Assembly (NCBI GenBank): GCA_947631505.1
Contig: CANRLR010000002.1
Coordinates: 62,001-126,000, forward strand
Direction of reading: 5' to 3'
Source: an uncultured Lachnospiraceae bacterium
Lineage (GTDB): Bacteria; Bacillota; Clostridia; Lachnospirales; Lachnospiraceae
Length of the DNA: 64,000 bases
A program made the position numbers and the translations under genes. This document shows positions 1 to 64,000 of this stretch, one piece after another. Below the pieces are notes generated by a model. The model made no database searches. It worked only from the letters and a program-made list of their open reading frames with translations, and had not been told where the DNA came from. Every line of letters starts with the position of its first letter. The first letter of the stretch is position 1.

Positions 1-515
1 ATTATGTGATGTCAGAGAGTGTGGACGGAAAGGATGCCGGATTTACTTCGGTTGTCGGAGCGGCAAATGCAGATGGCACCTATACAGGTTCCTATTATTA
101 CATGACGGCACTTAATTTGTGTATTACAAAGGAAATGATGGATAATCCGAGCAAGCTTGCCTGTAAGGCAGTGGGAGAGAACGGCTCCAGTGTAGGAAAT
201 GACAATGGGGATAATATTCAACGTCTGACAGAATTAAAAGATGATGGGAAAATGTTTGTGCATGGTGAGCCGGATGCTTTTTTACAGTCTTTGACCTCTG
301 CACTTGGTGTTAATGCGAAAAAGGCCAGTACCTTGGCAAAGAGCCAGAGCAATCTTATGTATGCAATTGATTCAAACCGGCAATCGGTATCCGGAGTGGA
401 TGAAGATGAAGAGGGTTCTGATATGATTATATTTCAAAATATGCTGCTGAATCAATACAAAGTGCTATCTGTCATGAATGAAGTGCTGGATAAGTTGATT
501 AATGAAATGGTTTAA
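1..515 (+). CDS. flgK: FlgK, flagellar hook-filament junction protein 1 (3' end only)
   Basis: The reading frame is already open at the window edge, so only about the last 170 residues are present. The C-terminus has the typical FlgK/flagellin-like D0 helix: a RQSVSGVDEDEE segment followed by MIIFQNMLLNQYKVLSVMNE and a terminal DKLINEM, which corresponds to the family's usual RxSxSGVxxDEE...YxAxxRVIxxIDEMLDxLIN ending. FlgK caps the hook and joins it to the filament outside the cell. The immediately following gene is FlgL (13-bp gap), the standard hook-filament junction pair, which supports the call. The middle portion here looks variable, as is usual for the surface-exposed FlgK domain. Confidence 0.9.
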   Translation, partial: YVMSESVDGKDAGFTSVVGAANADGTYTGSYYYMTALNLCITKEMMDNPSKLACKAVGENGSSVGNDNGDNIQRLTELKDDGKMFVHGEPDAFLQSLTSALGVNAKKASTLAKSQSNLMYAIDSNRQSVSGVDEDEEGSDMIIFQNMLLNQYKVLSVMNEVLDKLINEMV

Positions 516-528
516 TGGGAGGTAGAAG

Positions 529-2013
529 ATGCGAGTAACAAATACTATGATGCGTAATAACTCACTGTTAAATATGCAGAAGAATAAGGAAGCATATAAT
601 GATTATTTAATGCAGTATAATACGCAGAAAAAAATTCAGCGTCCATCGGATAATCCGACAATTGCAGTACGTGCTTTAAAATACCGTACTACTTTAGTAG
701 AAATTGACCAGTATCTAACAAATATTAAAGATGCTACCTCTTGGATGGATGCAACAGAAACGGCATTGAGGGATGTAGATAAAGTATTAGACAATATGAT
801 TGAATATTGTACTCAGGCGGCCACTGGAACGGTAGAGGCAGATGACAGAAAAGATATTGTGGCACAGCTTCGTCAGTATTCACATTATATTTATGAGCAG
901 GATGCAAATCAGGATTATGCAGGAAGATATCTTTTTACTGGTTTTCGGACGGATGTACCACTGCTGTTTGATGCGGACCAGAATAATGTAACCTATACAA
1001 TTACCGAAAATCTTGTAATAAATGATATTAAAAAATATGATTATGTATATAAACAGGCAGAATATGATGCATCTAAAAAAGCGGAGGATTATGCCCAAGA
1101 GGCTTCAGAATTTGCCACTACGCATCGCATTTTAGTTTCTTATGAAAATTGTGATGAAAACAATATGACAATTCGATATAAGGATGCGGATGAAAACGAA
1201 CAGGTCATAACACCGACCATTAAAAAAATAGAGGATAATACCGTTTATAATGAGCATTTGCATCCGGGCGATAATGAAGTATTTTTTATACCGGAGACAG
1301 GAGAAATTGTGTTTGGAGATGCCATATACGAAAAAATCCGTGGCGGTTCCGATCTGAGTGTGGAATACAGCAAGACTGATTTTAAAAAATCCGATATCCG
1401 GCCGGAACATTACTTTGACTGTAATACAGTGGACAATGGAACCGGGGTTACGGCTACTTACCGGAAAACAACGACACAAAATATAAATTATCAGATTAAC
1501 TTTAGTCAGACCCTGACAGTCAACACACAGGCGTGCAACTGTATCGGTACAGATATCCGCCGCACGATTGATGATATAACCAATCTTTGTAATGATCTGG
1601 ATATTATGGAGGCAAATTTGAAAACGGTTGAAAAACGTATTGATGATACAGATGAAGGTGATACAGAAACGTTAGCAAATTTGAATGAATTGAAAAATCA
1701 GATCAGTACGGAGCTGTCTCTGCAAAAGACTGTTCTGCAAAAGACTATTTCAGCTGCTATTACAACCTGTCAGAGTCAAAAGGAGCAGTTGAATGTAGTA
1801 TTGGCAGATCATGGTTCCCGTTATAACCGTATGACAATGACAAAGAACAAATTGGAAAATCAGAAAATCGATACAGACGAAGCGAAATCTGATAATGAGG
1901 ATGCCAATTTGGGAGAGGCATACGTTGGTTTTTCTGAGGCTGATTTATTGTATCAGGCAACTTTGCAGGCAACTTCTAAAATTTTAGGACAGTCATTGTT
2001 AAATTTCATTTGA
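529..2013 (+). CDS. flgL: FlgL, flagellar hook-filament junction protein 3
   Basis: This 494-residue protein begins MRVTNTMMRNNSLLNMQKN, the flagellin-like N-terminal D0/D1 helix typical of FlgL, with the SDNP motif (PSDNPTIAVRAL) at about residues 40-52. The C-terminus (GEAYVGFSEADLLYQATLQATSKILGQSLLNFI) is the matching D0 helix. Length is above the usual 300-400, because of a large central insertion (about 150-330) in the exposed domain. The start is set by GGGAGG six bases upstream. It follows flgK and precedes fliW and csrA, so it belongs to the late flagellar operon; the product is exported by the flagellar type III apparatus and links FlgK to flagellin. Confidence 0.93.
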   Translation: MRVTNTMMRNNSLLNMQKNKEAYNDYLMQYNTQKKIQRPSDNPTIAVRALKYRTTLVEIDQYLTNIKDATSWMDATETALRDVDKVLDNMIEYCTQAATGTVEADDRKDIVAQLRQYSHYIYEQDANQDYAGRYLFTGFRTDVPLLFDADQNNVTYTITENLVINDIKKYDYVYKQAEYDASKKAEDYAQEASEFATTHRILVSYENCDENNMTIRYKDADENEQVITPTIKKIEDNTVYNEHLHPGDNEVFFIPETGEIVFGDAIYEKIRGGSDLSVEYSKTDFKKSDIRPEHYFDCNTVDNGTGVTATYRKTTTQNINYQINFSQTLTVNTQACNCIGTDIRRTIDDITNLCNDLDIMEANLKTVEKRIDDTDEGDTETLANLNELKNQISTELSLQKTVLQKTISAAITTCQSQKEQLNVVLADHGSRYNRMTMTKNKLENQKIDTDEAKSDNEDANLGEAYVGFSEADLLYQATLQATSKILGQSLLNFI

Positions 2014-2046
2014 CATCATATACTAGATAGAAGGAGATGACAGAGG

Positions 2047-2499
2047 ATGATAGTAAAAACGAAATTTTTTGGGGAAGTAAATCTTCCGGAAGAGAAAATT
2101 ATAACACTTGACCGTGGCTTAATTGGACTGGAAGATTATAAAAAGTTTACCATTCTTTATGATTGTGAAAAAGATGAGAGTAACATTTCATGGTTTCAAA
2201 GTGTAGAAGAACCAACATTGGCATTGCCGATTATTAAACCATGGACAGTAAAAGAAGATTATAATCCGGTTGTTGAGGATGAGTTGTTAAGTCATATTGG
2301 TGAATTGACAGAAGAGAATCTGGTTATACTTTTGACTATGACAGTACCGGAGGATGTAACGCAGATGTCAGTCAATCTGAAAGCACCGATTATTATTAAC
2401 GCAGATACGAGAAAAGGTGTACAGATTATTGTAGAGAATCAAGACTATGAGGTGAAATTCAAAATATATGATATCCTCAAAGAAAAAAAGGAGGATTAA
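2047..2499 (+). CDS. fliW: FliW, flagellar assembly factor and CsrA antagonist
   Basis: A 150-residue protein matching FliW: it begins MIVKTKFFGEVNLPEE, has the LDRGLIGLEDYKKFTILYD block at about 20-40, the central SIQxxxxPxLALPI-type stretch (FQSVEEPTLALPIIKPW) and the LTMTVPEDVTQMSVNLKAPIIINADTRKGVQIIVEN region near 105-135. In Bacillus and relatives FliW is a partner-switching protein that binds flagellin or CsrA, releasing or blocking CsrA repression of flagellin translation. Here fliW and csrA are separated by only three bases, so translational coupling is likely. The preceding sequence carries GAAGGAGATGA as ribosome binding site. Confidence 0.95.
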   Translation: MIVKTKFFGEVNLPEEKIITLDRGLIGLEDYKKFTILYDCEKDESNISWFQSVEEPTLALPIIKPWTVKEDYNPVVEDELLSHIGELTEENLVILLTMTVPEDVTQMSVNLKAPIIINADTRKGVQIIVENQDYEVKFKIYDILKEKKED

Positions 2500-2502
2500 T
2501 CG

Positions 2503-2724
2503 ATGTTAGCATTAGCCAGAAAAATAAATGAGTCAATCGTTATAAATGATAATATTGAAGTGACAATTTTGGAAATTAAGGGAGATCAGGTCAAGCTTGG
2601 TATTGAGGCACCAAAATCTGTGCCAATTTACCGAAAAGAGATTTATAAACAGATTCAGAGTGCCAACGAAGAGGCAGTGAAGTCTGCCAATTTGGAAACG
2701 ATTTCAAAATTGCTGGGTAAATAG
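2503..2724 (+). CDS. csrA: CsrA, translational regulator
   Basis: A 73-residue CsrA/RsmA: MLALARKINESIVINDNIEVTILEIKGDQVKLGIEAPKSVPIYRKEIY. It has the LTRKxNESIxI start (here LARK instead of LTRK), the GDQVKLGIEAP core and the VxxxRxEIY segment that forms the RNA-binding face. The family dimer binds GGA motifs in mRNA leaders, for example flagellin mRNA, and blocks ribosome access. The gene is the last of the flagellar block, directly after its antagonist fliW, and ends at a strong intrinsic terminator. The N-terminal Leu-Ala in place of Leu-Thr is a modest variation. Confidence 0.95.
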   Translation: MLALARKINESIVINDNIEVTILEIKGDQVKLGIEAPKSVPIYRKEIYKQIQSANEEAVKSANLETISKLLGK

Positions 2725-2758
2725 AAAAAAATTTATTTATATTTTTGCGATAGAAAAT

Positions 2759-2808
2759 AGGCGTAAAACGATAATTAGATGAACGGACATCGTTTTACGC
2801 TTATTTTT
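2759..2808 (+). terminator. Intrinsic terminator of the flagellar operon
   Basis: A 12-bp perfect stem (GCGTAAAACGAT at 2761-2772 with ATCGTTTTACGC at 2789-2800) with a 16-base loop is followed by TTATTTTTT. It separates csrA from the downstream Tad-like operon, so that operon probably has its own transcription start. A TATAAT lies at 2852-2857, but no good -35 box is visible 17 bases upstream of it. Confidence 0.88.
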
Positions 2809-2925
2809 TGTTATTTTCTACGAAATTTCCAATGTTCTTTTGTTACTTTTTTATAATTTACAAAAAGGCAGTTCAGTGATATGATTGAGCCATTCCACCC
2901 AAAAAGGAAAAAAGGAGGTGTGAGG

Positions 2926-3759
2926 GTGAAGGTTGCTTTTTGGAGCAACGCACGGGGGAAGTCATGTGTCACAAGCAATTTGGCTTGTATCAGTGTATTA
3001 TCAATTCTAAGTTCCGATCGTCTGGATAAAAAGACGATTATTTTCGAGAATCATCAGAATATTATTAATCTGGGCAATGTTTTAATCAGCCCCAATTCAA
3101 AAAATGAAGTAAGAGAAAAAAATCATTATTGTGTGGAGCAGGGACTTTCTAAAGTGCTTTGCCATATGGAAAATAGGAAAGAACTTTCAAAGGAAGAGCT
3201 TTTCCGCTATTCAGAACATTATTTAGGAAAGCAATTATTTTATCTTTCTAACGGCGGAGTGCGAAATGCCGATGTATTAGAATACCAATTGGAACGGGAG
3301 TGCATTCAGACAATGCAGTGTCTGGAAAAGTATAGTAACCGGATATTTGTCGATACAGCAACAACGGCACTCATCAGTTCCCGTAAAATATTGCGGCAGG
3401 CCGATGTGGTTGTGGTGAACCTAAGTCAGAATCATTCTATGCTGGAACATTTTTTCGGAAACTACTCTTCGATTCAGAGCAAAGCCTTTTATATCATTGG
3501 AAATTATGATGAAGAGGTGAATTTAAGCCGGGGGACAATTATGCGGCAGTATCATATTCCAGGGCGGCAAATTGCTGTGATTCCACACTGTGCACAGTTC
3601 TCAGATGCATTGTCTGCCGGAACGACCATTCCCTTTTTACTTGGCAATTATTACTGCGATGAAAAGAACCCTAATTATCATTTTATACAGGGGGCAAAAG
3701 AAGCAGTACAGTTATTTGAAAACCACTTACAGACTGTTGAGGAAGGGAGATGTTTGTAG
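2926..3759 (+). CDS. TadZ/MinD-like ATPase of a Tad-like pilus operon
   Basis: About 277 residues. The N-terminus MKVAFWSNARGKSCVTSNL (residues 1-19) has the position and shape of a deviant Walker A loop of the MinD/ParA/TadZ class, but the canonical KGGxGKT is changed to SNARGKS, so nucleotide binding may be altered. Further on, DVVVVNLSQ and FYIIGNYD resemble the later strands of the Rossmann-like fold. The chosen GTG start lies five bases after a perfect AAAGGAGGTG; an upstream ATG at 2881 would add 15 residues without a good ribosome site. TadZ-type proteins localise Tad pilus machines. A TadA-type ATPase and a TadB/C-like protein follow, which supports that role. Function is inferred from context and weak motif similarity. 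Confidence 0.6.
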   Translation: MKVAFWSNARGKSCVTSNLACISVLSILSSDRLDKKTIIFENHQNIINLGNVLISPNSKNEVREKNHYCVEQGLSKVLCHMENRKELSKEELFRYSEHYLGKQLFYLSNGGVRNADVLEYQLERECIQTMQCLEKYSNRIFVDTATTALISSRKILRQADVVVVNLSQNHSMLEHFFGNYSSIQSKAFYIIGNYDEEVNLSRGTIMRQYHIPGRQIAVIPHCAQFSDALSAGTTIPFLLGNYYCDEKNPNYHFIQGAKEAVQLFENHLQTVEEGRCL

Positions 3760-3760
3760 A

Positions 3761-5161
3761 ATGAGAGGTGTAAAATACCGGGTTTTTCTTGTGATTTTCA
3801 TAATTCTTAGCATGGGAATGAAGAGGATTTATACAAAATGTGTTTATGCGGACACAGGGGTATCGGATTTTGCTGCATTAAAAGCGATATTGGAGCAGGG
3901 TGGAATGGAATCGGTATCGCTCTTAGCAGATATTCCCTTAGAAGATGAAATTCGGGTGAGAGGCTGTAAGACAATTGTCGGAAAGGGGCATATGTTATTC
4001 CGGATATCAGACCATCATAAAAATCTGTTTGCGGTAGAAGATGCAAAACTGACAATTCAAAATGTGTGTATTACAGGAAAGAAAGAGAGACAAAAAGAGA
4101 CCGTGACCGCTTTTGGGATAGGAAAAAAAGGAATTGTGGAGATGGATGGTGGAGAACTGACCGAACATTATAATGCAGCAGGCGGACCGGCTGTGAGGAT
4201 TGAACCGGGTGGTCGTTTTGAGATAAAAGCCGGAATCATTCAAAACAATAAAGCGATTGCTACAGGGAAGAGAAAAGGCAGAGATGCCAGAGGCGGCGCT
4301 ATTGCAAATCAGGGTAAAGTTTTATTGACAGGTGGAATCCTGAGCCACAACGAAGCGATAGGAGAAACGAGCGGTTCTGTAAATTATGGCGGTATTGGAG
4401 GAATGCTTTACAATCAAGGAGAATGTGTGATAGGGAAAGCGGTAATTAAAGACAATCAGGCAACAACATCAGGAATGGATATGTATCATGAAAAGGAAGC
4501 GGTATGCCGGACAATAAAAGAGAATGGTAATTTGTCATCAAAAGTGCAGTCGGTGAAAGAAGCAGAAGATGGAGAGGAAGAGAGAACAAAAGTAACAGAA
4601 AGGGAAGAAAAAACAGTAATTCGACAAAGCAAAAAGAAGAAAAAGGAGGATGAGAGAGGGAAGCCCGCAAAAAGAGAAGAGCGGAGAAAGGAAAAAGGGG
4701 CAGGAGAAAAAAACCGGAATAAGAAAAAGACTGGTCATATAACAATGTCTGGGAGTGAAAGATATTTTTTTCTGTGGGAGGTAAGAGGATTTTCCGAATC
4801 AGACTGGAGCCAGAAATTGAGACAAGGAGAAAAAAAATTGAGAACAGATTTTAAACTGCAGTGGAATTGGAATGGGCTGTTGGCAAATAAGCAGGGGAAA
4901 TATATGGTTCAGGTAATGACAAAAAAGGGGAAAAAGGTAAAAATCCCCGTGACAATTGTACCAGAGGCGTATGAGAAAAAAGACCGGGCTTATTTGATAC
5001 GGTTTTATAAGCCGAAAGAAAAAAGTGGGGAAAAGCAGACATGGCATTTTCAAAGTAAGGACATAAAAGCGGTAAAGGATTATTTGCGACAGCAGGAAAA
5101 TCCCCTTTCGGGAGAGGAAAACCAAAATTTCTACAGAGAGTTTGCCGGCTGTCTGAAATAA
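3761..5161 (+). CDS. Secreted beta-helix protein with Lys/Glu-rich linker, function unknown
   Basis: A 466-residue protein that I cannot assign to a named family. Residues 1-32 form a signal or anchor segment (basic start, VFLVIFIILSMGM core, possible cleavage after CVYA). Residues about 40-260 read as a parallel beta-helix: repeated Gly/Asn turns such as GGAIANQGKVLLTGGILSHN and NYGGIGGMLYNQGE resemble pectate-lyase or polymorphic-autotransporter rungs. Residues about 265-325 are a highly charged Lys/Glu/Arg linker. The C-terminal 130 residues (FFLWEVRGF, GKYMVQVMTKKGKKVKIPVTIV) look like a beta-sandwich. It starts one base after the stop of the TadZ-like gene, so the two are co-translated. 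A surface or pilus-associated role is inferred from the operon only. Confidence 0.55.
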   Translation: MRGVKYRVFLVIFIILSMGMKRIYTKCVYADTGVSDFAALKAILEQGGMESVSLLADIPLEDEIRVRGCKTIVGKGHMLFRISDHHKNLFAVEDAKLTIQNVCITGKKERQKETVTAFGIGKKGIVEMDGGELTEHYNAAGGPAVRIEPGGRFEIKAGIIQNNKAIATGKRKGRDARGGAIANQGKVLLTGGILSHNEAIGETSGSVNYGGIGGMLYNQGECVIGKAVIKDNQATTSGMDMYHEKEAVCRTIKENGNLSSKVQSVKEAEDGEEERTKVTEREEKTVIRQSKKKKKEDERGKPAKREERRKEKGAGEKNRNKKKTGHITMSGSERYFFLWEVRGFSESDWSQKLRQGEKKLRTDFKLQWNWNGLLANKQGKYMVQVMTKKGKKVKIPVTIVPEAYEKKDRAYLIRFYKPKEKSGEKQTWHFQSKDIKAVKDYLRQQENPLSGEENQNFYREFAGCLK

Positions 5162-5202
5162 GCAAAGACAATGAATACGCAAGAGATCGGAGGGAAAATG
5201 AA

Positions 5203-6258
5203 TTGAATGAGTTTCAGAAAAAGTATTTGTTAAAAAGGCAGGATTATGGTATTTTGTATCCCTATGTTGTGTCAGAATCCGTGACAGATATTAACTGGAA
5301 TGGAAGACAGTTATGGATTGATGATTTAGAGAAAGGCCGCTATATGGCAAATGAAATATTATCGGATGCTTTTGTAGAGCGGTTTACACTCTTGTTGTCA
5401 AATGTAACCAGTGTTCCCTTAAACCGGATGAATCCGGTACTTGAGGCGGAAACGGAAGAACTTCGGATAAGTGTAGTACATTCCTGTGTAGCTCATTCTG
5501 GTGCTACGATATCACTTCGGAAAATTCCGGCTGTGAGAAGATTGGAAAAAAGTGAAATGGTACAAAGTGGTTACTGTAGTGAGGAGATATGTAATTTCCT
5601 AATCAATTGCATTCAGGCTCATTGTTCCATTGCAATCTGTGGTTTACCGGGCTCAGGAAAAACAGAGCTGCTTAAATTTCTCACAAGATTTATTCCGGCA
5701 ACGGAAAGAGTCATTACGATTGAAGATACTTTGGAGATACATTATCAGAAAATTAATCCCAATAAAGATTGTGTAGAGATGAAGGTGGCAGAAAATTTTT
5801 CCTACACAGAGGCAATAAAAGCCTGTCTCCGTCAGTTGCCCAAATGGATTCTTTTGTCGGAAGCGCGTTCCGAAGAGGTACGGTATCTGCTGGAATCTCT
5901 CAGTACCGGGACAAATGGCATTACGACGCTGCATACAGATGACGTCAGAAACATTCCGGATCGAATAAAAAATATGGCGGGCGGGGCAGAGGATTTAGTC
6001 CGAATTGAAAATGACACCTATCGCTTTCTTGATATTGGAATTTTAGTGAAAAGTACCGTGGATGAGGAAGGTAAAATTCGGAGATTTATTGATCAAGTCG
6101 GCATTTTTGACCGTTATGGAAAAGACTGGAGCCAAACAATAAATGAAATTGTAATGGTGGCAGAAGAGGGAAAAATTGTATGCCGTAAATTGCCGGTAAA
6201 TGTTAAGAGAAAGTTTGAGGAGGCGGGTATCTATCATCCATTGGGGGTGGTAAAGTGA
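5203..6258 (+). CDS. TadA/CpaF-type secretion ATPase
   Basis: A 351-residue hexameric-type ATPase of the TadA/CpaF/VirB11 family. Visible motifs: Walker A GLPGSGKT at 147-154, Asp-box TIEDTLEIHY at 172-181, Walker B ILLSEARSEE at 216-225, and His-box TTLHTDD at 241-247. It would power assembly of a Tad (Flp, type IVc) pilus or pseudopilus from the cytoplasmic face. It is shorter than typical CpaF proteins (about 400-480), with a reduced N-terminal domain. The start is a TTG eight bases after GGAGGG; no ATG in frame gives a full-length product. The next gene overlaps its stop codon, so translation is coupled. Confidence 0.85.
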   Translation: MNEFQKKYLLKRQDYGILYPYVVSESVTDINWNGRQLWIDDLEKGRYMANEILSDAFVERFTLLLSNVTSVPLNRMNPVLEAETEELRISVVHSCVAHSGATISLRKIPAVRRLEKSEMVQSGYCSEEICNFLINCIQAHCSIAICGLPGSGKTELLKFLTRFIPATERVITIEDTLEIHYQKINPNKDCVEMKVAENFSYTEAIKACLRQLPKWILLSEARSEEVRYLLESLSTGTNGITTLHTDDVRNIPDRIKNMAGGAEDLVRIENDTYRFLDIGILVKSTVDEEGKIRRFIDQVGIFDRYGKDWSQTINEIVMVAEEGKIVCRKLPVNVKRKFEEAGIYHPLGVVK

Positions 6259-7565
6259 GAGACAGTGTGAAGAAATTGGCGGCAATGCTGCTTGGATGGA
6301 CAGTAGCTGTTTATGGATTTGCATATTTCTTTGAGCTATTTTTTGCGGGAGCTTTGGGATTGTATTTAAGTGGAACTGTGGCGGTTTCTGTCATTTGGTA
6401 TAGCGGGATACGGAGAAAGAGGTCAGAAACAGCATTTTATGATATGACGGAGTATTTGGAACAATTATTATGCTCGTATGGGCGGGAAAAGACAATATTG
6501 GATTGTCTGGGGGATTGTCTGGTTCTGTTTCCTGAAAAAAGTCCGATGAGGAAGGTGTTAAAAAGAGCTGTATACAAGCTGCGTTCCGGTGAAGGAAATG
6601 AGGATGAGTCTGTACTATCAGCGTCATTTCAAAGCATTTATGAAAAGTATCCGAATAAGAGACTAAGGCTTGTACATACATTTATAGAGAATGTATCCCA
6701 AATGGGTGGAGAATATAAAGAATCATTGGAAATACTTTTGCGGGACTTACATTTATGGAAACAAAGAGTGATTTTACATCAGAAGAAGAAACAGACGATT
6801 TGTCAAGAAGGAACGTTGTATCTGTTCCTTGCTGTTCTTCTCTGTTATCTTTCCAGAATACTTATGCCGGATTCGATAATAAAATCCCTGATTTGTTCTG
6901 TTTGGTATCAGAGCTCAACGGTTCTGACAGGAATCTTGCTTTTGCTGGGAGAAGCCGCATTCTGCCTGTATTTATCGGGAAACTGGTTTGAAACCTTGAA
7001 GAATAAGAGTAAAAAGAAATGGAAGCAGTTACAAAGGAATTATGACTATGTGATGAAACATTCATCCGGCATAAGGTTCTATCAGGCAAAACAGGTATGC
7101 AGACAGGAAATCGAAAAGGAATTTCCTTATTGGATCTTGACGGTTACATTATATCTGCAGGAGGATAGTGTGTATCAGTCAATTCTACATTCACTGGTGG
7201 GACAGGAAAATTTTTTTAAGCATGAAATTGAACAGTTACTTATGAGAATTTATGATCATCCAGATGATATTCAATCTTACAGCAAATTTTGTGAGTTTGC
7301 GGATATTCCGGAATTGCATACAATAATGAAATTATTGTACGCCGTAAACATAAATGGAGTGCAGGATACGAAAAGGCAGGTTCTGTTTTTAGTAGAACAA
7401 AATAGTTTTATTGTGAATCAGACAGAAGAAATACGATTGTCCCATAAGCTTTCTGTCGTAGAGCTTTTTAAACAATTCCCAATGGTAATCGGAGGATTGA
7501 AAGTTGTTTTTGATTTACTTTTATTCCTTGTTATTTCGATGAGAAATATGCAGAATTTTTTGTAA
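6255..7565 (+). CDS. TadB/TadC-like inner-membrane platform protein
   Basis: A 436-residue membrane protein with two hydrophobic segments near the N-terminus (about 8-50), two near 188-240 and one at the C-terminus (about 405-430), separated by large cytosolic helical parts. This is the topology expected of T2SSF-domain platform proteins. Tad loci usually encode two such proteins, TadB and TadC; here a single gene follows the TadA ATPase, so it may be a fused or single-platform form. It starts with GTG overlapping the ATPase stop (GTGA), so translation is coupled. I see no diagnostic motif beyond topology and position, so the family call rests on context. Confidence 0.6.
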   Translation: MRDSVKKLAAMLLGWTVAVYGFAYFFELFFAGALGLYLSGTVAVSVIWYSGIRRKRSETAFYDMTEYLEQLLCSYGREKTILDCLGDCLVLFPEKSPMRKVLKRAVYKLRSGEGNEDESVLSASFQSIYEKYPNKRLRLVHTFIENVSQMGGEYKESLEILLRDLHLWKQRVILHQKKKQTICQEGTLYLFLAVLLCYLSRILMPDSIIKSLICSVWYQSSTVLTGILLLLGEAAFCLYLSGNWFETLKNKSKKKWKQLQRNYDYVMKHSSGIRFYQAKQVCRQEIEKEFPYWILTVTLYLQEDSVYQSILHSLVGQENFFKHEIEQLLMRIYDHPDDIQSYSKFCEFADIPELHTIMKLLYAVNINGVQDTKRQVLFLVEQNSFIVNQTEEIRLSHKLSVVELFKQFPMVIGGLKVVFDLLLFLVISMRNMQNFL

Positions 7566-7606
7566 TATGAAGGGGAAACCGTAGAGCAGAAAGAAAGGAG
7601 AGGAAA

Positions 7607-7711
7607 ATGGAGAGCAAGTTCTGTTTGTGGGGGGAGTGGGTGTCAATTATGATTTTTGGGATATTAATTCGGCTGGTATATCAATGGCTATTTAATGAAA
7701 TAGGAGGATAG
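7607..7711 (+). CDS. 34-residue membrane peptide, candidate mini-pilin
   Basis: A very short gene preceded by AAAGGAGAGG and followed, three bases later, by the next coding region. The product starts MESKFCLWGEWVSIMIFGI and is essentially one hydrophobic helix (SIMIFGILIRLVYQWLF) with a Gly-Glu pair just before it. Flp pilins of Tad systems are also tiny, with a Gly cleavage site, a Glu at mature position 5 and a hydrophobic helix. The Gly-Glu spacing here does not match that rule, so a pilin role is only a suggestion from size, topology and operon position. It could also be an assembly peptide. The good ribosome site and tight packing argue that it is translated. Confidence 0.5.
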   Translation: MESKFCLWGEWVSIMIFGILIRLVYQWLFNEIGG

Positions 7712-7713
7712 AG

Positions 7714-8136
7714 GTGAAAAGCTTATATACCAATTATATAATAGGAATTTTGTCAGCAGCAGTTATTCTTTTGGCAGCAGGATTGTCACTAAAAAAGGAA
7801 TGGATACAAACCGGGATTGCCAAGAATCCGAAACAGAAGCAGCCTGCGTCAATTGTACTTACCTGGGAGAAACCAACACTGGAAACAAAAGATCAACGCT
7901 TTTCAATCCAAGACCGTATTTTCGTTCCGGAACTTGCAAAGGCAAGAGATTTTGATGGAGCAGATCTGACCAATCGGATTCATTACTATGATGAAAAGGG
8001 AGAAGAGATCTCCGGTGAATGGACCGTTCAGAAGCCAGGAATCTACCAGCTTCAGGTATTGGTGGAGAGCCCCCTTACAAAGCGGGAGAATAGAAAGACG
8101 ATGCTTGTTCTCGTTGATGGGGGGATGGGGAAATGA
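7714..8136 (+). CDS. Membrane-anchored Ig-like (DUF5011-type) protein of the Tad-like operon
   Basis: A 140-residue protein: a short basic start, one transmembrane helix (about 8-26, YIIGILSAAVILLAAGLSL) and an external region ending in a bacterial Ig-like fold. The pattern ARDFDGADLTNRIHYYDEKG ... PGIYQLQVLVES is the signature of DUF5011/Cry22Aa-type Ig-like domains, which occur in many Gram-positive surface proteins. The start is GTG, placed by GGAGG in the preceding gene's stop region. Its last codons overlap the next start (ATGA). It is probably a minor structural component on the outer face of the membrane; the exact function is unknown. Confidence 0.6.
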   Translation: MKSLYTNYIIGILSAAVILLAAGLSLKKEWIQTGIAKNPKQKQPASIVLTWEKPTLETKDQRFSIQDRIFVPELAKARDFDGADLTNRIHYYDEKGEEISGEWTVQKPGIYQLQVLVESPLTKRENRKTMLVLVDGGMGK

Positions 8137-8465
8137 AGACGTTCGGAATTGTTAGTCATTTTGTGCTCTATTTATTTTTAATGCTGCTGATGTGGGTGGG
8201 AGTAGCTTATGTTTCTCAAAATATTTATTATAGCAATGCCTGTCGGTTTTATCGTAATGTAGTAACGCGAATGGAAGAACAAGATTATGATTCTGCCGTA
8301 TTGGAAGAATGCCGTCAGGCGGCAAAAGATAACGGCTATATTCTTACCGTAGATCTGTATGAGAGGGAGGGGAAAAAGACAGCAAAGGTTGTTATGGATA
8401 TGATCTATGTTTTTCCCATTATTCAGGAGGAACGGCATTATACCATCGAAGGATATGCCAGATAG
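8133..8465 (+). CDS. Single-TM pseudopilin-like protein (first of two)
   Basis: A 110-residue protein with an N-terminal hydrophobic helix (about 9-28, FVLYLFLMLLMWVGVAYVSQ) followed by a soluble domain of about 80 residues (ACRFYRNVVTRMEEQDYDSAVLEECRQAAKDNGYILTV...). TadE/TadF-type pseudopilins have this architecture. There is no obvious prepilin peptidase site, and I do not recognise a specific family. It overlaps the preceding Ig-like gene by four bases (ATGA), which indicates translational coupling. Position between the machine genes and the adhesin suggests a structural subunit; this is inference. Confidence 0.5.
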   Translation: MKTFGIVSHFVLYLFLMLLMWVGVAYVSQNIYYSNACRFYRNVVTRMEEQDYDSAVLEECRQAAKDNGYILTVDLYEREGKKTAKVVMDMIYVFPIIQEERHYTIEGYAR

Positions 8466-8474
8466 GAGGCCTAT

Positions 8475-8846
8475 GTGAAAACTGTAATGATTACTCTCAT
8501 TGGAGTAAGTTCGATCGTATGGATTATTATGACACAGAGCAGTATTAATGTTGAAAATATAGGGAGAGAAGAAATCTCGGATTCATTGGCATTTGCCATG
8601 ACGCAGACAATGCAGGAATTAGCAGAGAACAGTCAAACGGCAATCAGAAACAAAAATGAAATGATGGCAATGTTTCTACAGGAAATGATTGCCAGAGTGG
8701 ATGAAGAAATTGACCTGACCGTTATCTCACATGAGTGTGATTATGAAAAAGGGATTATGGATATTGAAGCAGTGGGGAAATTGACCTTACCGGGAAACCG
8801 GATCAAAAAAGTATCGGTCAGGCGTTGTATGAAACTGGAAAAATAA
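8475..8846 (+). CDS. Single-TM pseudopilin-like protein (second of two)
   Basis: A 123-residue protein beginning MKTVMITLIGVSSIVWIIMTQ, a hydrophobic N-terminal helix, followed by a long amphipathic helix rich in Gln, Glu and Met (SDSLAFAMTQTMQELAENSQ, about 37-56) and a small beta-rich tail that includes Cys residues at about 86 and 118. This resembles TadE/TadF-like minor pilins in layout, but no family motif is certain. The start is GTG after AGGAGG. The next gene encodes the giant adhesin 22 bases downstream. Confidence 0.5.
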   Translation: MKTVMITLIGVSSIVWIIMTQSSINVENIGREEISDSLAFAMTQTMQELAENSQTAIRNKNEMMAMFLQEMIARVDEEIDLTVISHECDYEKGIMDIEAVGKLTLPGNRIKKVSVRRCMKLEK

Positions 8847-8868
8847 AAACAAAAGAAAGGATAATGTT

Positions 8869-11800
8869 ATGAAAAGAAAATGGAAAAAATGGTTATCGGT
8901 CGTTTTAACGGCTGCCTTTATAGCTGGTCTTTATCCGGTGAACGTAGCAGAAATTCAAGCGGCTTCCGCTGCCGTATCCTTATCAAACTTAGGAAAAATA
9001 GGCTCGCTAAAGGTAGGGAAGAAAACAAAGAAAGGGAACTGGTGGAAGATGCATATTGGCGGTGAAGATGCTTTTTGCATGACATTGGGATATACTTGTC
9101 ATACGGGTGACCGTTATCAGTCTTCCAGTACAACATATAAAAGTACAGATGCCGGTATCAAAGGGAAAAAAGCATTGGTTGGGTATTGGTATGATAAGGT
9201 GCAGAAACAAAGTAATACCGCTTTTATTATGGCACAGGCCTTATTTTGGGGACTGGAAGAGGGAGAAACTTCAGAAAGCAAATTGAAATCCATTATAAAA
9301 ACAGTAAAAGAAAATACAGGAATGTTTTCCGGTAAATCAGCGTCCCTGTTATATGAGGATATTTTTGAGAGAAGTGATGCTGTGAGCATTTCTGTTTTAG
9401 AATGGAAGCATAATGGCTCCGGTGCAAAAAGACAGGAACTTTTGGCAGTAAAGGCTTCCGGTGAAAAGGAACCGGAACCAAAATCCATACATATTGATGA
9501 ACGGTATCGTCAGCGAATTAATTTAGAGAAAAAAGATGAATCAGGACAGCCATTGGCAGGGGTCGCATTTTCCGTAGAAGCTGAAAATTTGGATGAACTA
9601 TATGGGCTGACAGTAACAGGAAAGGAAAAAGAGGAAATCAATGGTTTTGTGGGAACCGGTGTAACGAATGTAAACGGAAGATTACAATTTTGTTTTGAAT
9701 ACCGGATTCAGACCAAAGATTATTTTTTTTACCTGCCAAATGAAATTGACGAAATGACGCCAGAGGAGAAGAAGAAAATTTCCCAAAGGCTGGATGAAAA
9801 GGGATATGAACATGCAGATGACCTAACAGAAGATGGGGCAAAAGCAATGATGGAAAAGGACCTAAAGCGTCAGTTGGCAACGATTAAGAATCAATATATA
9901 ATAACAGAAACAAATGCTGGCTCAGACAATTTATTTATCCCTCCGGAATACAAAAACGGAAAAACAATTCAATTGACGGAAGAGGACAGCTGGTTAAAAG
10001 GAATTTCGTCCGGACAGTGGCCGGAAGACGAATTAAAACTTACTGAAAAAAATATGATGGGGCATTGGGAGCATATTATCAATCATTATAAGAAAGTATC
10101 CTTGTCGATTGTGAAAAAGGATGGCTACAGCAAAGATGAAAAGGCTCATGGGGAGGCAACATTAAATGGTGCTGTTTTCCAGCTCTTTCAGGATGCGGGA
10201 TGTACGGTGAGAGCAGTGGTATATGATGAGAAGGGAAGAGAAAAGAAAGCAGATAAATACAGTACGAAAGATGGAATGTTGGAAACGGATTATCTTCGCT
10301 GTGGAACAACGTACTATCTGAAAGAAATCGTGCCACCCGTTGGATACCAAAAGTCTGAGATGATTATGCCGATTACCATTGACGGCAGTGGCTGCACGCA
10401 GGAATTTACAACAGCGGGGAAATCACTTTCCTATAAAAATCAGCCATTATTAGGGAAGATTGCCTTACAAAAGTATTATTCGGAAGGGGAAACCGGACAA
10501 CTGTTTCCGGAAAAAGGAGCAGTTTTTCAGATTTATCTGAAAAAAAGAAACAGTTATGAGAAGGCAGATGATTATGAGAGAGCTCTGCTTGTAACAGATG
10601 AAAAAGGATATGCCTGTACAAAAGAACTGTACATGGGCCGTTATACGGTTCATCAGATCAGTACAGGGGAGCAGGATACCGAGATGACAAAGGATTTTGA
10701 TATAGTTGTTGACGAGCATGGTAAAATCTATCAATTGTCACTCAATAACAAAAATTTCAGTGCCTATTTAAAAATTGTAAAGAAAGATGGAAATACGAAT
10801 AAAACGGTTTTAAAGGCAGGTACTTCCTATCAGATATACCGGTGGAATAAGGAAAAAAATACGGAAGATCTGGTACGGCAGAGTTATGTGGATGGAAAAT
10901 CAATAAAGACAATCGATACGTTTCAGACCGATGAAACGGGTGTTGTCATGACGGTGAAACCATTAAAATCAGGGATATACCGAGTATATGAAAAGGATGC
11001 GGCAGAGGGATATTATATAGGCAGGCCATATATCGAAGTAAAAATTAATAGTAAAGAGGACAATTACAATCAGATGGCAGAAGAGAATGGAAGTCTCTTT
11101 ACAACGGTAGAAGTAGAATATGAAAATAAGGAGACCTATGGAAAGCTTACCTTTGAAAAGGTAGGAGAGCAGCTGGCTGCCTATGAAAAATCCTCCTCAC
11201 ATTTTGTATATGAAAATAAAATGCTAAAAGGTGCCGTTTTTGAAATTTACGCAGAAGAAGAAATTCAAACACCGGATAATCAAGGTGTTGTCCGGTTTAA
11301 AGAAGGGGAAAAAGTAGCAGAGGTAATAACAGGAGAAAAAGTCCTTTTTACAAATAAATGTGAAGGAATCTGTGGCTATGAAAGGGACGGAGAAGGCAGA
11401 ATATCGGTTAAGCTTCCGCTGGGAAAATATAAAGTAATGGAAACTAAAACGGTTTCCGGATATGTTCTGCCGGATAAAGCAGAGTGGGAAATCGAATTTT
11501 CATGGAAGAATAAGGACACCGAACAAGTGATTAATGGAACTGGGGTTACCGGAAAAGACGGTGTGCTGCGAATTCAGAATGAAAGGGCAAAAGCAGAAGT
11601 AGTAATCAACAAAAAAGATGCCGTAAGTAAACTTCCTATTTCAGATGTTATTTTTGGTCTGTACACATCCGATGCCATTTATAATAGCAAAGGAGAAATG
11701 ATTGTTCCGGCGGATACCAAGCTGGAGGAATTAAAGACAGATGCTGCGGGAACGGCAGTATCTGCTTTGGATCTGCCATTGCAGCAAAAGATAGATTCGG

Positions 11801-12825
11801 AAAAGGAAAATACGGGAAACTATTATCTGAAAGAAGAAAGAGTATCCGAGAGCTACTATTTAGAGAGCGGGAAGATACCAGTACAATTAACGTATAAGGA
11901 TGATAAGACATCTGTAGTATCGTGTAAAATTGAAAAAGAAAATATTGCGACCGAGACAGAGATCAGTAAGCTTGCTTTAGTGGGGAGCGGAGAGGTCTCC
12001 GGCTGCAGACTGGAAATAAAGGATAAAGACGAACAGATAATTTGTTCATGGACGTCAGGGGAAAAGGATTCGGTAAAGCTCATTAAAAATGCGGAAGAAA
12101 AAGGATATCAAAATCTAAAGGCGAGGATAACAGAGAATGGAACGCTTTTATTGAGAGGCTTATTCCATGATGAGGAATATTCCTTATCTGAATCCAGACC
12201 GGCAGATGGATATGTCACAGCGGATAAAATATATTTCAAATTGCTTGAAAAAAGAGAGCAGCAAGGGGCAGTCCGAACGGTGGTATCGCGAAAGAATAAA
12301 AAGGGTATTTTTGATGAAATTTCGGACAATCAAGTTATTATGTATGATGATACGACAAAAGTAGAATTCAGTAAACTGGATGATGTAACTGGAACCCCAC
12401 TAGAGGGGGCAGGAATTGTTATATATGACAAGTCAAATAAAAAGGTTGATTCCTTTACAACAAATAAAAAAGAAGCCTCTCTGATCGAAGGAGAACTTGC
12501 GGTGGGTGAGACTTACATTTTCCGGGAAGTGAAAGCTCCAGACGGATATTCTACCAGTGGAGATGTGACAATTACCGTTCAGGATACGGGAGAGATACAA
12601 AAAATAGTAATGTATGATAAAAAAACAGATGAAATTGCGGAGCAGGATACACCAAAAGATTCGGAACATAAAGATAAATCGAAGGTACACATACCAAAAA
12701 AAGTACCGAAAAGTGCAGCGCCTCAAACCGGTGATTCGTTGTTTACTTTCCGCTTTCTGATAACGGCATTATTTTTGTCATTGGCAGGAATCGCGCTGGT
12801 TACAAAAAAGAAAACCATGGTATAG
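8869..12825 (+). CDS. Giant cell-wall adhesin with thioester domain, Cna-B/SpaA repeats and LPxTG-like anchor
   Basis: A 1318-residue surface protein. A signal peptide covers about residues 1-32 (cleavage near EIQAAS). Residues about 35-195 look like a thioester domain: Cys70 in EDAFCMTLG and Gln123 in MAQALFWG are placed like the Cys and Gln that form the intramolecular thioester in Gram-positive adhesins. Seven or eight Cna-B/SpaA-like modules follow (beginning near INLEKKDESG, LSIVKKDG, KIALQKYY, LKIVKKDG, KLTFEKVG, VVINKKDA and VEFSKLDD), several with LKEIVPPVGY- or FREVKAPDGY-type ends typical of Lys-Asn isopeptide domains. The C-terminus has APQTGD, a hydrophobic helix and KKKTMV, an LPxTG-like sortase signal. 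It is the last gene of the Tad-like operon. No sortase gene lies in the window. Confidence 0.85.
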   Translation: MKRKWKKWLSVVLTAAFIAGLYPVNVAEIQAASAAVSLSNLGKIGSLKVGKKTKKGNWWKMHIGGEDAFCMTLGYTCHTGDRYQSSSTTYKSTDAGIKGKKALVGYWYDKVQKQSNTAFIMAQALFWGLEEGETSESKLKSIIKTVKENTGMFSGKSASLLYEDIFERSDAVSISVLEWKHNGSGAKRQELLAVKASGEKEPEPKSIHIDERYRQRINLEKKDESGQPLAGVAFSVEAENLDELYGLTVTGKEKEEINGFVGTGVTNVNGRLQFCFEYRIQTKDYFFYLPNEIDEMTPEEKKKISQRLDEKGYEHADDLTEDGAKAMMEKDLKRQLATIKNQYIITETNAGSDNLFIPPEYKNGKTIQLTEEDSWLKGISSGQWPEDELKLTEKNMMGHWEHIINHYKKVSLSIVKKDGYSKDEKAHGEATLNGAVFQLFQDAGCTVRAVVYDEKGREKKADKYSTKDGMLETDYLRCGTTYYLKEIVPPVGYQKSEMIMPITIDGSGCTQEFTTAGKSLSYKNQPLLGKIALQKYYSEGETGQLFPEKGAVFQIYLKKRNSYEKADDYERALLVTDEKGYACTKELYMGRYTVHQISTGEQDTEMTKDFDIVVDEHGKIYQLSLNNKNFSAYLKIVKKDGNTNKTVLKAGTSYQIYRWNKEKNTEDLVRQSYVDGKSIKTIDTFQTDETGVVMTVKPLKSGIYRVYEKDAAEGYYIGRPYIEVKINSKEDNYNQMAEENGSLFTTVEVEYENKETYGKLTFEKVGEQLAAYEKSSSHFVYENKMLKGAVFEIYAEEEIQTPDNQGVVRFKEGEKVAEVITGEKVLFTNKCEGICGYERDGEGRISVKLPLGKYKVMETKTVSGYVLPDKAEWEIEFSWKNKDTEQVINGTGVTGKDGVLRIQNERAKAEVVINKKDAVSKLPISDVIFGLYTSDAIYNSKGEMIVPADTKLEELKTDAAGTAVSALDLPLQQKIDSEKENTGNYYLKEERVSESYYLESGKIPVQLTYKDDKTSVVSCKIEKENIATETEISKLALVGSGEVSGCRLEIKDKDEQIICSWTSGEKDSVKLIKNAEEKGYQNLKARITENGTLLLRGLFHDEEYSLSESRPADGYVTADKIYFKLLEKREQQGAVRTVVSRKNKKGIFDEISDNQVIMYDDTTKVEFSKLDDVTGTPLEGAGIVIYDKSNKKVDSFTTNKKEASLIEGELAVGETYIFREVKAPDGYSTSGDVTITVQDTGEIQKIVMYDKKTDEIAEQDTPKDSEHKDKSKVHIPKKVPKSAAPQTGDSLFTFRFLITALFLSLAGIALVTKKKTMV

Positions 12826-12843
12826 CATTGTGCCTACCATGGT
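12814..12843. terminator. Possible bidirectional terminator between the adhesin gene and corC
   Basis: ACCATGGTA (12814-12822) and TACCATGGT (12835-12843) form a 9-bp inverted repeat that spans the adhesin stop codon. The T-run after it is poor (AATATGTTTTAC). The two flanking genes converge here, so a terminator is expected, but this is a weak one. Confidence 0.4.
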
Positions 12844-12859
12844 AATATGTTTTACACTT

Positions 12860-14170
12860 CTATTCCTCGTCCTGCTCTTCATCCTCTTCCATCTGTGGCT
12901 TTAGAATCATGCGGACTTTATCAATTCGATTGCCATCTACTTTTAAAACAGTGTAAGTGGCATAGTCATCTTCTGTTGCTTCTCCGACTTCCGGGAAGTG
13001 CTGGAATAAATTGATTAAATGTCCGGCAATGGAATCATAATCCTCGGATTCCAGTGGAAGTTTTAAATATTCGGAAATGTCTTCTAAGAAGGTGGAGCCA
13101 AGAAGAACATATTCGGTGTCACTGATTTTTTGAATTTCATCTTCTTCATCCTCATCATACTCATCCCGAAGTTCTCCGACAATTTCTTCAATTAAATCTT
13201 CCATCGTAATAAGACCGGCAAGAGCACCATATTCATCCAGTACAACGGTCATTGGAATAGAATCCTTCTGCATCTCCATAAAAAGTTCTGCAACGTTCTT
13301 ATATTCATATGTTACATGAGCCTCACGAATCAAGGTCTTGATGTCCAGCTCGGATTTGTTGCCCTGATAGAATACAATATCCCGCAAATTAATAATTCCA
13401 ATAATGTTATCAATGGTCTCTTCATAAACGGGAATTCTTGAATATTTACTTTCCTTGAATTCGTTCATAAGCTCTTCATATGTGATGTTCGCCTCGACCA
13501 TGGCAATATCCATACGGGGAATCATAACATCTTTGGCAAGAGAATCACCAAAATCTACAATATTAGTAATCATTTGGCGTTCTTCGCTTTCGATTACTCC
13601 TTCCTCATGGCTGACATCTACAAAGGTTCTTAGTTCATCCTCGGTAATAACTGCTGCTTTTTTTGAAGTGTCCACGCGGAGAAGGAAGAGCACGAAACCG
13701 GAAAATTGATTCACGATAAAAATAATCGGTGTCAGTATGTTGGTCAGGAACAGTATAGGGCGGGAGTATAACAGGGCTAACTTCTCCGCCTTTCTGGTAG
13801 CTAGATTTTTCGGTGTGATTTCACCGAAAATCAAAATTAATACTGTCAGAATTCCTGTTGCAATTCCCGCACCAAGACTGGTACTTTCCGCTAATCCCAT
13901 GCGTCTGCAAATGGAAAAAGCATAGGATGTGGAAATCGAGGAAGCGGATAAATTTACAACATTATTACAGATCAATACCGCACTGAGCATTTTTGAAGGC
14001 TCTTCGATTAGTTTTAATACTCGTTTCGCAGATTTGTTCTTTTCTTCTGCCAATGCACGCATCCGAATTTTATTAACGGTAGTAAGTGCTGTTTCTGCAG
14101 AAGAGAAAAAAGCTGATAAAAAAAGTAATATAATAAGAATAATTATATTTACCGCATCACTGGGCCCCAA
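12860..14170 (-). CDS. CNNM/CorC-family membrane protein (HlyC/CorC-like, probable Mg2+ efflux)
   Basis: A 436-residue protein of the CNNM/CorC (UPF0053) family. The N-terminal DUF21 membrane domain (IILIILLFLSAFFSSAETALTTVNK, with the SAFFSSAETA signature) is followed by about three more helices to residue 160, a CBS-domain pair (DVMIPRMDI at about 217; VVLDEYGALAGLITMEDLIEEIVGE at about 308-332), and the C-terminal CorC_HlyC domain (about 350-425). Family members are linked to magnesium or cobalt export. The start is TTG about ten bases from GGAG. It lies 18 bases downstream of the ABC-F gene and is probably cotranscribed with it. Confidence 0.88.
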   Translation of the reverse strand: MGPSDAVNIIILIILLFLSAFFSSAETALTTVNKIRMRALAEEKNKSAKRVLKLIEEPSKMLSAVLICNNVVNLSASSISTSYAFSICRRMGLAESTSLGAGIATGILTVLILIFGEITPKNLATRKAEKLALLYSRPILFLTNILTPIIFIVNQFSGFVLFLLRVDTSKKAAVITEDELRTFVDVSHEEGVIESEERQMITNIVDFGDSLAKDVMIPRMDIAMVEANITYEELMNEFKESKYSRIPVYEETIDNIIGIINLRDIVFYQGNKSELDIKTLIREAHVTYEYKNVAELFMEMQKDSIPMTVVLDEYGALAGLITMEDLIEEIVGELRDEYDEDEEDEIQKISDTEYVLLGSTFLEDISEYLKLPLESEDYDSIAGHLINLFQHFPEVGEATEDDYATYTVLKVDGNRIDKVRMILKPQMEEDEEQDEE

Positions 14171-14188
14171 AGAAAAACATCTCCTTTC

Positions 14189-15799
14189 TTAACTTAACGC
14201 TTGGCGTTTTCTCGCCATTTCATCACTGTCAAGATACTCATCATAAGTGGTAACTTTATCAATCATACCATTTGGAGTAATCTCGATAATACGGTTTGCA
14301 ATTGTTTGTATGAACTGATGGTCCTGAGAGGTGAACAGTACAACTCCCGGGAACTTGATCAGACCATTATTGACGGATGTAATAGATTCCATGTCTAAAT
14401 GGTTTGTTGGTTCATCCAGCATTAGTACATTGGAACCGAGCATCATCATTTTGGAAAGCATGACACGAACTTTTTCCCCCCCGGAGAGGACATTTACTTT
14501 CTTTAAGCCGTCATCTCCCTTAAAGAGCATGCGTCCCAAGAAACCGCGGACATAGGTGGCATCCTTCTCAGGAGAGAATGGCATTAACCAATCTACAATT
14601 GTATCATTGCTGGCAAAATAAGCAGTGTTGTCTTTTGGAAAATAGGAGTTTGAGGTGGTGATTCCCCATTTATAGTCTCCCTCATCCGGTTCCATCTCTC
14701 CGGAAAGAATCTGGAACAAAGTAGTTGCTGCAATACCATAAGAACCAACAAAAGCAATTTTGTCATCGTGTCCGACCGTGAAAGAAATATTGTCTAACAC
14801 TTTCTCTCCATCAATGGTTTTGGAAAGATTTGTTACCGTAAGCACTTCATTTCCGATTTCACGATCCGGTTTGAAGTCTACATATGGATATTTACGGCTA
14901 GAAGGCCGTAATGTATCCAGTTCAATTTTTTCCAATGCACGTTTACGGGAAGTTGCCTGCTTGGATTTCGATGCATTGGCGCTGAACCGCTGAATAAATT
15001 CCTGTAGTTCCTTGATTTTTTCTTCTTTCTTTTTATTCGCTTCTTTCATCTGTTTAATCATTAATTGGCTGGATTCATACCAAAAATCATAGTTTCCAGC
15101 ATAAATCTGCATCTTACCATAATCAAGGTCTACTGTATGTGTACAGACCTTATTTAAGAAATAGCGGTCATGAGAAACAACAATGATAGTGTTTTCAAAG
15201 TCAATTAAGAATTCTTCCAGCCAGCGAATGGAGTCCAGATCCAAGTGGTTTGTCGGCTCGTCAAGAAGCAGGATGTCAGGATTGCCAAATAATGCTCTTG
15301 CCAAAAGAACTTTGACCTTGTCTGTATCCGGCAGTTCGCTCATTGTTTTATAATGTACATCTGTATCAATGCCGAGTCCATTGAGCAGAGTAGCAGCATC
15401 CGCCTCTGCCTCCCATCCGTTCATTGTGGCAAATTCAGCCTCTAATTCACTGGCACGCATACCGTCCTCTTCGGAAAAATCTTCCTTGGCATAGATAGCA
15501 TCCTTTTCTTTCATGATGTCGAATAGTTTTTGGTTACCAGCGATAACGGTATCCAGGACAATATCATTATCATATTTGAAATGGTCCTGTTCAAGAACAG
15601 AAAGCCGTTCGCCGGGGCCAAGACTGATCTCACCGGTAGTCGGTTCCAGCTCACCGGATAATATTTTTAGAAATGTGGATTTACCGGCTCCGTTTGCACC
15701 GATAATACCATAACAATTACCCTCGGTAAATTTTATATTGACCTCTTCAAAGAGAGCCTTTTTTCCAAACCGAAGTGAAATATTACTTGCTTGAATCAT
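14189..15799 (-). CDS. ABC-F family ATPase (ribosome-associated)
   Basis: A 536-residue soluble protein with two ABC domains: first Walker A GANGAGKST, with LLDEPTNHLDLDSIRWLEEF as Walker B, then a second nucleotide-binding domain with VNVLSGGEKVRVMLSKMMM and MLDEPTNHLDMES. The two are separated by a Lys/Glu-rich interdomain linker (KQMKEANKKKEEKIKELQEF), the P-site tRNA interaction motif region of ABC-F proteins. The second Walker A is atypical (GSYGIAATTLFQ instead of GxxGxGKS/T) and the first signature is SELPDTDK rather than LSGGE, a degeneration seen in YkpA/YbiT-like ABC-F members. No membrane segments are present, so this is a translation factor rather than a transporter. The start chosen has GAAAGGA upstream; an earlier ATG adds six residues. 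Confidence 0.9.
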   Translation of the reverse strand: MIQASNISLRFGKKALFEEVNIKFTEGNCYGIIGANGAGKSTFLKILSGELEPTTGEISLGPGERLSVLEQDHFKYDNDIVLDTVIAGNQKLFDIMKEKDAIYAKEDFSEEDGMRASELEAEFATMNGWEAEADAATLLNGLGIDTDVHYKTMSELPDTDKVKVLLARALFGNPDILLLDEPTNHLDLDSIRWLEEFLIDFENTIIVVSHDRYFLNKVCTHTVDLDYGKMQIYAGNYDFWYESSQLMIKQMKEANKKKEEKIKELQEFIQRFSANASKSKQATSRKRALEKIELDTLRPSSRKYPYVDFKPDREIGNEVLTVTNLSKTIDGEKVLDNISFTVGHDDKIAFVGSYGIAATTLFQILSGEMEPDEGDYKWGITTSNSYFPKDNTAYFASNDTIVDWLMPFSPEKDATYVRGFLGRMLFKGDDGLKKVNVLSGGEKVRVMLSKMMMLGSNVLMLDEPTNHLDMESITSVNNGLIKFPGVVLFTSQDHQFIQTIANRIIEITPNGMIDKVTTYDEYLDSDEMARKRQALS

Positions 15800-15835
15800 T
15801 TTAAAATCCTTTCTCATTGAAAATATACTATTCCT

Positions 15836-15863
15836 ATTTTACTAAATATCGACAATTTTGCAA
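15836..15863 (-). promoter_or_regulatory. Promoter for the ABC-F/corC pair
   Basis: On the minus strand TTGCAA (15863-15858) and TAAAAT (15841-15836) are separated by 16 bases, about 37 bases upstream of the ABC-F start codon. It is near consensus for the housekeeping sigma factor. Confidence 0.55.
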
Positions 15864-15979
15864 GGGATTTTATGATTTTGACTAATTTTTTTCGCAAAAT
15901 AGTAAGTAGTCTATAGTATTCAATCCATTTATGTGTTAAAATTGCATAAAGAAAGAAGACATAGATGGAGGGACACAAA

Positions 15980-18172
15980 ATGGCAATTGAAGTAAAAGAA
16001 CAGGATTTGACATTTCATTTATATACGAAGCGGACCAGTTATATTTTTACTGCGGTAAAAAATCGGTATTTGGCACATGTTTACTGGGGCAGGAGAATTC
16101 AGATCCCACATATGGAAAATGCTCTTTTGCTTCGCTGGAGCTGTTTTGATGTGATGGAACCGGTGGAGCATCCTTTTTCACTGGACTATATCTGCCGCGA
16201 ATATCCTTCATCCGCCGGAGACTATCGAATCCCTTCGGTTGAGGTAGAATTTGAGGACGGCAGCAGGGAATGTAATCTCATTTTTAATGGATATTGTGTA
16301 ATGGAGGGGAAACCGGAAAGGGAGGGAATGCCTTCGTTATATACCGAACCAGAGGATAATTGTGAGACATTGGAACTATCACTTGTGGATGAGATAAAAG
16401 GGATCGAGGTCTTATTATACTATACGGTCTATGAAGATTATGATGTAATATCAAGAAGTGTTACAATAAGGAACAGCGGGGAGGAGAATGTTCGGATCAC
16501 TCATGTTGCCAGTGCAAGCGTGGATTTTGAAAATTCTGATTTTGAAATGCTGACTTTGCCGGGGGCATGGGGACGGGAGAGACATATAGAACGTTATCCG
16601 CTCCGCAGGGGAAGGCAGATGGCTGGCAGCAGCCGGGGAGCCAGCAGTCATCAGATGAATCCGTTTCTTGCGTTGTTAGATCCGGCGGCAACAGAAGAAA
16701 CGGGAACTGTTTTTTCGATGAATCTTGTGTACAGTGGTAATTTTACGACAGGCGTAGAAGTGGATCAGGTTGGAAAAAGCCGTATGTTTATGGGACTTGG
16801 AAATGAAGATTTTTCATGGCTTTTAGAAGCAGGGGAACGGTTCGATGCTCCTGAGTGTGTTATGGTGCACTCTTCGGATGGCCTTGGTGAGATGTCAAGA
16901 ATTTATCACCGCATTTACCGGGAACGGCTGCTGCGCGGTGCTTTTAAGGAAGGAAACCGCCCGATTCTCGTAAACAACTGGGAGGCTACATATTTTGATT
17001 TTAATGAGGAGAAGATTGTTTCATTGGCAAGGGCTGCGTCCGAGCTCGGGCTGGAATTACTGGTTCTGGATGACGGCTGGTTCGGCAAAAGAAATAGTGA
17101 TACCTGTTCTTTAGGTGATTGGTATGCAAATTTGGAAAAACTGCCAGATGGTATCGGAGGACTCGCGAAAAAGGTAAGAGAGCAGGGTATTCAGTTTGGT
17201 CTTTGGGTAGAGCCGGAAATGGTTTCTCCCGACAGTGATCTGTATCGGAATCATCCAGACTGGTGTATTCATGTACAGGGACGTCCCCGGTCAGAATGCC
17301 GTAATCAGTTGACGCTGGATCTGAGCCGGACGGACGTGTGTGATTTTATAATTGAGACATTAAAAGAGATTCTCTCGTCAGCTCCGATTTCTTATATTAA
17401 ATGGGATATGAACCGTCATATGAGCAATTTGGGCTCGGCAAAGCTTTCAGCGAAACGGCAGCGGGAGATGCCTCACCGTTACATACTGGGACTTTACCGG
17501 GTGCTGGAAGAAATAACAACCGCATTTCCTGACGTTTTGTTTGAAAGCTGCTCCGGTGGTGGCGGGCGATTTGATCCGGGAATGCTTTATTATATGCCAC
17601 AGACATGGACAAGCGATGATACGGATCCGGTGGAACGGCTTTATATACAGTATGGAACAAGCCTTGTTTATCCGGTTTCTGCGATGGGTGCCCATGTATC
17701 AGCAGTGCCGAATCATCAGTCCGGCAGGGTGACTCCATTAAAGATGCGTGGTGATGTGGCAATGAGCGGCAATCTTGGTTATGAGCTCGACCTTACCAAG
17801 TTTACGGAAGAAGAGAAAGAAGTGGTAAAAGAACAGATTGCCGTTTACAAGAATTTAAGAAACCTGATTTTGAAGGGGGACTTATATCGTCTGAAAAGTC
17901 CTTTTGAAGGAAATGATGCGGCATGGATGATTGTAGCAGAAAAAGAATTTTTCGCTGCCTATTTCCAAATACAGGCGAAAGTAAATCCGGGCATTTCCAG
18001 AATAAAATTCCGTGGATTGAAGGAAGATGCTTTTTATGAAGATATGGAAACCGGAGAAATATATGGTGGGGATGAATTAATGCAGATCGGCCTTGTCGTG
18101 GATTTGTTTGGTGACTACCAGAGTAGAACATGGCATTTTTGTGAGAAAAGACTTTGTGAAAGCAATGTGTGA
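15980..18172 (+). CDS. GH36 alpha-galactosidase
   Basis: A 730-residue cytoplasmic enzyme (no signal peptide) of glycoside hydrolase family 36. The GH36 N-terminal beta-supersandwich covers about 1-320, followed by a TIM barrel with NNWEATYFDFNEEK, LDDGWFGKRNSDTCSLGDW, GLWVEPEMVSPDSDLY, YIKWDMNRHM (Asp476, predicted nucleophile) and WTSDDTDPVERL (Asp546, predicted acid/base). This is the layout of the tetrameric AgaA/RafA type that hydrolyses melibiose, raffinose and stachyose after uptake. The start has GGAGGG eight bases upstream; an ATG five codons earlier overlaps that site. No sugar transporter lies next to it, so substrates must enter by a system elsewhere. Confidence 0.93.
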   Translation: MAIEVKEQDLTFHLYTKRTSYIFTAVKNRYLAHVYWGRRIQIPHMENALLLRWSCFDVMEPVEHPFSLDYICREYPSSAGDYRIPSVEVEFEDGSRECNLIFNGYCVMEGKPEREGMPSLYTEPEDNCETLELSLVDEIKGIEVLLYYTVYEDYDVISRSVTIRNSGEENVRITHVASASVDFENSDFEMLTLPGAWGRERHIERYPLRRGRQMAGSSRGASSHQMNPFLALLDPAATEETGTVFSMNLVYSGNFTTGVEVDQVGKSRMFMGLGNEDFSWLLEAGERFDAPECVMVHSSDGLGEMSRIYHRIYRERLLRGAFKEGNRPILVNNWEATYFDFNEEKIVSLARAASELGLELLVLDDGWFGKRNSDTCSLGDWYANLEKLPDGIGGLAKKVREQGIQFGLWVEPEMVSPDSDLYRNHPDWCIHVQGRPRSECRNQLTLDLSRTDVCDFIIETLKEILSSAPISYIKWDMNRHMSNLGSAKLSAKRQREMPHRYILGLYRVLEEITTAFPDVLFESCSGGGGRFDPGMLYYMPQTWTSDDTDPVERLYIQYGTSLVYPVSAMGAHVSAVPNHQSGRVTPLKMRGDVAMSGNLGYELDLTKFTEEEKEVVKEQIAVYKNLRNLILKGDLYRLKSPFEGNDAAWMIVAEKEFFAAYFQIQAKVNPGISRIKFRGLKEDAFYEDMETGEIYGGDELMQIGLVVDLFGDYQSRTWHFCEKRLCESNV

Positions 18173-18182
18173 AAAATAAAAG

Positions 18183-18211
18183 TTGTGACATGTGGATTCT
18201 TTCGGTATAAT
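18183..18211 (+). promoter_or_regulatory. Promoter for the GH13-like gene
   Basis: TTGTGA and TATAAT with a 17-base spacer, 44 bases before the ATG at 18256. It shows that the GH13-like gene can be transcribed independently of the alpha-galactosidase gene. Confidence 0.7.
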
Positions 18212-18255
18212 GAATAGAACAGACAACAATTTGAGAGTGCAGAAGGGATGAAAGA

Positions 18256-20148
18256 ATGGCGATTTCAAATAAAATACAGATAAAGACGAGGGCACACAAT
18301 GTTCAAGGGGACATGTTCTCACTGGGGTTCACTGTGAAGGAGGACAATCAGGTTCAATTTACCGTATGGAAACCAAAGGCTTCCTCATGTCAGCTTCGTT
18401 TATATAAAGAGGGTAAGATATATCACAAATTTACAATGCGTTCCATGGCTGGTTTAGGGATGCAGGACGTTTTCTCCGTTGCTCTAGAGGGAGAGGGCGG
18501 TACGATAAAAACAATTTTGAATGGTATGGATTATGATTTTGTGGCAGATGGTGAAGTTTTTAATGATATTTATGCGAAAGAAATTTCGGGAAGAAATTAT
18601 TTTGGGAAAAAGCATGGCCGGGTTAGAGGGCATCTTGTCTTTGATGATTTCAGCTGGAAAGGTGAAAATTGGCAGAAGTTATCGGTTCACGATATGATAT
18701 TATATCAGTGCCATGTGAGGGGCTTTACGAAACACAGCAGCTCCGGTGTCCATGCACCGGGAACTTTTTGTGGTTTGCAAGAGAAGATTTCCTATTTGAA
18801 AGAGCTTGGTGTTAATACACTTTTGCTTTTGCCGATCTATGATTTTAATGAGTGGATGAAAGACGAGGAAGGAAATGAAATAGGGAAAATTAATTATTGG
18901 GGATATGGCAAAGACGCTTATTATTTTGCTCCGAAGGCAAGTTACGGAAGTGGAAAAACAAGTGTGGTGAAAGAACTGAAAGCACTTGTGAAAGCACTTC
19001 ATCAGAACGGAATGAATTTGATTCTTGATATGTATTTTGTAGGACAGACACCAGAATTTATTTTACAGTGTCTGAGGTATTATGCATTGGAGTTTCATAT
19101 TGATGGGTTTCGATTTAATCAGGACGCGGTGGATGGTGCGTGGCTGCAGAACGATCCGGTTCTGTCTCATGTTAAATTGATCGGGAATCATTGGGGAGAA
19201 CCACCACAGATGGCAGCACAGAGCCGGTTACTTGAAATGAATGATGGTTTCTTGGTAGATGCGAGACGTTTTCTTAAAAGTGATGAGGGGCAGACGGAGA
19301 ATTTTTACCGACGTTTCAAGGAACAGGGAAATGGTGTGGAGAAGATTCATTATATAACGAATAATAATGGCTTTACCCTTCGGGACTTAATATCCTATGA
19401 TATTAAGCACAATGAAGAAAACGGAGAGAGAAATCAAGACGGAACAGAGTATAATTATAGCTGGAACTGCGGAGCAGAGGGGCCGAGCAGAAGGAAAGCG
19501 GTTCTAAAAATGCGGGAAAAACAGGAAAAAAATGCATTTGTTATGCTGTTATTGGGAATGGCAGCACCAATGCTTTTGGCCGGAGATGAGTTCGGAAATT
19601 CCCAAAAGGGAAATAATAATGCATATTGTCAGGATAATCTGACGACATGGCTTGACTGGAGGCTGCTTGAAAAGAATGAAAAAACGTTCCGATTTGCCAA
19701 AAAGCTGATTGCTTTTCGGAAAAAGCACCCATTGTATCATCAGGAAAAAAAGCTTACCGGAATGGATGGCAAAGGATTAGGAGCACCAGATGTATCCTGT
19801 CATGGAAGAGAACCATGGATTTACGATTTTTCTTATTATAGCAGGGAACTTGGAATTATGTATTATGGGGGATACTACAATGGTAGAAGTTTGTATTTTG
19901 CGTTCAATTTTCATTGGGATAGCCATGAATTTTACTTGCCGGATGTTTCAGAAAGTAAGAATTGGAAGGTCATTCTGAATACGGCAGGAGAACAAGAGGA
20001 TGAAGTAGCAGCAGGGTTTTATCGGATGGCACCGCGTTCCATTGCCGTTCTGGAAAATGTAAGAGAAGAGAAAAAGGAGATACCTGCTCATCCGAGGGGA
20101 AAAAGGATAAGAAAGTATCTCCCAGAACGTTATAAACAAATTACTTGA
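18256..20148 (+). CDS. GH13 debranching-enzyme-like protein with all catalytic residues replaced (pseudoenzyme)
   Basis: A 630-residue protein with the layout of isoamylase/GlgX: an N-terminal CBM48-like domain (VQFTVWKPKASSCQLRLY), then a GH13 barrel (HDMILYQCHVRGFTKHSSSGV, GTFCGLQEKISYLKELGVNT, INYWGYGKDAYYFAPKASYG) and a C-terminal domain. The four catalytic regions are recognisable but changed: region I is LDMYFVG instead of DVVYNH; region II is GFRFN (Asn288 where the nucleophile Asp belongs); region III is KLIGNHWGE (Asn311 where the acid/base Glu of IAEPW belongs); region IV is TNNNGFTLRDL (Asn371 for the Asp of AHDGFTL). The frame is intact and the rest is well conserved, so it is unlikely to be a decaying gene. 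Starch or glycogen binding, or regulation, is more likely than hydrolysis. Confidence 0.85.
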   Translation: MAISNKIQIKTRAHNVQGDMFSLGFTVKEDNQVQFTVWKPKASSCQLRLYKEGKIYHKFTMRSMAGLGMQDVFSVALEGEGGTIKTILNGMDYDFVADGEVFNDIYAKEISGRNYFGKKHGRVRGHLVFDDFSWKGENWQKLSVHDMILYQCHVRGFTKHSSSGVHAPGTFCGLQEKISYLKELGVNTLLLLPIYDFNEWMKDEEGNEIGKINYWGYGKDAYYFAPKASYGSGKTSVVKELKALVKALHQNGMNLILDMYFVGQTPEFILQCLRYYALEFHIDGFRFNQDAVDGAWLQNDPVLSHVKLIGNHWGEPPQMAAQSRLLEMNDGFLVDARRFLKSDEGQTENFYRRFKEQGNGVEKIHYITNNNGFTLRDLISYDIKHNEENGERNQDGTEYNYSWNCGAEGPSRRKAVLKMREKQEKNAFVMLLLGMAAPMLLAGDEFGNSQKGNNNAYCQDNLTTWLDWRLLEKNEKTFRFAKKLIAFRKKHPLYHQEKKLTGMDGKGLGAPDVSCHGREPWIYDFSYYSRELGIMYYGGYYNGRSLYFAFNFHWDSHEFYLPDVSESKNWKVILNTAGEQEDEVAAGFYRMAPRSIAVLENVREEKKEIPAHPRGKRIRKYLPERYKQIT

Positions 20149-20164
20149 AGGATTGTATTATAAC

Positions 20165-20356
20165 TTAAAAATCGTGGTTTTCCACAATTGGATCAAACAA
20201 ATCCAAACAACAGTGTTTGTCCGAAGTAAAGTGTTTGCATGTAACACAGGATACATCCACATCACCGGATTTGTTTGTGCATGAGCAGCAGTCTTTTACG
20301 GCGTATGCACTACAATGTTTTGCTACATTGCGATAAGTTTGTTCATCTGCACGCAT
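20165..20356 (-). CDS. DUF1540-type small cysteine-rich protein
   Basis: A 63-residue protein with CSAYAVKDCCSCTNKSGDVDVSCVTCKHFTSDKHCC, a cysteine pattern characteristic of DUF1540 proteins in Clostridia (a possible metal-binding or disulfide-rich domain). The start is chosen at MRADEQTY because GGAGGT lies seven bases upstream; a longer frame has no ribosome site. Function is unknown. It converges with the GH13-like gene. Confidence 0.8.
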   Translation of the reverse strand: MRADEQTYRNVAKHCSAYAVKDCCSCTNKSGDVDVSCVTCKHFTSDKHCCLDLFDPIVENHDF

Positions 20357-20440
20357 GATTGACCTCCATTCTGCCATAAAAACGGCAATTCAATTAATGT
20401 TACTGTGTTAGTATCTGCAGTCAGGAGGAATTTATACACA

Positions 20441-20890
20441 ATGATTGTCTTAAAGATTGAGTCAGTAAAAGAATTTATGTCCTGTCTTTTTAGTGGGGAT
20501 ATGTTTGATAAATTTCATATAAGAAATTGTGAGGTAACTACTTTTACAACCTTTCAATGTGACGGTAAGCGGAAGAAAGAGTGGTATGATACCGATGAGC
20601 TGCCGGAAGACAAAAGCGGACTTCTTTTTTGGCAGGAAATGAAACCGGTTATTTTCTCCTTTATCAAAGGGAAAAAGAAACCATTAAAAATGAATCTGGA
20701 TTTTTGTCACTATATGACAAATGGAGATATCGGTTCTTTACGGGTACAGTTTGAAAGGGATCAGCTGCTGATCTTTACCGGATATATGCAGAAAGATTTT
20801 TCGATGGATAAGCAGAAGCTGTTTCTTTGGGATGAAAATTGCCGTTCTTTTATACAGAAAAACAAGATTGTTAGCACTCAGCTTGATTGA
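20441..20890 (+). CDS. DUF5721 family protein, function unknown
   Basis: A 149-residue protein resembling the DUF5721 family of Lachnospiraceae (MIVLKIESVKEFMSCLFSGDMFDKFHI...). No membrane segment or catalytic motif is visible; it looks like a small mixed alpha/beta cytosolic protein. AGGAGG precedes the start at a rather long 12-base spacing. Its 3' end contains the CIRCE operator of the downstream htpG gene: the stop codon TGA lies inside the operator. That arrangement ties its last codons to a regulatory site. Confidence 0.7.
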   Translation: MIVLKIESVKEFMSCLFSGDMFDKFHIRNCEVTTFTTFQCDGKRKKEWYDTDELPEDKSGLLFWQEMKPVIFSFIKGKKKPLKMNLDFCHYMTNGDIGSLRVQFERDQLLIFTGYMQKDFSMDKQKLFLWDENCRSFIQKNKIVSTQLD

Positions 20891-20897
20891 GTGCTAA
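20871..20897. promoter_or_regulatory. CIRCE operator (HrcA binding site) upstream of htpG
   Basis: TTAGCACTC, nine bases, then GAGTGCTAA: a perfect 9-N9-9 CIRCE inverted repeat. It is seven bases upstream of a consensus -35 box, so HrcA bound here could block RNA polymerase. It overlaps the last codons of the preceding gene. Confidence 0.95.
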
Positions 20898-20904
20898 ATT
20901 TTTC

Positions 20905-20933
20905 TTGACATTCCTGTTCCTTCGTATTATGAT
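20905..20933 (+). promoter_or_regulatory. htpG promoter
   Basis: A perfect TTGACA, 17-base spacer and TATGAT, 77 bases before the htpG start codon and just downstream of the CIRCE element. Confidence 0.88.
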
Positions 20934-21009
20934 ATCTTTTGTAGAACAAATTGAAAACTTGGTATTCAATAATTCTGAATGCCCAATTATAAAAATGGAG
21001 GTATCTATC

Positions 21010-23043
21010 ATGACAAGTGAACAGGGAAATTTAGCGATTAATTCAGAGAACATATTTCCGATTATCAAGAAATGGTTATATTCAGACCATGATATTTTTA
21101 TTCGTGAGGTTGTCAGCAATGGCTGTGATGCCATAACGAAATTAAAGAAACTTTCTTTGATTGGTGAAGCGGATCTGGCAGAGGATTATAGGGCAAAAAT
21201 AGAGGTAGAAGTAAATCCGGAAGAGAAAACCATTACGTTCCGTGATAATGGTCTTGGTATGACTGCAGAGGAAGTAAAGGAATATATTAATCAGATCGCA
21301 TTTTCCGGTGCGGCTGATTTTCTTGAAAAATACAAGGATAAAGCAAATGATGAACAGATTATCGGACATTTTGGATTAGGCTTTTATTCTGTATTTATGG
21401 TTTCAGATTCGGCAGAAATTAATACGCTTTCTTATAAGCAGGGAGCAGAGCCGGTACATTGGGAGTCCGATGGTGGATTGACTTTTGAAATGGGACCTTG
21501 TGACAAAGCTGCGGTCGGAACAGAAATTATTCTTCATTTGAATGAGGACAGTTATGAATTTGCGAATGAATACAGGGTTCGTGAGGTATTAGACAAATAC
21601 TGTTCTTTTATGCCGGTAGAGATTTTCCTGACAAAGGTAAATGCCGAACCGGAATATGAAACAATTCCAAGTGAAGAAGTGACAGAGAAAGATACGGTCA
21701 TTGAAGAAATTGTAGAAGAGGATAAGACTTCGGAGGAAAGTGACGAGAAAAAAGAGCCGGTGAAAAAGACGAAGATTCTGAAACGTCCGGTTTCCATCAG
21801 TGATACGACCCCGCTTTGGACAAAGCATCCGAATGAGTGCTCTGAAGAAGAGTATAAAACATTCTACCGCAAAGTGTTCAATGATTACAAGGAGCCATTG
21901 TTCTGGATTCATTTGAATATGGACTACCCGTTTAATTTAAAGGGAATCCTTTATTTCCCAAGAGTGAATCTTGAGTATGAAAATGTAGAGGGAATTATTA
22001 AACTTTACAATAATCAGGTGTTTATTGCGGATAATATCAAAGAAGTCATACCAGAATTCCTGATGCTGTTAAAGGGAGTCATTGATTGTCCGGATCTACC
22101 GTTGAATGTAAGCCGTAGTGCTTTGCAGAACGACGGCTTTGTAAAGAAGATTTCTGATTATATTACAAAGAAGGTGGCAGATAAACTTACCGGAATGTGT
22201 AAAACAGACCGTGAGAACTACGAAAAGTATTGGGATGATATTAGCCCGTTCATTAAGTTCGGCTGCTTAAAGGATGAGAAATTCAAGGAGAAAATGAAAG
22301 ATTATATTCTCTTTAAGGATCTGGATGAGAAATATAGTACACTTTCTGAGTATCTGGAAACATTACCGGAACCTGTTGTTGAGGCAGAAGTAGTGGAGCC
22401 GGGAGAAGAAGAAAGTGAACCACAAGAAGCAGAAACTCCGAAAAAGACCGTTTATTATGTGACGGATCTACAACAGCAGAGCCAATATATCAAGATGTTC
22501 CGTGAGCAGGAAATGAATGCCGTTGTCTTGCTTCATAATATTGACCAGCCATTTGTGTCAGCATTGGAGGCAGGAGATGATGCGGTGAAATTCCAGCGTA
22601 TTGATGCGGATCTGACAGAGGCTTTCAAAGAAGAAGGCGATGAGGATAAATTAAAGGCTGACACAGAAACGCTGAAGAAATTGTTCCAAAAAGCGACCGG
22701 AAAAGAACAGCTTGAAGTAAAAGTAGAAAAACTGAAAAATGATAAAGTATCTTCCATGATTACCCTTTCCGAGGAAAGCAGAAGAATGCAGGATATGATG
22801 AAGATGTATTCCATGAACGGCATGGGCGGTATGGATATGTCAGATATGGGGCAGACTCTGGTATTGAACGTCAACAATGCATTGGTGCAGTATGTATTAG
22901 AGCATACGGACGGAGAGAATACGGAAATGTTCTGTAAACAGCTGTATGATCTTGCCTTAATCAGCCATCAGCCATTGGAGGCAGATAAGATGACCGAGTT
23001 TATTGAAAGAAGTAATGAGATTATGATGCTGTTAGCAAAATAA
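21010..23043 (+). CDS. htpG: HtpG, Hsp90-family chaperone
   Basis: A 677-residue Hsp90. The GHKL ATPase N-domain is clear: FIREVVSNGCDAITKLKK (the catalytic Glu and Mg-binding Asn region), FRDNGLGMTAEEV (DxGxG) and IGHFGLGFYSVFMVSD (GxxGxG lid). The middle domain carries GILYFPR and the NVSRSALQND motif (LNVSRSxLQ), and the C-terminal dimerisation domain ends in a Met-rich stretch (MKMYSMNGMGGMDMSDMGQ). Two acidic insertions are present, about residues 219-257 and 457-485. The start is placed at MTSEQGNLAINSENIF because GGAGG lies eight bases upstream. Transcription is predicted to be HrcA-controlled through CIRCE, whereas Bacillus subtilis htpG is not in the HrcA regulon. Confidence 0.95.
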   Translation: MTSEQGNLAINSENIFPIIKKWLYSDHDIFIREVVSNGCDAITKLKKLSLIGEADLAEDYRAKIEVEVNPEEKTITFRDNGLGMTAEEVKEYINQIAFSGAADFLEKYKDKANDEQIIGHFGLGFYSVFMVSDSAEINTLSYKQGAEPVHWESDGGLTFEMGPCDKAAVGTEIILHLNEDSYEFANEYRVREVLDKYCSFMPVEIFLTKVNAEPEYETIPSEEVTEKDTVIEEIVEEDKTSEESDEKKEPVKKTKILKRPVSISDTTPLWTKHPNECSEEEYKTFYRKVFNDYKEPLFWIHLNMDYPFNLKGILYFPRVNLEYENVEGIIKLYNNQVFIADNIKEVIPEFLMLLKGVIDCPDLPLNVSRSALQNDGFVKKISDYITKKVADKLTGMCKTDRENYEKYWDDISPFIKFGCLKDEKFKEKMKDYILFKDLDEKYSTLSEYLETLPEPVVEAEVVEPGEEESEPQEAETPKKTVYYVTDLQQQSQYIKMFREQEMNAVVLLHNIDQPFVSALEAGDDAVKFQRIDADLTEAFKEEGDEDKLKADTETLKKLFQKATGKEQLEVKVEKLKNDKVSSMITLSEESRRMQDMMKMYSMNGMGGMDMSDMGQTLVLNVNNALVQYVLEHTDGENTEMFCKQLYDLALISHQPLEADKMTEFIERSNEIMMLLAK

Positions 23044-23070
23044 AGTAAATGTTCCTGACTTTTAAAATAA

Positions 23071-23115
23071 AAACTCCTGACGGATTTGAATAAGAGAATC
23101 CGTCAGGAGTTTTTG
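23071..23115 (+). terminator. Intrinsic terminator after htpG
   Basis: ACTCCTGACGGATT (23073-23086) pairs perfectly with AATCCGTCAGGAGT (23097-23110), a 14-bp stem followed by TTTTT. It also has an A-run on the left, so it may act on transcripts from the convergent tRNA gene as well. Confidence 0.92.
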
Positions 23116-23126
23116 TAATGATAAAA

Positions 23127-23199
23127 AGCTTCGAAAGGGACTTGAACCCTCGACCCCTTCATTACGAGTGAAGTGCTCTACCGACTGAGCTATCGAAGC
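23127..23199 (-). tRNA. tRNA-Thr (anticodon CGU)
   Basis: On the minus strand the sequence folds into a complete cloverleaf: 7-bp acceptor GCTTCGA/TCGAAGC, D-arm GCTC/GAGC, anticodon stem CTTCA/TGAAG with loop CTCGTAA (anticodon CGT), and T-arm GAGGG TTCAAGT CCCTT. The discriminator base is T. CCA is not encoded. It reads ACG threonine codons. Confidence 0.95.
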
Positions 23200-23225
23200 T
23201 TATGGTTCTGTAACCAACAAATACT

Positions 23226-23254
23226 ATAATACACAATTTAAAAAATATTGTCAA
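23226..23254 (-). promoter_or_regulatory. tRNA-Thr promoter
   Basis: On the minus strand TTGACA (23254-23249), a 17-base spacer and TATTAT (23231-23226), about 27 bases upstream of the mature tRNA 5' end. Confidence 0.85.
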
Positions 23255-23381
23255 TAAAAAAGTGAAAGAATTAATTTCGCTGTAAGCATTTTCACAGAGG
23301 GCGGGGCACAGACAGTGCCTTCTTCGATCCTGTTACCGCGTATTTAATTCTTCTATGCATACAGCCTTGACAGCCCGAAAA

Positions 23382-23410
23382 TTGACATCTATACAGTTTT
23401 TGATTATAAT
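23382..23410 (+). promoter_or_regulatory. Consensus promoter for the ABC-class ATPase gene
   Basis: TTGACA, 17 bases, TATAAT: a perfect housekeeping promoter 45 bases before the ATG at 23455. Confidence 0.88.
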
Positions 23411-23454
23411 TGATATAGAGGAAAAAACGATAGAGGCAGGAAATAGGAGAATGT

Positions 23455-25170
23455 ATGAATACAAATCAGGAATTACGTCAGCTGCTCAGTCAGATTGACC
23501 GGAAAAGCTATCCGGCATATAAACAGCTGAAAGGTGTGTACCGCTTTGACGGTTATTTTCTAAATATTGTGCATGTACAGGGAGATCCCTTTGCGTCACC
23601 ATCTAAAGTAAACATTCAGGTGCCGGGGAGCCGGTCAGGGCTGGATGAATTACAGATGTATTATAATACCGAAGAGAAAAAGGTGGCACTGGAGGATTAT
23701 CTGCTGCGGGAGTTTGGGAAAAAATTACAGCAATTTTCTTTTCAGGCAAAGGGTTCAGGAAAATCCGGCATACTGTCAATCAGCCGTCCGGGGCAGGAGG
23801 TTCTTACACGGACAGCATGTGAACTGGAGAAAAAGAGCGGAAAATTGACGCTTCGTCTGGAGGTTGGATTTCCTGCCAATGGGCGGACAGTCAATAGCAG
23901 GGAACTGGAAAAAATTTTCTTTGATTTCCTTCCCGTATGTGTGCGGGAAGTGCTGTATGCCTCTTCGCTGGACAAAAGGAAAATTCAACAGGTTACGGAG
24001 CTGGCAGAAGATCAGACATTTGTTCGTCAGGAACTCAAAAAAAGAGATTTGGTGGCATTTGTGGCAAATGGTTCTATTTTGCCGAGAGAATCCGGTGTCA
24101 GTAAAAAGCCGATGAAACAGGCAGTGCCTTTTCAATCCCCAAAGGAAATGGAAATTTCTTTGGAATTACCGCATCATGGGGAAATAAGCGGAATGGCAGT
24201 GCCAAAGGGAATCACTATGATCGTAGGCGGCGGCTATCACGGAAAATCAACACTTTTAAAAGCTCTAGAGCTTGGTGTATATAATCATGTGGCAGGAGAT
24301 GGCAGGGAATTTGTCATTACGGATGACTCGGCGATGAAAATCCGGGCAGAAGATGGACGCAGTGTGAAACAGGTAGATATTTCCCTCTTTATTAACAACC
24401 TGCCGGATGGGAAAGATACCACACATTTTTCGACAGAAGATGCCAGTGGTTCCACCTCTCAGGCTGCCAATGTAATTGAGGCAATGGAGTCAGGAAGTCA
24501 GGTGCTTCTTATGGATGAAGATACCAGTGCAACGAATTTTATGATTCGGGATGAATTAATGCAGCGTGTTGTCAGTCAGGAGGTAGAACCGATTACACCA
24601 TTTACCATGCGGGTAAAGGAATTGTATGAGGAATACGGGGTTTCTACGATATTGGTTGCCGGCAGCTCCGGCAGTTATTTTCATGTAGCGGATCATGTGA
24701 TTCAGATGAATCAGTATGAGCCTTTTGAAATTACCGCTCTTGCAAGAGAGGCGGTGAAAGATTTTCCACTGCCTGAACAGCAGGCCCCGCAGATTTCTGA
24801 ACCGGATTATATACGGGTATTCCGGCAAGATAGAAAGTTTGCGGCAGATGGCAGAGTGAAAATGAAAACACAGGGGCTGGATGGTATTCAGATGAATAAA
24901 GATTATATTGATCTGCGTTATGTGGAACAGCTTGCGGATTCAGAACAGCTGACAGCGCTCGCCCAGTTGATGAAATTTATGAAGAAACAGGGCATTGACG
25001 GAAGAAGAACTCTCCGTCAAGTGGTGGAGTATACGTGGAAAGCATGGCAGGATAATGGATGGGAGGCTGTCTGTGGCACTGCCCAGATTCCGGGAAATCT
25101 TTCGATGCCGAGGAAACAAGAGATTTTTGCCTGTGCAGACCGCTGGCGGAATTTGGAGACAAAGTCCTAA
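23455..25170 (+). CDS. Predicted ATPase of the ABC class (PF09818-type)
   Basis: A 571-residue soluble protein matching the family of predicted ABC-class ATPases found across Firmicutes and other phyla. Motifs: GMAVPKGITMIVGGGYHGKSTLLKALELGVYNH (Walker A GGGYHGKST at about 259-267), FSTEDASGSTSQAANVIEAME (the family's substitute for the LSGGQ signature), VLLMDEDTSATNFMIRD (Walker B) and TILVAGSSGSYFHVADHVIQM (the switch region). There are no membrane helices and no partner permease. Biological function is not established for this family. It has its own promoter and stands alone between tRNA-Thr and the fatty-acid cluster. Confidence 0.88.
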   Translation: MNTNQELRQLLSQIDRKSYPAYKQLKGVYRFDGYFLNIVHVQGDPFASPSKVNIQVPGSRSGLDELQMYYNTEEKKVALEDYLLREFGKKLQQFSFQAKGSGKSGILSISRPGQEVLTRTACELEKKSGKLTLRLEVGFPANGRTVNSRELEKIFFDFLPVCVREVLYASSLDKRKIQQVTELAEDQTFVRQELKKRDLVAFVANGSILPRESGVSKKPMKQAVPFQSPKEMEISLELPHHGEISGMAVPKGITMIVGGGYHGKSTLLKALELGVYNHVAGDGREFVITDDSAMKIRAEDGRSVKQVDISLFINNLPDGKDTTHFSTEDASGSTSQAANVIEAMESGSQVLLMDEDTSATNFMIRDELMQRVVSQEVEPITPFTMRVKELYEEYGVSTILVAGSSGSYFHVADHVIQMNQYEPFEITALAREAVKDFPLPEQQAPQISEPDYIRVFRQDRKFAADGRVKMKTQGLDGIQMNKDYIDLRYVEQLADSEQLTALAQLMKFMKKQGIDGRRTLRQVVEYTWKAWQDNGWEAVCGTAQIPGNLSMPRKQEIFACADRWRNLETKS

Positions 25171-25224
25171 AAATAGGGCTTTGATTTATGAATTCAGGGA
25201 TTATGAAGCGGGAGAACCCAATGC

Positions 25225-25253
25225 TTGACAAATGATATAGAATAGGATAAAAT
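25225..25253 (+). promoter_or_regulatory. acpP promoter
   Basis: TTGACA, 17 bases, TAAAAT, with a leader of about 80 bases before acpP. No FapR- or FabT-type palindrome is obvious in the leader. Confidence 0.8.
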
Positions 25254-25337
25254 ACAGTTAGTTCAAAGAGTTTTGAATATTTTAGTGCTGTTTTTGAGCG
25301 GTGCTGAATAATAAAAGAAAAAAGGAGAAATAGTATT

Positions 25338-25568
25338 ATGTTAGAAAAAATGCAGGAACTTATTGCGGATCAGTTGAGCGTTGACGCAGACAGCGTTACA
25401 GAGGCTTCCTCTTTCAAAGACGATTTGGGAGCAGATTCTCTTGACCTCTATGAGTTAATCATGGCACTCGAGGAAGAGTATGATGTAGAGATTCCTACAG
25501 ATGACCTTGAGAGTATCAATACTGTTGGTGACGTAATTAATTTCTTAAAGAGCAAAGGTGTAGAATAA
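25338..25568 (+). CDS. acpP: Acyl carrier protein
   Basis: A 76-residue acidic four-helix protein: MLEKMQELIADQLSVDADSV with the phosphopantetheine attachment motif DDLGADSLDLYELIMALEEEYD (the Ser of DSL carries the prosthetic group). It supplies acyl chains to the FabD, FabG, FabF and FabZ enzymes encoded just downstream. AAAGGAG precedes the start. Confidence 0.97.
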   Translation: MLEKMQELIADQLSVDADSVTEASSFKDDLGADSLDLYELIMALEEEYDVEIPTDDLESINTVGDVINFLKSKGVE

Positions 25569-25607
25569 TCACGGATTGCAGCACATAAGAGTCTGATAAC
25601 AGACCTA

Positions 25608-25660
25608 CAATTAACACCAAGAAAGGCAAGATAGAGAGTGCCTTATCTTGGTGTTAATTG
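25608..25660 (+). terminator. Long hairpin between acpP and fabD (terminator or attenuator)
   Basis: A 15-bp arm CAATTAACACCAAGA is matched by TCTTGGTGTTAATTG, with an inner 6-bp AAGGCA/TGCCTT extension after a one-base bulge. The downstream sequence TTATGTAAGC lacks a real T-run, so this may be a partial terminator, an mRNA-stability element or a processing site that lets acpP be expressed above fabD. Confidence 0.6.
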
Positions 25661-25756
25661 TTATGTAAGCACAAAGAGTTTTAAAAACTACATTAAGAAG
25701 TTTTTGTTACAGAACACCATGAATGCAGGCGTAAACGCTTCGGATTGGAGGAAAAA

Positions 25757-26689
25757 ATGAGTAAAATTGCATTTGTATTCCCGGGACAGGGAGCACAGGC
25801 GGTAGGAATGGGAAAAGATGTATATGATAATTCAGAACGGGCAAAAGAAGTATTTGACAAAGCGAGTGAGGCAGTCGGATTAGACTTGAAAGCTCTTTGT
25901 TTTGAGGAAAATGAGAATATCAATATTACAGAATATACACAGGTATGCCTTCTTACGACAAGTGTAGCTATTATGGAAGAGCTTCTCTCCAGAGGAATTA
26001 AGCCGGATGTGGCAGCAGGTCTCAGTTTAGGAGAATATTGTGCTTTAGTGGCAGCGGGTTCAATGAATTATATTGATGCGGCAAAAGCGGTTCGCAAAAG
26101 AGGGATTTTTATGCAGGAGGAAGTACCGGCAGGAGAAGGCGGAATGGCTGCTATTTTGGGAATGGATGCAGCAGTGATTGATGCCAATATCAAACAATTT
26201 GACAAAGTTCAGGTGGCAAATTACAACTGTCCGGGACAGATTGTTATTTCCGGTGAAACAGAGCAGGTAAAACAGGCAGCAGAACAGTTAAAAGAAGCAG
26301 GAGCGAAGAGAGCTGTTCTTTTGAATGTAAGCGGTCCGTTCCACTCTCGTCTGTTAACAGGAGCGGGAACAAAATTAAAAGCGGTCTTAGATGAATTGAC
26401 CATTGCGAAACCGGAAATTCCCTATGTGGCAAATGTCAATGCATCTTACATAACAGAACAGGAAGAAATTGAGCCGTTATTGGTACAGCAGGTAAGCAAT
26501 TCCGTCCGCTGGCAGCAGTCGGTAGAAGCCATGGCAGCAGATGGTGTGGATACTTTTATTGAAATTGGGCCGGGAAGAACACTTGCCGGATTTAATAAGA
26601 AAATCGGAAAAGCAATTGGAAAAGAGTTGACAACTTATACAGTAGGAACAATGGAAGACATTGAAAATGTAGTGAAAGAAGTGAGGTAA
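25757..26689 (+). CDS. fabD: Malonyl-CoA:ACP transacylase
   Basis: A 310-residue FabD: IAFVFPGQGAQAVGMGKD at the N-terminus, and the nucleophile elbow AGLSLGEYCAL with Ser90, in which the usual GHSLGE reads GLSLGE. The C-terminal FIEIGPGRTLAGFNKKI is the family signature. It loads malonate onto ACP for chain elongation. GGAGG precedes the start. The gene lies about 190 bases after acpP and two bases before fabG. Confidence 0.96.
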   Translation: MSKIAFVFPGQGAQAVGMGKDVYDNSERAKEVFDKASEAVGLDLKALCFEENENINITEYTQVCLLTTSVAIMEELLSRGIKPDVAAGLSLGEYCALVAAGSMNYIDAAKAVRKRGIFMQEEVPAGEGGMAAILGMDAAVIDANIKQFDKVQVANYNCPGQIVISGETEQVKQAAEQLKEAGAKRAVLLNVSGPFHSRLLTGAGTKLKAVLDELTIAKPEIPYVANVNASYITEQEEIEPLLVQQVSNSVRWQQSVEAMAADGVDTFIEIGPGRTLAGFNKKIGKAIGKELTTYTVGTMEDIENVVKEVR

Positions 26690-26691
26690 AT

Positions 26692-27435
26692 ATGTTATTA
26701 GAAGGCAAAATTGCAGTGGTAACCGGAGCCGGACGGGGAATCGGCAAAGGAATTGCCCTTGCCATGGCAAGAGAGGGAGCAAAGGTAATCATTAATTACA
26801 ATGGCTCCAAGGAGCGTGCAGAGGAAGTTGTGGCAGAGATTGAAAAGAATGGTGGACAAGCGGCAGCAATTCAGTGCAATGTCAGTGATTTTGAGCAGGC
26901 GAAAGAGTTTTATGCCAATGTAGTAAAAGAATATGGCAGAATTGATATTTTAGTAAATAATGCCGGAATTACAAGAGATAATCTGATTATGAAAATGTCA
27001 GAAGAGGAATTTTCAGATGTGATACAAACGAATCTGATGGGAACGTTTCATGGAATTAAATTTGTTACCCGCCCAATGATGAAGCAGCGTGCCGGACGTA
27101 TTATTAATATTGCTTCGGTATCCGGTGTAATTGGTAATATGGGACAGGCAAATTACTCGGCATCTAAGGCCGGTGTAATCGGACTTACCAAGGCAGCGGC
27201 AAAGGAACTGGCATCCCGTAATATTACGGTAAATGCTGTTGCACCGGGATTTATTGCTACCGAAATGACAGACAAGTTAAAGGATGCTGTGAAGGAAGAG
27301 GCAGTAAAAACGATTCCTCTTGGTGAATTTGGCAAAGTAGAGGATATTGCAGAAGCGGTCGTGTTCTTGGCAAGTGACCGTGCCCGTTATATAACCGGAC
27401 AGGTGCTCTGTGTAGATGGTGGAATTGCAATGTAA
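26692..27435 (+). CDS. fabG: 3-oxoacyl-ACP reductase
   Basis: A 247-residue classical short-chain dehydrogenase: TGAGRGIGKGIALAMA (the NADPH-binding TGxxxGIG), NNAGITRDNLIMKM, and the catalytic Ser (NIASVSGVIG) with Tyr and Lys in YSASKAG. It ends in the typical ARYITGQVLCVDGGIAM. It reduces 3-oxoacyl-ACP to 3-hydroxyacyl-ACP. It starts two bases after fabD, which implies coupled translation. Confidence 0.97.
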   Translation: MLLEGKIAVVTGAGRGIGKGIALAMAREGAKVIINYNGSKERAEEVVAEIEKNGGQAAAIQCNVSDFEQAKEFYANVVKEYGRIDILVNNAGITRDNLIMKMSEEEFSDVIQTNLMGTFHGIKFVTRPMMKQRAGRIINIASVSGVIGNMGQANYSASKAGVIGLTKAAAKELASRNITVNAVAPGFIATEMTDKLKDAVKEEAVKTIPLGEFGKVEDIAEAVVFLASDRARYITGQVLCVDGGIAM

Positions 27436-27465
27436 GAAAAAAGTAAAAGTTGATTGGAGGACATT

Positions 27466-28701
27466 ATGAGCAGACGTGTTGTTGTAACCGGTATGGGTGC
27501 GATTACCCCAATCGGTAACAGTGTTAAGGATTTTTGGGAAAATGTGAAAAAAGGAACAGTAGGAATCGGACCGATTACAAAGTTTGATACCAGTGCTTAC
27601 AAGGCTCATTTGGCAGCAGAGATTAAAGATTTTGATGCGACACAGTTTATGGACAAGAAATCTGCACGCCGTATGGAGGATTTTGCAAAGTACGCAGTAG
27701 CTGCTGCAAAAGAGGCATTGGAGGATAGTGGACTGGATATGGAAAAGGAAGATCCATTCCGTGTCGGCTGTAGTGTTGGTTGTGGTATTGGAAGCCTGCA
27801 GTGTGTACAGCGAAACTATGAGCGTATCCAGACAAAAGGACCAAATCGTGTAGAGCCTTTGATGATTCCGATGCTGATTGCCAATATGGCCGCAGGAAAT
27901 ATTTCGATTCAGTTCGGCTTAAAAGGGAAAAATATAAATGTGGTAACTGCTTGTGCAACCGGAAACCACAATATTGGTGAGGCATTCCGTTCCATTCAGT
28001 ATGGAGAAGCAGAGGTCATGGTTGCCGGTGGTGCCGAAGGTGCAATTACAGAACTTGGTGTAGCTGGATTTACCGGTTTGAATGCATTGTCAACCTCCGA
28101 GGATCCAAAACGTGCTTCTATTCCGTTTGATACAGACCGGGGAGGTTTTGTCATGGGAGAGGGAGCAGGAATTATTATTTTGGAAGAATTAGAGCATGCC
28201 AGAGCACGTGGAGCTAAGATCTATGGTGAAATGATTGGTTATGGTGCGACGAGTGATGCTTATCATGTAACTGCCCCATTAGAAGATGGCAGCGGTGCTG
28301 CTAAGGCAATGGAATATGCAATTCAGGATGCTGGTATTAAGCCGGAAGATATTGACTATGTAAATGCTCATGGAACAGGTACCCACATGAATGATTTATT
28401 TGAGACGAAAGCACTGAAGCTTGCGATGGGGGAGGCAGCTTATCATTGTAAGGTCAGTTCGACAAAATCCATGGTCGGACATTTGCTCGGTGCAGCTGGT
28501 GGAGTAGAGGCAATTGCCTGCCTGAAATCCATTAATGATAATTATGTACATGGTAATGCCGGCCTGTTGAATAAAGATCCGGAGTGTGATTTGGATTGTC
28601 CGTCAGAGGGAGTCGAAACAGAGGTAAAAGTAGCTCTCAGTAACTCTTTGGGATTTGGCGGACACAATGCCACTTTGATTTTCAGAGAATATCGTGCATA
28701 A
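27466..28701 (+). CDS. fabF: 3-oxoacyl-ACP synthase II
   Basis: A 411-residue condensing enzyme: the catalytic triad is Cys163 in VTACATGNHN, His in NAHGTGTHMND and His in SMVGHLLGAAGG, with the C-terminal NSLGFGGHNATLIF. It elongates acyl-ACP with malonyl-ACP. The start is placed by TTGGAGGACATT. The usual Clostridia cluster also has fabH, fabK and acc genes; none are found around this copy. Confidence 0.97.
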   Translation: MSRRVVVTGMGAITPIGNSVKDFWENVKKGTVGIGPITKFDTSAYKAHLAAEIKDFDATQFMDKKSARRMEDFAKYAVAAAKEALEDSGLDMEKEDPFRVGCSVGCGIGSLQCVQRNYERIQTKGPNRVEPLMIPMLIANMAAGNISIQFGLKGKNINVVTACATGNHNIGEAFRSIQYGEAEVMVAGGAEGAITELGVAGFTGLNALSTSEDPKRASIPFDTDRGGFVMGEGAGIIILEELEHARARGAKIYGEMIGYGATSDAYHVTAPLEDGSGAAKAMEYAIQDAGIKPEDIDYVNAHGTGTHMNDLFETKALKLAMGEAAYHCKVSSTKSMVGHLLGAAGGVEAIACLKSINDNYVHGNAGLLNKDPECDLDCPSEGVETEVKVALSNSLGFGGHNATLIFREYRA

Positions 28702-28743
28702 AAAAAGCGTCGTGAAAAACAAAGCAGACAATTTGTGGCGATA

Positions 28744-28772
28744 AAGTGCCTCTGCTGATGGCAGGGGCACTT
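28744..28772 (+). terminator. Hairpin between fabF and fabZ
   Basis: AAGTGCCTCTGC and GCAGGGGCACTT form a 12-bp stem with one G-T pair around a TGATG loop. No T-run follows (ATTATG). It may attenuate or stabilise the operon mRNA. Confidence 0.5.
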
Positions 28773-28799
28773 ATTATGAATAAGAAAGGATGAAGGATT

Positions 28800-29222
28800 A
28801 TGTTAGACATTAATGAGATAAAGAAAATAATTCCCCACCGCTATCCATTTTTGCTGGTGGACAAAATTGAAGAGATGGAACCGGGAGTAAAAGCAGTAGG
28901 TTATAAAAATGTGACGTCGAACGAGCCATTTTTTCAGGGACATTTTCCGGAATATCCCGTGATGCCGGGGGTGCTTTTGATTGAAGCACTCGCACAGGTC
29001 GGAGCCGTTGCCATTCTTTCACTGGAAGAAAATAAGGGAAAGCTTGCCTTTTTTGGCGGGATTAAAAACGCTAAATTTCGGAAACAGGTAATTCCGGGGG
29101 ATGTTGTTAAACTGGAAACGGAGATTATCAAATGCAAAGGACCTATGGGGGTAGGAAAAGCCATAGCGACTGTAGATGGGAAAATGGCTGCTGAAGCAGA
29201 GATCAGTTTTATGATTCAGTAA
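28800..29222 (+). CDS. fabZ: 3-hydroxyacyl-ACP dehydratase
   Basis: A 140-residue hot-dog-fold dehydratase. It has the active-site [14 protein letters not shown] (catalytic His) and [27 protein letters not shown] (catalytic Glu). It dehydrates 3-hydroxyacyl-ACP to enoyl-ACP. AGGATGAAGG precedes the start. It is the last fatty-acid gene here; no enoyl reductase (fabK/fabI) follows. Confidence 0.96.
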
Positions 29223-29226
29223 TAAA

Positions 29227-29256
29227 ATGATGTTGACCTTTTGACCCTGACATCAT
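29227..29256. repeat. Short copy of the 54.6-kb inverted-repeat element (solo end)
   Basis: ATGATGT (29227-29233) and ACATCAT (29250-29256) bound a 30-bp sequence. Positions 29231-29254 match the right end of the element at 54571-54773 in all but one base (TTGACC here, TTGATC there). It may be what is left after deletion of a full copy. Confidence 0.65.
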
Positions 29257-29327
29257 CAAATTGCACAATAAACATCTCATTCTTATATGCTAAATTTCAC
29301 AAATATTCTACAGTTAGAGAAAAAAGA

Positions 29328-29356
29328 TTACAAAAAAAGTAAAAAAGTGGTATACT
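29328..29356 (+). promoter_or_regulatory. Promoter of the CarD-like gene
   Basis: TTACAA, 17 bases, TATACT; the start codon is 26 bases downstream, so the leader is short. Confidence 0.7.
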
Positions 29357-29382
29357 ATATGTAAGATATTGGGAAAGGAAGG

Positions 29383-29895
29383 ATGACGGTGTTTGAAATA
29401 GGAGATTATGTAGTACATGGAAACAGTGGTGTCTGCAGGGTAGATGATATTCAGGAAATGAATATGGGAGCAGACCAGAAACGGACGTATTATATATTGG
29501 TTCCATTGTATACCGCAGGAAGTAAATTGTTTGTTCCTACAGACGGGAAAAAAGTTGTCACCCGTTCTGTTATGACCAAAAAAGAGGCACAGAAATTACT
29601 GGAAGAATGGGATGAAATTGAAACACTTTTAGTAGAGAATGATAAGAACCGGGAAGAGATATATAAAGAGGCACTTCGCTCTTGCGACAGCAGACAATGG
29701 GTGAAACTCATAAAAACTTCTTACCAGCGGAATCAGGACAGAATGAAAATAGGGAAAAAGGCAACAACTAGCGATGAGCGTTATCTTCATATGGCAGAGG
29801 ACAACCTGTTTGGTGAGTTGGCGATTCCTTTCCAGATGACAAAGGGAGAAGTGGAAGATTATTTTATTACACAGGTGCGGAAAGAACCGGTGTAA
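29383..29895 (+). CDS. CarD/CdnL-family RNA polymerase-binding regulator
   Basis: A 170-residue CarD-type protein. The N-terminal Tudor-like RNA polymerase-interaction domain (FEIGDYVVHGNSGVCRVDDIQEM ... YYILVPLYTAGSKLFVPTDG) is followed by an all-helical C-terminal domain (about 70-165) that contacts promoter DNA. Family members stabilise open complexes at rRNA and other promoters. It has a private promoter and ends at a strong bidirectional terminator, so it is a single-gene unit. An alternative GTG start lies two codons further in. Confidence 0.88.
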   Translation: MTVFEIGDYVVHGNSGVCRVDDIQEMNMGADQKRTYYILVPLYTAGSKLFVPTDGKKVVTRSVMTKKEAQKLLEEWDEIETLLVENDKNREEIYKEALRSCDSRQWVKLIKTSYQRNQDRMKIGKKATTSDERYLHMAEDNLFGELAIPFQMTKGEVEDYFITQVRKEPV

Positions 29896-29940
29896 AGATT
29901 CTGGTTTATCGGCATTTATGTAAGAATAGGGAAAATAGAA

Positions 29941-29990
29941 AGAAGATACGGTAAATGGAATGAATATAGTTTACCGTATCTTCTTTTTTG
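29941..29990. terminator. Bidirectional terminator between the CarD-like gene and proS
   Basis: A perfect 15-bp inverted repeat, AGAAGATACGGTAAA (29941-29955) and TTTACCGTATCTTCT (29970-29984), is followed by TTTTT. The two genes converge here. Confidence 0.9.
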
Positions 29991-29995
29991 ATTTT

Positions 29996-31744
29996 TTACT
30001 CCGCTTTTTTTACGTTCTCATCGATATCATCCAATAATTTTTGGATCAAGTTCTGTACGGCCTCCACTGTGTTTGATAATGCTACTTTATCCTGAACTGA
30101 TTTATCTCTTGTTGAAAGTTCCACAACCGATTCTTTCATGTTACGGGGACTTACCACGAGACGGATAGGAACTCCCAATAAATCGGCGTCAGAGAACATA
30201 ACACCCGGACGTACATTGCGGTCGTCATAAATAACTTCGATATGTTTCTTTTGTAATTCCTGATACAGATTGTCAGCACACTCTTTGGCTTCGGTATCAT
30301 CGGCACGGAGACAGCAAAGGTGTACCTGCCATGGTGCAATACTAATTGGCCAGATTGGTCCAAAATCATCGTGGTGTGCTTCACAGACAGAAGCAGCCAG
30401 TCGTCCAACACCGATTCCGTAGCAGCCCATAATCGGATATTGGGAGTTTCCTTCTGTATCCAGATACTGCATGTTCATTGACTTTGTGTATTTCGTTCCC
30501 AGCTGGAAGATATTTCCTACTTCAATTCCCCGGGAGATGTGAATGGTTTTTTTACCACATTTTGGACAGATTCCGCCTTCTATAATTTTTGCAACGTCTA
30601 CATAGGAAGCTTCCGGTACATCACGTTCCATGCAGAGTCCGGTGTAGTGGTATTCCTCTTCATTGGCCCCACAGGAAAGATTATTCGTTCCCTCCAACGA
30701 TTTGTCATAAATAACCGTGTAATTGCCCTCAACATGAAGATTGACAGGTCCGATGTAACCTGCATTCAGACCACATTCTGCTGTAATCACGGCGGGATGT
30801 ACCTGCTCTCCAAGATAGTTGGTCAATTTTGTCTCATTGACATCCAAATCCCCACGGATGAAAATCACTACATAGTCATCGGTCCTGTTTTTCTGATATA
30901 CAACCGCTTTACAGGACTTGACGAGCGGGGATCTGAGGAAATCACAGATTTCTTCAATGGTGTGGATATTTGGGGTATATACTTTCGTCAGCGGTTCGTT
31001 CTCAGCATCTTTTTGGTTCTCAACACGGTTTTCTGCCGCTTCCATATTAGCACGGTAATCACATTCTTCACAAATGGCAATCGAATCCTCTCCGATTGGA
31101 GTGAGAAGCATATATTCATGGGAAAGGCTTCCTCCCATCATACCAGAATCAGAAGCTACGGTAACCACTTCCGGGATACCGGCACGGGCAAAAATACGAT
31201 TGTAAGAATCGTAGCATATTTGATAATACTGCTCTAAGTCCTCCTGTGAGGTATGGAATGAATAGGCATCTTTCATTGTAAATTCGCGGACGCGGATCAA
31301 ACCGGCACGAGGTCTTGCCTCATCGCGGAATTTTGTCTGAATCTGATAGATCATAAACGGATAGTTGTTATAGCTTTTGGCATAATCACGGACAAGCTGC
31401 ACGGCAGCTTCCTCATGTGTCATTCCAAGAATCATTTTAGTGCCGTTGCGGTCACTGAAGCGAAGCAATTCGTTTCCAACCGACTGATAGCGTCCCGATT
31501 CATCCCAAAGACTTGCGGGCAAAGCAACAGGGAAAAGCACTTCCTGACCATCAATAGCATCCATTTCTTCACGAATAATATTCTCAATTTTGTGGCAAAT
31601 ACGTTTTAAAGGTGTGAACTGTGAATAAATCCCTTTGGCTACATCCTTCATGTAACCGCCGCGCATCATGAGTGCATGGCTTTCAATGACACAGTCGCTT
31701 GGTTTTTCTTTAAAACGTTCGCCGACTAACTGTTCCAGTTTCAT
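29996..31744 (-). CDS. proS: Prolyl-tRNA synthetase
   Basis: A 582-residue class II synthetase of the bacterial ProS type with the editing insertion. Visible: GGYMKDVAKGIYSQFTPLKR near the N-terminus, motif 2 TKFRDEARPRAGLIRVREFTMKDAYSFH, the INS editing domain (about 225-400), motif 3 GCYGIGVGRLAASVCE, and the C-terminal anticodon-binding domain. The start is chosen at MKLEQLVGERF because GGGAGG lies ten bases upstream; the longer upstream frame lacks a site. No T-box leader is seen in the 190-base gap to the divergent gph gene. Confidence 0.95.
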   Translation of the reverse strand: MKLEQLVGERFKEKPSDCVIESHALMMRGGYMKDVAKGIYSQFTPLKRICHKIENIIREEMDAIDGQEVLFPVALPASLWDESGRYQSVGNELLRFSDRNGTKMILGMTHEEAAVQLVRDYAKSYNNYPFMIYQIQTKFRDEARPRAGLIRVREFTMKDAYSFHTSQEDLEQYYQICYDSYNRIFARAGIPEVVTVASDSGMMGGSLSHEYMLLTPIGEDSIAICEECDYRANMEAAENRVENQKDAENEPLTKVYTPNIHTIEEICDFLRSPLVKSCKAVVYQKNRTDDYVVIFIRGDLDVNETKLTNYLGEQVHPAVITAECGLNAGYIGPVNLHVEGNYTVIYDKSLEGTNNLSCGANEEEYHYTGLCMERDVPEASYVDVAKIIEGGICPKCGKKTIHISRGIEVGNIFQLGTKYTKSMNMQYLDTEGNSQYPIMGCYGIGVGRLAASVCEAHHDDFGPIWPISIAPWQVHLCCLRADDTEAKECADNLYQELQKKHIEVIYDDRNVRPGVMFSDADLLGVPIRLVVSPRNMKESVVELSTRDKSVQDKVALSNTVEAVQNLIQKLLDDIDENVKKAE

Positions 31745-31855
31745 AATAGGTATTTCCTCCCATAGCTTTTTTGTCCGCCTTTTATGTCGAACCTCTGTTA
31801 ATGTTAGCATTATCGGTCATGTTTGTCAACTATGCAGGAGCAAGAAAACATGGGC

Positions 31856-31884
31856 ATGACAGTGTTATAAAAATATGATATAAT
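31856..31884 (+). promoter_or_regulatory. gph promoter
   Basis: ATGACA, 17 bases, TATAAT, with the start codon 53 bases downstream. Confidence 0.7.
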
Positions 31885-31936
31885 AGGCGGGAACGAAAAA
31901 AAGTGTGCGACAGGTCGTTCAGAAAAGAGGAATATT

Positions 31937-32587
31937 ATGAGATACAAGGCAGTTGTATTTGATTTGGATGGTACTCTGTTAAATACATTAGAAGATTTAA
32001 AGGATGCAGTCAATGCTGTGCTGAAAGAAAGGAAGATGCCGGAACGGAATCTGGAAGAAATTCGGAATTTTGTCGGAAATGGGATTGCGAAACTGATACA
32101 GCGCTCTGTGCCGGCAGGAACAGCGGAAAAAGAGACCGGGGAAGTGCTGGCAGCGTTCCGGGAGTATTATGGGGCTCATTGTCAGGATAAGACAGAACCA
32201 TATGAGGGTATCTTAGAACTTTTGTCACAACTAAAGAAAAAAGGATTTTTCGTTGCCGTGGTATCGAATAAGGCTGATTTTGCTGTGAAAGAATTAATTC
32301 CGTTTTATTTTGATGATTTGATTCCGGTAGTAATGGGAGAAAATGAAGCTGGGGGAATACCGAAAAAGCCGGCACCTGATATGGTGTGGAAGGCATTGCA
32401 GGCACTGGGCTGTTCGAGAGAAGAGGCAGTTTATATCGGTGATTCGGATGTGGATGTTCAAACGGCAAGAAATTCAAAGCTTGATTTTATCGGTGTCAGC
32501 TGGGGATTCCGCGGAAGAGATTTTTTGGAAAAGCAAGGTGCAGAAGTTATTGTGGATAAACCAATAGAAATTTTGGAAGTATTATGA
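31937..32587 (+). CDS. gph: HAD-superfamily phosphoglycolate phosphatase-like hydrolase
   Basis: A 216-residue HAD hydrolase of the Gph/PpaX subfamily: motif I FDLDGTLLNT (nucleophile Asp), motif II VVSNKADF, motif III near GGIPKKPAPDMVW, and motif IV VYIGDSDVDVQTARN. A four-helix cap lies at about 17-85. Such enzymes remove phosphoglycolate or pyrophosphate; the exact substrate cannot be told from the sequence. Confidence 0.85.
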   Translation: MRYKAVVFDLDGTLLNTLEDLKDAVNAVLKERKMPERNLEEIRNFVGNGIAKLIQRSVPAGTAEKETGEVLAAFREYYGAHCQDKTEPYEGILELLSQLKKKGFFVAVVSNKADFAVKELIPFYFDDLIPVVMGENEAGGIPKKPAPDMVWKALQALGCSREEAVYIGDSDVDVQTARNSKLDFIGVSWGFRGRDFLEKQGAEVIVDKPIEILEVL

Positions 32588-32662
32588 AAAATCATGATAA
32601 AAAAAATGTTTTTGGTCATACTATCCTTGTAAAAAAAGATACATGAAAGCGAGGAAAACAGT

Positions 32663-33046
32663 ATGAAGAAACTAATTTTAACAGGTCTTTTGACCATTTG
32701 CTTCGCCTTTTTATTGGTAGGCTGTGGTGGTGACAAAAATAATAGTGCTACAGAACCTACTGGTACCCCACAGGCAACAGACCGTGCTGTGGCAACAGAA
32801 ACTCCAAAAGCGAACGATGATTCCGATGCAGCAGCGGATGATAAAACGGACGCAGGAGATAATGCTACGGATGATGACGATAGTGTTTCGGATGGAATTA
32901 AAAATGGTACCGATAAAGTAGGCGATGGAGTAAAAGATGCGGTAGATGGTGTAGTAGATGGAGCTGACGATATGATTGACGGAGCAGTTGACGGTATTGA
33001 TGATGCCACAGATGGTGCGACGGGTGATAAGAATAAAAATCAGTGA
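32663..33046 (+). CDS. Small acidic lipoprotein, function unknown
   Basis: A 127-residue protein with a lipoprotein signal (MKKLILTGLLTICFAFLLVGCGG; lipidated Cys about 21). The mature part is Thr/Ala/Asp-rich and disordered to about residue 75, then carries an Asp/Gly repeat region (DGVKDAVDGVVDGADDMID) that could form an amphipathic helix. It is very acidic and resembles low-complexity lipoproteins common in Lachnospiraceae. GAAAGCGAGG is a modest ribosome site. Function is unknown. Confidence 0.75.
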   Translation: MKKLILTGLLTICFAFLLVGCGGDKNNSATEPTGTPQATDRAVATETPKANDDSDAAADDKTDAGDNATDDDDSVSDGIKNGTDKVGDGVKDAVDGVVDGADDMIDGAVDGIDDATDGATGDKNKNQ

Positions 33047-33078
33047 TTAAGTCCTTTTTATTGGACACTAAAAATAGT

Positions 33079-33123
33079 AAAATCCTCTCATAAAAATGTT
33101 TCTGAAAACGATGAGAGGATTTT
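33079..33123 (+). terminator. Intrinsic terminator after the lipoprotein gene
   Basis: AAAATCCTCTCAT (33079-33091) pairs with ATGAGAGGATTTT (33111-33123), 13 bp. The right arm also contains GAGAGG, a plausible ribosome site for the small reading frame that begins at 33127. Confidence 0.85.
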
Positions 33124-33126
33124 ATT

Positions 33127-33219
33127 ATGTCAAAAGAAATTCGTGAGATGTTAATTCTGGTATGCAGTTTTGCTGTTATATTGTTGTTTTTTATTTTGAT
33201 GCCTTGGGGGATCTGGTAG
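33127..33219 (+). CDS. Possible 30-residue membrane peptide
   Basis: A short frame starting MSKEIREMLILVCS with a single hydrophobic helix and ending MPWGIW. GAGAGG lies eight bases before the ATG. It overlaps 29 bases of the psd 3' end on the other strand, and its position right after a terminator makes transcription doubtful. Confidence 0.35.
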   Translation: MSKEIREMLILVCSFAVILLFFILMPWGIW

Positions 33220-34075
33220 AAGAACCAAGTACATGCCCCTGCAGCAATTTGGTTTCATAGCCATTGCGGGTATTGGTAATTAAATCTGTTCGTGGGATAA
33301 CGGCATTTTTTGCCGTTAGAAGAACAATGGTAGAACCACCATATTCAAAAAATCCCTTTTCTTCACCGCGGACTGCGGTACAGGATTCTTTATGGTTCGA
33401 TATTTTACCGACCAGCAGGGCACCTACTTCCATCTGCACCACGTCGCCAAATTCTTCCGAGTGAATTACTGTATATTCCCGGGTATTTTCTTTATAAATG
33501 GGAAGATAATCATTGGCAACCGGATTTACAGTGTGGTATGTTCCCTGAATGTGGTAATTTTTGGATTGACGGCCGGATACAGCGTAGAGATAGCGGTGGT
33601 AATCATCTACCGTCAAACGAAGTACATAAGCATAACCGCCCTGAAAACGTTTTGCTAATTTCTGGCTTTTCAGAAGTGAGCGTAAGGTGTATTCGGTATC
33701 TTTTATTGAAAGAATAGAATTTTTCTGAATCGGATGGACGGTTGCCTTGCAGTCACATGGGCTGATAAGAACCTGTGAATCTTCCGGTACAGGGCGGCGT
33801 CCGTCTTTTATTTTCCGGGTAAAGAAATCATTAAATGATTTGTATTCTTTCTCTTCATAAGCCGTCATGTCAATATTATGATTGCGAATAAATGTTTTGA
33901 TCATATTGGCAGAAAGAGGTGTAGAGAGAAATTTTCCTGCTAATTCTGAAATCTTTGGCTGCACTAAAGGTTTTAAAAGCAGGCGGCCAAAAGGGTTTTT
34001 GTAAAGAAAATTCAATATTTTGTCTTGCTCCGAAATATGTTTTACGATTTTTCCATTCAAATCAATATACTCCAT
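33191..34075 (-). CDS. psd: Phosphatidylserine decarboxylase proenzyme
   Basis: A 294-residue protein of the Psd family: FFTRKIKDGRRPVPEDSQVLISPCD (substrate region), DYHRYLY (catalytic His), and the self-cleavage motif GGST (YGGSTIVLLT), whose Ser becomes the pyruvoyl group. It converts phosphatidylserine to phosphatidylethanolamine at the membrane. The start is placed at MEYIDLNGK, with GGAGG six bases upstream. It is downstream of pssA in a phospholipid operon. Confidence 0.94.
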   Translation of the reverse strand: MEYIDLNGKIVKHISEQDKILNFLYKNPFGRLLLKPLVQPKISELAGKFLSTPLSANMIKTFIRNHNIDMTAYEEKEYKSFNDFFTRKIKDGRRPVPEDSQVLISPCDCKATVHPIQKNSILSIKDTEYTLRSLLKSQKLAKRFQGGYAYVLRLTVDDYHRYLYAVSGRQSKNYHIQGTYHTVNPVANDYLPIYKENTREYTVIHSEEFGDVVQMEVGALLVGKISNHKESCTAVRGEEKGFFEYGGSTIVLLTAKNAVIPRTDLITNTRNGYETKLLQGHVLGSSTRSPKASK

Positions 34076-34126
34076 GATTGCCTCCATAACATTTTAGCTT
34101 TTTGTTTTATATAGGATATAAAATTT

Positions 34127-34750
34127 TTATATAAGATATAAAATTCGTAACATGACCAGTGCCACAAAAAGCATCAGCAGTGAGATTACAATATTTCCCG
34201 GTTTTTTGATTTTGAAATCCAAGATATAGAAAAAGCCTACCGCAGCTAACATTCCCGCTAGAATAAACATAAATACGGAGTGTGAGACAAGCGGGTGAAA
34301 TAGAAATATAACGGGAAAGACAATGGTTATACTTGTAATGGGTAATCCGCGGTAATATTTCTTTTCTTCTGTAGGAGGCTGGCTGTGCTTTAATTCTTCC
34401 AGCATATTGAAGTAAGCAAGGCGAATCGCACCACATAGTACAAAGAATATTTCAATAGCAATTCCCCAGCTTGTACGAAGACCCATTTGGTAACATATGA
34501 CCGCAGGTGTAACACCAAAGCAGACCATGTCACATAAAGAGTCGATCTGGATGCCGAAAATTTCCATTTCTCTTGTGCGGTTTTTCATGGCACGTGCAAT
34601 TTTGCCGTCAAAAGTATCACAGGCACCGGCACCGGCCAGACAAAGAATGGCAAATTCGTAATGTCCGGTACAGGAAAGTGATATTCCGATTATGGAAAGT
34701 GTAACACCAAGATATGTTACAATAACCGAATAGTTGTAAAATCCTATCAT
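34127..34750 (-). CDS. pssA: CDP-diacylglycerol-serine O-phosphatidyltransferase
   Basis: A 207-residue multi-pass CDP-alcohol phosphatidyltransferase. The active site reads CDTFDGKIARAMKNRTREME ... GIQIDSLCD, the DxxDGxxAR...GxxxDxxxD signature with a few extra residues in the middle. The product, phosphatidylserine, is the substrate of the following Psd. It starts with ATGA overlap on the preceding flippase-like gene. Confidence 0.88.
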   Translation of the reverse strand: MIGFYNYSVIVTYLGVTLSIIGISLSCTGHYEFAILCLAGAGACDTFDGKIARAMKNRTREMEIFGIQIDSLCDMVCFGVTPAVICYQMGLRTSWGIAIEIFFVLCGAIRLAYFNMLEELKHSQPPTEEKKYYRGLPITSITIVFPVIFLFHPLVSHSVFMFILAGMLAAVGFFYILDFKIKKPGNIVISLLMLFVALVMLRILYLI

Positions 34751-35802
34751 TTTTTTTTCTCCCCTTTTCGTTGGTTGGCATCTCCTGTCACTGTTAAATG
34801 GGTGATAAAGGAAACGATTCCACTTATAATAATTAGTACATAATAGCTAAATCCACGACTTACGAGCATGGATGCTGTAGCAGCTGTAATGCCGCCGAAA
34901 ATCGGACTGAAAATCAGTAGATACAATCGTTCGCTGATGCCCATTCCCCCCGGTAATGGCAGCATATCGACAGAAATAGAAATAATCGACTGAAGAAGCG
35001 TAATGGTAACAGCATTCTCTGTATTTAGTCCGAAACTGCGATATACAACATAGGTAATAAAAAATAAGAAAAAGCGCTGCACAAAGGAAATCAAGGTAGT
35101 ATTAAAAATAGCCATTTTATTATTTTTCAAATACACAGAAGCTCCTTTGTAAACCTCCATGGAATTTTCTAAACGTTCCGCACGGTTGTTTTTCTCTTTC
35201 ATCAGGTGCAGCTTCTTTAATAGGGAAAATCCCTTTGTAATTAGAAATTTAGCTGTGTGCGGCATAAATACGAGCAGGCTCATAAAGGAAACGCAGAATA
35301 CATTCAATCCAATTCCCAGATACAGGTAGAACTGTACTTCTCCCGTAAGGGTATGCAGAAGTCCCTGTCCAAAAATGACAAGAGCCATACCGACAAATAC
35401 CAATACAAATTTATATTCGATCGTAACCAGCATCAGTATGATAGTTGCTGTCGGAATATCAATTTTTTGCTTCTTCATATAATAAATCTGCATGGGCTGT
35501 CCGCCGGTAGCAGACGGCGTGATGCAGCTGTAAAAAAAACCGACAAACGAATAGCGTATACAGTTAAAGAGCGGAACTTTAATGTGTACCGTATGCAGCA
35601 GGTACTTGATAATGACTGATTCACTGCACACATACACAATAACCAGAATAAAACAGGTGATGAGGAAGAATGGTGATATGTCCACCAATAGTTTCAATAT
35701 AGCCTCTATATCCTGATCTTTAAAAATTGCCCAACAGGTCAGTGACAGCAAACCGATTAAAAAAAGTGCGTTCAGTATATTTTTCCTTGCTTTACTGCTC
35801 AT
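34747..35802 (-). CDS. Flippase-like membrane protein (lysylphosphatidylglycerol synthase TM family)
   Basis: A 351-residue integral membrane protein with about eight hydrophobic helices, matching the LPG_synthase_TM/UPF0104 fold of MprF N-termini (VGFFYSCITPSATGGQPMQIYYMKK; SVDMLPLPGGMGISERLYL). In MprF this domain flips lysyl-phosphatidylglycerol. Free-standing members have unknown or lipid-transport roles. It sits between the PAP2 gene and pssA with overlaps on both sides, which suggests a shared lipid function. Confidence 0.8.
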   Translation of the reverse strand: MSSKARKNILNALFLIGLLSLTCWAIFKDQDIEAILKLLVDISPFFLITCFILVIVYVCSESVIIKYLLHTVHIKVPLFNCIRYSFVGFFYSCITPSATGGQPMQIYYMKKQKIDIPTATIILMLVTIEYKFVLVFVGMALVIFGQGLLHTLTGEVQFYLYLGIGLNVFCVSFMSLLVFMPHTAKFLITKGFSLLKKLHLMKEKNNRAERLENSMEVYKGASVYLKNNKMAIFNTTLISFVQRFFLFFITYVVYRSFGLNTENAVTITLLQSIISISVDMLPLPGGMGISERLYLLIFSPIFGGITAATASMLVSRGFSYYVLIIISGIVSFITHLTVTGDANQRKGEKKK

Positions 35803-36511
35803 AAGTTTCTCCTTTTAGTATTCGGCATAATTTTTTGTTCAGGCGGGTGAAAAACTGCTCCACCCACTGATATACAGAAATTTGTTTGTTTAGCCAGAAC
35901 AAAAATTCAGCCAGAGCAATGCCGGCAATTGCATCTACAAAATAGTGCTGTTTTGTAAATTGTGTGGAAGCAACAACAAGCAAAGCCATAATACAAGAAA
36001 AAGCCTTGTACCAGTAAGAAACCTTTTCGCTTTTGCGGATACCGACAAAACAGAGCCAGCTTACAAGGCAGTGAATGGACGGAAATAAATTGGTTGGCTG
36101 GTCAATGCTGTAAAGAAATGACAGTAATTTGTCACTTAAGGAAACTCCCACAATTTCCGGACGCTGATTGGTTGTTGGAAATGCCATATAGAACACGGCA
36201 CATACCAAACGGGACATCATGTCAGTGGTGACAAAGCGGTAAAACTGCTTTTTATCGTCCCGGTAAATTCTAGCTACCATAACATAGTTTACAATCCAAA
36301 AAATATAACATCCAAAATAGATATACATCCAGGAAGAGACAAGCGGTATGCTTTCATCCAGAGATGTTGTTAAATCATAATGAACCCAATTTTTGCATAA
36401 AATCATAGTACCGCTGTACACGATCATATTCAGTGCAAAGCAGGCAAGCAATGGGACAATTCCATAAAGAGGTATGATGGAATCTATGCGTTTTTTTAGC
36501 CAGTTATACAT
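35792..36511 (-). CDS. PAP2-family membrane phosphatase
   Basis: A 239-residue protein with about five to six transmembrane helices. The C-terminal half carries the PAP2 motifs: LFPSIHCLVSWLCFVG (PSxH) and TKQHYFVDAIAGIALAEF (H...D). It may dephosphorylate phosphatidic acid, inositol-phosphate lipids or undecaprenyl pyrophosphate. It is the first gene of the phospholipid operon and overlaps the next gene by 11 bases. Confidence 0.8.
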   Translation of the reverse strand: MYNWLKKRIDSIIPLYGIVPLLACFALNMIVYSGTMILCKNWVHYDLTTSLDESIPLVSSWMYIYFGCYIFWIVNYVMVARIYRDDKKQFYRFVTTDMMSRLVCAVFYMAFPTTNQRPEIVGVSLSDKLLSFLYSIDQPTNLFPSIHCLVSWLCFVGIRKSEKVSYWYKAFSCIMALLVVASTQFTKQHYFVDAIAGIALAEFLFWLNKQISVYQWVEQFFTRLNKKLCRILKGETYEQ

Positions 36512-36698
36512 TATAATAAAATCCTTATTTTTTTATTAAAATATATTTCTAAAAGAATATTAAAAATATATATGGTATAGTTTACAATATTTTTGACGAA
36601 TTTGCAACTTATGATTGTTTTGGAACATGGTTTATGATAAGATTACCTTGCAAAAAGAATGGAAATGAGTATGTTTTTCATGTGACGGGAGGAAACAA

Positions 36699-37547
36699 AT
36701 GGGAATATTTGATATTTTTATAGCAGTGATTTTAGGAATTGTCGAGGGGATAACCGAATGGCTCCCGATCAGCAGTACCGGACATATGATTTTAGTGAAC
36801 CAGTTTTTGCACTTTTCGGATGCCGGATTTCAGGAAATGTTTCTGGTTGTTGTGCAATTGGGGGCAATTCTTGCTGTTGTCCTGTTGTACTGGGACAGAA
36901 TCTGGCCATTTCGTTTTCGTCATCGAAAAGAGGGAGAAGCGGTGATTGACTGGAAAATTATGCAGTTGTGGTTTAAAATTCTCGTATCCTGTCTTCCTGC
37001 TGCGATTGTCGGGGTATTATTTGACGAAATTATTGTTGAGATGTTCTATAATGAAATTGTGGTGGCCGGGGCACTGATTATTTATGGTGTTCTGTTTATT
37101 CTTATTGAAAATTGGAATAAAGGGAGAAGACCTGCCATAACGAATGTGGCAGAAATCGGGTATAATACAGCAATTATCATTGGTGTCTTTCAACTTTTGG
37201 CGGCGATTGTGCCGGGGACTTCCCGTTCGGGAGCGACCATACTCGGGGCATTGCTCATTGGTGTGGCAAGAGGAGCAGCGGCTGAATACACGTTCTATTT
37301 AGCGATTCCGGTTATGTTTGGAGCCAGTCTTTTGAAAATTGCGAAAGGAGGATTTCACTATGGTGTATCAGGAACAGTTACGCTTTTGGTCGGAATGATT
37401 GTGGCATTTGTCGTGTCATTATTTGTCATTCGGTTTCTGTTAGGCTATATCCGAAAGCATGATTTCAAATTTTTTGGTTATTACCGGATTGCACTGGGGA
37501 TTGTTGTCATTTTGTACTTTACATTGTCGGGTGCCTCGGTGGCATAG
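36699..37547 (+). CDS. uppP: Undecaprenyl-diphosphatase
   Basis: A 282-residue integral membrane BacA/UppP family enzyme with the two signature loops: EGITEWLPISSTGHMILV and PGTSRSGATILGALLIG. It recycles the lipid carrier for cell-wall synthesis and gives basal bacitracin tolerance. GGGAGG precedes the start. It converges with an amidase gene 7 bases downstream. Confidence 0.95.
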   Translation: MGIFDIFIAVILGIVEGITEWLPISSTGHMILVNQFLHFSDAGFQEMFLVVVQLGAILAVVLLYWDRIWPFRFRHRKEGEAVIDWKIMQLWFKILVSCLPAAIVGVLFDEIIVEMFYNEIVVAGALIIYGVLFILIENWNKGRRPAITNVAEIGYNTAIIIGVFQLLAAIVPGTSRSGATILGALLIGVARGAAAEYTFYLAIPVMFGASLLKIAKGGFHYGVSGTVTLLVGMIVAFVVSLFVIRFLLGYIRKHDFKFFGYYRIALGIVVILYFTLSGASVA

Positions 37548-37554
37548 TCTGTGC

Positions 37555-38127
37555 CTACAGTGGCGGCAGATTGAAATAGTTTAAAAGACCGGCATAAATG
37601 GCATAGGCAAAAGAGTATTGTTCGTTGGCCAGAAGCAGTGCATCCTCATAGTTAGAAATATAGGCGAGTTCAATGAGTACGGCGGGCATGGAAGTCCGCC
37701 GTAATACATATAAGGATGGCCGGACGAATACACCATTGTTTTTTGTACCTAACCGCCTTACAATGGCATTGACAATATCAATTCCCATATAGTAGGCTTC
37801 GGAATCAGTTCGGTAAACATAAGCTTCTGTTCCGTTAATCGCGGGATTTGTGTTGGCATTGACGTGAATGCTCAAGAAATAATCGGCATTCCATACGGCG
37901 GCCATATCTACCCGCTGCTGCAGACTGGAACTGTTGCTGTAGCCGAGAACCTCCTCCGGGTTCTTTCGTGAAGTAGTGGCTTCAAAACGCGGGTCCGCAT
38001 TTAATATATCGGAAAGGTATGCACCTACGAGATAGGTGATATCCTGTTCCCGAAGACCAAATCCTTCTGCTCCGGCATTGAAACCATAGGGATTGTGTCC
38101 TTGGTCGATAAAGATACGAATTGCCAT
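37555..38127 (-). CDS. N-acetylmuramoyl-L-alanine amidase (Amidase_3), no signal peptide
   Basis: A 190-residue zinc amidase domain: IFIDQGHNPYGFNAGAEG (first zinc His and Glu), DYFLSIHVNANTNP (second His) and MPAVLIELAYISNYEDA (catalytic Glu). The domain is complete, but no signal peptide, membrane anchor or cell-wall-binding repeats are seen, so how it reaches peptidoglycan is unclear. It may act during lysis or be exported by another route. Confidence 0.88.
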   Translation of the reverse strand: MAIRIFIDQGHNPYGFNAGAEGFGLREQDITYLVGAYLSDILNADPRFEATTSRKNPEEVLGYSNSSSLQQRVDMAAVWNADYFLSIHVNANTNPAINGTEAYVYRTDSEAYYMGIDIVNAIVRRLGTKNNGVFVRPSLYVLRRTSMPAVLIELAYISNYEDALLLANEQYSFAYAIYAGLLNYFNLPPL

Positions 38128-38183
38128 GAGACAACCTCCGGTTTGCTCTCTTGGTATTTATTATATGGAAAGGAGTGGAAAAA

Positions 38184-38969
38184 GTGAAAGAAATGCGTCT
38201 GGATAAATATCTTGCCACTTATACAGGGTTAAGCCGGAAAATGGCAAAACAGGCAATTCATAAGGGAAGAGTACGGGCAGGTCAGGAAATTGTCCGAAAT
38301 GAAGCCTTTAAGGTGGAAAAGGGAATGGAAATTGAACTGGATGGGGAAGAAGTCTGTGGAGAAGCTTATTTATATTATATGATGAATAAACAATCCGGTG
38401 TTGTATCAGCAACATCAGACCGCGTTGACACGACAGTTGTAGAGTTATTTGAACAAGAGGAAATAGCAGGGCATCCTATATTTCCCGTAGGACGTCTGGA
38501 TAAGGACACAGAGGGGCTTTTGTTTTTGACAGATGACGGTATTTTAGCCCATCGCCTCTTGTCTCCCAGATTTCATGTGGACAAGACCTATTATGTAGAA
38601 TATAAGGGAACACTTTCCGAAAGCGGAATAAAGGCTTTGAAATGTGGTATGGACATTGGTGGGAACTGTGTTACCAAGCCGGCACAATGGGAAGAAATTG
38701 GTCCGGGAAAGGGTAAACTTACGATTTCGGAGGGAAAATTTCATCAGGTAAAACGAATGATTGCCGGTGCCGGTGGAACGGTAACTTATTTGAAGCGAAT
38801 TTCCATGGCTGGGATTGTGCTGGATGAAACATTGAAGCCGGGAGCATACAGGAGATTAACGGAATCGGAATTAGAACAATTACAGGAGGCTGCTTATGGC
38901 AAAGAAAAAATTTTATGCGGTGAAGAAAGGAAGGACACCGGGAATATATCTGACATGGGAGGAATGTAA
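38184..38969 (+). CDS. rRNA pseudouridine synthase (RsuA/RluB family)
   Basis: A 261-residue protein. An N-terminal S4 domain (MRLDKYLATYTGLSRKMAKQAIHKGRVRAG) precedes the RsuA-type catalytic domain with PVGRLDKDTEGLLFLTDDG, in which the Asp of GRLDKDT is the nucleophile. RsuA makes pseudouridine in 16S rRNA and RluB in 23S rRNA; the target here cannot be told. The start is GTG after AAAGGAG. The C-terminal 74 bases overlap the rnhA gene, an unusually large overlap. Confidence 0.9.
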   Translation: MKEMRLDKYLATYTGLSRKMAKQAIHKGRVRAGQEIVRNEAFKVEKGMEIELDGEEVCGEAYLYYMMNKQSGVVSATSDRVDTTVVELFEQEEIAGHPIFPVGRLDKDTEGLLFLTDDGILAHRLLSPRFHVDKTYYVEYKGTLSESGIKALKCGMDIGGNCVTKPAQWEEIGPGKGKLTISEGKFHQVKRMIAGAGGTVTYLKRISMAGIVLDETLKPGAYRRLTESELEQLQEAAYGKEKILCGEERKDTGNISDMGGM

Positions 38970-39510
38970 AAGGCAAGTGGACGGTTTTTCGGGAGCAATT
39001 TATAAAGGATTTGCCACAGAGGCGGAAGCCCTTAATTTTATGGAAAATAAGGAAGCGGAACCGGATCTCGCATCGGCAAGTATACCAGAGCCAGAAGAGG
39101 GAGAAGCGATTGCCTATGTGGATGGGAGCTATAATGCGGAAACAAAATTGTATGCTTGTGGAATCGTGTTTTTCTGTGATAATAGAGAAGAGCATTATAA
39201 CGAAAGCGGAAATGATGAAGAACTTGCCCAAATGCGGAATGTAGCAGGAGAGCTATTGGGAGCACAACGTGCGATGGAACTTGCTGTTAAAAGAGGATTA
39301 AACAAATTGACTCTTTATCATGATTATCAAGGAATTGCTTCCTGGTGTCTTGGTGAGTGGAAAACAAACAAAGAGGGAACAAGGGCTTATAAGGAGTTCT
39401 ATGATTCTATGCAGGGCAAATTGGAGGTGGTGTTCTGCAAAGTAAAAGGTCACTCCGGTAATACATGGAATGACCTTGCAGATGAACTGGCAAAAGAGTT
39501 AATTTTTTGA
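38896..39510 (+). CDS. rnhA: Ribonuclease HI with viroplasmin-type N-terminal domain
   Basis: A 204-residue protein. The hybrid-binding viroplasmin domain occupies residues about 5-50 (KFYAVKKGRTPGIYLTWEECKRQVDGFSGAIYKGF). The RNase H domain follows with all four acidic residues: YVDGSY, GELLGA, LYHDYQG and NDLADELA. It removes RNA from RNA-DNA hybrids. Shine-Dalgarno AGGAGG lies inside the preceding gene. Its 3' end overlaps the convergent ppk gene by 12 bases. Confidence 0.93.
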   Translation: MAKKKFYAVKKGRTPGIYLTWEECKRQVDGFSGAIYKGFATEAEALNFMENKEAEPDLASASIPEPEEGEAIAYVDGSYNAETKLYACGIVFFCDNREEHYNESGNDEELAQMRNVAGELLGAQRAMELAVKRGLNKLTLYHDYQGIASWCLGEWKTNKEGTRAYKEFYDSMQGKLEVVFCKVKGHSGNTWNDLADELAKELIF

Positions 39511-41547
39511 ATGCTCGCAAAAATACATCTGGGAATTCAGCGGCTCTTTTCCTCGCTGGTCCACTTTCTCATAAGAACCATCCGGCATGAGAATGTGGGC
39601 TTTTTTTGTGTCGGCCAGCTGAATTTCCAAAATATGATAGATTTCCTTTTTTAATTCTTCGTCTTCTACAGGGAAAAGGATCTCGACACGTTTGTCCAGA
39701 TTTCTCGGCATCCAGTCAGCACTGCCCATATAATATTCGCTGTCTCCGTTATTTTCAAAATAGAAAATTCGGGAGTGTTCTAAAAATGTTCCTATAATGG
39801 AACGGACATGTATGTTTTCGCTCAGGCCCGGAACTCCGGCACGGAGGCAGCAGATTCCCCGGACAATAAGGTGAATTTTAACCCCGGCGGAGGAAGCATC
39901 ATATAATGCTTCGATAATACCCGGGTCGCAAAGGGAGTTCATTTTTGCAATAATCCTTGCGGGATATCCTCTTTTTGCATTTTCTTTTTCCCGTTGAATG
40001 AGGGAAATAAATTTATCCCGTAACCAGAGAGGAGCAAGGGCAAGTTTGTTCCATGCCAGCGGTTCCGAATAACCAGATAACATATTAAAGACAGCGGTCG
40101 CGTCCTCCCCATATTGGCGTTTGCACGTGAACATACCCATATCTGTATATAATTTGGCCGTAGAATCATTGTAATTGCCCGTTCCGAGGTGGACATAACG
40201 CCGGATACCATCCTCTTCACGCCGGACTACCAAGGTGATCTTGCTGTGTGTTTTTAATCCGACTAAGCCGTAGATTACATGACAGCCTGCTTTTTCCAGT
40301 TTACGTGCCCATACAATGTTGTTCTCTTCATCAAAACGTGCTTTTAATTCCACGAGCACAGAAACCTGTTTACCGTTCTCTGCGGCTTCTGCTAAAGACG
40401 CAATAATCGGCGAATGGCTGCTGACACGATAGAGTGTCTGTTTAATGGCGAGGACATTAGGATCCTTGGCAGCAAGACGTACGAAATTGACAACGGGATC
40501 AAAACTTTCATAGGGATGATGCAACAGGATATCATGTTCCCGGATCTGTTCAAAAAGACCACGGGACGAATCTAACATTTTCGGCTGCTGCGGAATATAG
40601 GAAGGCTCCTTTAGCCAGTTAAATCCCTCCATACTATATACTTTCATCAGGAAAGTTAAATCTAAAGGACCATTTAATCGGAAAATAGATTCTTCTTCGA
40701 GGTTCATTTCTTTACGAAGAATTTTTAAAAGCCGCTTATCAATGGTATCTTCTACCTCCAGCCGAATCGCTTCTCCCCATTGCCGTTTTTTGAGCTGTTT
40801 TTCAATTTCAATGAGTAAATCAGCTGCTTCATCTTCATCAATTGTTAAATCAGCATTTCGCATAACACGGAATGGTGTCGCACAGAGAACTTTATAGTTC
40901 ATAAAAAGATTCTGAATATTTTTTTCAATAATCTGTTCCAATAAAATAATGGTTGTACAGTTATCCTCGTCCGAAGGAATGGTGACGATTCTTGGCAGAA
41001 CAGAAGGAACCTGAACCGTTGCAAAATCTATGGTATCCTTTTTCTTTTTATCTCGGAGAAGTGCACCGATATTAAGTGATTTATTCCGAATTAACGGAAA
41101 CGGGCGGGAAGAGTCAACTGCCATGGGCGTCAGTACCGGAAAGACCTCCTGTTTAAAATAATTATCTACATATTCCGCCTGTTCCGGTGTTAATTTTTCG
41201 TATTGTGTTACAATTTTTAACCCCTCTTTTTTTAACGCCGGGAGAAAGGAACGGTTGTAGGTGCAATACTGGGTCGACACAAAATCATGCGTGACAGATA
41301 GAATCGCAGTAATCTGTTCACCCGGCGTCATTCCGGCAATATCCTGTTTGTTGTAACCTGCATTGACCTGATCCTTTAAAGAGGCGACACGAATCATAAA
41401 AAATTCGTCTAAGTTCGAGGCGGTAATACTGAGAAATTTCAAGCGTTCCATTAGAGGAATCTGTTTATCTCTTGCTTCTGATAAAACACGATAGTTAAAA
41501 TCAAGCCAGCTTAATTCACGATTTTTAAATTTTTCTATTTTATCCAT
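39499..41547 (-). CDS. ppk1: Polyphosphate kinase
   Basis: A 682-residue PPK1. Domains: N-terminal helical domain (ELSWLDFNYRVLSEARD, LKFLSITASNLDEFFMIR), head domain, and two PLD-like catalytic domains with RRYVHLGTGNYND (phosphorylated His) and HSRIFYFENNGDSEYYMGSADWMPRNLDKRVE. It makes polyphosphate from ATP. It lies 47 bases after the Ppx-type gene on the same strand, so they probably form a polyphosphate operon with synthesis and breakdown paired. Confidence 0.96.
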   Translation of the reverse strand: MDKIEKFKNRELSWLDFNYRVLSEARDKQIPLMERLKFLSITASNLDEFFMIRVASLKDQVNAGYNKQDIAGMTPGEQITAILSVTHDFVSTQYCTYNRSFLPALKKEGLKIVTQYEKLTPEQAEYVDNYFKQEVFPVLTPMAVDSSRPFPLIRNKSLNIGALLRDKKKKDTIDFATVQVPSVLPRIVTIPSDEDNCTTIILLEQIIEKNIQNLFMNYKVLCATPFRVMRNADLTIDEDEAADLLIEIEKQLKKRQWGEAIRLEVEDTIDKRLLKILRKEMNLEEESIFRLNGPLDLTFLMKVYSMEGFNWLKEPSYIPQQPKMLDSSRGLFEQIREHDILLHHPYESFDPVVNFVRLAAKDPNVLAIKQTLYRVSSHSPIIASLAEAAENGKQVSVLVELKARFDEENNIVWARKLEKAGCHVIYGLVGLKTHSKITLVVRREEDGIRRYVHLGTGNYNDSTAKLYTDMGMFTCKRQYGEDATAVFNMLSGYSEPLAWNKLALAPLWLRDKFISLIQREKENAKRGYPARIIAKMNSLCDPGIIEALYDASSAGVKIHLIVRGICCLRAGVPGLSENIHVRSIIGTFLEHSRIFYFENNGDSEYYMGSADWMPRNLDKRVEILFPVEDEELKKEIYHILEIQLADTKKAHILMPDGSYEKVDQRGKEPLNSQMYFCEHSKN

Positions 41548-41594
41548 GGGAAACTCCTTTCCGATTCAATATATATATGGAATCTATTGTTCGA

Positions 41595-43106
41595 TTATGA
41601 ATGGCTGCTTTTTCCGCTGTGCTTTTGTTTAATGCGGGGACGTATCCCAAATACCTCTTGGAAAATATCTGCTTTGCGATGAAACAGTCCTTTTTCCAAA
41701 GTGATATCTGCCATTGTATCAGCAGTAATGGTCATAATTCCGTCTTTCAGAGAAACACCGACATTTTTAATTTTGTGGTGGTTGCTTTTATCTAATACAT
41801 TCGCTGTTCTTAAAATAGCATTTAATTTTACCATTGTTATATAATCTTCCTTGCTGAAATCCTCCTTTAACTCATCTTGCGGGGGGACGGCCGTGCTGTT
41901 GTACCGTACGATATGAGCGACCATAACACGTTCTTTGTGGGAAAGCCCCATGATCTCCGTGGACATAATAATACGATAGGAGCATTCTCTGGACTCAATT
42001 GAGTCAATATACAAGCCGCAGCTATGCAGTATAACACTGATCTGTAAGAGAAGACGCTCTCGTTTTCCCAGTCCGTGCAATTTTCGGATCTTGTCAAAAA
42101 TTTGTAATGCTAAAGTCTGGACATTCTGTATGTGCTCCCAATCGACCTTGTACTTACGGGCGATATTTTCTGAGGCGGATATGATATCTTTTGTAAAATC
42201 GTGCGAAGAGAGTAGTTTATACTTCCTTTCAGCATAGGAAGCCGCAATACCATCACAGAAGTCGATTGCACTAAAGTGTATGTTCGGGCAGCCGGTCAGC
42301 TGGGAAATTTTCCGGCAGAGAAGAATAGTAGGAGCGATCTGTCTTGCGTGGGTGCTGTCAAGTTCTTTTAGAATTTTGCCGTTGTTCAACATTTTATTGC
42401 ATTTGCTCTCATCCCATTTGTAGTTCATCTGGTAGTAAATTTCTGGTATCATATCGCCAAGGGCAATAATGGATTTTATTTGTATTGAATCTAAATATAA
42501 TTTTACAAAGTTCGATAAATCTTTCTCAATATATTCATCAATGAGAGCATGAAAATCATAAGCTTCCTCCTGCATGACCTGTAGCAGCTGTTGAATCCGG
42601 GAGGAGCCAAGAAGAAGATTCTGTGTAACACAAAGGCATCCCTGATGAAATAAGGACAGTTGTATGCTGCCGGCACCAATATCAATAATCAGCGTTCCAT
42701 TCTCAATCAGGGTTTCAAAATTTTTTTCCCTTAATGCCAATGCTTTATAATAGAGGAACCGTGCTTCGCTGTTACTTAAAATTTCAACTTTGAATCCCGT
42801 TTGAATTTCGATCTGGTCCAGCACTACAAGGGAATTTGTTGCTTCACGTAAGCCGCTTGTGCCGCATACTTGTAAATCTGTGACATCAAATTCGGCCATG
42901 ATTCGTTTGAAATCATTTAAGGTAGTGCAGATTTCTTTTGTCGTCTGATAGGAAATTAATCCGTTGCTGTATGTTTCCGAACCAAGAGACAGTGTGTGCC
43001 GGATATGAGAAAGCTCATGAATTCCTTTTGCCTTAGAAATCTCGTAAATTTTCATGGATAATTCACTGGAACCGACATCAATTGCCGCGTAAGTGGAAAT
43101 TGCCAT
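41595..43106 (-). CDS. ppx: Exopolyphosphatase/GppA-type phosphatase with C-terminal HD domain
   Basis: A 503-residue protein. An ASKHA-fold Ppx/GppA domain (AAIDVGSSELSMKIYEI; NGTLIIDIGAGSIQLSLF) covers about 1-300; an HD-type helical domain follows (VILHSCGLYIDS ... HKERVMVAHIVRY). It hydrolyses polyphosphate and in some enzymes ppGpp derivatives. The start is chosen at MAISTYAAIDVG, five bases after GGGGGTG; an upstream ATG adds 13 residues but lacks a ribosome site. It sits upstream of ppk, which favours a polyphosphate role. Confidence 0.88.
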   Translation of the reverse strand: MAISTYAAIDVGSSELSMKIYEISKAKGIHELSHIRHTLSLGSETYSNGLISYQTTKEICTTLNDFKRIMAEFDVTDLQVCGTSGLREATNSLVVLDQIEIQTGFKVEILSNSEARFLYYKALALREKNFETLIENGTLIIDIGAGSIQLSLFHQGCLCVTQNLLLGSSRIQQLLQVMQEEAYDFHALIDEYIEKDLSNFVKLYLDSIQIKSIIALGDMIPEIYYQMNYKWDESKCNKMLNNGKILKELDSTHARQIAPTILLCRKISQLTGCPNIHFSAIDFCDGIAASYAERKYKLLSSHDFTKDIISASENIARKYKVDWEHIQNVQTLALQIFDKIRKLHGLGKRERLLLQISVILHSCGLYIDSIESRECSYRIIMSTEIMGLSHKERVMVAHIVRYNSTAVPPQDELKEDFSKEDYITMVKLNAILRTANVLDKSNHHKIKNVGVSLKDGIMTITADTMADITLEKGLFHRKADIFQEVFGIRPRIKQKHSGKSSHS

Positions 43107-43236
43107 GGTAACACCCCCTTTTTTCCAATTATATCTCATTTTCACTTAATTCTATTTTAACTCGAAACAGTAAAAAATAAAAGACATTTTCCGTAAGTTT
43201 TGTGTAAAATAAGACGTAAGAGGTAGGACTGTCTGC

Positions 43237-43265
43237 TTGACGGTGGCTGAGAAAGAAACTATAAT
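43237..43265 (+). promoter_or_regulatory. Promoter of the TetR-like gene
   Basis: TTGACG, 17 bases, TATAAT, 38 bases before the start codon. It is divergent from ppx. Confidence 0.75.
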
Positions 43266-43302
43266 AGGAAGCATGACTTGAACGAAAAAGGGAGGAAATG
43301 CA

Positions 43303-43863
43303 ATGCCGCCGAAAATACGCATTACGAAGGAAAGCATAATTGAAAAAGCAGTGGATATTGTTCGGAATGAGGGTATGGAGAAATTGAATGCGAGAAGTCT
43401 TGCCAAGGAGCTTGGGTGTTCGGTACAGACTGTTTTTAGGGCATTTTCCTCTATGGGAGAATTAAAACAGGCAGTTTTTCAATATATCGCTGAGTATTAT
43501 GTGGAATATTTAAGAAATTCCATTTCACCAGAGGATAAGCTGGTGGGGCTGGAGATGGCATATATCCGGTTTGCCAGAGAGGAGAAACATTTTTTTCGAC
43601 TTCTTCATATGTCCGATCGGCTGGGATTGAATAAAACGGAAGAATTTACCAGTGTGGGAATCAATAAGGAGATTATTGATTCGATGGCAGCATTGACGGG
43701 GCTCACCCCTGAGAAGGCCACCAAATTGTATCTGGGAGCCTTTTATACGGCTCATGGAATTGCCTCCATGTTAGCTACCAATCATTGTACCTTTCAGGAT
43801 GAGGAAATCAAGGATATTATGGAACATGTATTCGATGGATTATGCATGAAACTGAAGATGTAA
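43303..43863 (+). CDS. TetR-family transcriptional regulator
   Basis: A 186-residue TetR-type protein. The N-terminal HTH (ITKESIIEKAVDIVRNEGMEKLNARSLAKELGCSVQTVFRAFSS) is typical; the C-terminal ligand domain is helical. TetR family members often act on nearby genes; the nearest divergent operon is ppx-ppk and the downstream gene is queA. No clear operator palindrome is seen. GGGAGG precedes the start. Confidence 0.85.
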   Translation: MPPKIRITKESIIEKAVDIVRNEGMEKLNARSLAKELGCSVQTVFRAFSSMGELKQAVFQYIAEYYVEYLRNSISPEDKLVGLEMAYIRFAREEKHFFRLLHMSDRLGLNKTEEFTSVGINKEIIDSMAALTGLTPEKATKLYLGAFYTAHGIASMLATNHCTFQDEEIKDIMEHVFDGLCMKLKM

Positions 43864-43883
43864 GAACATAGGGGGTATTGATT

Positions 43884-44915
43884 TTGAAAACAAGTGATTT
43901 TTATTATGATTTACCGAAAGAATTAATTGCACAGGATCCATTGGAGGATAGGATTTCTTCCCGGCTCATGGTGATTCATCGGAAGTCGGGGCAGATGGAA
44001 CACCGTCATTTTTCGGATATAGCAGAGTATTTGAAGCCGGGAGATTGTCTTGTGCGGAATAATACAAAGGTGATTCCGGCACGGCTGTACGGAATGCGGG
44101 AAGATACGGGGGCCGCCATAGAATTTTTGTTATTAAAGCGAAGGGAAAAAGATATTTGGGAAACCCTTGTAAAACCGGGTAAGAAAGCACGGACCGGTGC
44201 AAAAATATCTTTTGGGGAGGGAAGACTTCATGGTGAAATCGTGGATGTACTGGCAGACGGTAACCGTCTGATTCAGTTCCGGTATGAAGGAATTTTTGAG
44301 GAAATTCTGGATGAGTTAGGACAAATGCCATTACCGCCGTATATTACCCATAAATTAAAAGATAAAAATCGTTATCAGACGGTCTATGCGAAATATGAGG
44401 GTTCTGCTGCTGCACCGACGGCAGGGCTGCATTTTACGGAAGATCTGTTTCGGAAATTAGAGGAAAAGGGAGTTCTTGTTGCCAATGTAACACTGCATGT
44501 GGGGCTGGGAACGTTCCGTCCGGTAAAAGTGGAAGATGTCGCGGAGCATCATATGCATTCAGAATTTTATCATGTGGAGCCGGAAGAGGCTGCAAAAATA
44601 AATGAAGCAAAGAAAAACGGAGGAAGAATTGTCTGTGTAGGAACAACCAGCTGTCGCACGGTTGAGTCCGCATCGGATGAAAACGGACAGGTGCAGCCGG
44701 GGGCAGGGGATACGGATATTTTTATTTATCCTGGATATGATTTTAAAGTGCTGGATGTTCTTATTACCAATTTTCATCTGCCAGAATCAACATTGCTTAT
44801 GTTAGTTTCCGCACTGGCAGGAAAGGAAAGGATTATGGAAGCGTATAAAGAAGCAGTGAAAGAACGGTATCGCTTTTTTTCCTTTGGGGATGCCATGATT
44901 ATTTTAGATGATTAA
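43884..44915 (+). CDS. queA: S-adenosylmethionine:tRNA ribosyltransferase-isomerase
   Basis: A 343-residue Que[20 protein letters not shown] at the N-terminus, and [28 protein letters not shown] and VTLHVGLG in the core, then TSCRTVES and [21 protein letters not shown]. It makes epoxyqueuosine in tRNA. The start is a TTG eight bases after GGGGG; a TTG two codons earlier is too close to that site. No other queuosine genes are in the window. Confidence 0.95.
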
Positions 44916-44930
44916 AGGGAGGTTTTATTT

Positions 44931-45818
44931 TTGGAAAAGGTGCTTTTTATTTATAATCCTCACGCAGGAAAAGGAACATTAAAAAATAAATTATCGGATG
45001 TGCTGGAAATTTTTCGCCGTGCAGATTTTGAGGTAACAGTGTTTCCTACCTTGGCACAGGGGGATGCCGTGAAAATTGTAAAGGAGCAGGGAATTCATTA
45101 TGACAGGGTGATTTGTTCCGGCGGTGATGGAACGCTTCACGAGGTGGTACACGGACTGATGGATTTGCCTGTAATGGGAAGACCAAAATGCGGTTATATT
45201 CCTACCGGTACCGTCAATGATTTTGCCACGGGAATCAAATTGCCGAAACGGATATTGAAAGCAGCTGAAATTGCAGTAGGTGATAAGTGTCAGGCATATG
45301 ATGTGGGAGAGATGAATGGAAATTATTTTACCTATATTGTAGCATTTGGTGCGTTTACCTCGGTGTCTTATGAAACACCGCAGGCGATGAAGAATCTTTT
45401 GGGAAGAACTGCTTATCTTCTAGATGGCGTGGCGCGGTTAGATACGATTAAGAGCACCCGTGTGACGGTATGTGTAGATGGAGAACGATGGGAGGAGGAG
45501 TGTATTCTTGGTATGGTGACAAATGCGAAGTCAGTGGGGGGATTTAAACTGTATCGTAAAAAGAAAGTGGCATTGGATGATGGTTTTTTGGATGGAATTT
45601 TTGTTAAGAAACCAAGAAATCCGATTGAGTTAAATCAGGTTATGAGTTTTTTGCTGACGGGAGCAGAAAATGAACAAGTGCATATTATACGTGGAAAAGA
45701 GATTTCAATTGATGCGATGGAAGAGATTGCCTATACTTTAGACGGAGAAAACGGAGGAAAACATAAAAATGTTCTCATCCGTAATCATAAGCAGGCCATT
45801 ACCTATTATCGCGGCTAA
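44931..45818 (+). CDS. Diacylglycerol kinase-family lipid kinase
   Basis: A 295-residue soluble DAGK_cat/YegS-like kinase: FIYNPHAGKGTLKNKL, VICSGGDGTLHEVVHGL (nucleotide-binding GGDGT) and IPTGTVNDFATGIKLP. In B. subtilis the DgkB homologue recycles diacylglycerol into phosphatidic acid. It may feed the phospholipid synthesis encoded at 33-36 kb. The start is TTG after GGGAGG. It converges with tyrA with a four-base overlap of stops. Confidence 0.86.
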   Translation: MEKVLFIYNPHAGKGTLKNKLSDVLEIFRRADFEVTVFPTLAQGDAVKIVKEQGIHYDRVICSGGDGTLHEVVHGLMDLPVMGRPKCGYIPTGTVNDFATGIKLPKRILKAAEIAVGDKCQAYDVGEMNGNYFTYIVAFGAFTSVSYETPQAMKNLLGRTAYLLDGVARLDTIKSTRVTVCVDGERWEEECILGMVTNAKSVGGFKLYRKKKVALDDGFLDGIFVKKPRNPIELNQVMSFLLTGAENEQVHIIRGKEISIDAMEEIAYTLDGENGGKHKNVLIRNHKQAITYYRG

Positions 45819-46918
45819 TCCCTTTTGACAATATCGTAGTGGTTCAGTTCTAAAAGATGTGCGGATTGTTCCGCATCTTCTTCGTTGTACAATTCAATCT
45901 TGAGAACACCATCGGCAAATTCACGATTGTGGATAATGCCGATATTTTTTATGCTGATGCTGTGAACCGATAAAATGGTTGCAATCGTCGCAATGGCTCC
46001 GGCACGGTCATCAATATTGACATATACTTCATAAGAACGTGCAATAACGCTGCTCTTTTTAGTGGGAATTGAGCTGCGGTATTCTCCGGCATTTTGAAAG
46101 GAGTGATAGATGTCAGACTTTTTTTCTGCGGCAATGAAACGGCGGAACTCTTGAATCAGATTTTCAAAATAGGACAGGAAATATTCAATGCTTTCCCTGT
46201 TTGCAATACAAATGTCCTGCCACATGGCAGGTGAAGAGGAGGCGATACGTGTTATATCTTTAAATCCTCCTGCGGCAAAGGATTTCATGTTTTCTTCTTT
46301 GTTATCATTTTGACGAACCATATTTACAAGGGAAACGGCAATGATATGGGGAACATGACTGATGGCAGCAGTGATTTTATCATGTTCATCCGGTGGGAGG
46401 ACAACGCAGTCCGCCCCAGTCATAAGTACCAGTTCTTTTAATAAATCAATATCTTCCTGCCTGTTCTCCTCTGTTGGAGTAAGCAGATAATAAGCATTTT
46501 CTAATAGAATATCGGTGGAATTGGCATAACCGGTTTTTTCTGAACCTGCCATGGGGTGTCCGCCAAGAAATTGGTTTCCAAGACCTAAGTCTTTGGCAGC
46601 CTGACAAATATTATTTTTTACGCTTCCTACGTCTGTTATAATACAGTGAGGGGAAATGAGATTTTTTAAAATAGGAAGAAATTCCACATTCTTTAATACT
46701 GGTGCACACAAAAAAATGATATCACAAGTGCAAAAATTCTGGTCGATCTCGTAGTGAAGGGAATCAATGATGCCCTCCCGAAGACCCTCGTCCAAATCGG
46801 GATTCTGTCTTCTGGTATAGACCCGAACGGTAATATCTGCTTCTTTTTTTCTCAATGCACGGGCAATGGAACCTCCAATGAGTCCAAAACCAATAAAACC
46901 CAACTCTAAATGTCTCAC
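45815..46918 (-). CDS. tyrA: Prephenate dehydrogenase with C-terminal ACT domain
   Basis: A 367-residue TyrA: NAD-binding GFGLIGGSIARALRKK, the catalytic SHVPHIIAVSLV region and GFKDITRIASSSPAMWQDI. The ACT domain (about 295-365, YEVYVNIDDRAGAIATIATIL) probably senses tyrosine. It converts prephenate to 4-hydroxyphenylpyruvate. The gene stands alone, not in an aromatic amino acid operon. Confidence 0.93.
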   Translation of the reverse strand: MRHLELGFIGFGLIGGSIARALRKKEADITVRVYTRRQNPDLDEGLREGIIDSLHYEIDQNFCTCDIIFLCAPVLKNVEFLPILKNLISPHCIITDVGSVKNNICQAAKDLGLGNQFLGGHPMAGSEKTGYANSTDILLENAYYLLTPTEENRQEDIDLLKELVLMTGADCVVLPPDEHDKITAAISHVPHIIAVSLVNMVRQNDNKEENMKSFAAGGFKDITRIASSSPAMWQDICIANRESIEYFLSYFENLIQEFRRFIAAEKKSDIYHSFQNAGEYRSSIPTKKSSVIARSYEVYVNIDDRAGAIATIATILSVHSISIKNIGIIHNREFADGVLKIELYNEEDAEQSAHLLELNHYDIVKRD

Positions 46919-47042
46919 GGTAAACCTCCTGTAAACGCTGTAATCTATGTATCAGTGTATCACTTTTGAGTATGAAATACAATGGAAATGTGCTATACTA
47001 AGGAACAAGGTGGCAGATAGAAAGAGGAAAGAAGGGACAAAA

Positions 47043-48527
47043 ATGGCAATATTATCGGAATTAGAACCGAAAGCGGTATTTCACTATTTTGAAGAGATAT
47101 GCAGCATCCCTCATGGTTCCGGAAACACAGAGGAACTCAGTGATTATTGTGTAAGATGGGCACAGAAGAGAGGGCTGAAATTTCGTCAGGATGAAAAGGG
47201 AAATGTTATCATATGGAAACCGGGAACCATGGGACTTGAAAACTCCGAGCCGGTTATGATTCAGGGACATCTGGATATGGTCTGTGAAAAAGAAGAGGGA
47301 TATGAAATAGCGTTTGACAGACAGGGATTAACATTGGAGTTAAAGGGTAATATAATATCTGCAAAAGGTACGACGCTAGGAGGAGATGATGGTATTGCCA
47401 TAGCATATGGTCTTGCTCTTCTCGAAGCCGAAGATATTCCTCATCCACCATTGGAAGTGGTGTTTACAGTCGATGAAGAGATTGGGATGCTGGGGGCGGA
47501 TGCCTTCGTGTGTTCCGATATACAATCCAAAAAAATGTTAAATCTTGATTCAGAAGAGGAGGGCTATTTGCTGGCAGGCTGTGCCGGTGGTGTTTCCGTA
47601 ACAGCACAGTTCCCGGTGAAGGAAGTCAGAAAGAAAGGATTGCCGGTTATTCTTTCTATAGCAGGACTGCAAGGCGGTCATTCCGGTATGGAAATTGATA
47701 AAGGGAGGGGGAATGCCTGCCAGCTGTTGGGGAGAATATTATATGAATTAAATCAAAAATTAATAATTTTTATTTCACGGATAGACGGCGGGTTGAAAGA
47801 TAATGCGATTCCAAGAGAGGCAAAAGCGGAGATTTTGTTGGAGAACAGTGAAGATTTATCACTCTTGCGGGAAGAAATAGAAACAATGAAGAAAATTCTG
47901 CAACATGAGTTTCATGCCACTGACAGAGGAATACAGATTTTATGGGAAGTAGATAAAACCAATTTCGGTGAGAAAAATTTTGCCATGGAAGAGAGAGAAG
48001 TGTGGGAAGAGGATTCAAAGAGCCGTGTGATAACAGCTTTATACTGCCTGCCGGGGGGAGTTCAGACAATGAACCATGAAATGGAGAAGTTAGTACAGAC
48101 ATCATTAAATCTAGGTATAATGTCGACGAAGAAAGGAGAAGTTTCTTTTACTTTTTCTGTACGCAGCAGTGTTGAAACCGAAAAGAAAGAATTAGTGAAT
48201 CGTATCCGTTGTCTGACTGAATTTGCTGGTGGAACGATATCTCTTATCGGAGATTATCCGGCATGGGAATATCGGAATGATTCTCCGCTGCGGCAGATTA
48301 TGGTAAAGAAGTATGAGGAATTGTATGGGAAAAGACCGGTAATACAAGTGATTCATGCAGGGGTGGAGTGCGGTTTGTTCGCTGGGAAAATACCGGAGTT
48401 AGATTGTGTATCCTTTGGCCCGGACATGAAAGACATTCATACTCCGAAGGAATCCATGGATGCGGAGAGTGTAAAAAGAACATGGGAGTATTTACTGGCA
48501 GTGTTACAGGAATTGGGCCGCAATTGA
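47043..48527 (+). CDS. pepD: Aminoacyl-histidine dipeptidase (beta-Ala-His dipeptidase)
   Basis: A 494-residue M20-family zinc peptidase: ICSIPHGSGNTEELSDY, MIQGHLDMVCEK (zinc His and Asp), GTTLGGDDGIAIAYGLAL, FTVDEEIGMLGA (Glu pair) and GGLKDNAIPREA. It cleaves Xaa-His and other dipeptides in the cytosol. The start is fixed by GAAGGG; the earlier in-frame methionine lacks a ribosome site. Confidence 0.92.
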   Translation: MAILSELEPKAVFHYFEEICSIPHGSGNTEELSDYCVRWAQKRGLKFRQDEKGNVIIWKPGTMGLENSEPVMIQGHLDMVCEKEEGYEIAFDRQGLTLELKGNIISAKGTTLGGDDGIAIAYGLALLEAEDIPHPPLEVVFTVDEEIGMLGADAFVCSDIQSKKMLNLDSEEEGYLLAGCAGGVSVTAQFPVKEVRKKGLPVILSIAGLQGGHSGMEIDKGRGNACQLLGRILYELNQKLIIFISRIDGGLKDNAIPREAKAEILLENSEDLSLLREEIETMKKILQHEFHATDRGIQILWEVDKTNFGEKNFAMEEREVWEEDSKSRVITALYCLPGGVQTMNHEMEKLVQTSLNLGIMSTKKGEVSFTFSVRSSVETEKKELVNRIRCLTEFAGGTISLIGDYPAWEYRNDSPLRQIMVKKYEELYGKRPVIQVIHAGVECGLFAGKIPELDCVSFGPDMKDIHTPKESMDAESVKRTWEYLLAVLQELGRN

Positions 48528-48593
48528 ATTAACGCAGATCGTGTAAATAGTAATACAAGAGCTTCTCCGTTCACAATAGCAACAGCGGGTTGC

Positions 48594-48622
48594 TTGTTAA
48601 TATGAGGTGGCAGTGATACAAT
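48594..48622 (+). promoter_or_regulatory. Promoter of the XRE-zinc ribbon gene
   Basis: TTGTTA, 17 bases, TACAAT, 42 bases before the start codon. Confidence 0.6.
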
Positions 48623-48663
48623 ATCTGTGAAGGTGATAGTGATGCTTCGGAAGGAGGATTTAT

Positions 48664-49113
48664 ATGAAAACGAAGGAGATTATTTTTGAACTACGCATGA
48701 AAAATGAATTATCTCAGGATGAACTCGCTGAGAAAGTCTGTGTTACCCGTCAGGCTGTCTCGCGTTGGGAAACAGGGGAGACCATACCAAATACAGAAAC
48801 ATTGAAACTACTATCTAAGTTATTCGATGTTTCCATCAATACTCTTTTGGGTTCTCCAAGACGCTTGATCTGCCAATGCTGTGGCATGCCGCTTGATGAT
48901 TCTTCCATTAGTAAGGAGACGGACGGCACATTCAATGAAGAATATTGCAAGTGGTGCTATTCAGATGGGAAATTCATCTATACAAGTCTTGAGGAATTGG
49001 TGGAATTTCTTGTCGGGCATACGTCCAATGAGGACTGGCCGCCAGAGCAGGCACGAGCCTATTATGAGGAACAATTACCAAAACTGAATTATTGGAAACA
49101 GCAGGGGAAATGA
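48664..49113 (+). CDS. XRE-family HTH regulator with C-terminal zinc ribbon
   Basis: A 149-residue protein: an HTH_3 domain (residues about 6-60, SQDELAEKVCVTRQAVSRWE) then a putative zinc ribbon (ICQCCGMPLDD ... EEYCKWCYSDG, four Cys) and a helical tail (GHTSNEDWPPEQARAYYEEQ). This HTH-zinc ribbon combination is common in Firmicutes; function is unknown. Strong AAGGAGG upstream. A 34-residue frame overlaps its stop codon. Confidence 0.82.
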   Translation: MKTKEIIFELRMKNELSQDELAEKVCVTRQAVSRWETGETIPNTETLKLLSKLFDVSINTLLGSPRRLICQCCGMPLDDSSISKETDGTFNEEYCKWCYSDGKFIYTSLEELVEFLVGHTSNEDWPPEQARAYYEEQLPKLNYWKQQGK

Positions 49114-49214
49114 GCTTTGGAAATAGGCATCGTTTTTCAAAAAGTGCAAAGATTGAGAAGAAATTTGAATGGGCGGACGATGCGTACCATTTCTTAGAGG
49201 AGCATTTTACATAG
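49110..49214 (+). CDS. Possible 34-residue peptide coupled to the XRE gene
   Basis: The frame starts in an ATGA overlap with the preceding stop and reads MSFGNRHRFSKSAKIEK then FEWADDAYHFLEEHFT. GGGG immediately upstream could act as ribosome site. No family is recognised; it may be the remnant of a longer gene. Confidence 0.3.
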   Translation: MSFGNRHRFSKSAKIEKKFEWADDAYHFLEEHFT

Positions 49215-49277
49215 GATAAGATAATTGAGATAAGAAAAAGCTGTAGATGTAATGATGGAAAGTCGATTGCAAACAAG

Positions 49278-49595
49278 ATGGCTAAATATCGGAACAAATC
49301 CAATAATAAACGTGAGTTTGTCGATTTATTTAATCAAAATGAATCATTCGCATGTTTGGAATACATTTCGGAAAATAGTATTTTGTTTTGTTATCCTCAA
49401 TGCTATTGCACCCTCGGTAAAGCCGAAGGGATATTTGGTGCGATTCCTACATTAAAATATTTTGATTTGTTTCTGTGTGAAATACGGGAAATTAAAAAAA
49501 CGCTTGACACAGACAAAATTAAAAAAACAGTTGAAATTTTACGAGCGTATGATAGTATAATTGTAGGCCGTAGGGAGGCAAGGGTAATGCCTTAA
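49278..49595 (+). CDS. Hypothetical protein, possibly a gene remnant
   Basis: A 105-residue product (MAKYRNKSNNKREFVDLF ... DSIIVGRREARVMP). The frame stays open upstream to 49215 without a start or a ribosome site, so this may be the remaining part of a longer gene. A partly identical segment lies at 52236-52300. A terminator follows at 49620. No family recognised. Confidence 0.4.
   Translation: MAKYRNKSNNKREFVDLFNQNESFACLEYISENSILFCYPQCYCTLGKAEGIFGAIPTLKYFDLFLCEIREIKKTLDTDKIKKTVEILRAYDSIIVGRREARVMP
49464..49516 (+). repeat. Segment repeated at 52236-52300 (first copy)
   Basis: The first 37 bases match the second copy at all but two positions, and CGCTTGACACA follows in both. In this copy the segment encodes DLFLCEIREIKK inside the hypothetical gene. 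Confidence 0.7.
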
Positions 49596-49619
49596 TCCAA
49601 ATATCCCATTAGCGGGATT

Positions 49620-49647
49620 AAGAATGGTATATCCATTCTTTTTTTTG
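49620..49647 (+). terminator. Intrinsic terminator
   Basis: AAGAATGG and CCATTCTT form an 8-bp stem around TATAT, followed by a TTTTTT run. Confidence 0.75.
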
Positions 49648-49664
49648 CCTAAAGGAGTGATAGC

Positions 49665-49757
49665 ATGGCAAATACAGAAATGCCTGTTTCGCTGGAAGAA
49701 CAGGTTAATTTAATGAAGAAATATGTATCGTTCAGACAGTGTGCAAAAATGCGATAA
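49665..49757 (+). CDS. Short frame with good ribosome site, probably a truncated gene
   Basis: A 30-residue product (MANTEMPVSLEEQVNLMKKY...). AAAGGAG precedes the start. The composition resembles the N-terminus of a longer protein that is cut off after about 30 residues. It runs into the NUDIX gene region. Confidence 0.35.
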   Translation: MANTEMPVSLEEQVNLMKKYVSFRQCAKMR

Positions 49758-49774
49758 ATTCGGAGGTGGACAAA

Positions 49775-50260
49775 GTGTACGATTGCGGATTTACAAAAGG
49801 AAATCATAGATTTAGATTTCGTACCGGTGGAATTATTATAAAAGATAATAAGATGCTGTTTGTAAAATGTAACATAGGAAATTATTATTATATGATTGGC
49901 GGTGCAGTGCAACTGGGCGAAACCAGTGAACAGTGCATTGAAAGAGAGATATTTGAAGAAGCAGGGCTACAGGTGAAGGCAGATCGCCTTGCTGTTGTGT
50001 GTGAAAATTTTTTTAAAGGAGTAGGTGGAGCAATTGACGGATTTGATTGCCATACAATGGAATTTTATTATCTGATGAAAATACAGGAAGATGGTGTGGA
50101 TATCAATAAAAATGAAACGGATGAAGGGGAAGAATTAGTCTGGATACCGATTGATGAAATTCCTGATAGTGATATAAAGCCGTCATTTATGAAGCAATAT
50201 ATAAATGAGATTGTTAATGGGGATAAGATAATACATATTATTTGGGAGAAGGACCGATAG
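49775..50260 (+). CDS. NUDIX hydrolase
   Basis: A 161-residue NUDIX protein: the Nudix box is GGAVQLGETSEQCIEREIFEEAGLQ, close to the GX5EX7REUXEEXGU rule. It follows an RFRTGGIIIKDNKMLFVKC strand. The start is GTG with GGAGGT eight bases upstream; an earlier GTG at 49739 would overlap the preceding short frame. Substrate is unknown; such small NUDIX proteins are often gained in accessory islands. Confidence 0.85.
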   Translation: MYDCGFTKGNHRFRFRTGGIIIKDNKMLFVKCNIGNYYYMIGGAVQLGETSEQCIEREIFEEAGLQVKADRLAVVCENFFKGVGGAIDGFDCHTMEFYYLMKIQEDGVDINKNETDEGEELVWIPIDEIPDSDIKPSFMKQYINEIVNGDKIIHIIWEKDR

Positions 50261-50270
50261 CGATGCTGTT

Positions 50271-50330
50271 ATGAGTAAAATGAGATTTTGGATGTTTATG
50301 TCACTACCATTATTAGTACTGAATAAATAA
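50271..50330 (+). other. 19-codon frame between NUDIX and GNAT genes
   Basis: The product would be MSKMRFWMFMSLPLLVLNK, basic and then hydrophobic, like the N-terminus of a longer membrane protein that has been lost. No clear ribosome site. Probably a remnant. Confidence 0.25.
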
Positions 50331-50344
50331 CAGGAGAATGTTTT

Positions 50345-50758
50345 ATGGAATATCGTGGAAATTGTTTGAATCTTGATGATTACAGTTCTTTAAGGGAATC
50401 CGTAGGCTGGAAGAATTACTCAAAGGAACAAGCATCTGCGTCCATAGGCAATAGTATATATGATGTTACAGTTGTGGAAGATGATACAGCTATTGCTATG
50501 GGGCGATTAATAGGAGACGGATTATATTACTTAATTGTTGATGCTGTTGTAAGACCGGAGTTTCAGGGAAAGGGTATAGGAAGCAGGATAATAGATATGC
50601 TTTTGGAATATGTCGATAGTAAGTTGCCGGAAGGTGGAAGAGCCAGTGTACAATTAATATCTGAAAAAGGAAAAGAAGAGTTTTACATTAGAAAAGGATT
50701 TAAAATCATTCCACACGAATTTTGTGGTTCGGGTATGAGGAAAGTTGTTAGAAAGTAA
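50345..50758 (+). CDS. GNAT-family N-acetyltransferase
   Basis: A 137-residue acetyltransferase of the small YitI/PhnO-like type: AIAMGRLIGDGLYYLIVDAVVRPEFQGKGIGSRII contains the acetyl-CoA loop (QGKGIG), and EEFYIRKGFKIIP is the usual C-terminal motif. Substrate unknown. CAGGAGAATG precedes the start. Confidence 0.85.
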   Translation: MEYRGNCLNLDDYSSLRESVGWKNYSKEQASASIGNSIYDVTVVEDDTAIAMGRLIGDGLYYLIVDAVVRPEFQGKGIGSRIIDMLLEYVDSKLPEGGRASVQLISEKGKEEFYIRKGFKIIPHEFCGSGMRKVVRK

Positions 50759-50838
50759 ACATAATATCCCAAAGAGGCTGAAAATTATACAAAAGGGGAA
50801 CAAATAATGAAATTATTAGAAGAAAGAAGGTTATCGCT

Positions 50839-51696
50839 ATGAATAAACAAATTGTAGTTGGGAAGAAAGAAAGCAAAATGAAAAAATATATGTTACCGAT
50901 TATTATGTTGACAATATTTGAAATCATAGCAGTTACTTTGTGGTTGACAATGGATAATTTGTTTTACCTGTTCAATTTCAGTTATATTGGAATCTCAATA
51001 TCTCTTGGAGTATTTCTGTTTATTAAAAAGTATAAGTATGCTCGCCGTATTACACAGTTTCTGGTTGGATTATACATGCTGGTATATTTGGGGTTAATCA
51101 GCAATGAAAATATGCAGATTGAGGGATTCTGGTATTATCTTTTTACAGGTGTATTTGAAGCTGCAACCATTCATTATGCGGTTGCAAAAATTTTTGGACC
51201 TTTACTTTTTGGCAGAGGCTGGTGCGGTTATGCCTGTTGGACAGCAATGGTACTTGATTTCCTACCATATAAATTTCCTGAAACACCAAGAAAAAAGATT
51301 GGATGGATAAGGTATCTTACGTTCGCAACTTCGCTTGTATTTGTTTCAGCATTGTTTCTTGCACAGGTTGGTAACTTTGAAAAAATCATGTTTTGGGCGT
51401 TTATTATAGGAAATGTATTGTATTATACTGTCGGGATTATATTGGCATTTGCTTTTAAGGATAATCGTGCATTTTGCAAATACATATGTCCAATTACCGT
51501 ATTTTTGAAACCTATGAGTTATTTTTCGCTATTACGAATTAAATGTGATAAAAGCAAATGCATATCTTGCGGGAAATGCAAAAAAGTATGTCCGATGGAA
51601 GTAGATGTTACAGATAATTCCAGAAAACGAAAAAATGGCACAGAATGTATTTTTTGTTTTGAGTGTGTTAAGAATTGTCCAAAGGATGCATTGTAA
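50839..51696 (+). CDS. NapH/YccM-like membrane protein with two 4Fe-4S clusters
   Basis: A 285-residue protein with about five membrane helices, the Fer4_5 motifs GRGWCGYACWTAMVLD and FCKYICPI, and a C-terminal ferredoxin domain with CDKSKCISCGKCKKVCPMEV and CIFCFECVKNCP (two 4Fe-4S sites). NapH/MauN-type proteins pass electrons across the membrane; partners are unknown here. It is followed by an SDR gene fragment. Confidence 0.85.
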   Translation: MNKQIVVGKKESKMKKYMLPIIMLTIFEIIAVTLWLTMDNLFYLFNFSYIGISISLGVFLFIKKYKYARRITQFLVGLYMLVYLGLISNENMQIEGFWYYLFTGVFEAATIHYAVAKIFGPLLFGRGWCGYACWTAMVLDFLPYKFPETPRKKIGWIRYLTFATSLVFVSALFLAQVGNFEKIMFWAFIIGNVLYYTVGIILAFAFKDNRAFCKYICPITVFLKPMSYFSLLRIKCDKSKCISCGKCKKVCPMEVDVTDNSRKRKNGTECIFCFECVKNCPKDAL

Positions 51697-51716
51697 ATTG
51701 GCAGGAGGAGCTTACA

Positions 51717-52028
51717 TGAAAAAAATAGCAATTATAACAGGCGCCGCCGGCGGAATAGGACAGATATTTGTTCGTGAACTAAAGGAACCACTTGATGAAA
51801 TATGGGTTATTGGAAGAAATGGAGAGCGGCTCCATGCACTGAAAAAAGAGTTTGGAGAAAAAATAGTACCGCTATGTAAAGACTTAACAGTAGAAGCAGA
51901 TGTATTGTCTATTTTTTTTCAAGGTACAAATGGCAGAAAAATCTGCCGAAAAAACTAACATTCAGCATTTGTGCTTAATGAAATTGTCTGTAGAAGAAAC
52001 AAAAAATATAATAGAATCTGCAAAGTAA
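51717..52028 (+). pseudogene. Truncated short-chain dehydrogenase (SDR)
   Basis: The first 70 residues match an SDR: MKKIAIITGAAGGIGQIFVREL (the TGxxxGIG motif), then WVIGRNGERLHALKKEFGEK and DLTVEADV. The frame then runs into an unrelated-looking end (FFQGTNGRKICRKN, stop at 51958). A second frame at 51930-52028 reads AEKSAEKTNIQHLCLMKL, perhaps the gene's real 3' end after an internal deletion. All catalytic residues (Ser-Tyr-Lys) are missing. Confidence 0.75.
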
Positions 52029-52154
52029 ATTGGTTGTTCGATAATAGTTACCAGATAACAATGTTTTTAGGGAAGAAGGTTTGTGTCTGGTAAAGTAGGC
52101 ACAACTGTAATTGCGCAGTATTCACACAGAAACAAAACAATGAAAACAGTATTT

Positions 52155-52210
52155 CAATTGCGTCGCTAAGAGGTGCGCGTGGTCGGTGCACCCTTAGTGC
52201 TACGTAATTG
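52155..52210. repeat. Long imperfect palindrome
   Basis: CAATTGCGTCGC-TAAG and CTTAGTGCTACGTAATTG are imperfect inverses, with GGTGC/GCACC closing the inner hairpin. The fold has mismatches and a short loop. Function unknown. Confidence 0.5.
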
Positions 52211-52235
52211 ATTAAGCGAGAGCGGCTGTTCGAGT

Positions 52236-52300
52236 GATTTGTTTCTGCGTGAAGTACGGGAAATTAAAAAAAGTGCCAACGTACGCTTGACACAAACTAA
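52236..52300 (+). repeat. Segment repeated from 49464-49516 (second copy, decayed)
   Basis: It encodes DLFLREVREIKK in the frame that corresponds to the first copy but carries an 11-base insertion after the A-run and ends soon after. No start is visible. Confidence 0.7.
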
Positions 52301-52314
52301 AAACTGGAACCATT

Positions 52315-52343
52315 TGATTTGCTGCATATAATATGTTAAAATA
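52315..52343 (+). promoter_or_regulatory. Promoter upstream of the lipoprotein gene
   Basis: TTGATT, 17 bases, TAAAAT, about 108 bases before the start codon at 52452. Confidence 0.6.
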
Positions 52344-52451
52344 ATGTGTAGAAAGGACGGCATAATATGAATTAGGATTTCAAAAAAGAATGCCCCCAAT
52401 AACGTAGAAATATGACTAAGAACTACTGTAATATCGAAAGGAGGTTCACGA

Positions 52452-53186
52452 ATGAAAAAATCACATATATACATGCTCTTTTTGTCATTTGCCGTTTGTT
52501 TTTCGTTGACTGCCTGCTCATCAAAAAGCAGTCAGTCCACAAAGGAAAATAGTCCGTCAAATAGTGTAACGGCTGCTAGTATACAGAAAACAGAGGAATC
52601 GGATGAATTAAGTGAGCGGTTAAAACAGTACAAGGCTTTCCTGCAGGAGGAAATCAGCTCAGAAACGAAATCAGATGGTTCCTTGTTTTTGAGAGACTTT
52701 TGTAACATAGCTGTTCCAGAGAAGGCAGGAGCTGAAATTAGTTATGCCTTGTTTGATATGACAGGTGATGGACTGCCTGAACTGCATGTATTGACAGATA
52801 TTTCCTATTCTGTTCATACGATTCAGGACAATCAACTGGTTACATGGTATGAGGGAGACCGGCATTGCAGACCACTGAATAACGGGGTTATCCTTGAGAA
52901 AGTAGAATCGACCGGTATCCATTATGGGTATTATTTTCTTGACGATAAGGGAGAGATGTATTTGTGTGTTGGATTTTCATGCCCTCCAAAAGGTGCCAAA
53001 AAAGGGATAGATAAATACTATTTTGGTACTGGTGGTGCTGATGCACCTGATGATTATGATGATATTGAAGTATCGAAAAAAAAGTGGAAAGAATTGACAA
53101 AGCCATTTTTAGCAATGAGTTCGGATAAGATTATTTGGAAGCATATTACGGATTTGCTATTTATAGAGAAGGAGAATGTATGGTAG
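52452..53186 (+). CDS. Lipoprotein with EF-hand-like DxxGDG motif
   Basis: A 244-residue lipoprotein: signal peptide with lipobox LTAC (lipidated Cys 22), a Ser/Thr-rich spacer, and a C-terminal region with DMTGDGLPELHVL, an EF-hand or FG-GAP type calcium-binding loop common in Clostridia lipoproteins. Strong AAAGGAGG. The GNAT gene downstream overlaps its 3' end. Function unknown. Confidence 0.75.
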   Translation: MKKSHIYMLFLSFAVCFSLTACSSKSSQSTKENSPSNSVTAASIQKTEESDELSERLKQYKAFLQEEISSETKSDGSLFLRDFCNIAVPEKAGAEISYALFDMTGDGLPELHVLTDISYSVHTIQDNQLVTWYEGDRHCRPLNNGVILEKVESTGIHYGYYFLDDKGEMYLCVGFSCPPKGAKKGIDKYYFGTGGADAPDDYDDIEVSKKKWKELTKPFLAMSSDKIIWKHITDLLFIEKENVW

Positions 53187-53632
53187 AGATTTACTCAATG
53201 ACGCAGGGGCATTATTATTGGAATGAAACCCTTACACTGGCTGCAAAATGCTCATGGAAAGCGGGTCCTTATTTGGCTGAAAAAATGAAGAATAATGAAT
53301 TTGCTGAATGGGAAAGAGTGTTTGCTGCTTGTGTCGATGGAAAAGTGGAAGGATTTTGTACATTGACCGAAAAGGACGAGCTGCCTTCAAAGTATGAATT
53401 CACTCCATTCATTGGGTTCGTTTTTGTTGATGAACAATATCGTGGCAAAAGATTGTCGGAATGGATGATTAAAAGCGCAATTTCCTATGCGCATGCGTTG
53501 GGATATGAAAAAATATATATAATGAGCGGAGAAATTGGTTTCTATGAAAAATATGGTTTTACGAAACTGGGAAATTATGAAACTGTATATGGCTCAATCG
53601 ACCAGCTTTTTGTTAAGCCAACTCTGTTGTAA
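53180..53632 (+). CDS. GNAT-family N-acetyltransferase
   Basis: A 150-residue acetyltransferase with VFVDEQYRGKRLSEWMIK (acetyl-CoA loop with a variant RGKRLS), GYEKIYIMSGEIGFYEKYGFTKLG at the C-terminus. The start overlaps the lipoprotein stop by seven bases; GGAG is six bases upstream. Substrate unknown. Confidence 0.83.
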   Translation: MVEIYSMTQGHYYWNETLTLAAKCSWKAGPYLAEKMKNNEFAEWERVFAACVDGKVEGFCTLTEKDELPSKYEFTPFIGFVFVDEQYRGKRLSEWMIKSAISYAHALGYEKIYIMSGEIGFYEKYGFTKLGNYETVYGSIDQLFVKPTLL

Positions 53633-53668
53633 GATAAATTTCGGTTTGTCTTTGACATGAGCGAGCAG

Positions 53669-53690
53669 GGAAACTGTATGGACAGTTTCC
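53669..53690 (+). repeat. Hairpin upstream of a terminator
   Basis: GGAAACTGT and ACAGTTTCC form a perfect 9-bp stem around ATGG. It lies 12 bases before the terminator at 53702 and may strengthen it. Confidence 0.55.
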
Positions 53691-53701
53691 AAAGGTAAAA
53701 T

Positions 53702-53736
53702 AAAGGTGTAGCACCCTTTCAGTGCTACACCTTTTT
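53702..53736 (+). terminator. Intrinsic terminator after the GNAT gene
   Basis: AAAGGTGTAGCAC and GTGCTACACCTTT pair perfectly (13 bp) with a seven-base loop and a T-run after the stem. Confidence 0.9.
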
Positions 53737-53809
53737 GATGACGAAAAACTTCCTTATCTGGCGGCGGCTAATGGGAGCATCCTTTTTTATATTGCATAGG
53801 AAAGCTCTT

Positions 53810-54454
53810 TTACAATTCCGAATATCCAAATCCATTTACAATTGCATCAATTTTTTCTTTATTCTTACAGTGTGGACATTCTTCCGGGCTGAAGGTCTGG
53901 TAATCCGGTAAATCCTCTGCGGAAAAGACACAATGTACTGGTTCACCAAAAATTTCTTTTGCAGCACTGAAGATAGCAGAAATACCTTGAATCGTTCCAC
54001 CATAATAGCGGATGCATTCAATACTGCGGGCAATCGTGCGGCCGGTTGTAGCGGATGCCAAAAGAAGAAGAATATTTTTTCCCTGAACCATTGGCTGTAA
54101 GTTATCACGGAAAATCATCTGTCCGTTACTGTCAAATTCCGGTGTAATAACATATAAACTATTATGCTTATTTAAGGACATAATTCCATTTTTCGTCAAT
54201 TCCTCCGCCAGACAGGCACCAATGATTTCGCACCCGTCCATACAGACAATCGTATCAATCGGTGTGCTGTACTGATACTCCTTTGCCAATTCTCTAGCCA
54301 GCAAAGCAGCTTCGGTATGACGAACTTTCAGTGTGGTCATATCCATATAAAAATTAATATGAGAGTGGGTAGTGGCAAAATGTCCCGGTACCACTTTCAA
54401 ATTAATTTTGTGATTGAGCTTAGATGGAATTTTGTATTCGCGGTCTAGCAGCAT
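53810..54454 (-). CDS. Orotate phosphoribosyltransferase-like protein lacking the PRPP acidic pair
   Basis: A 214-residue protein with the fold of orotate-type phosphoribosyltransferases. The place of the PRPP motif (VVLVDDVxTTG) is taken by NILLLLASATTGRT at about residues 127-140: the TTG loop is kept but both Asp residues are lost. The C-terminus carries ECPHCKNKEK, possibly half of a metal site. GGAGG precedes the start. It may bind a nucleotide as a regulator rather than catalyse transfer. Confidence 0.7.
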   Translation of the reverse strand: MLLDREYKIPSKLNHKINLKVVPGHFATTHSHINFYMDMTTLKVRHTEAALLARELAKEYQYSTPIDTIVCMDGCEIIGACLAEELTKNGIMSLNKHNSLYVITPEFDSNGQMIFRDNLQPMVQGKNILLLLASATTGRTIARSIECIRYYGGTIQGISAIFSAAKEIFGEPVHCVFSAEDLPDYQTFSPEECPHCKNKEKIDAIVNGFGYSEL

Positions 54455-54570
54455 ATAAAGCCTCCTTTCTTATTCCAAATACAGTTACATATCTATTGTT
54501 ATTTCCATTTTATCATATTTCCCACTTTCCGCCTAGTATTTTTTTCACAGATATGATAGAGTAATTTTAT

Positions 54571-54773
54571 GATGTTGGGGTCAAAAGGTAATTTGCCCCC
54601 CAACTGATGTCCACGGATTGCTCCATTGCTTCGCAATTTCCGCAATCCTGCAAACATTCGAAATCCGCACGTTTCCGTAGGAAACGGCTACTTTCTCATG
54701 TTTGGCGGGTCAATAAGGTCAAACATTGCTTTCGTGCAAGCACGTGCAATGTTGATCTTTTGACCCTGACATC
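54571..54773. mobile_element. 203-bp structured element with inverted ends (MITE-like or repeated ncRNA)
   Basis: The ends are imperfect inverted repeats: GATGTTGGGGTCAAAAGGT at the left, and at the right the inverse of GATGTCAGGGTCAAAAGAT. The inside folds into several hairpins: GTTGGGG/CCCCAAC, GGATTGC/GCAATCC, CAAACAT/ATGTTTG enclosing CGTTTCC/GGAAACG, and ACATTGC/GCAATGT. No gene is inside. A near-identical copy of its right end lies at 29227-29256. It occupies most of the gap between the PRTase-like gene and the ComEC-like gene. Confidence 0.7.
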
Positions 54774-54803
54774 TCTTTAATAAAGAAGAAAAGGGGAGAG
54801 TGT

Positions 54804-55703
54804 ATGGTCAATAAACAACAGAAAAGAGCAGTGATTCGACAATTACTGATACCGGTTTTTCTGATTATAGCAGCCGTTTTATACCGTCCGGTCATCGGCT
54901 TGTTTTCCGAAAATGCAACCGATACCATTCATACGGGTGCACCAGATGGCAGAGATCTGATTGTTTCTTATCTGGATGTGGGACAGGGAGATGCTACTTT
55001 GATTTCAAAGGGAGATTTTCATATGCTGATTGATGCCGGAAACAATCAGAAAGGTGAAACTGTTGTCGGGGATCTGCAGAAATTAGGCGTGAATAAACTG
55101 GATGTTCTGGTCGGGACACATCCGGACAGTGATCATATCGGTGGTCTGGATGATGTCATCTACGCTGTTTCTGTGGATACCGTTTATATGCCGGAGATGC
55201 AGAAAAAGACAAAGACTTATCAAGATGTGCTGACGGCATTAAAAAAAGCAGGGAAAAAGGCGGAAATGCCGGAAATGGGAAAATCCTATACCTATGATTC
55301 CAATGTGGTGGTTCGTTTTTTGTCACCCGTAAAGAAATATTCCGATTCCAATGACAATTCGCTGGTTGTTCAGCTTGCCTATGGAAAAAACCGTTTCCTG
55401 TTCATGGGAGATGCGGAAGAAACGGCAGAGGAGGATATGCTGCAGAAAGGATATGATTTAGAATGTGATGTGTTGAAACTGGGGCATCACGGCAGTTATA
55501 CAGCAACCAGTCAGGCATTTTTGCAAAGGGTGAATCCCACGTATGGAATTATCAGCTGTGGCAGGGATAATTCGTATGGTCATCCCCATGCAGAAGTAAT
55601 TTCCAGACTGGAGGATGAGGATGTTCAGGTGTACCGTACTGACACGATGGGAACGATTACGGCCAGATCCAACGGAGAAAATGTGACGATATCCACGAAA
55701 TGA
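54804..55703 (+). CDS. ComEC-like metallo-beta-lactamase-fold hydrolase, membrane-anchored
   Basis: A 299-residue protein: one N-terminal membrane helix (about 12-32), then an MBL domain of the ComEC/Rec2 C-terminal type: SYLDVGQGDATLI, LIDAGNN, THPDSDHIGGLDD (the HxDxDH motif), FLFMGDAEETAEEDML and LKLGHHGSYTATSQAFL. Free-standing versions are common in Clostridia; they may degrade nucleic acid or cyclic nucleotides outside the membrane. GGGGAGAG precedes the start. Confidence 0.85.
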   Translation: MVNKQQKRAVIRQLLIPVFLIIAAVLYRPVIGLFSENATDTIHTGAPDGRDLIVSYLDVGQGDATLISKGDFHMLIDAGNNQKGETVVGDLQKLGVNKLDVLVGTHPDSDHIGGLDDVIYAVSVDTVYMPEMQKKTKTYQDVLTALKKAGKKAEMPEMGKSYTYDSNVVVRFLSPVKKYSDSNDNSLVVQLAYGKNRFLFMGDAEETAEEDMLQKGYDLECDVLKLGHHGSYTATSQAFLQRVNPTYGIISCGRDNSYGHPHAEVISRLEDEDVQVYRTDTMGTITARSNGENVTISTK

Positions 55704-55732
55704 TTGATTTTTGTGGCAAACACCATTATAAT
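55704..55732 (+). promoter_or_regulatory. rel promoter
   Basis: TTGATT, 17 bases, TATAAT, starting right after the preceding stop codon and 35 bases before the rel start. Confidence 0.75.
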
Positions 55733-55767
55733 AAGTAACAGCGTTAGAAAACGAGAGGAGGATGATT

Positions 55768-58092
55768 ATGAAGGAGGAGATGAATCGCGGGCTGATACCT
55801 ACGTTTGATACCGGTGAATTATCCACAGAGATGATTCCTCCGGATTTTACAGATCCAGATATATTATTTGAAATTTTGAAAAAAACAGTGAGTAATTATC
55901 ATCCTTCCAGTGATTTAGACATAATTACGAAAGCTTATGAACTGGCAAAAGATGCTCACAAAGAACAGAAAAGAAAATCAGGAGAACCTTACCTGATTCA
56001 TCCGGTCTGCGTTGCCATTATACTGGCACAGCTGGAAATGGATAAGGAGACGATAGTTGGCGGTCTTCTTCATGATGTGGTGGAAGATACTAAGTATACG
56101 ACAGAAGATCTGACCCAGCTTTTTAGCGAGGAGATATCCGCACTGGTGGATGGTGTTACAAAATTGACACAGTTAAATTATGATGCGGATAAAGTGGAAA
56201 TGCAGGCGGAAAATCTCCGGAAGATGTTTCTTGCCATGGCAAAGGATATTCGTGTCATTATTATTAAGCTGGCAGACCGGCTGCATAATATGCGTACGAT
56301 GCAGTATATGAAACCGGAAAAACAAAAGGAAAAATCCCGGGAAACGATGGATATTTACGCACCGATTGCCGAACGGCTGGGTATTTCCAAGGTGAAGGTC
56401 GAACTGGATGATCTGTCTTTACAGTATTTGGAGCCGGAAGCTTATCAGGATTTAAGCGAACGCTTTAATGAAATCAAAGCAACGAAAGAGAACTTTATTA
56501 AAGATATTATGGAAGAGGTGGACAGACGGCTGGTGGAACAGGATATTCAGGCGACGATTGATGGCCGTGTGAAGCATCTGTTCAGTATATATCGCAAAAT
56601 GGTGAAGCAGAATAAGACACTCGACCAGATTTATGACCTTTTTGCCATTCGTATTATTGTAGATACCGATCAGGAGTGTTATACCGCACTGGGGATTATT
56701 CATGAGATGTATAAACCGATTCCGGGACGCTTTAAAGATTATATTGCTATGCCAAAGCCGAATAATTACCAATCCCTTCACACAACTCTGATTGGCCCGA
56801 ACGGGCAGCCTTTTGAAATTCAGATTCGTACGTATGAAATGCACCGGACGGCAGAATATGGTATTGCAGCTCATTGGAAATATAAGGAGACCGGTGGAAG
56901 TCAGGCGGCGGACAGCCAGAGTGAAGAAGAGAAGATGGCATGGCTTCGCCGGATTCTTGAGTGGCAGCATGATATGGATGACAACAAAGAATTTTTGAGT
57001 GTCATTAAGAGCGATTTGGATTTATTTTCCGACCGCATTTACTGTTTTACACCGAATGGTGATGTAAAGAATCTTCCTGCGGGCTCTACCCCGATTGATT
57101 TTGCCTATGCCGTACATAGTGCAGTGGGAAATAAAATGGTCGGAGCCAGAGTGAACGGTAATATAGTGAAAATGGACTATGAAATTCAGAATGGTGACCG
57201 GATTGACATTATTACCAGCCAGAACAGCCGCGGCCCGAGCAGGGACTGGCTGAATGTAGTGAAAAGCACGCAGGCAAAAAATAAAATTAACCAGTGGTTC
57301 CGCAATGAATTCAAGGAAGATAATATAATAAAAGGAAAAGAGCTGCTTCATACCTATTGTAAGAATAAGGGGATTGATTTGGCGCCATTGCTGAAAAATG
57401 AATATACATCTGCCTGTAACCGCAAGTATGGCTTTAAGAACTGGGAGTCCGTCTGTGCAGCAATCGGACACGGAGGATTAAAAGAGGGGCAGGTCGTAAA
57501 TAAACTGCAGAGTGAGTACGATAAAAAGCACAAGCGTATTGTATCCGATGCACAAGTGCATGAAATGATAGAAAGTGCCAAGGAAGTTAAAGTAACAGCC
57601 CATTCCGCTCAGAATGAGAAAAGTAAGAATAAAGGCGGTATTATGGTAGAGGGGCTGGATGATCTGGCAGTACGTTTTTCTAAGTGCTGCAGCCCGGTTC
57701 CCGGTGATGAAATTGTAGGTTTTGTTACGAGAGGGCGGGGAGTTTCCATTCACCGGACCGATTGTGTGAACATGATTCATCTGCCGGAGTCCGAAAAGAA
57801 CCGTCTGATTGAGGCGGAGTGGAGTCCGGAAGCGAGAGAGAGCGGAGAATCTTATGCTGTTGAAATCGTGATTTACTGCTATAACCGAAGCGGTGTGTTA
57901 TTGGATGTATCCCGCATATTTACGGAAAATAAAATCGATGTAAAATCAATGAATGTCCGCACTACAAAGCAGGGCAGGGCAACACTGACGGTTGGGTTTG
58001 AAATTACCAGTGTGGAGCAGCTGGGGCGGTTGATCGGTAAGTTGAAAAATGTGGAAAGTGTGACAGATATTGAACGAAGTGCCAATGGCTGA
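55768..58092 (+). CDS. rel: Bifunctional (p)ppGpp synthetase/hydrolase (RelA/SpoT homologue)
   Basis: A 774-residue Rel protein. Domains: HD hydrolase (GEPYLIHPVCVAIILAQL, GLLHDVVEDTKYT), synthetase (FAIRIIVDTDQECYTALGIIHEMYKPIPGRFKDYIAMPKPNNYQSLHTT), TGS (about 430-490), zinc-finger-like RIS (CCSPVPGDEIVGFVTRGRGVSIHRTDC) and ACT (about 700-774). Both active sites look intact, as expected of the Firmicutes Rel. The ATG at 55768 is six bases after GGAGG; an ATG two codons earlier is too close to that site. Confidence 0.96.
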   Translation: MKEEMNRGLIPTFDTGELSTEMIPPDFTDPDILFEILKKTVSNYHPSSDLDIITKAYELAKDAHKEQKRKSGEPYLIHPVCVAIILAQLEMDKETIVGGLLHDVVEDTKYTTEDLTQLFSEEISALVDGVTKLTQLNYDADKVEMQAENLRKMFLAMAKDIRVIIIKLADRLHNMRTMQYMKPEKQKEKSRETMDIYAPIAERLGISKVKVELDDLSLQYLEPEAYQDLSERFNEIKATKENFIKDIMEEVDRRLVEQDIQATIDGRVKHLFSIYRKMVKQNKTLDQIYDLFAIRIIVDTDQECYTALGIIHEMYKPIPGRFKDYIAMPKPNNYQSLHTTLIGPNGQPFEIQIRTYEMHRTAEYGIAAHWKYKETGGSQAADSQSEEEKMAWLRRILEWQHDMDDNKEFLSVIKSDLDLFSDRIYCFTPNGDVKNLPAGSTPIDFAYAVHSAVGNKMVGARVNGNIVKMDYEIQNGDRIDIITSQNSRGPSRDWLNVVKSTQAKNKINQWFRNEFKEDNIIKGKELLHTYCKNKGIDLAPLLKNEYTSACNRKYGFKNWESVCAAIGHGGLKEGQVVNKLQSEYDKKHKRIVSDAQVHEMIESAKEVKVTAHSAQNEKSKNKGGIMVEGLDDLAVRFSKCCSPVPGDEIVGFVTRGRGVSIHRTDCVNMIHLPESEKNRLIEAEWSPEARESGESYAVEIVIYCYNRSGVLLDVSRIFTENKIDVKSMNVRTTKQGRATLTVGFEITSVEQLGRLIGKLKNVESVTDIERSANG

Positions 58093-58105
58093 CAGGAGAG
58101 AGAAA

Positions 58106-58726
58106 ATGGAAATTGTAGTTTTAACGGTGGGACCCGTGCAGACAAATTGTTATCTGGTAAGTGCTGCAGGAAGCAGAGAGTGTGTTGTAATAGACCCCGG
58201 TGATGAGGCGGGGAAAATTTATGAGTATATAACAAAAAAAGGGTTGGAATGTAAAGGGATTCTTCTTACCCATGGGCATTTTGACCATATTACAGGTGTG
58301 GCAGAATTAGTATCCCTGACAGGGGCGAAGACCTATGCTTATGAGGGAGAAAAAGAACTGATGATGGACGCCCGGCTGAACGGTGGCTCTATGATTGGGA
58401 TTCAAGTGGCGATAGAACCGGAAGTTCTGTTGAGAGACAATCAGATTTTGGAGATCGCCGGATTAGAATTTAAAGTGATTTACACACCGGGACACACCAG
58501 TGGCGGCTGTTGCTTTTATCATGAAGAGGACAAGTGTCTTTTTGCCGGAGATACGATTTTTATGGAATCCGTAGGACGTACGGATCTGCCGACGGGAAAT
58601 GGAAGGCAGTTACTTGAGTCAGTCCGGGAAAAGGTGCTGGCTCTTCCAGAGGATGTTCGGATTTATCCGGGTCATGGACCGGAAACAACAGTAGGATATG
58701 AGAAACAGAATAATCCTTACGCATAG
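58106..58726 (+). CDS. Glyoxalase II-like MBL-fold hydrolase
   Basis: A 206-residue metallo-beta-lactamase-fold protein (MEIVVLTVGPVQTNCYLVSA, LTHGHFDHITG with HxHxDH, YTPGHTSGGCCFYHEEDKCLFAGDTIF, IYPGHGPETTVGYEK). It resembles YqgX/glyoxalase II-type hydrolases, often found after rel in Firmicutes. The 13-base gap implies one operon. Confidence 0.9.
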   Translation: MEIVVLTVGPVQTNCYLVSAAGSRECVVIDPGDEAGKIYEYITKKGLECKGILLTHGHFDHITGVAELVSLTGAKTYAYEGEKELMMDARLNGGSMIGIQVAIEPEVLLRDNQILEIAGLEFKVIYTPGHTSGGCCFYHEEDKCLFAGDTIFMESVGRTDLPTGNGRQLLESVREKVLALPEDVRIYPGHGPETTVGYEKQNNPYA

Positions 58727-58748
58727 AGGTTGAGAGGTTTTAGACACT

Positions 58749-60194
58749 ATGATTCAGTTTGAGATAAAGAAAATCCCCGGGAGACCGGGAGAGTTCTCCT
58801 ATGACTTGAAAGCACTGGCACTCGATTTTTATCCAGAGAAGACGTGTCGTGTTATAGAGCGGGAGGACTGGTCAGAGAAGGAGGGATACCCTCTGGTCTG
58901 TACGATGGATGGAGAAGAACTGCTGCGTACGACCTTTTCTCCGGGGTATAATAAAAATACGGTTAAAACCGTTCTATATGATATCTTTGAGAAAAAGAGC
59001 GGACATAAGCTCTCATGGGGAATCCTTACGGGAATCCGCCCGGCTAAAATTCCTCTCCGGCTATTTTGGCAGGGATATTCAAGAGAGGAAATTGAAGAAA
59101 ATCTGAGGAGTGTGTACCGGCTGAGTGAAAATAAAATCCGTCTTGCCATTGATGTGGCAGAGCGGGAACAGGAATTGACGAAAGATTTGAATCATGCCGA
59201 TGGGTATAATATTTACATCGGAATACCATTTTGTCCGAGTATCTGCCAGTACTGCTCTTTTTCATCTTTTCCTTATGCCAAATATAAAAAAAAGGTTTCC
59301 GGGTATTTGGATGCTTTGGAAAAGGAGATGCAGTTCACTGGGACCTTTTTTGCGGGAAAGACATTACATACCATATATGTAGGCGGTGGGACGCCGACCT
59401 CTTTGGATGAAGGAGAGCTGAAGTGCTTAATGGATATGATTCACCGGCATCTGCCAGTGGAGGATGCACTGGAATTTACGGTGGAGGCGGGCAGACCAGA
59501 CAGCATTACAAGAGAAAAATTGGAAATTATGAAAGAAGCAGGGGTAACCCGGATATCAATCAATTCGCAGACGATGAAGCAGCATACGCTTGATTTATTA
59601 GGACGGAGACATACGGTGCAGCAAGTCAAAGAAGTATTTGGCATGGCAAGGGCAGCTGGATTTGATAATATTAATATGGACTTGATTGTCGGATTGCCGG
59701 AAGAGGATGAAGTGGATTTTATGAATACACTCAATCAGATTCAAAGGCTGGACCCGGATAGTGTAACGGTTCATACGCTGGTGATAAAGCGGGCATCAAG
59801 AATGCGGCGGGAACAGATGGAACAGGGAGGCGGACTGCGGCCGGAAGATACATTGATTCCGGTTCTTCAAAATTCCAGTGGTGCGTATTTGAGAGAGCAG
59901 GGGTATTTTCCTTACTATATGTATCGCCAGAAAAATAAGGCGGGGACAACAAGGAATACCAATCAGGAAAATGTAGCGTATGCCAGACCCGGTAAAGAAT
60001 GTCTGTATAACATTCTGATCATGGAGGAACTGGAAACGATTGTTGCCCTAGGCAGCGGCGGTTCTACGAAGCAGGTGTTTGCAGGGGAAGAGCGGATGGA
60101 ACGGGTGGAAAATGTAAAAGGAGTCGAGGAGTATATAGACCGGATTGATGAAATGATACAGCGGAAGCGAATTGCTTTTGGCAACCGAGAATAG
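58749..60194 (+). CDS. hemZ: HemZ-type coproporphyrinogen dehydrogenase (radical SAM)
   Basis: A 481-residue radical SAM protein: the 4Fe-4S motif CPSICQYCSF (Cys about 161-168), YVGGGTPTSLDE and FTVEAGRPDSIT. HemZ is a HemN-like protein of Firmicutes; its heme role in anaerobes without a full heme pathway is uncertain. Ribosome site is weak (GAGAGG 14 bases away). It follows the MBL gene by 22 bases. Confidence 0.88.
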   Translation: MIQFEIKKIPGRPGEFSYDLKALALDFYPEKTCRVIEREDWSEKEGYPLVCTMDGEELLRTTFSPGYNKNTVKTVLYDIFEKKSGHKLSWGILTGIRPAKIPLRLFWQGYSREEIEENLRSVYRLSENKIRLAIDVAEREQELTKDLNHADGYNIYIGIPFCPSICQYCSFSSFPYAKYKKKVSGYLDALEKEMQFTGTFFAGKTLHTIYVGGGTPTSLDEGELKCLMDMIHRHLPVEDALEFTVEAGRPDSITREKLEIMKEAGVTRISINSQTMKQHTLDLLGRRHTVQQVKEVFGMARAAGFDNINMDLIVGLPEEDEVDFMNTLNQIQRLDPDSVTVHTLVIKRASRMRREQMEQGGGLRPEDTLIPVLQNSSGAYLREQGYFPYYMYRQKNKAGTTRNTNQENVAYARPGKECLYNILIMEELETIVALGSGGSTKQVFAGEERMERVENVKGVEEYIDRIDEMIQRKRIAFGNRE

Positions 60195-60227
60195 CAGAGA
60201 AATGGTTCAGAAAAGGAGAAAATTGAA

Positions 60228-61478
60228 ATGGCGTTAAAGAAGAAACCGACAACAGGAATGAAAGATATTTTACCAAAGGAGATGGAAATCCGCGATTATG
60301 TGATTCGTCAGATTAAAGAGACTTATAAAACGTTTGGTTTTCAGTCCATTGAGACCCCCTGTGTAGAGCATATAGAGAACCTGAACAGCAAGCAGGGCGG
60401 TGAAAATGAAAAACTGATTTTTAAAATTATGAAACGTGGACAGAAGCTGAATCTGGAGACGGCAGAGACAGAAGCAGATTTGACAGACAGTGGACTTCGT
60501 TATGATCTGACGGTGCCATTGTCCCGATATTATGCAAACAATGCCAATGATCTGCCATCTCCGTTTAAGGCGCTGCAGATGGGAAATGTATGGCGGGCTG
60601 ACCGCCCTCAGCGGGGACGGTTCCGTCAATTTATGCAGTGTGATATTGATATTTTAGGGGAGCCTTCTTATCTGGCGGAAATTGAATTGATTCTTGCGAC
60701 CACTACTTTATTAGGCAAGCTCGATTTTAAGCATTTTACTATCCGGATCAATAACCGTAAAATGTTAAAGGGGATGGCAAAATATTGTGGGTTTCCAGAA
60801 GAATCCTATGATGAAGTGTTTATCATATTAGATAAGATGGATAAAATTGAGATGGCAGGTGTAGAGGCAGAACTGCTGGAAGCCGGATATGCTGCAGAGT
60901 CTGTGGCAAAATGTAAAGCGTTATTTGAGACGGTGACGAATGATATTACCGGTGTGAAATATATGAAAGATACTTTAGGAGACTGCTTAGAGGAAGGCGT
61001 TGCAGAGGATCTGGAAACGATTATTTCCACGGTGGAATGTGTAAAGAGTGCCGATTTTAAAATTTCTTTTGATCCGACATTGGTTCGGGGAATGTCCTAT
61101 TATACCGGTCCTATTTTTGAAATTGCCATGGACGAGTTCGGCGGTTCTGTGGGAGGCGGCGGACGTTATGATGAAATGATTGGAAAATTTACCGGAAACG
61201 ATACGTGTGCCTGTGGTTTTTCCATTGGATTTGAGCGTATTGTTATGCTTCTTTTGGAGCGGGATTACCAAGTGCCGACAGCGGCAGAAAAAAAGGCGTA
61301 CCTGATTGATAAGAAAGCGACCCCGGAACTTATGCAGGAAGTAATTGAGAAAGCTAAGGCGGAGCGTGAGCAGGGCGTACAAGTGAATATCAGCATTATG
61401 AAGAAGAATAAGAAATTCCAAAAAGAGCAGTTAAATGCGGAAGGGTATATGGATATTCAGGAATTTTTTGCAGATTAG
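60228..61478 (+). CDS. hisS: Histidyl-tRNA synthetase
   Basis: A 416-residue class II synthetase: TGMKDILPKEMEIRDYVIRQIKETYKTFGFQSIETP, motif 2 GNVWRADRPQRGRFRQFMQCDIDI, LVRGMSYYTGPIFEIAM and SVGGGGRYDEMIGKF. AAAAGGAG precedes the start. It is 22 bases upstream of aspS, a hisS-aspS pair conserved in Firmicutes. Confidence 0.96.
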   Translation: MALKKKPTTGMKDILPKEMEIRDYVIRQIKETYKTFGFQSIETPCVEHIENLNSKQGGENEKLIFKIMKRGQKLNLETAETEADLTDSGLRYDLTVPLSRYYANNANDLPSPFKALQMGNVWRADRPQRGRFRQFMQCDIDILGEPSYLAEIELILATTTLLGKLDFKHFTIRINNRKMLKGMAKYCGFPEESYDEVFIILDKMDKIEMAGVEAELLEAGYAAESVAKCKALFETVTNDITGVKYMKDTLGDCLEEGVAEDLETIISTVECVKSADFKISFDPTLVRGMSYYTGPIFEIAMDEFGGSVGGGGRYDEMIGKFTGNDTCACGFSIGFERIVMLLLERDYQVPTAAEKKAYLIDKKATPELMQEVIEKAKAEREQGVQVNISIMKKNKKFQKEQLNAEGYMDIQEFFAD

Positions 61479-61499
61479 AAACAAGGAGGATACTATATC

Positions 61500-63302
61500 A
61501 TGGCAGAATCAATGAAGGGATTAAAGCGTACCTGTCGCTGCACAGAGCTGAGTGCGGAGCATATCGGTCAGACGGTTACCGTTATGGGATGGGTACAGAA
61601 AAGCAGAAATAAGGGCGGTATCGTGTTCGTGGATCTAAGAGACCGTTCCGGTATTATACAGTTGATTTTTGAGGAGAGTAATGTAGGGACAGAGGGCTTT
61701 GAAAAAGCAGCGAAACTTCGCAGTGAGTTTGTCGTGGCAGTGACCGGAGAGGTGACAGAACGTTCTGGTGCAGTAAATGAAAATCTGAAAACGGGAGATA
61801 TTGAAGTTGTGGCAAAGGATATTCGTATTCTGTCAGAGTCGGAAACACCACCGTTTCCCATTGAGGAAAATTCCAAGACAAAGGATGAGCTCCGTTTGAA
61901 ATACCGTTATTTGGATCTGCGCCGCCCGGATCTGCAGCGTAACCTGATTCTTCGCAGTCAGGTGGCGACACTGACAAGACAATTTCTTGCAGAGGAGGGC
62001 TTTTTGGAAATTGAGACACCGATTCTCAATAAGAGTACCCCGGAGGGGGCGAGAGATTATTTAGTGCCGAGCCGGGTGCATCCGGGCAGTTTTTATGCCC
62101 TGCCACAGAGTCCGCAGCTGTTCAAACAGTTGTTGATGTGTTCCGGCTATGACCGTTATTTCCAGATTGCAAAATGTTTCCGTGATGAAGATCTGCGTGC
62201 AGACCGTCAGCCGGAATTTACGCAGATCGATATGGAGCTTTCCTTTGTTGATGTGGATGATGTGATAGATGTCAATGAGCGTCTGCTGCAGAAGATGTTC
62301 CGGCTCATTGATGTGGAGGTTCCGCTTCCGATTCCACGAATGACATGGCAGGAGGCGATGGACCGGTATGGTTCAGATAAGCCAGATACCCGTTTTGGCA
62401 TGGAATTAAAAGATGTGACAGAGGTCGTGAAAGGCTGTGGATTCGGTGTGTTTACCGGAGCAATTGAAAACGGTGGTTCTGTCCGTGGTATTAATGCCAA
62501 AGGGCAGGGGGCGATGCCTCGTAAAAAAATCGATAAACTGGTCGGTTTCGCAAAGGATTTTGGGGCAAAAGGACTTGCCTATCTATGTATTCAGGAAGAT
62601 GGCACATATAAATCCTCTTTTGCAAAATTTATGACAGAAGAAGAAATGAATGCCCTTGTAAAAGCGATGGAGGGAGAATCAGGAGACCTGCTTCTCTTCG
62701 CTGCGGATAAAAATAAAGTGGTCTGGGATGTTCTTGGCAATCTGCGTCTGGAACTTGCCCGTCAGATGGATTTATTAGACAAGAACGTATACAAATTCCT
62801 TTGGGTGACGGAGTTCCCGCTGCTTGAGTTCAATGAAGAACTGGGACGTTATCAGGCGATGCATCATCCGTTTACTATGCCGATGGAGGAAGATCTGCCG
62901 TTTTTGGATTCGGACCCCGGCCGTGTTCGTGCACAGGCATATGATATTGTGTTAAATGGTACGGAAATCGGTGGTGGTTCCATTCGTATTCACCAGAATG
63001 ATATTCAGGAAAAAATGTTTGAAGCACTTGGCTTTACAAAAGAGGCTGCTTACAGCCAGTTTGGCTTTTTGCTGGATGCCTTCAGATTCGGAGTACCGCC
63101 TCATGCAGGTCTGGCCTATGGGCTTGACCGTTTGGTCATGCTTATGACAAAGGAAGACAGTATTCGTGAAGTCATTGCCTTTCCGAAGGTCAAGGATGCA
63201 TCCTGTCTTATGACGGAGGCACCGAATGTAGTGGATCCTGTTCAGCTGGAGGAACTTGGTATTGAAATCACACCACAGGAACAGGATGGGGATAAAGAGT
63301 GA
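61500..63302 (+). CDS. aspS: Aspartyl-tRNA synthetase
   Basis: A 600-residue bacterial AspRS: OB-fold (TVMGWVQKSRNKGGIVFVDLRDRSGIIQL), motif 2 FRDEDLRADRQPEFTQIDMELSF, the GAD insertion domain (about 285-420) and motif 3 GLAYGLDRLVMLMTKEDSIREVIAFPK. Start set by AAGGAGG. The next gene overlaps its stop (GTGA). Confidence 0.97.
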   Translation: MAESMKGLKRTCRCTELSAEHIGQTVTVMGWVQKSRNKGGIVFVDLRDRSGIIQLIFEESNVGTEGFEKAAKLRSEFVVAVTGEVTERSGAVNENLKTGDIEVVAKDIRILSESETPPFPIEENSKTKDELRLKYRYLDLRRPDLQRNLILRSQVATLTRQFLAEEGFLEIETPILNKSTPEGARDYLVPSRVHPGSFYALPQSPQLFKQLLMCSGYDRYFQIAKCFRDEDLRADRQPEFTQIDMELSFVDVDDVIDVNERLLQKMFRLIDVEVPLPIPRMTWQEAMDRYGSDKPDTRFGMELKDVTEVVKGCGFGVFTGAIENGGSVRGINAKGQGAMPRKKIDKLVGFAKDFGAKGLAYLCIQEDGTYKSSFAKFMTEEEMNALVKAMEGESGDLLLFAADKNKVVWDVLGNLRLELARQMDLLDKNVYKFLWVTEFPLLEFNEELGRYQAMHHPFTMPMEEDLPFLDSDPGRVRAQAYDIVLNGTEIGGGSIRIHQNDIQEKMFEALGFTKEAAYSQFGFLLDAFRFGVPPHAGLAYGLDRLVMLMTKEDSIREVIAFPKVKDASCLMTEAPNVVDPVQLEELGIEITPQEQDGDKE

Positions 63303-63580
63303 TTGTTAAAATAATACTGGGATATTTGGTAATTGTGAATATAGCTGCTTTTTTAGCGATGTGCATGGACAAAAGAAAAGCGGAAAGAGGGAAGTGGAGA
63401 ATCCCGGAGAAGACGTTGTTTCTTTTGTCCTTTGCCGGGGGGAGTATCGGAGCAATAGTGGGAATGTATACGTTTCGACATAAGACAAAGCATACGAAAT
63501 TTGTCATTGGAATGCCTGTGATTTTGATGATTCATCTTGTAATTGCCGGCATCCTTTTGAAACAAATATATTTTGGGTGA
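63299..63580 (+). CDS. DUF1294 membrane protein
   Basis: A 93-residue protein with about three membrane segments (residues 4-20, 42-60, 72-90) and the DUF1294 pattern AMCMDKRKAERGKWRIPEKTLFLLSFAGGSIGAIVGMYTFRHKTKH. The function is unknown. Its GTG start overlaps the aspS stop codon. Confidence 0.88.
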   Translation: MIVKIILGYLVIVNIAAFLAMCMDKRKAERGKWRIPEKTLFLLSFAGGSIGAIVGMYTFRHKTKHTKFVIGMPVILMIHLVIAGILLKQIYFG

Positions 63581-63606
63581 AGAGCCAGAAGAATGGAGGT
63601 AGAAAA

Positions 63607-64000
63607 ATGAGTGTAGTAACAAAGCCTTTTGGTAAGACGAAAGAGGGAAAAGAAGTAACGTTATATGAAATTACGAATCAAAATCAGATGACGGTATCTT
63701 TTCTCGACTTAGGAGCGGTAATTGTAAATTTGGTCATTCCTGATAAAAACGGAAAACGGGATGACATTGTTCTTGGTTATGACAATGTGGCACAATATGA
63801 AGAAAATGGTGCTTCCTATGGTGCATTTTTGGGACGTCAGAGCAATCGTGTGGCAGGAGCAGCATTTACCATTAACGGGGAGACGTATCATCTTGAGAAA
63901 AATGACGGGAATAACTGTCTTCATAGTGGTCATCCGGGATTTCACCGCGTGATGTACAAGGCGGAGACATCTGAAAACAGTATAACCTTTTCCCGTGTCA
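63607..64000 (+). CDS. galM: Aldose 1-epimerase (5' part)
   Basis: The frame starts MSVVTKPFGKTKEGKEVTLYEI and is open to the window edge. FLDLGAVIVNLVIPDKNG, DIVLGYDNVAQYEENGASYGAFLGRQSNRVAGA and NDGNNCLHSGHPGFHRVMYKAE match GalM. It interconverts the anomers of galactose or glucose. GGAGG lies eight bases upstream. It could serve the galactose released by the alpha-galactosidase at 16 kb. Confidence 0.9.
   Translation, partial: MSVVTKPFGKTKEGKEVTLYEITNQNQMTVSFLDLGAVIVNLVIPDKNGKRDDIVLGYDNVAQYEENGASYGAFLGRQSNRVAGAAFTINGETYHLEKNDGNNCLHSGHPGFHRVMYKAETSENSITFSRV

Follow-up and report, generated by a model that had tools for sequence, protein, structure and literature searches.

Nine open reading frames on the forward strand occupy positions 2926-12825 of the window, the 64,000-nucleotide stretch of Lachnospiraceae DNA analysed here, and an ORF scan with translation found internal stops in none of them (Table 1). 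A previous sequence-only reading of this DNA had described the genes as tightly packed and partly overlapping, which is confirmed by gaps of 1, 41, -4, 41, 2, -4, 9 and 22 nt from gene 1 to gene 9. It had also placed the start of the operon just after the csrA terminator, and a hairpin with a T-run is indeed found there by eye; the terminator scan missed it because its loop exceeds the limit of the scan. The promoter-like site that follows is weak, since the promoter scan returned 44 such sites against 36.1 expected by chance. Downstream lies a convergent gene that we take to be CorC/CBS-like; the names of the EYG, P-loop and sortase-tail motifs used below are likewise presumptive.

Table 1. 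Features of the locus, in coordinates of the window.
Feature	Position	Strand	Basis
Hairpin + T-run at the csrA end, upstream operon border	2761-2809	+	read by eye
Promoter-like site TTTACA-17-TATGAT	2857-2885	+	consensus match only
Gene 1, TadZ/MinD-like by motif (weak), 277 aa	2926-3759	+	motif, no profile match
Gene 2, secreted beta-helix-type, conserved C-terminal domain, 466 aa	3761-5161	+	profiles, relatives, model
Gene 3, TadA/CpaF-type ATPase without NTD0/NTD1, 351 aa	5203-6258	+	Pfam, phmmer
Gene 4, single platform protein, TadB-like first half, 436 aa	6255-7565	+	homologs, hhalign, model
Gene 5 (p5), single-TM microprotein, 34 aa	7607-7711	+	
Gene 6 (p6), single TM + ectodomain, 140 aa; Ig-like only via relatives	7714-8136	+	
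Gene 7 (p7), pseudopilin-like, single-TM, 110 aa	8133-8465	+	profiles
Gene 8 (p8), pseudopilin-like, single-TM, 123 aa	8475-8846	+	profiles
Gene 9, thioester/SpaA/sortase-type adhesin, 1318 aa; optional, slot p8-corC	8869-12825	+	
Convergent CorC/CBS-like gene, downstream border in relatives	12860-14170	-	presumptive name

The assignment of gene 3 as a TadA/CpaF ATPase is firm. The T2SSE profile of Pfam matches it with 84.7 bits, phmmer aligns it with CpaF at 4.3e-20 and 2.6e-20 (the best row being a 'Type II secretion system protein', 2oap, at 2.4e-21), and hhalign gives a probability of 99.4% to the canonical TadA of the same genome. The VirB11 profile scores 116.6 bits and the TadA-family profile 108 bits, both below their own cut-offs. 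Gene 3 aligns from its residue 14 onward to CpaF from residue 147 onward, and the NTD0/NTD1 part of CpaF extends to residue 149 (PMC11300603). Because the alignment begins only there, gene 3 is taken to be without NTD0/NTD1. In a tree of 22 reduced TadA, 50 other TadA-type hits and four ATPases of the window's own genome, all 22 reduced TadA group together on a long branch, with a support of only 62.

Tad loci normally have two platform genes (PMC6668835). At this locus a tadB and tadC pair was not encountered, and one gene takes its place. That this is a TadB/C-like platform is borne out for its N-terminal half, which matches canonical TadB with an hhalign probability of 83% (alignment versus alignment), but not for its second half, which reaches 2.9% against TadC. 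TadB was the only alignment matched, and comparison with single canonical sequences by hhalign gave nothing. The window protein itself has no relevant Pfam match, and T2SSF matches two of 41 homologs. The two halves score 0.6% against each other, which gives no support for a duplicated T2SSF fold. The structural model is of high quality (pLDDT 92.2, pTM 0.86), and Foldseek found no match to it at E <= 0.001, the best rows being unrelated, mostly helical proteins.

The TadZ label of gene 1 is a weak one. Resemblance in motif stands, but no relevant match was found in Pfam, NCBIfam or PDB sequences, hhalign against single canonical sequences gave nothing, and of 18 aligned proteins five have Arg or Ser in place of the lysine of the P-loop-like motif. 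Gene 1 is present in 23/23 close loci, in 0/57 distant loci and in one of the 35 loci from other genera (L114, 1.5e-12).

Genes 5-8 encode short proteins with one TM each. When seven p6 proteins were scanned, two gave Ig-like matches, two BspA-LRR matches and three, including the window's, no Pfam match; all four matches are below the Pfam cut-offs. The two with BspA-LRR matches (L190:12694-13785, 364 aa; L193:12738-13859, 374 aa) suggest, from their sequences, swapped ectodomains on a pilin-like base. By eye, p5-like ORFs are found in 23 of 24 same-genus loci (partial in L069, none in L086). A single-TM protein of ~53-70 aa that starts with MxxF(x)EEYG or similar precedes tadA in 40/55 distant and 8/22 close loci but not in the window, and EYG-type versions of 33-51 aa follow tadBC in many loci. 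These small-ORF counts come from a regular expression written by hand and combined with a filter for ribosome sites, which missed at least one case (L080/L178). The sub-clade of the window lacks the longer Flp-like protein, the window keeping only p5, and there is therefore no obvious major pilin.

Among the EYG proteins of 18 relatives, Flp1_like matches five (best 2.9e-5) and Flp_Fap four. Flp pilins carry a Glu at +5 behind a Gly (PMC3244431); no such G-x4-E site was seen by eye in the window operon or in the small proteins of the 18 relatives. Profile scans found no prepilin peptidase among the nine operon proteins. Three Peptidase_A24 genes lie elsewhere in the same genome, in the canonical Tad locus and close to a PilB-like gene, and such genes occur in 38/39 same-genus genomes. 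It is therefore conceivable that processing takes place in trans, and the EYG proteins may be cut at the Gly in this way.

How far the machine is conserved was addressed by searching 299 genomes of the family with the window TadA (E <= 1e-40); in this search and the one for the adhesin domain, scoring was limited to the 6 or 10 best candidates per genome. Relatives of the reduced TadA were found in 36 genomes, about one in eight, with a partial match (G045) among them, and lie beside genes for short proteins with one TM and a TadB/C platform encoded by one gene. Within the genus, the platform gene is present in 24/39 genomes, the window's included, and canonical-type TadC in 36/39. The surroundings of 23 same-genus loci were fetched beside the window, and all untruncated ones keep the order gene 1-gene 2-tadA-tadBC-p6-p7-p8; the close group (L166-L188) includes L182, apparently G097, from another genus. 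In 57 distant loci, defined by a TadA identity of 55% or less, tadBC is found in 55, p7 in 53, p8 in 48 and p6 in 36. Profiles built from distant loci only retrieve, among 729 window ORFs, tadBC (3e-85), p7 (7e-24), p8 (5e-24) and p6 (2e-13). A search of 391 genomes of the class gave four matches at about 1e-97 or better, namely the window's own genome, G108 and one each from two other families, and the next match falls at 8e-35. The two loci outside the family keep tadBC, p7, p8, EYG proteins and the gene-2 domain. The existence of a reduced Tad-like operon is thus supported.

Adjacency to flagellar genes, which had also been pointed out, is real in the window but not in its relatives, as no homolog of csrA, fliW or flgL was found in 59 fetched loci, some of which are short upstream. 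A flagellar linkage was rejected for this reason, and the adjacency looks particular to the window's genome.

The start of gene 2 resembles a signal peptide, and its alignment showed no sortase tail. The proposal of a secreted beta-helix protein holds for relatives, since ChW and beta-helix matches are above cut-off in two (L092, L093) of six gene-2-type proteins scanned with Pfam, and the window model is mostly strands over residues 31-260 (pLDDT 67.9), but the window protein itself has no relevant Pfam match. As for the rest, L106 has an InlB-like domain, L088 and L064 have sub-threshold matches only, and L120 has nothing. Foldseek with the model returned nothing at E <= 0.001; its best rows, the L. 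reuteri SRRP (2.2e-2) and a pectate lyase, would fit a beta-helix but prove little.

Built from close relatives, a gene-2 profile matches the large post-p8 protein of other genera, the best five loci (L088, L090-L093) lying at 1e-17 to 1e-30. When a profile of the last 110 residues was iterated four times, 88 ORFs were recovered in 86 of the 139 fetched loci, which combine two overlapping locus sets. By named set, this C-terminal domain is found in 23/23 close loci, a count that is partly circular because the profile was seeded with close-group proteins, in 26/57 distant loci and in 15/35 loci of other genera (L088-L122). The distant-only profile of the domain matches 12/22 close gene-2 proteins, with values of 9e-18 to 1e-23 for seven of them and 2e-7 to 9e-4 for the other five, but not the window's own, which is therefore linked via close intermediates. 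No gene-2 homolog was recognised in 27 of the 57 distant loci, some of them truncated. Gene 2 is the recurring large partner of the machine across Lachnospiraceae. In L206, L208, L216, L218, L242 and others its homolog is located between p7 and p8, so the place of the partner varies by clade. L078 and L185, which seem to be a single record, have gene 2 divided between adjacent ORFs of 542 and 322 aa, both of which match the conserved C-terminal domain.

Gene 9 encodes a 1318-residue cell-wall adhesin, as had been read from the sequence: it has a signal peptide-like start, eight SpaA stretches (Pfam) and a PQTG-TM-KKK tail of the sortase type, and the genome has three sortase genes. Cys70 is kept in 30 and Gln123 in 29 of 31 aligned rows, where the window is counted twice and the rows missing Cys or Gln are truncated, and both residues are invariant in 13/13 rows of a second alignment. 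Gene 9 has no Pfam thioester-domain match. We infer from the conserved pair that a Cys70-Gln123 thioester could bind covalently.

The adhesin had been regarded as the integral last gene of the operon. The same-genus loci show otherwise. It follows p8 in 7/24 of them (the window, L068, L070-L074), its ORF overlapping the end of p8 in L071, L073 and L074 and being cut by contig ends in L068, L071 and L074. In 13 loci (L064-L067, L075, L076, L078-L080, L082-L085) the slot is empty and a corC-like gene comes directly after p8 (-3 to 227 nt). Two loci, L077 and L086, have other genes in the slot, and in two (L069, L081) the contig ends after p8. In L086 (8488-11787) a BspA-type LRR surface protein of 1099 aa takes the place of the adhesin. 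The machine is thus without an adhesin behind it in 15/24 loci, and the adhesin was rejected as an integral machine part; among the 57 distant loci none has it at the machine, as far as the loci reach. When four machine proteins were concatenated for a tree, the adhesin loci came out near each other, with weak backbone support.

Adhesin domains also lie largely away from the machine: a search with the first 200 residues of gene 9 gave 30 matches in 14/39 same-genus genomes, 7 at the machine and 23 elsewhere. In G332, whose machine contig stops right after p8, one of the four adhesin-domain matches could belong at the machine. Two of the observations that the previous reading had listed as counting against its proposal were therefore made, machines with no adhesin behind them and adhesin genes at other sites. 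The window's own genome has a further full copy at C11, with an N-domain 55% identical (L353:1170-6210, or G000:C11:36669-41709; ORF of 1422 aa, overlapping the next ORF, a sortase of 260 aa, by 11 nt); C21 carries a fragment. In the family, 21/299 genomes have the adhesin domain, 36 the machine and six both; of these six, the window's own has the adhesin beside the machine and no other is seen to, though the machine contig of G110 is just 4,245 bases long. Adhesin domains are nevertheless enriched with the machine: they occur in 13/24 same-genus genomes with it versus 1/15 without (Fisher 0.005, kinship ignored; the single machine-less genome has a weak match with stops) and, among good genomes, in 9/17 versus 1/9 (p 0.09), and in the family the machine is found in 6/21 adhesin-domain genomes versus 30/278 others (p 0.03). 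This enrichment leaves room for a functional link. The window shows no internal terminator ahead of the adhesin, and with the overlap with p8 in three relatives this makes co-expression with the machine likely in the window's sub-clade. The presence of the adhesin between p8 and corC is optional.

We consider it rather probable that genes 1-8 encode a reduced, divergent Tad-type filament or pseudopilus machine that presents the gene-2 protein, and that gene 9 is an adhesin captured in the 3' slot. The cytoplasmic ATPase, the one platform protein and the short single-TM pilin- or pseudopilin-like proteins would build a filament, thin or short, or else a pseudopilus in the single membrane, and this would hold or present the Sec-secreted gene-2 protein at the cell surface. 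The sortase-type thioester adhesin would have entered the p8-corC slot in one sub-clade, probably as a co-transcribed passenger. If the machine assembles anything, it would rank with the smallest of the type IV filament machines; such a system would bear on the need for pilin processing and for a split platform, and would put a name to a recurring surface protein of gut Lachnospiraceae. It is possible, but doubtful, that the locus represents a separate type IV filament lineage, nearly restricted to Lachnospiraceae, with a filament built from unprocessed EYG Flp-like microproteins, one fused platform, an ATPase without NTD1, the modular gene-2 protein as dedicated tip cargo and, in the window clade, a co-expressed thioester harpoon.

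Other explanations are less probable. The homology of TadA, the near-universal Peptidase_A24 genes of the genus and the reduced Tad machineries known in monoderms (PMC6916266) would also be expected of a standard Tad pilus locus, changed by no more than divergence and using a peptidase in trans. We find this unlikely, as canonical-type TadC coexists in nearly all same-genus genomes, the reduced TadA stand apart on their long branch, modest though its support is, TadA matches in the class drop from 1e-97 to 1e-35, and the window clade has one platform gene instead of two and no pilin of Flp length. In that clade the small proteins are all pseudopilin-like and a normal major pilin is missing, which, together with the signal peptide-like start of gene 2 and a sortase tail not seen in its alignment, could point to a secretion device, in which a TadA-driven short pseudopilus would expel the gene-2 protein through the wall in the manner of type II secretion; this is about as unlikely, given the longer Flp-like proteins of distant loci and that a secreted protein of a monoderm needs no second membrane to be crossed. 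The least likely of these readings, by a small margin, is that the apparatus assembles or displays the adhesin as its dedicated substrate. It would account for the 22 nt spacing, the ORF overlaps, the shared slot in seven loci and the enrichment of the domain in machine-bearing same-genus genomes, but the adhesin is lacking behind most same-genus machines and all distant ones, most of its domain matches lie away from the machine, and its signal peptide-like start, sortase-type tail and the three sortase genes argue against such a role.

We recognised no description of this operon in the open-access PMC literature, to which the search was confined. The locus shares with the Tad (Flp, type IVc) pilus a TadA-type ATPase, a TadB-like platform half, short single-TM proteins and a tight single operon, and differs in having one platform gene, no prepilin peptidase, a TadA without NTD0/NTD1, no G-x4-E pilin and a recurring large surface protein. 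A canonical Tad locus coexists in the same genome (G000:C6, L163), where the tad gene names are our own presumptive reading. Both loci have TadA, a platform and a small Flp-like protein, whereas the canonical one has two platform genes and two Peptidase_A24 genes. Like the operon in the window, the 'No Flp' loci of Clostridia are tad-like, lack an apparent prepilin signal and are distant from other tad genes (PMC3244431); they would differ in containing tadC, tadV, tadZ and rcpC, by their authors' account. Thioester (TIE) adhesins such as SfbI resemble gene 9 in an N-terminal Cys/Gln domain, isopeptide-type repeats and a wall-anchor tail (PMC4450167), but the window adhesin, with a predicted thioester, sits behind a Tad-like operon in one sub-clade. 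From these comparisons of sequence and gene content, we read the machine as a reduced Tad-type system that is distinct from the canonical Tad.
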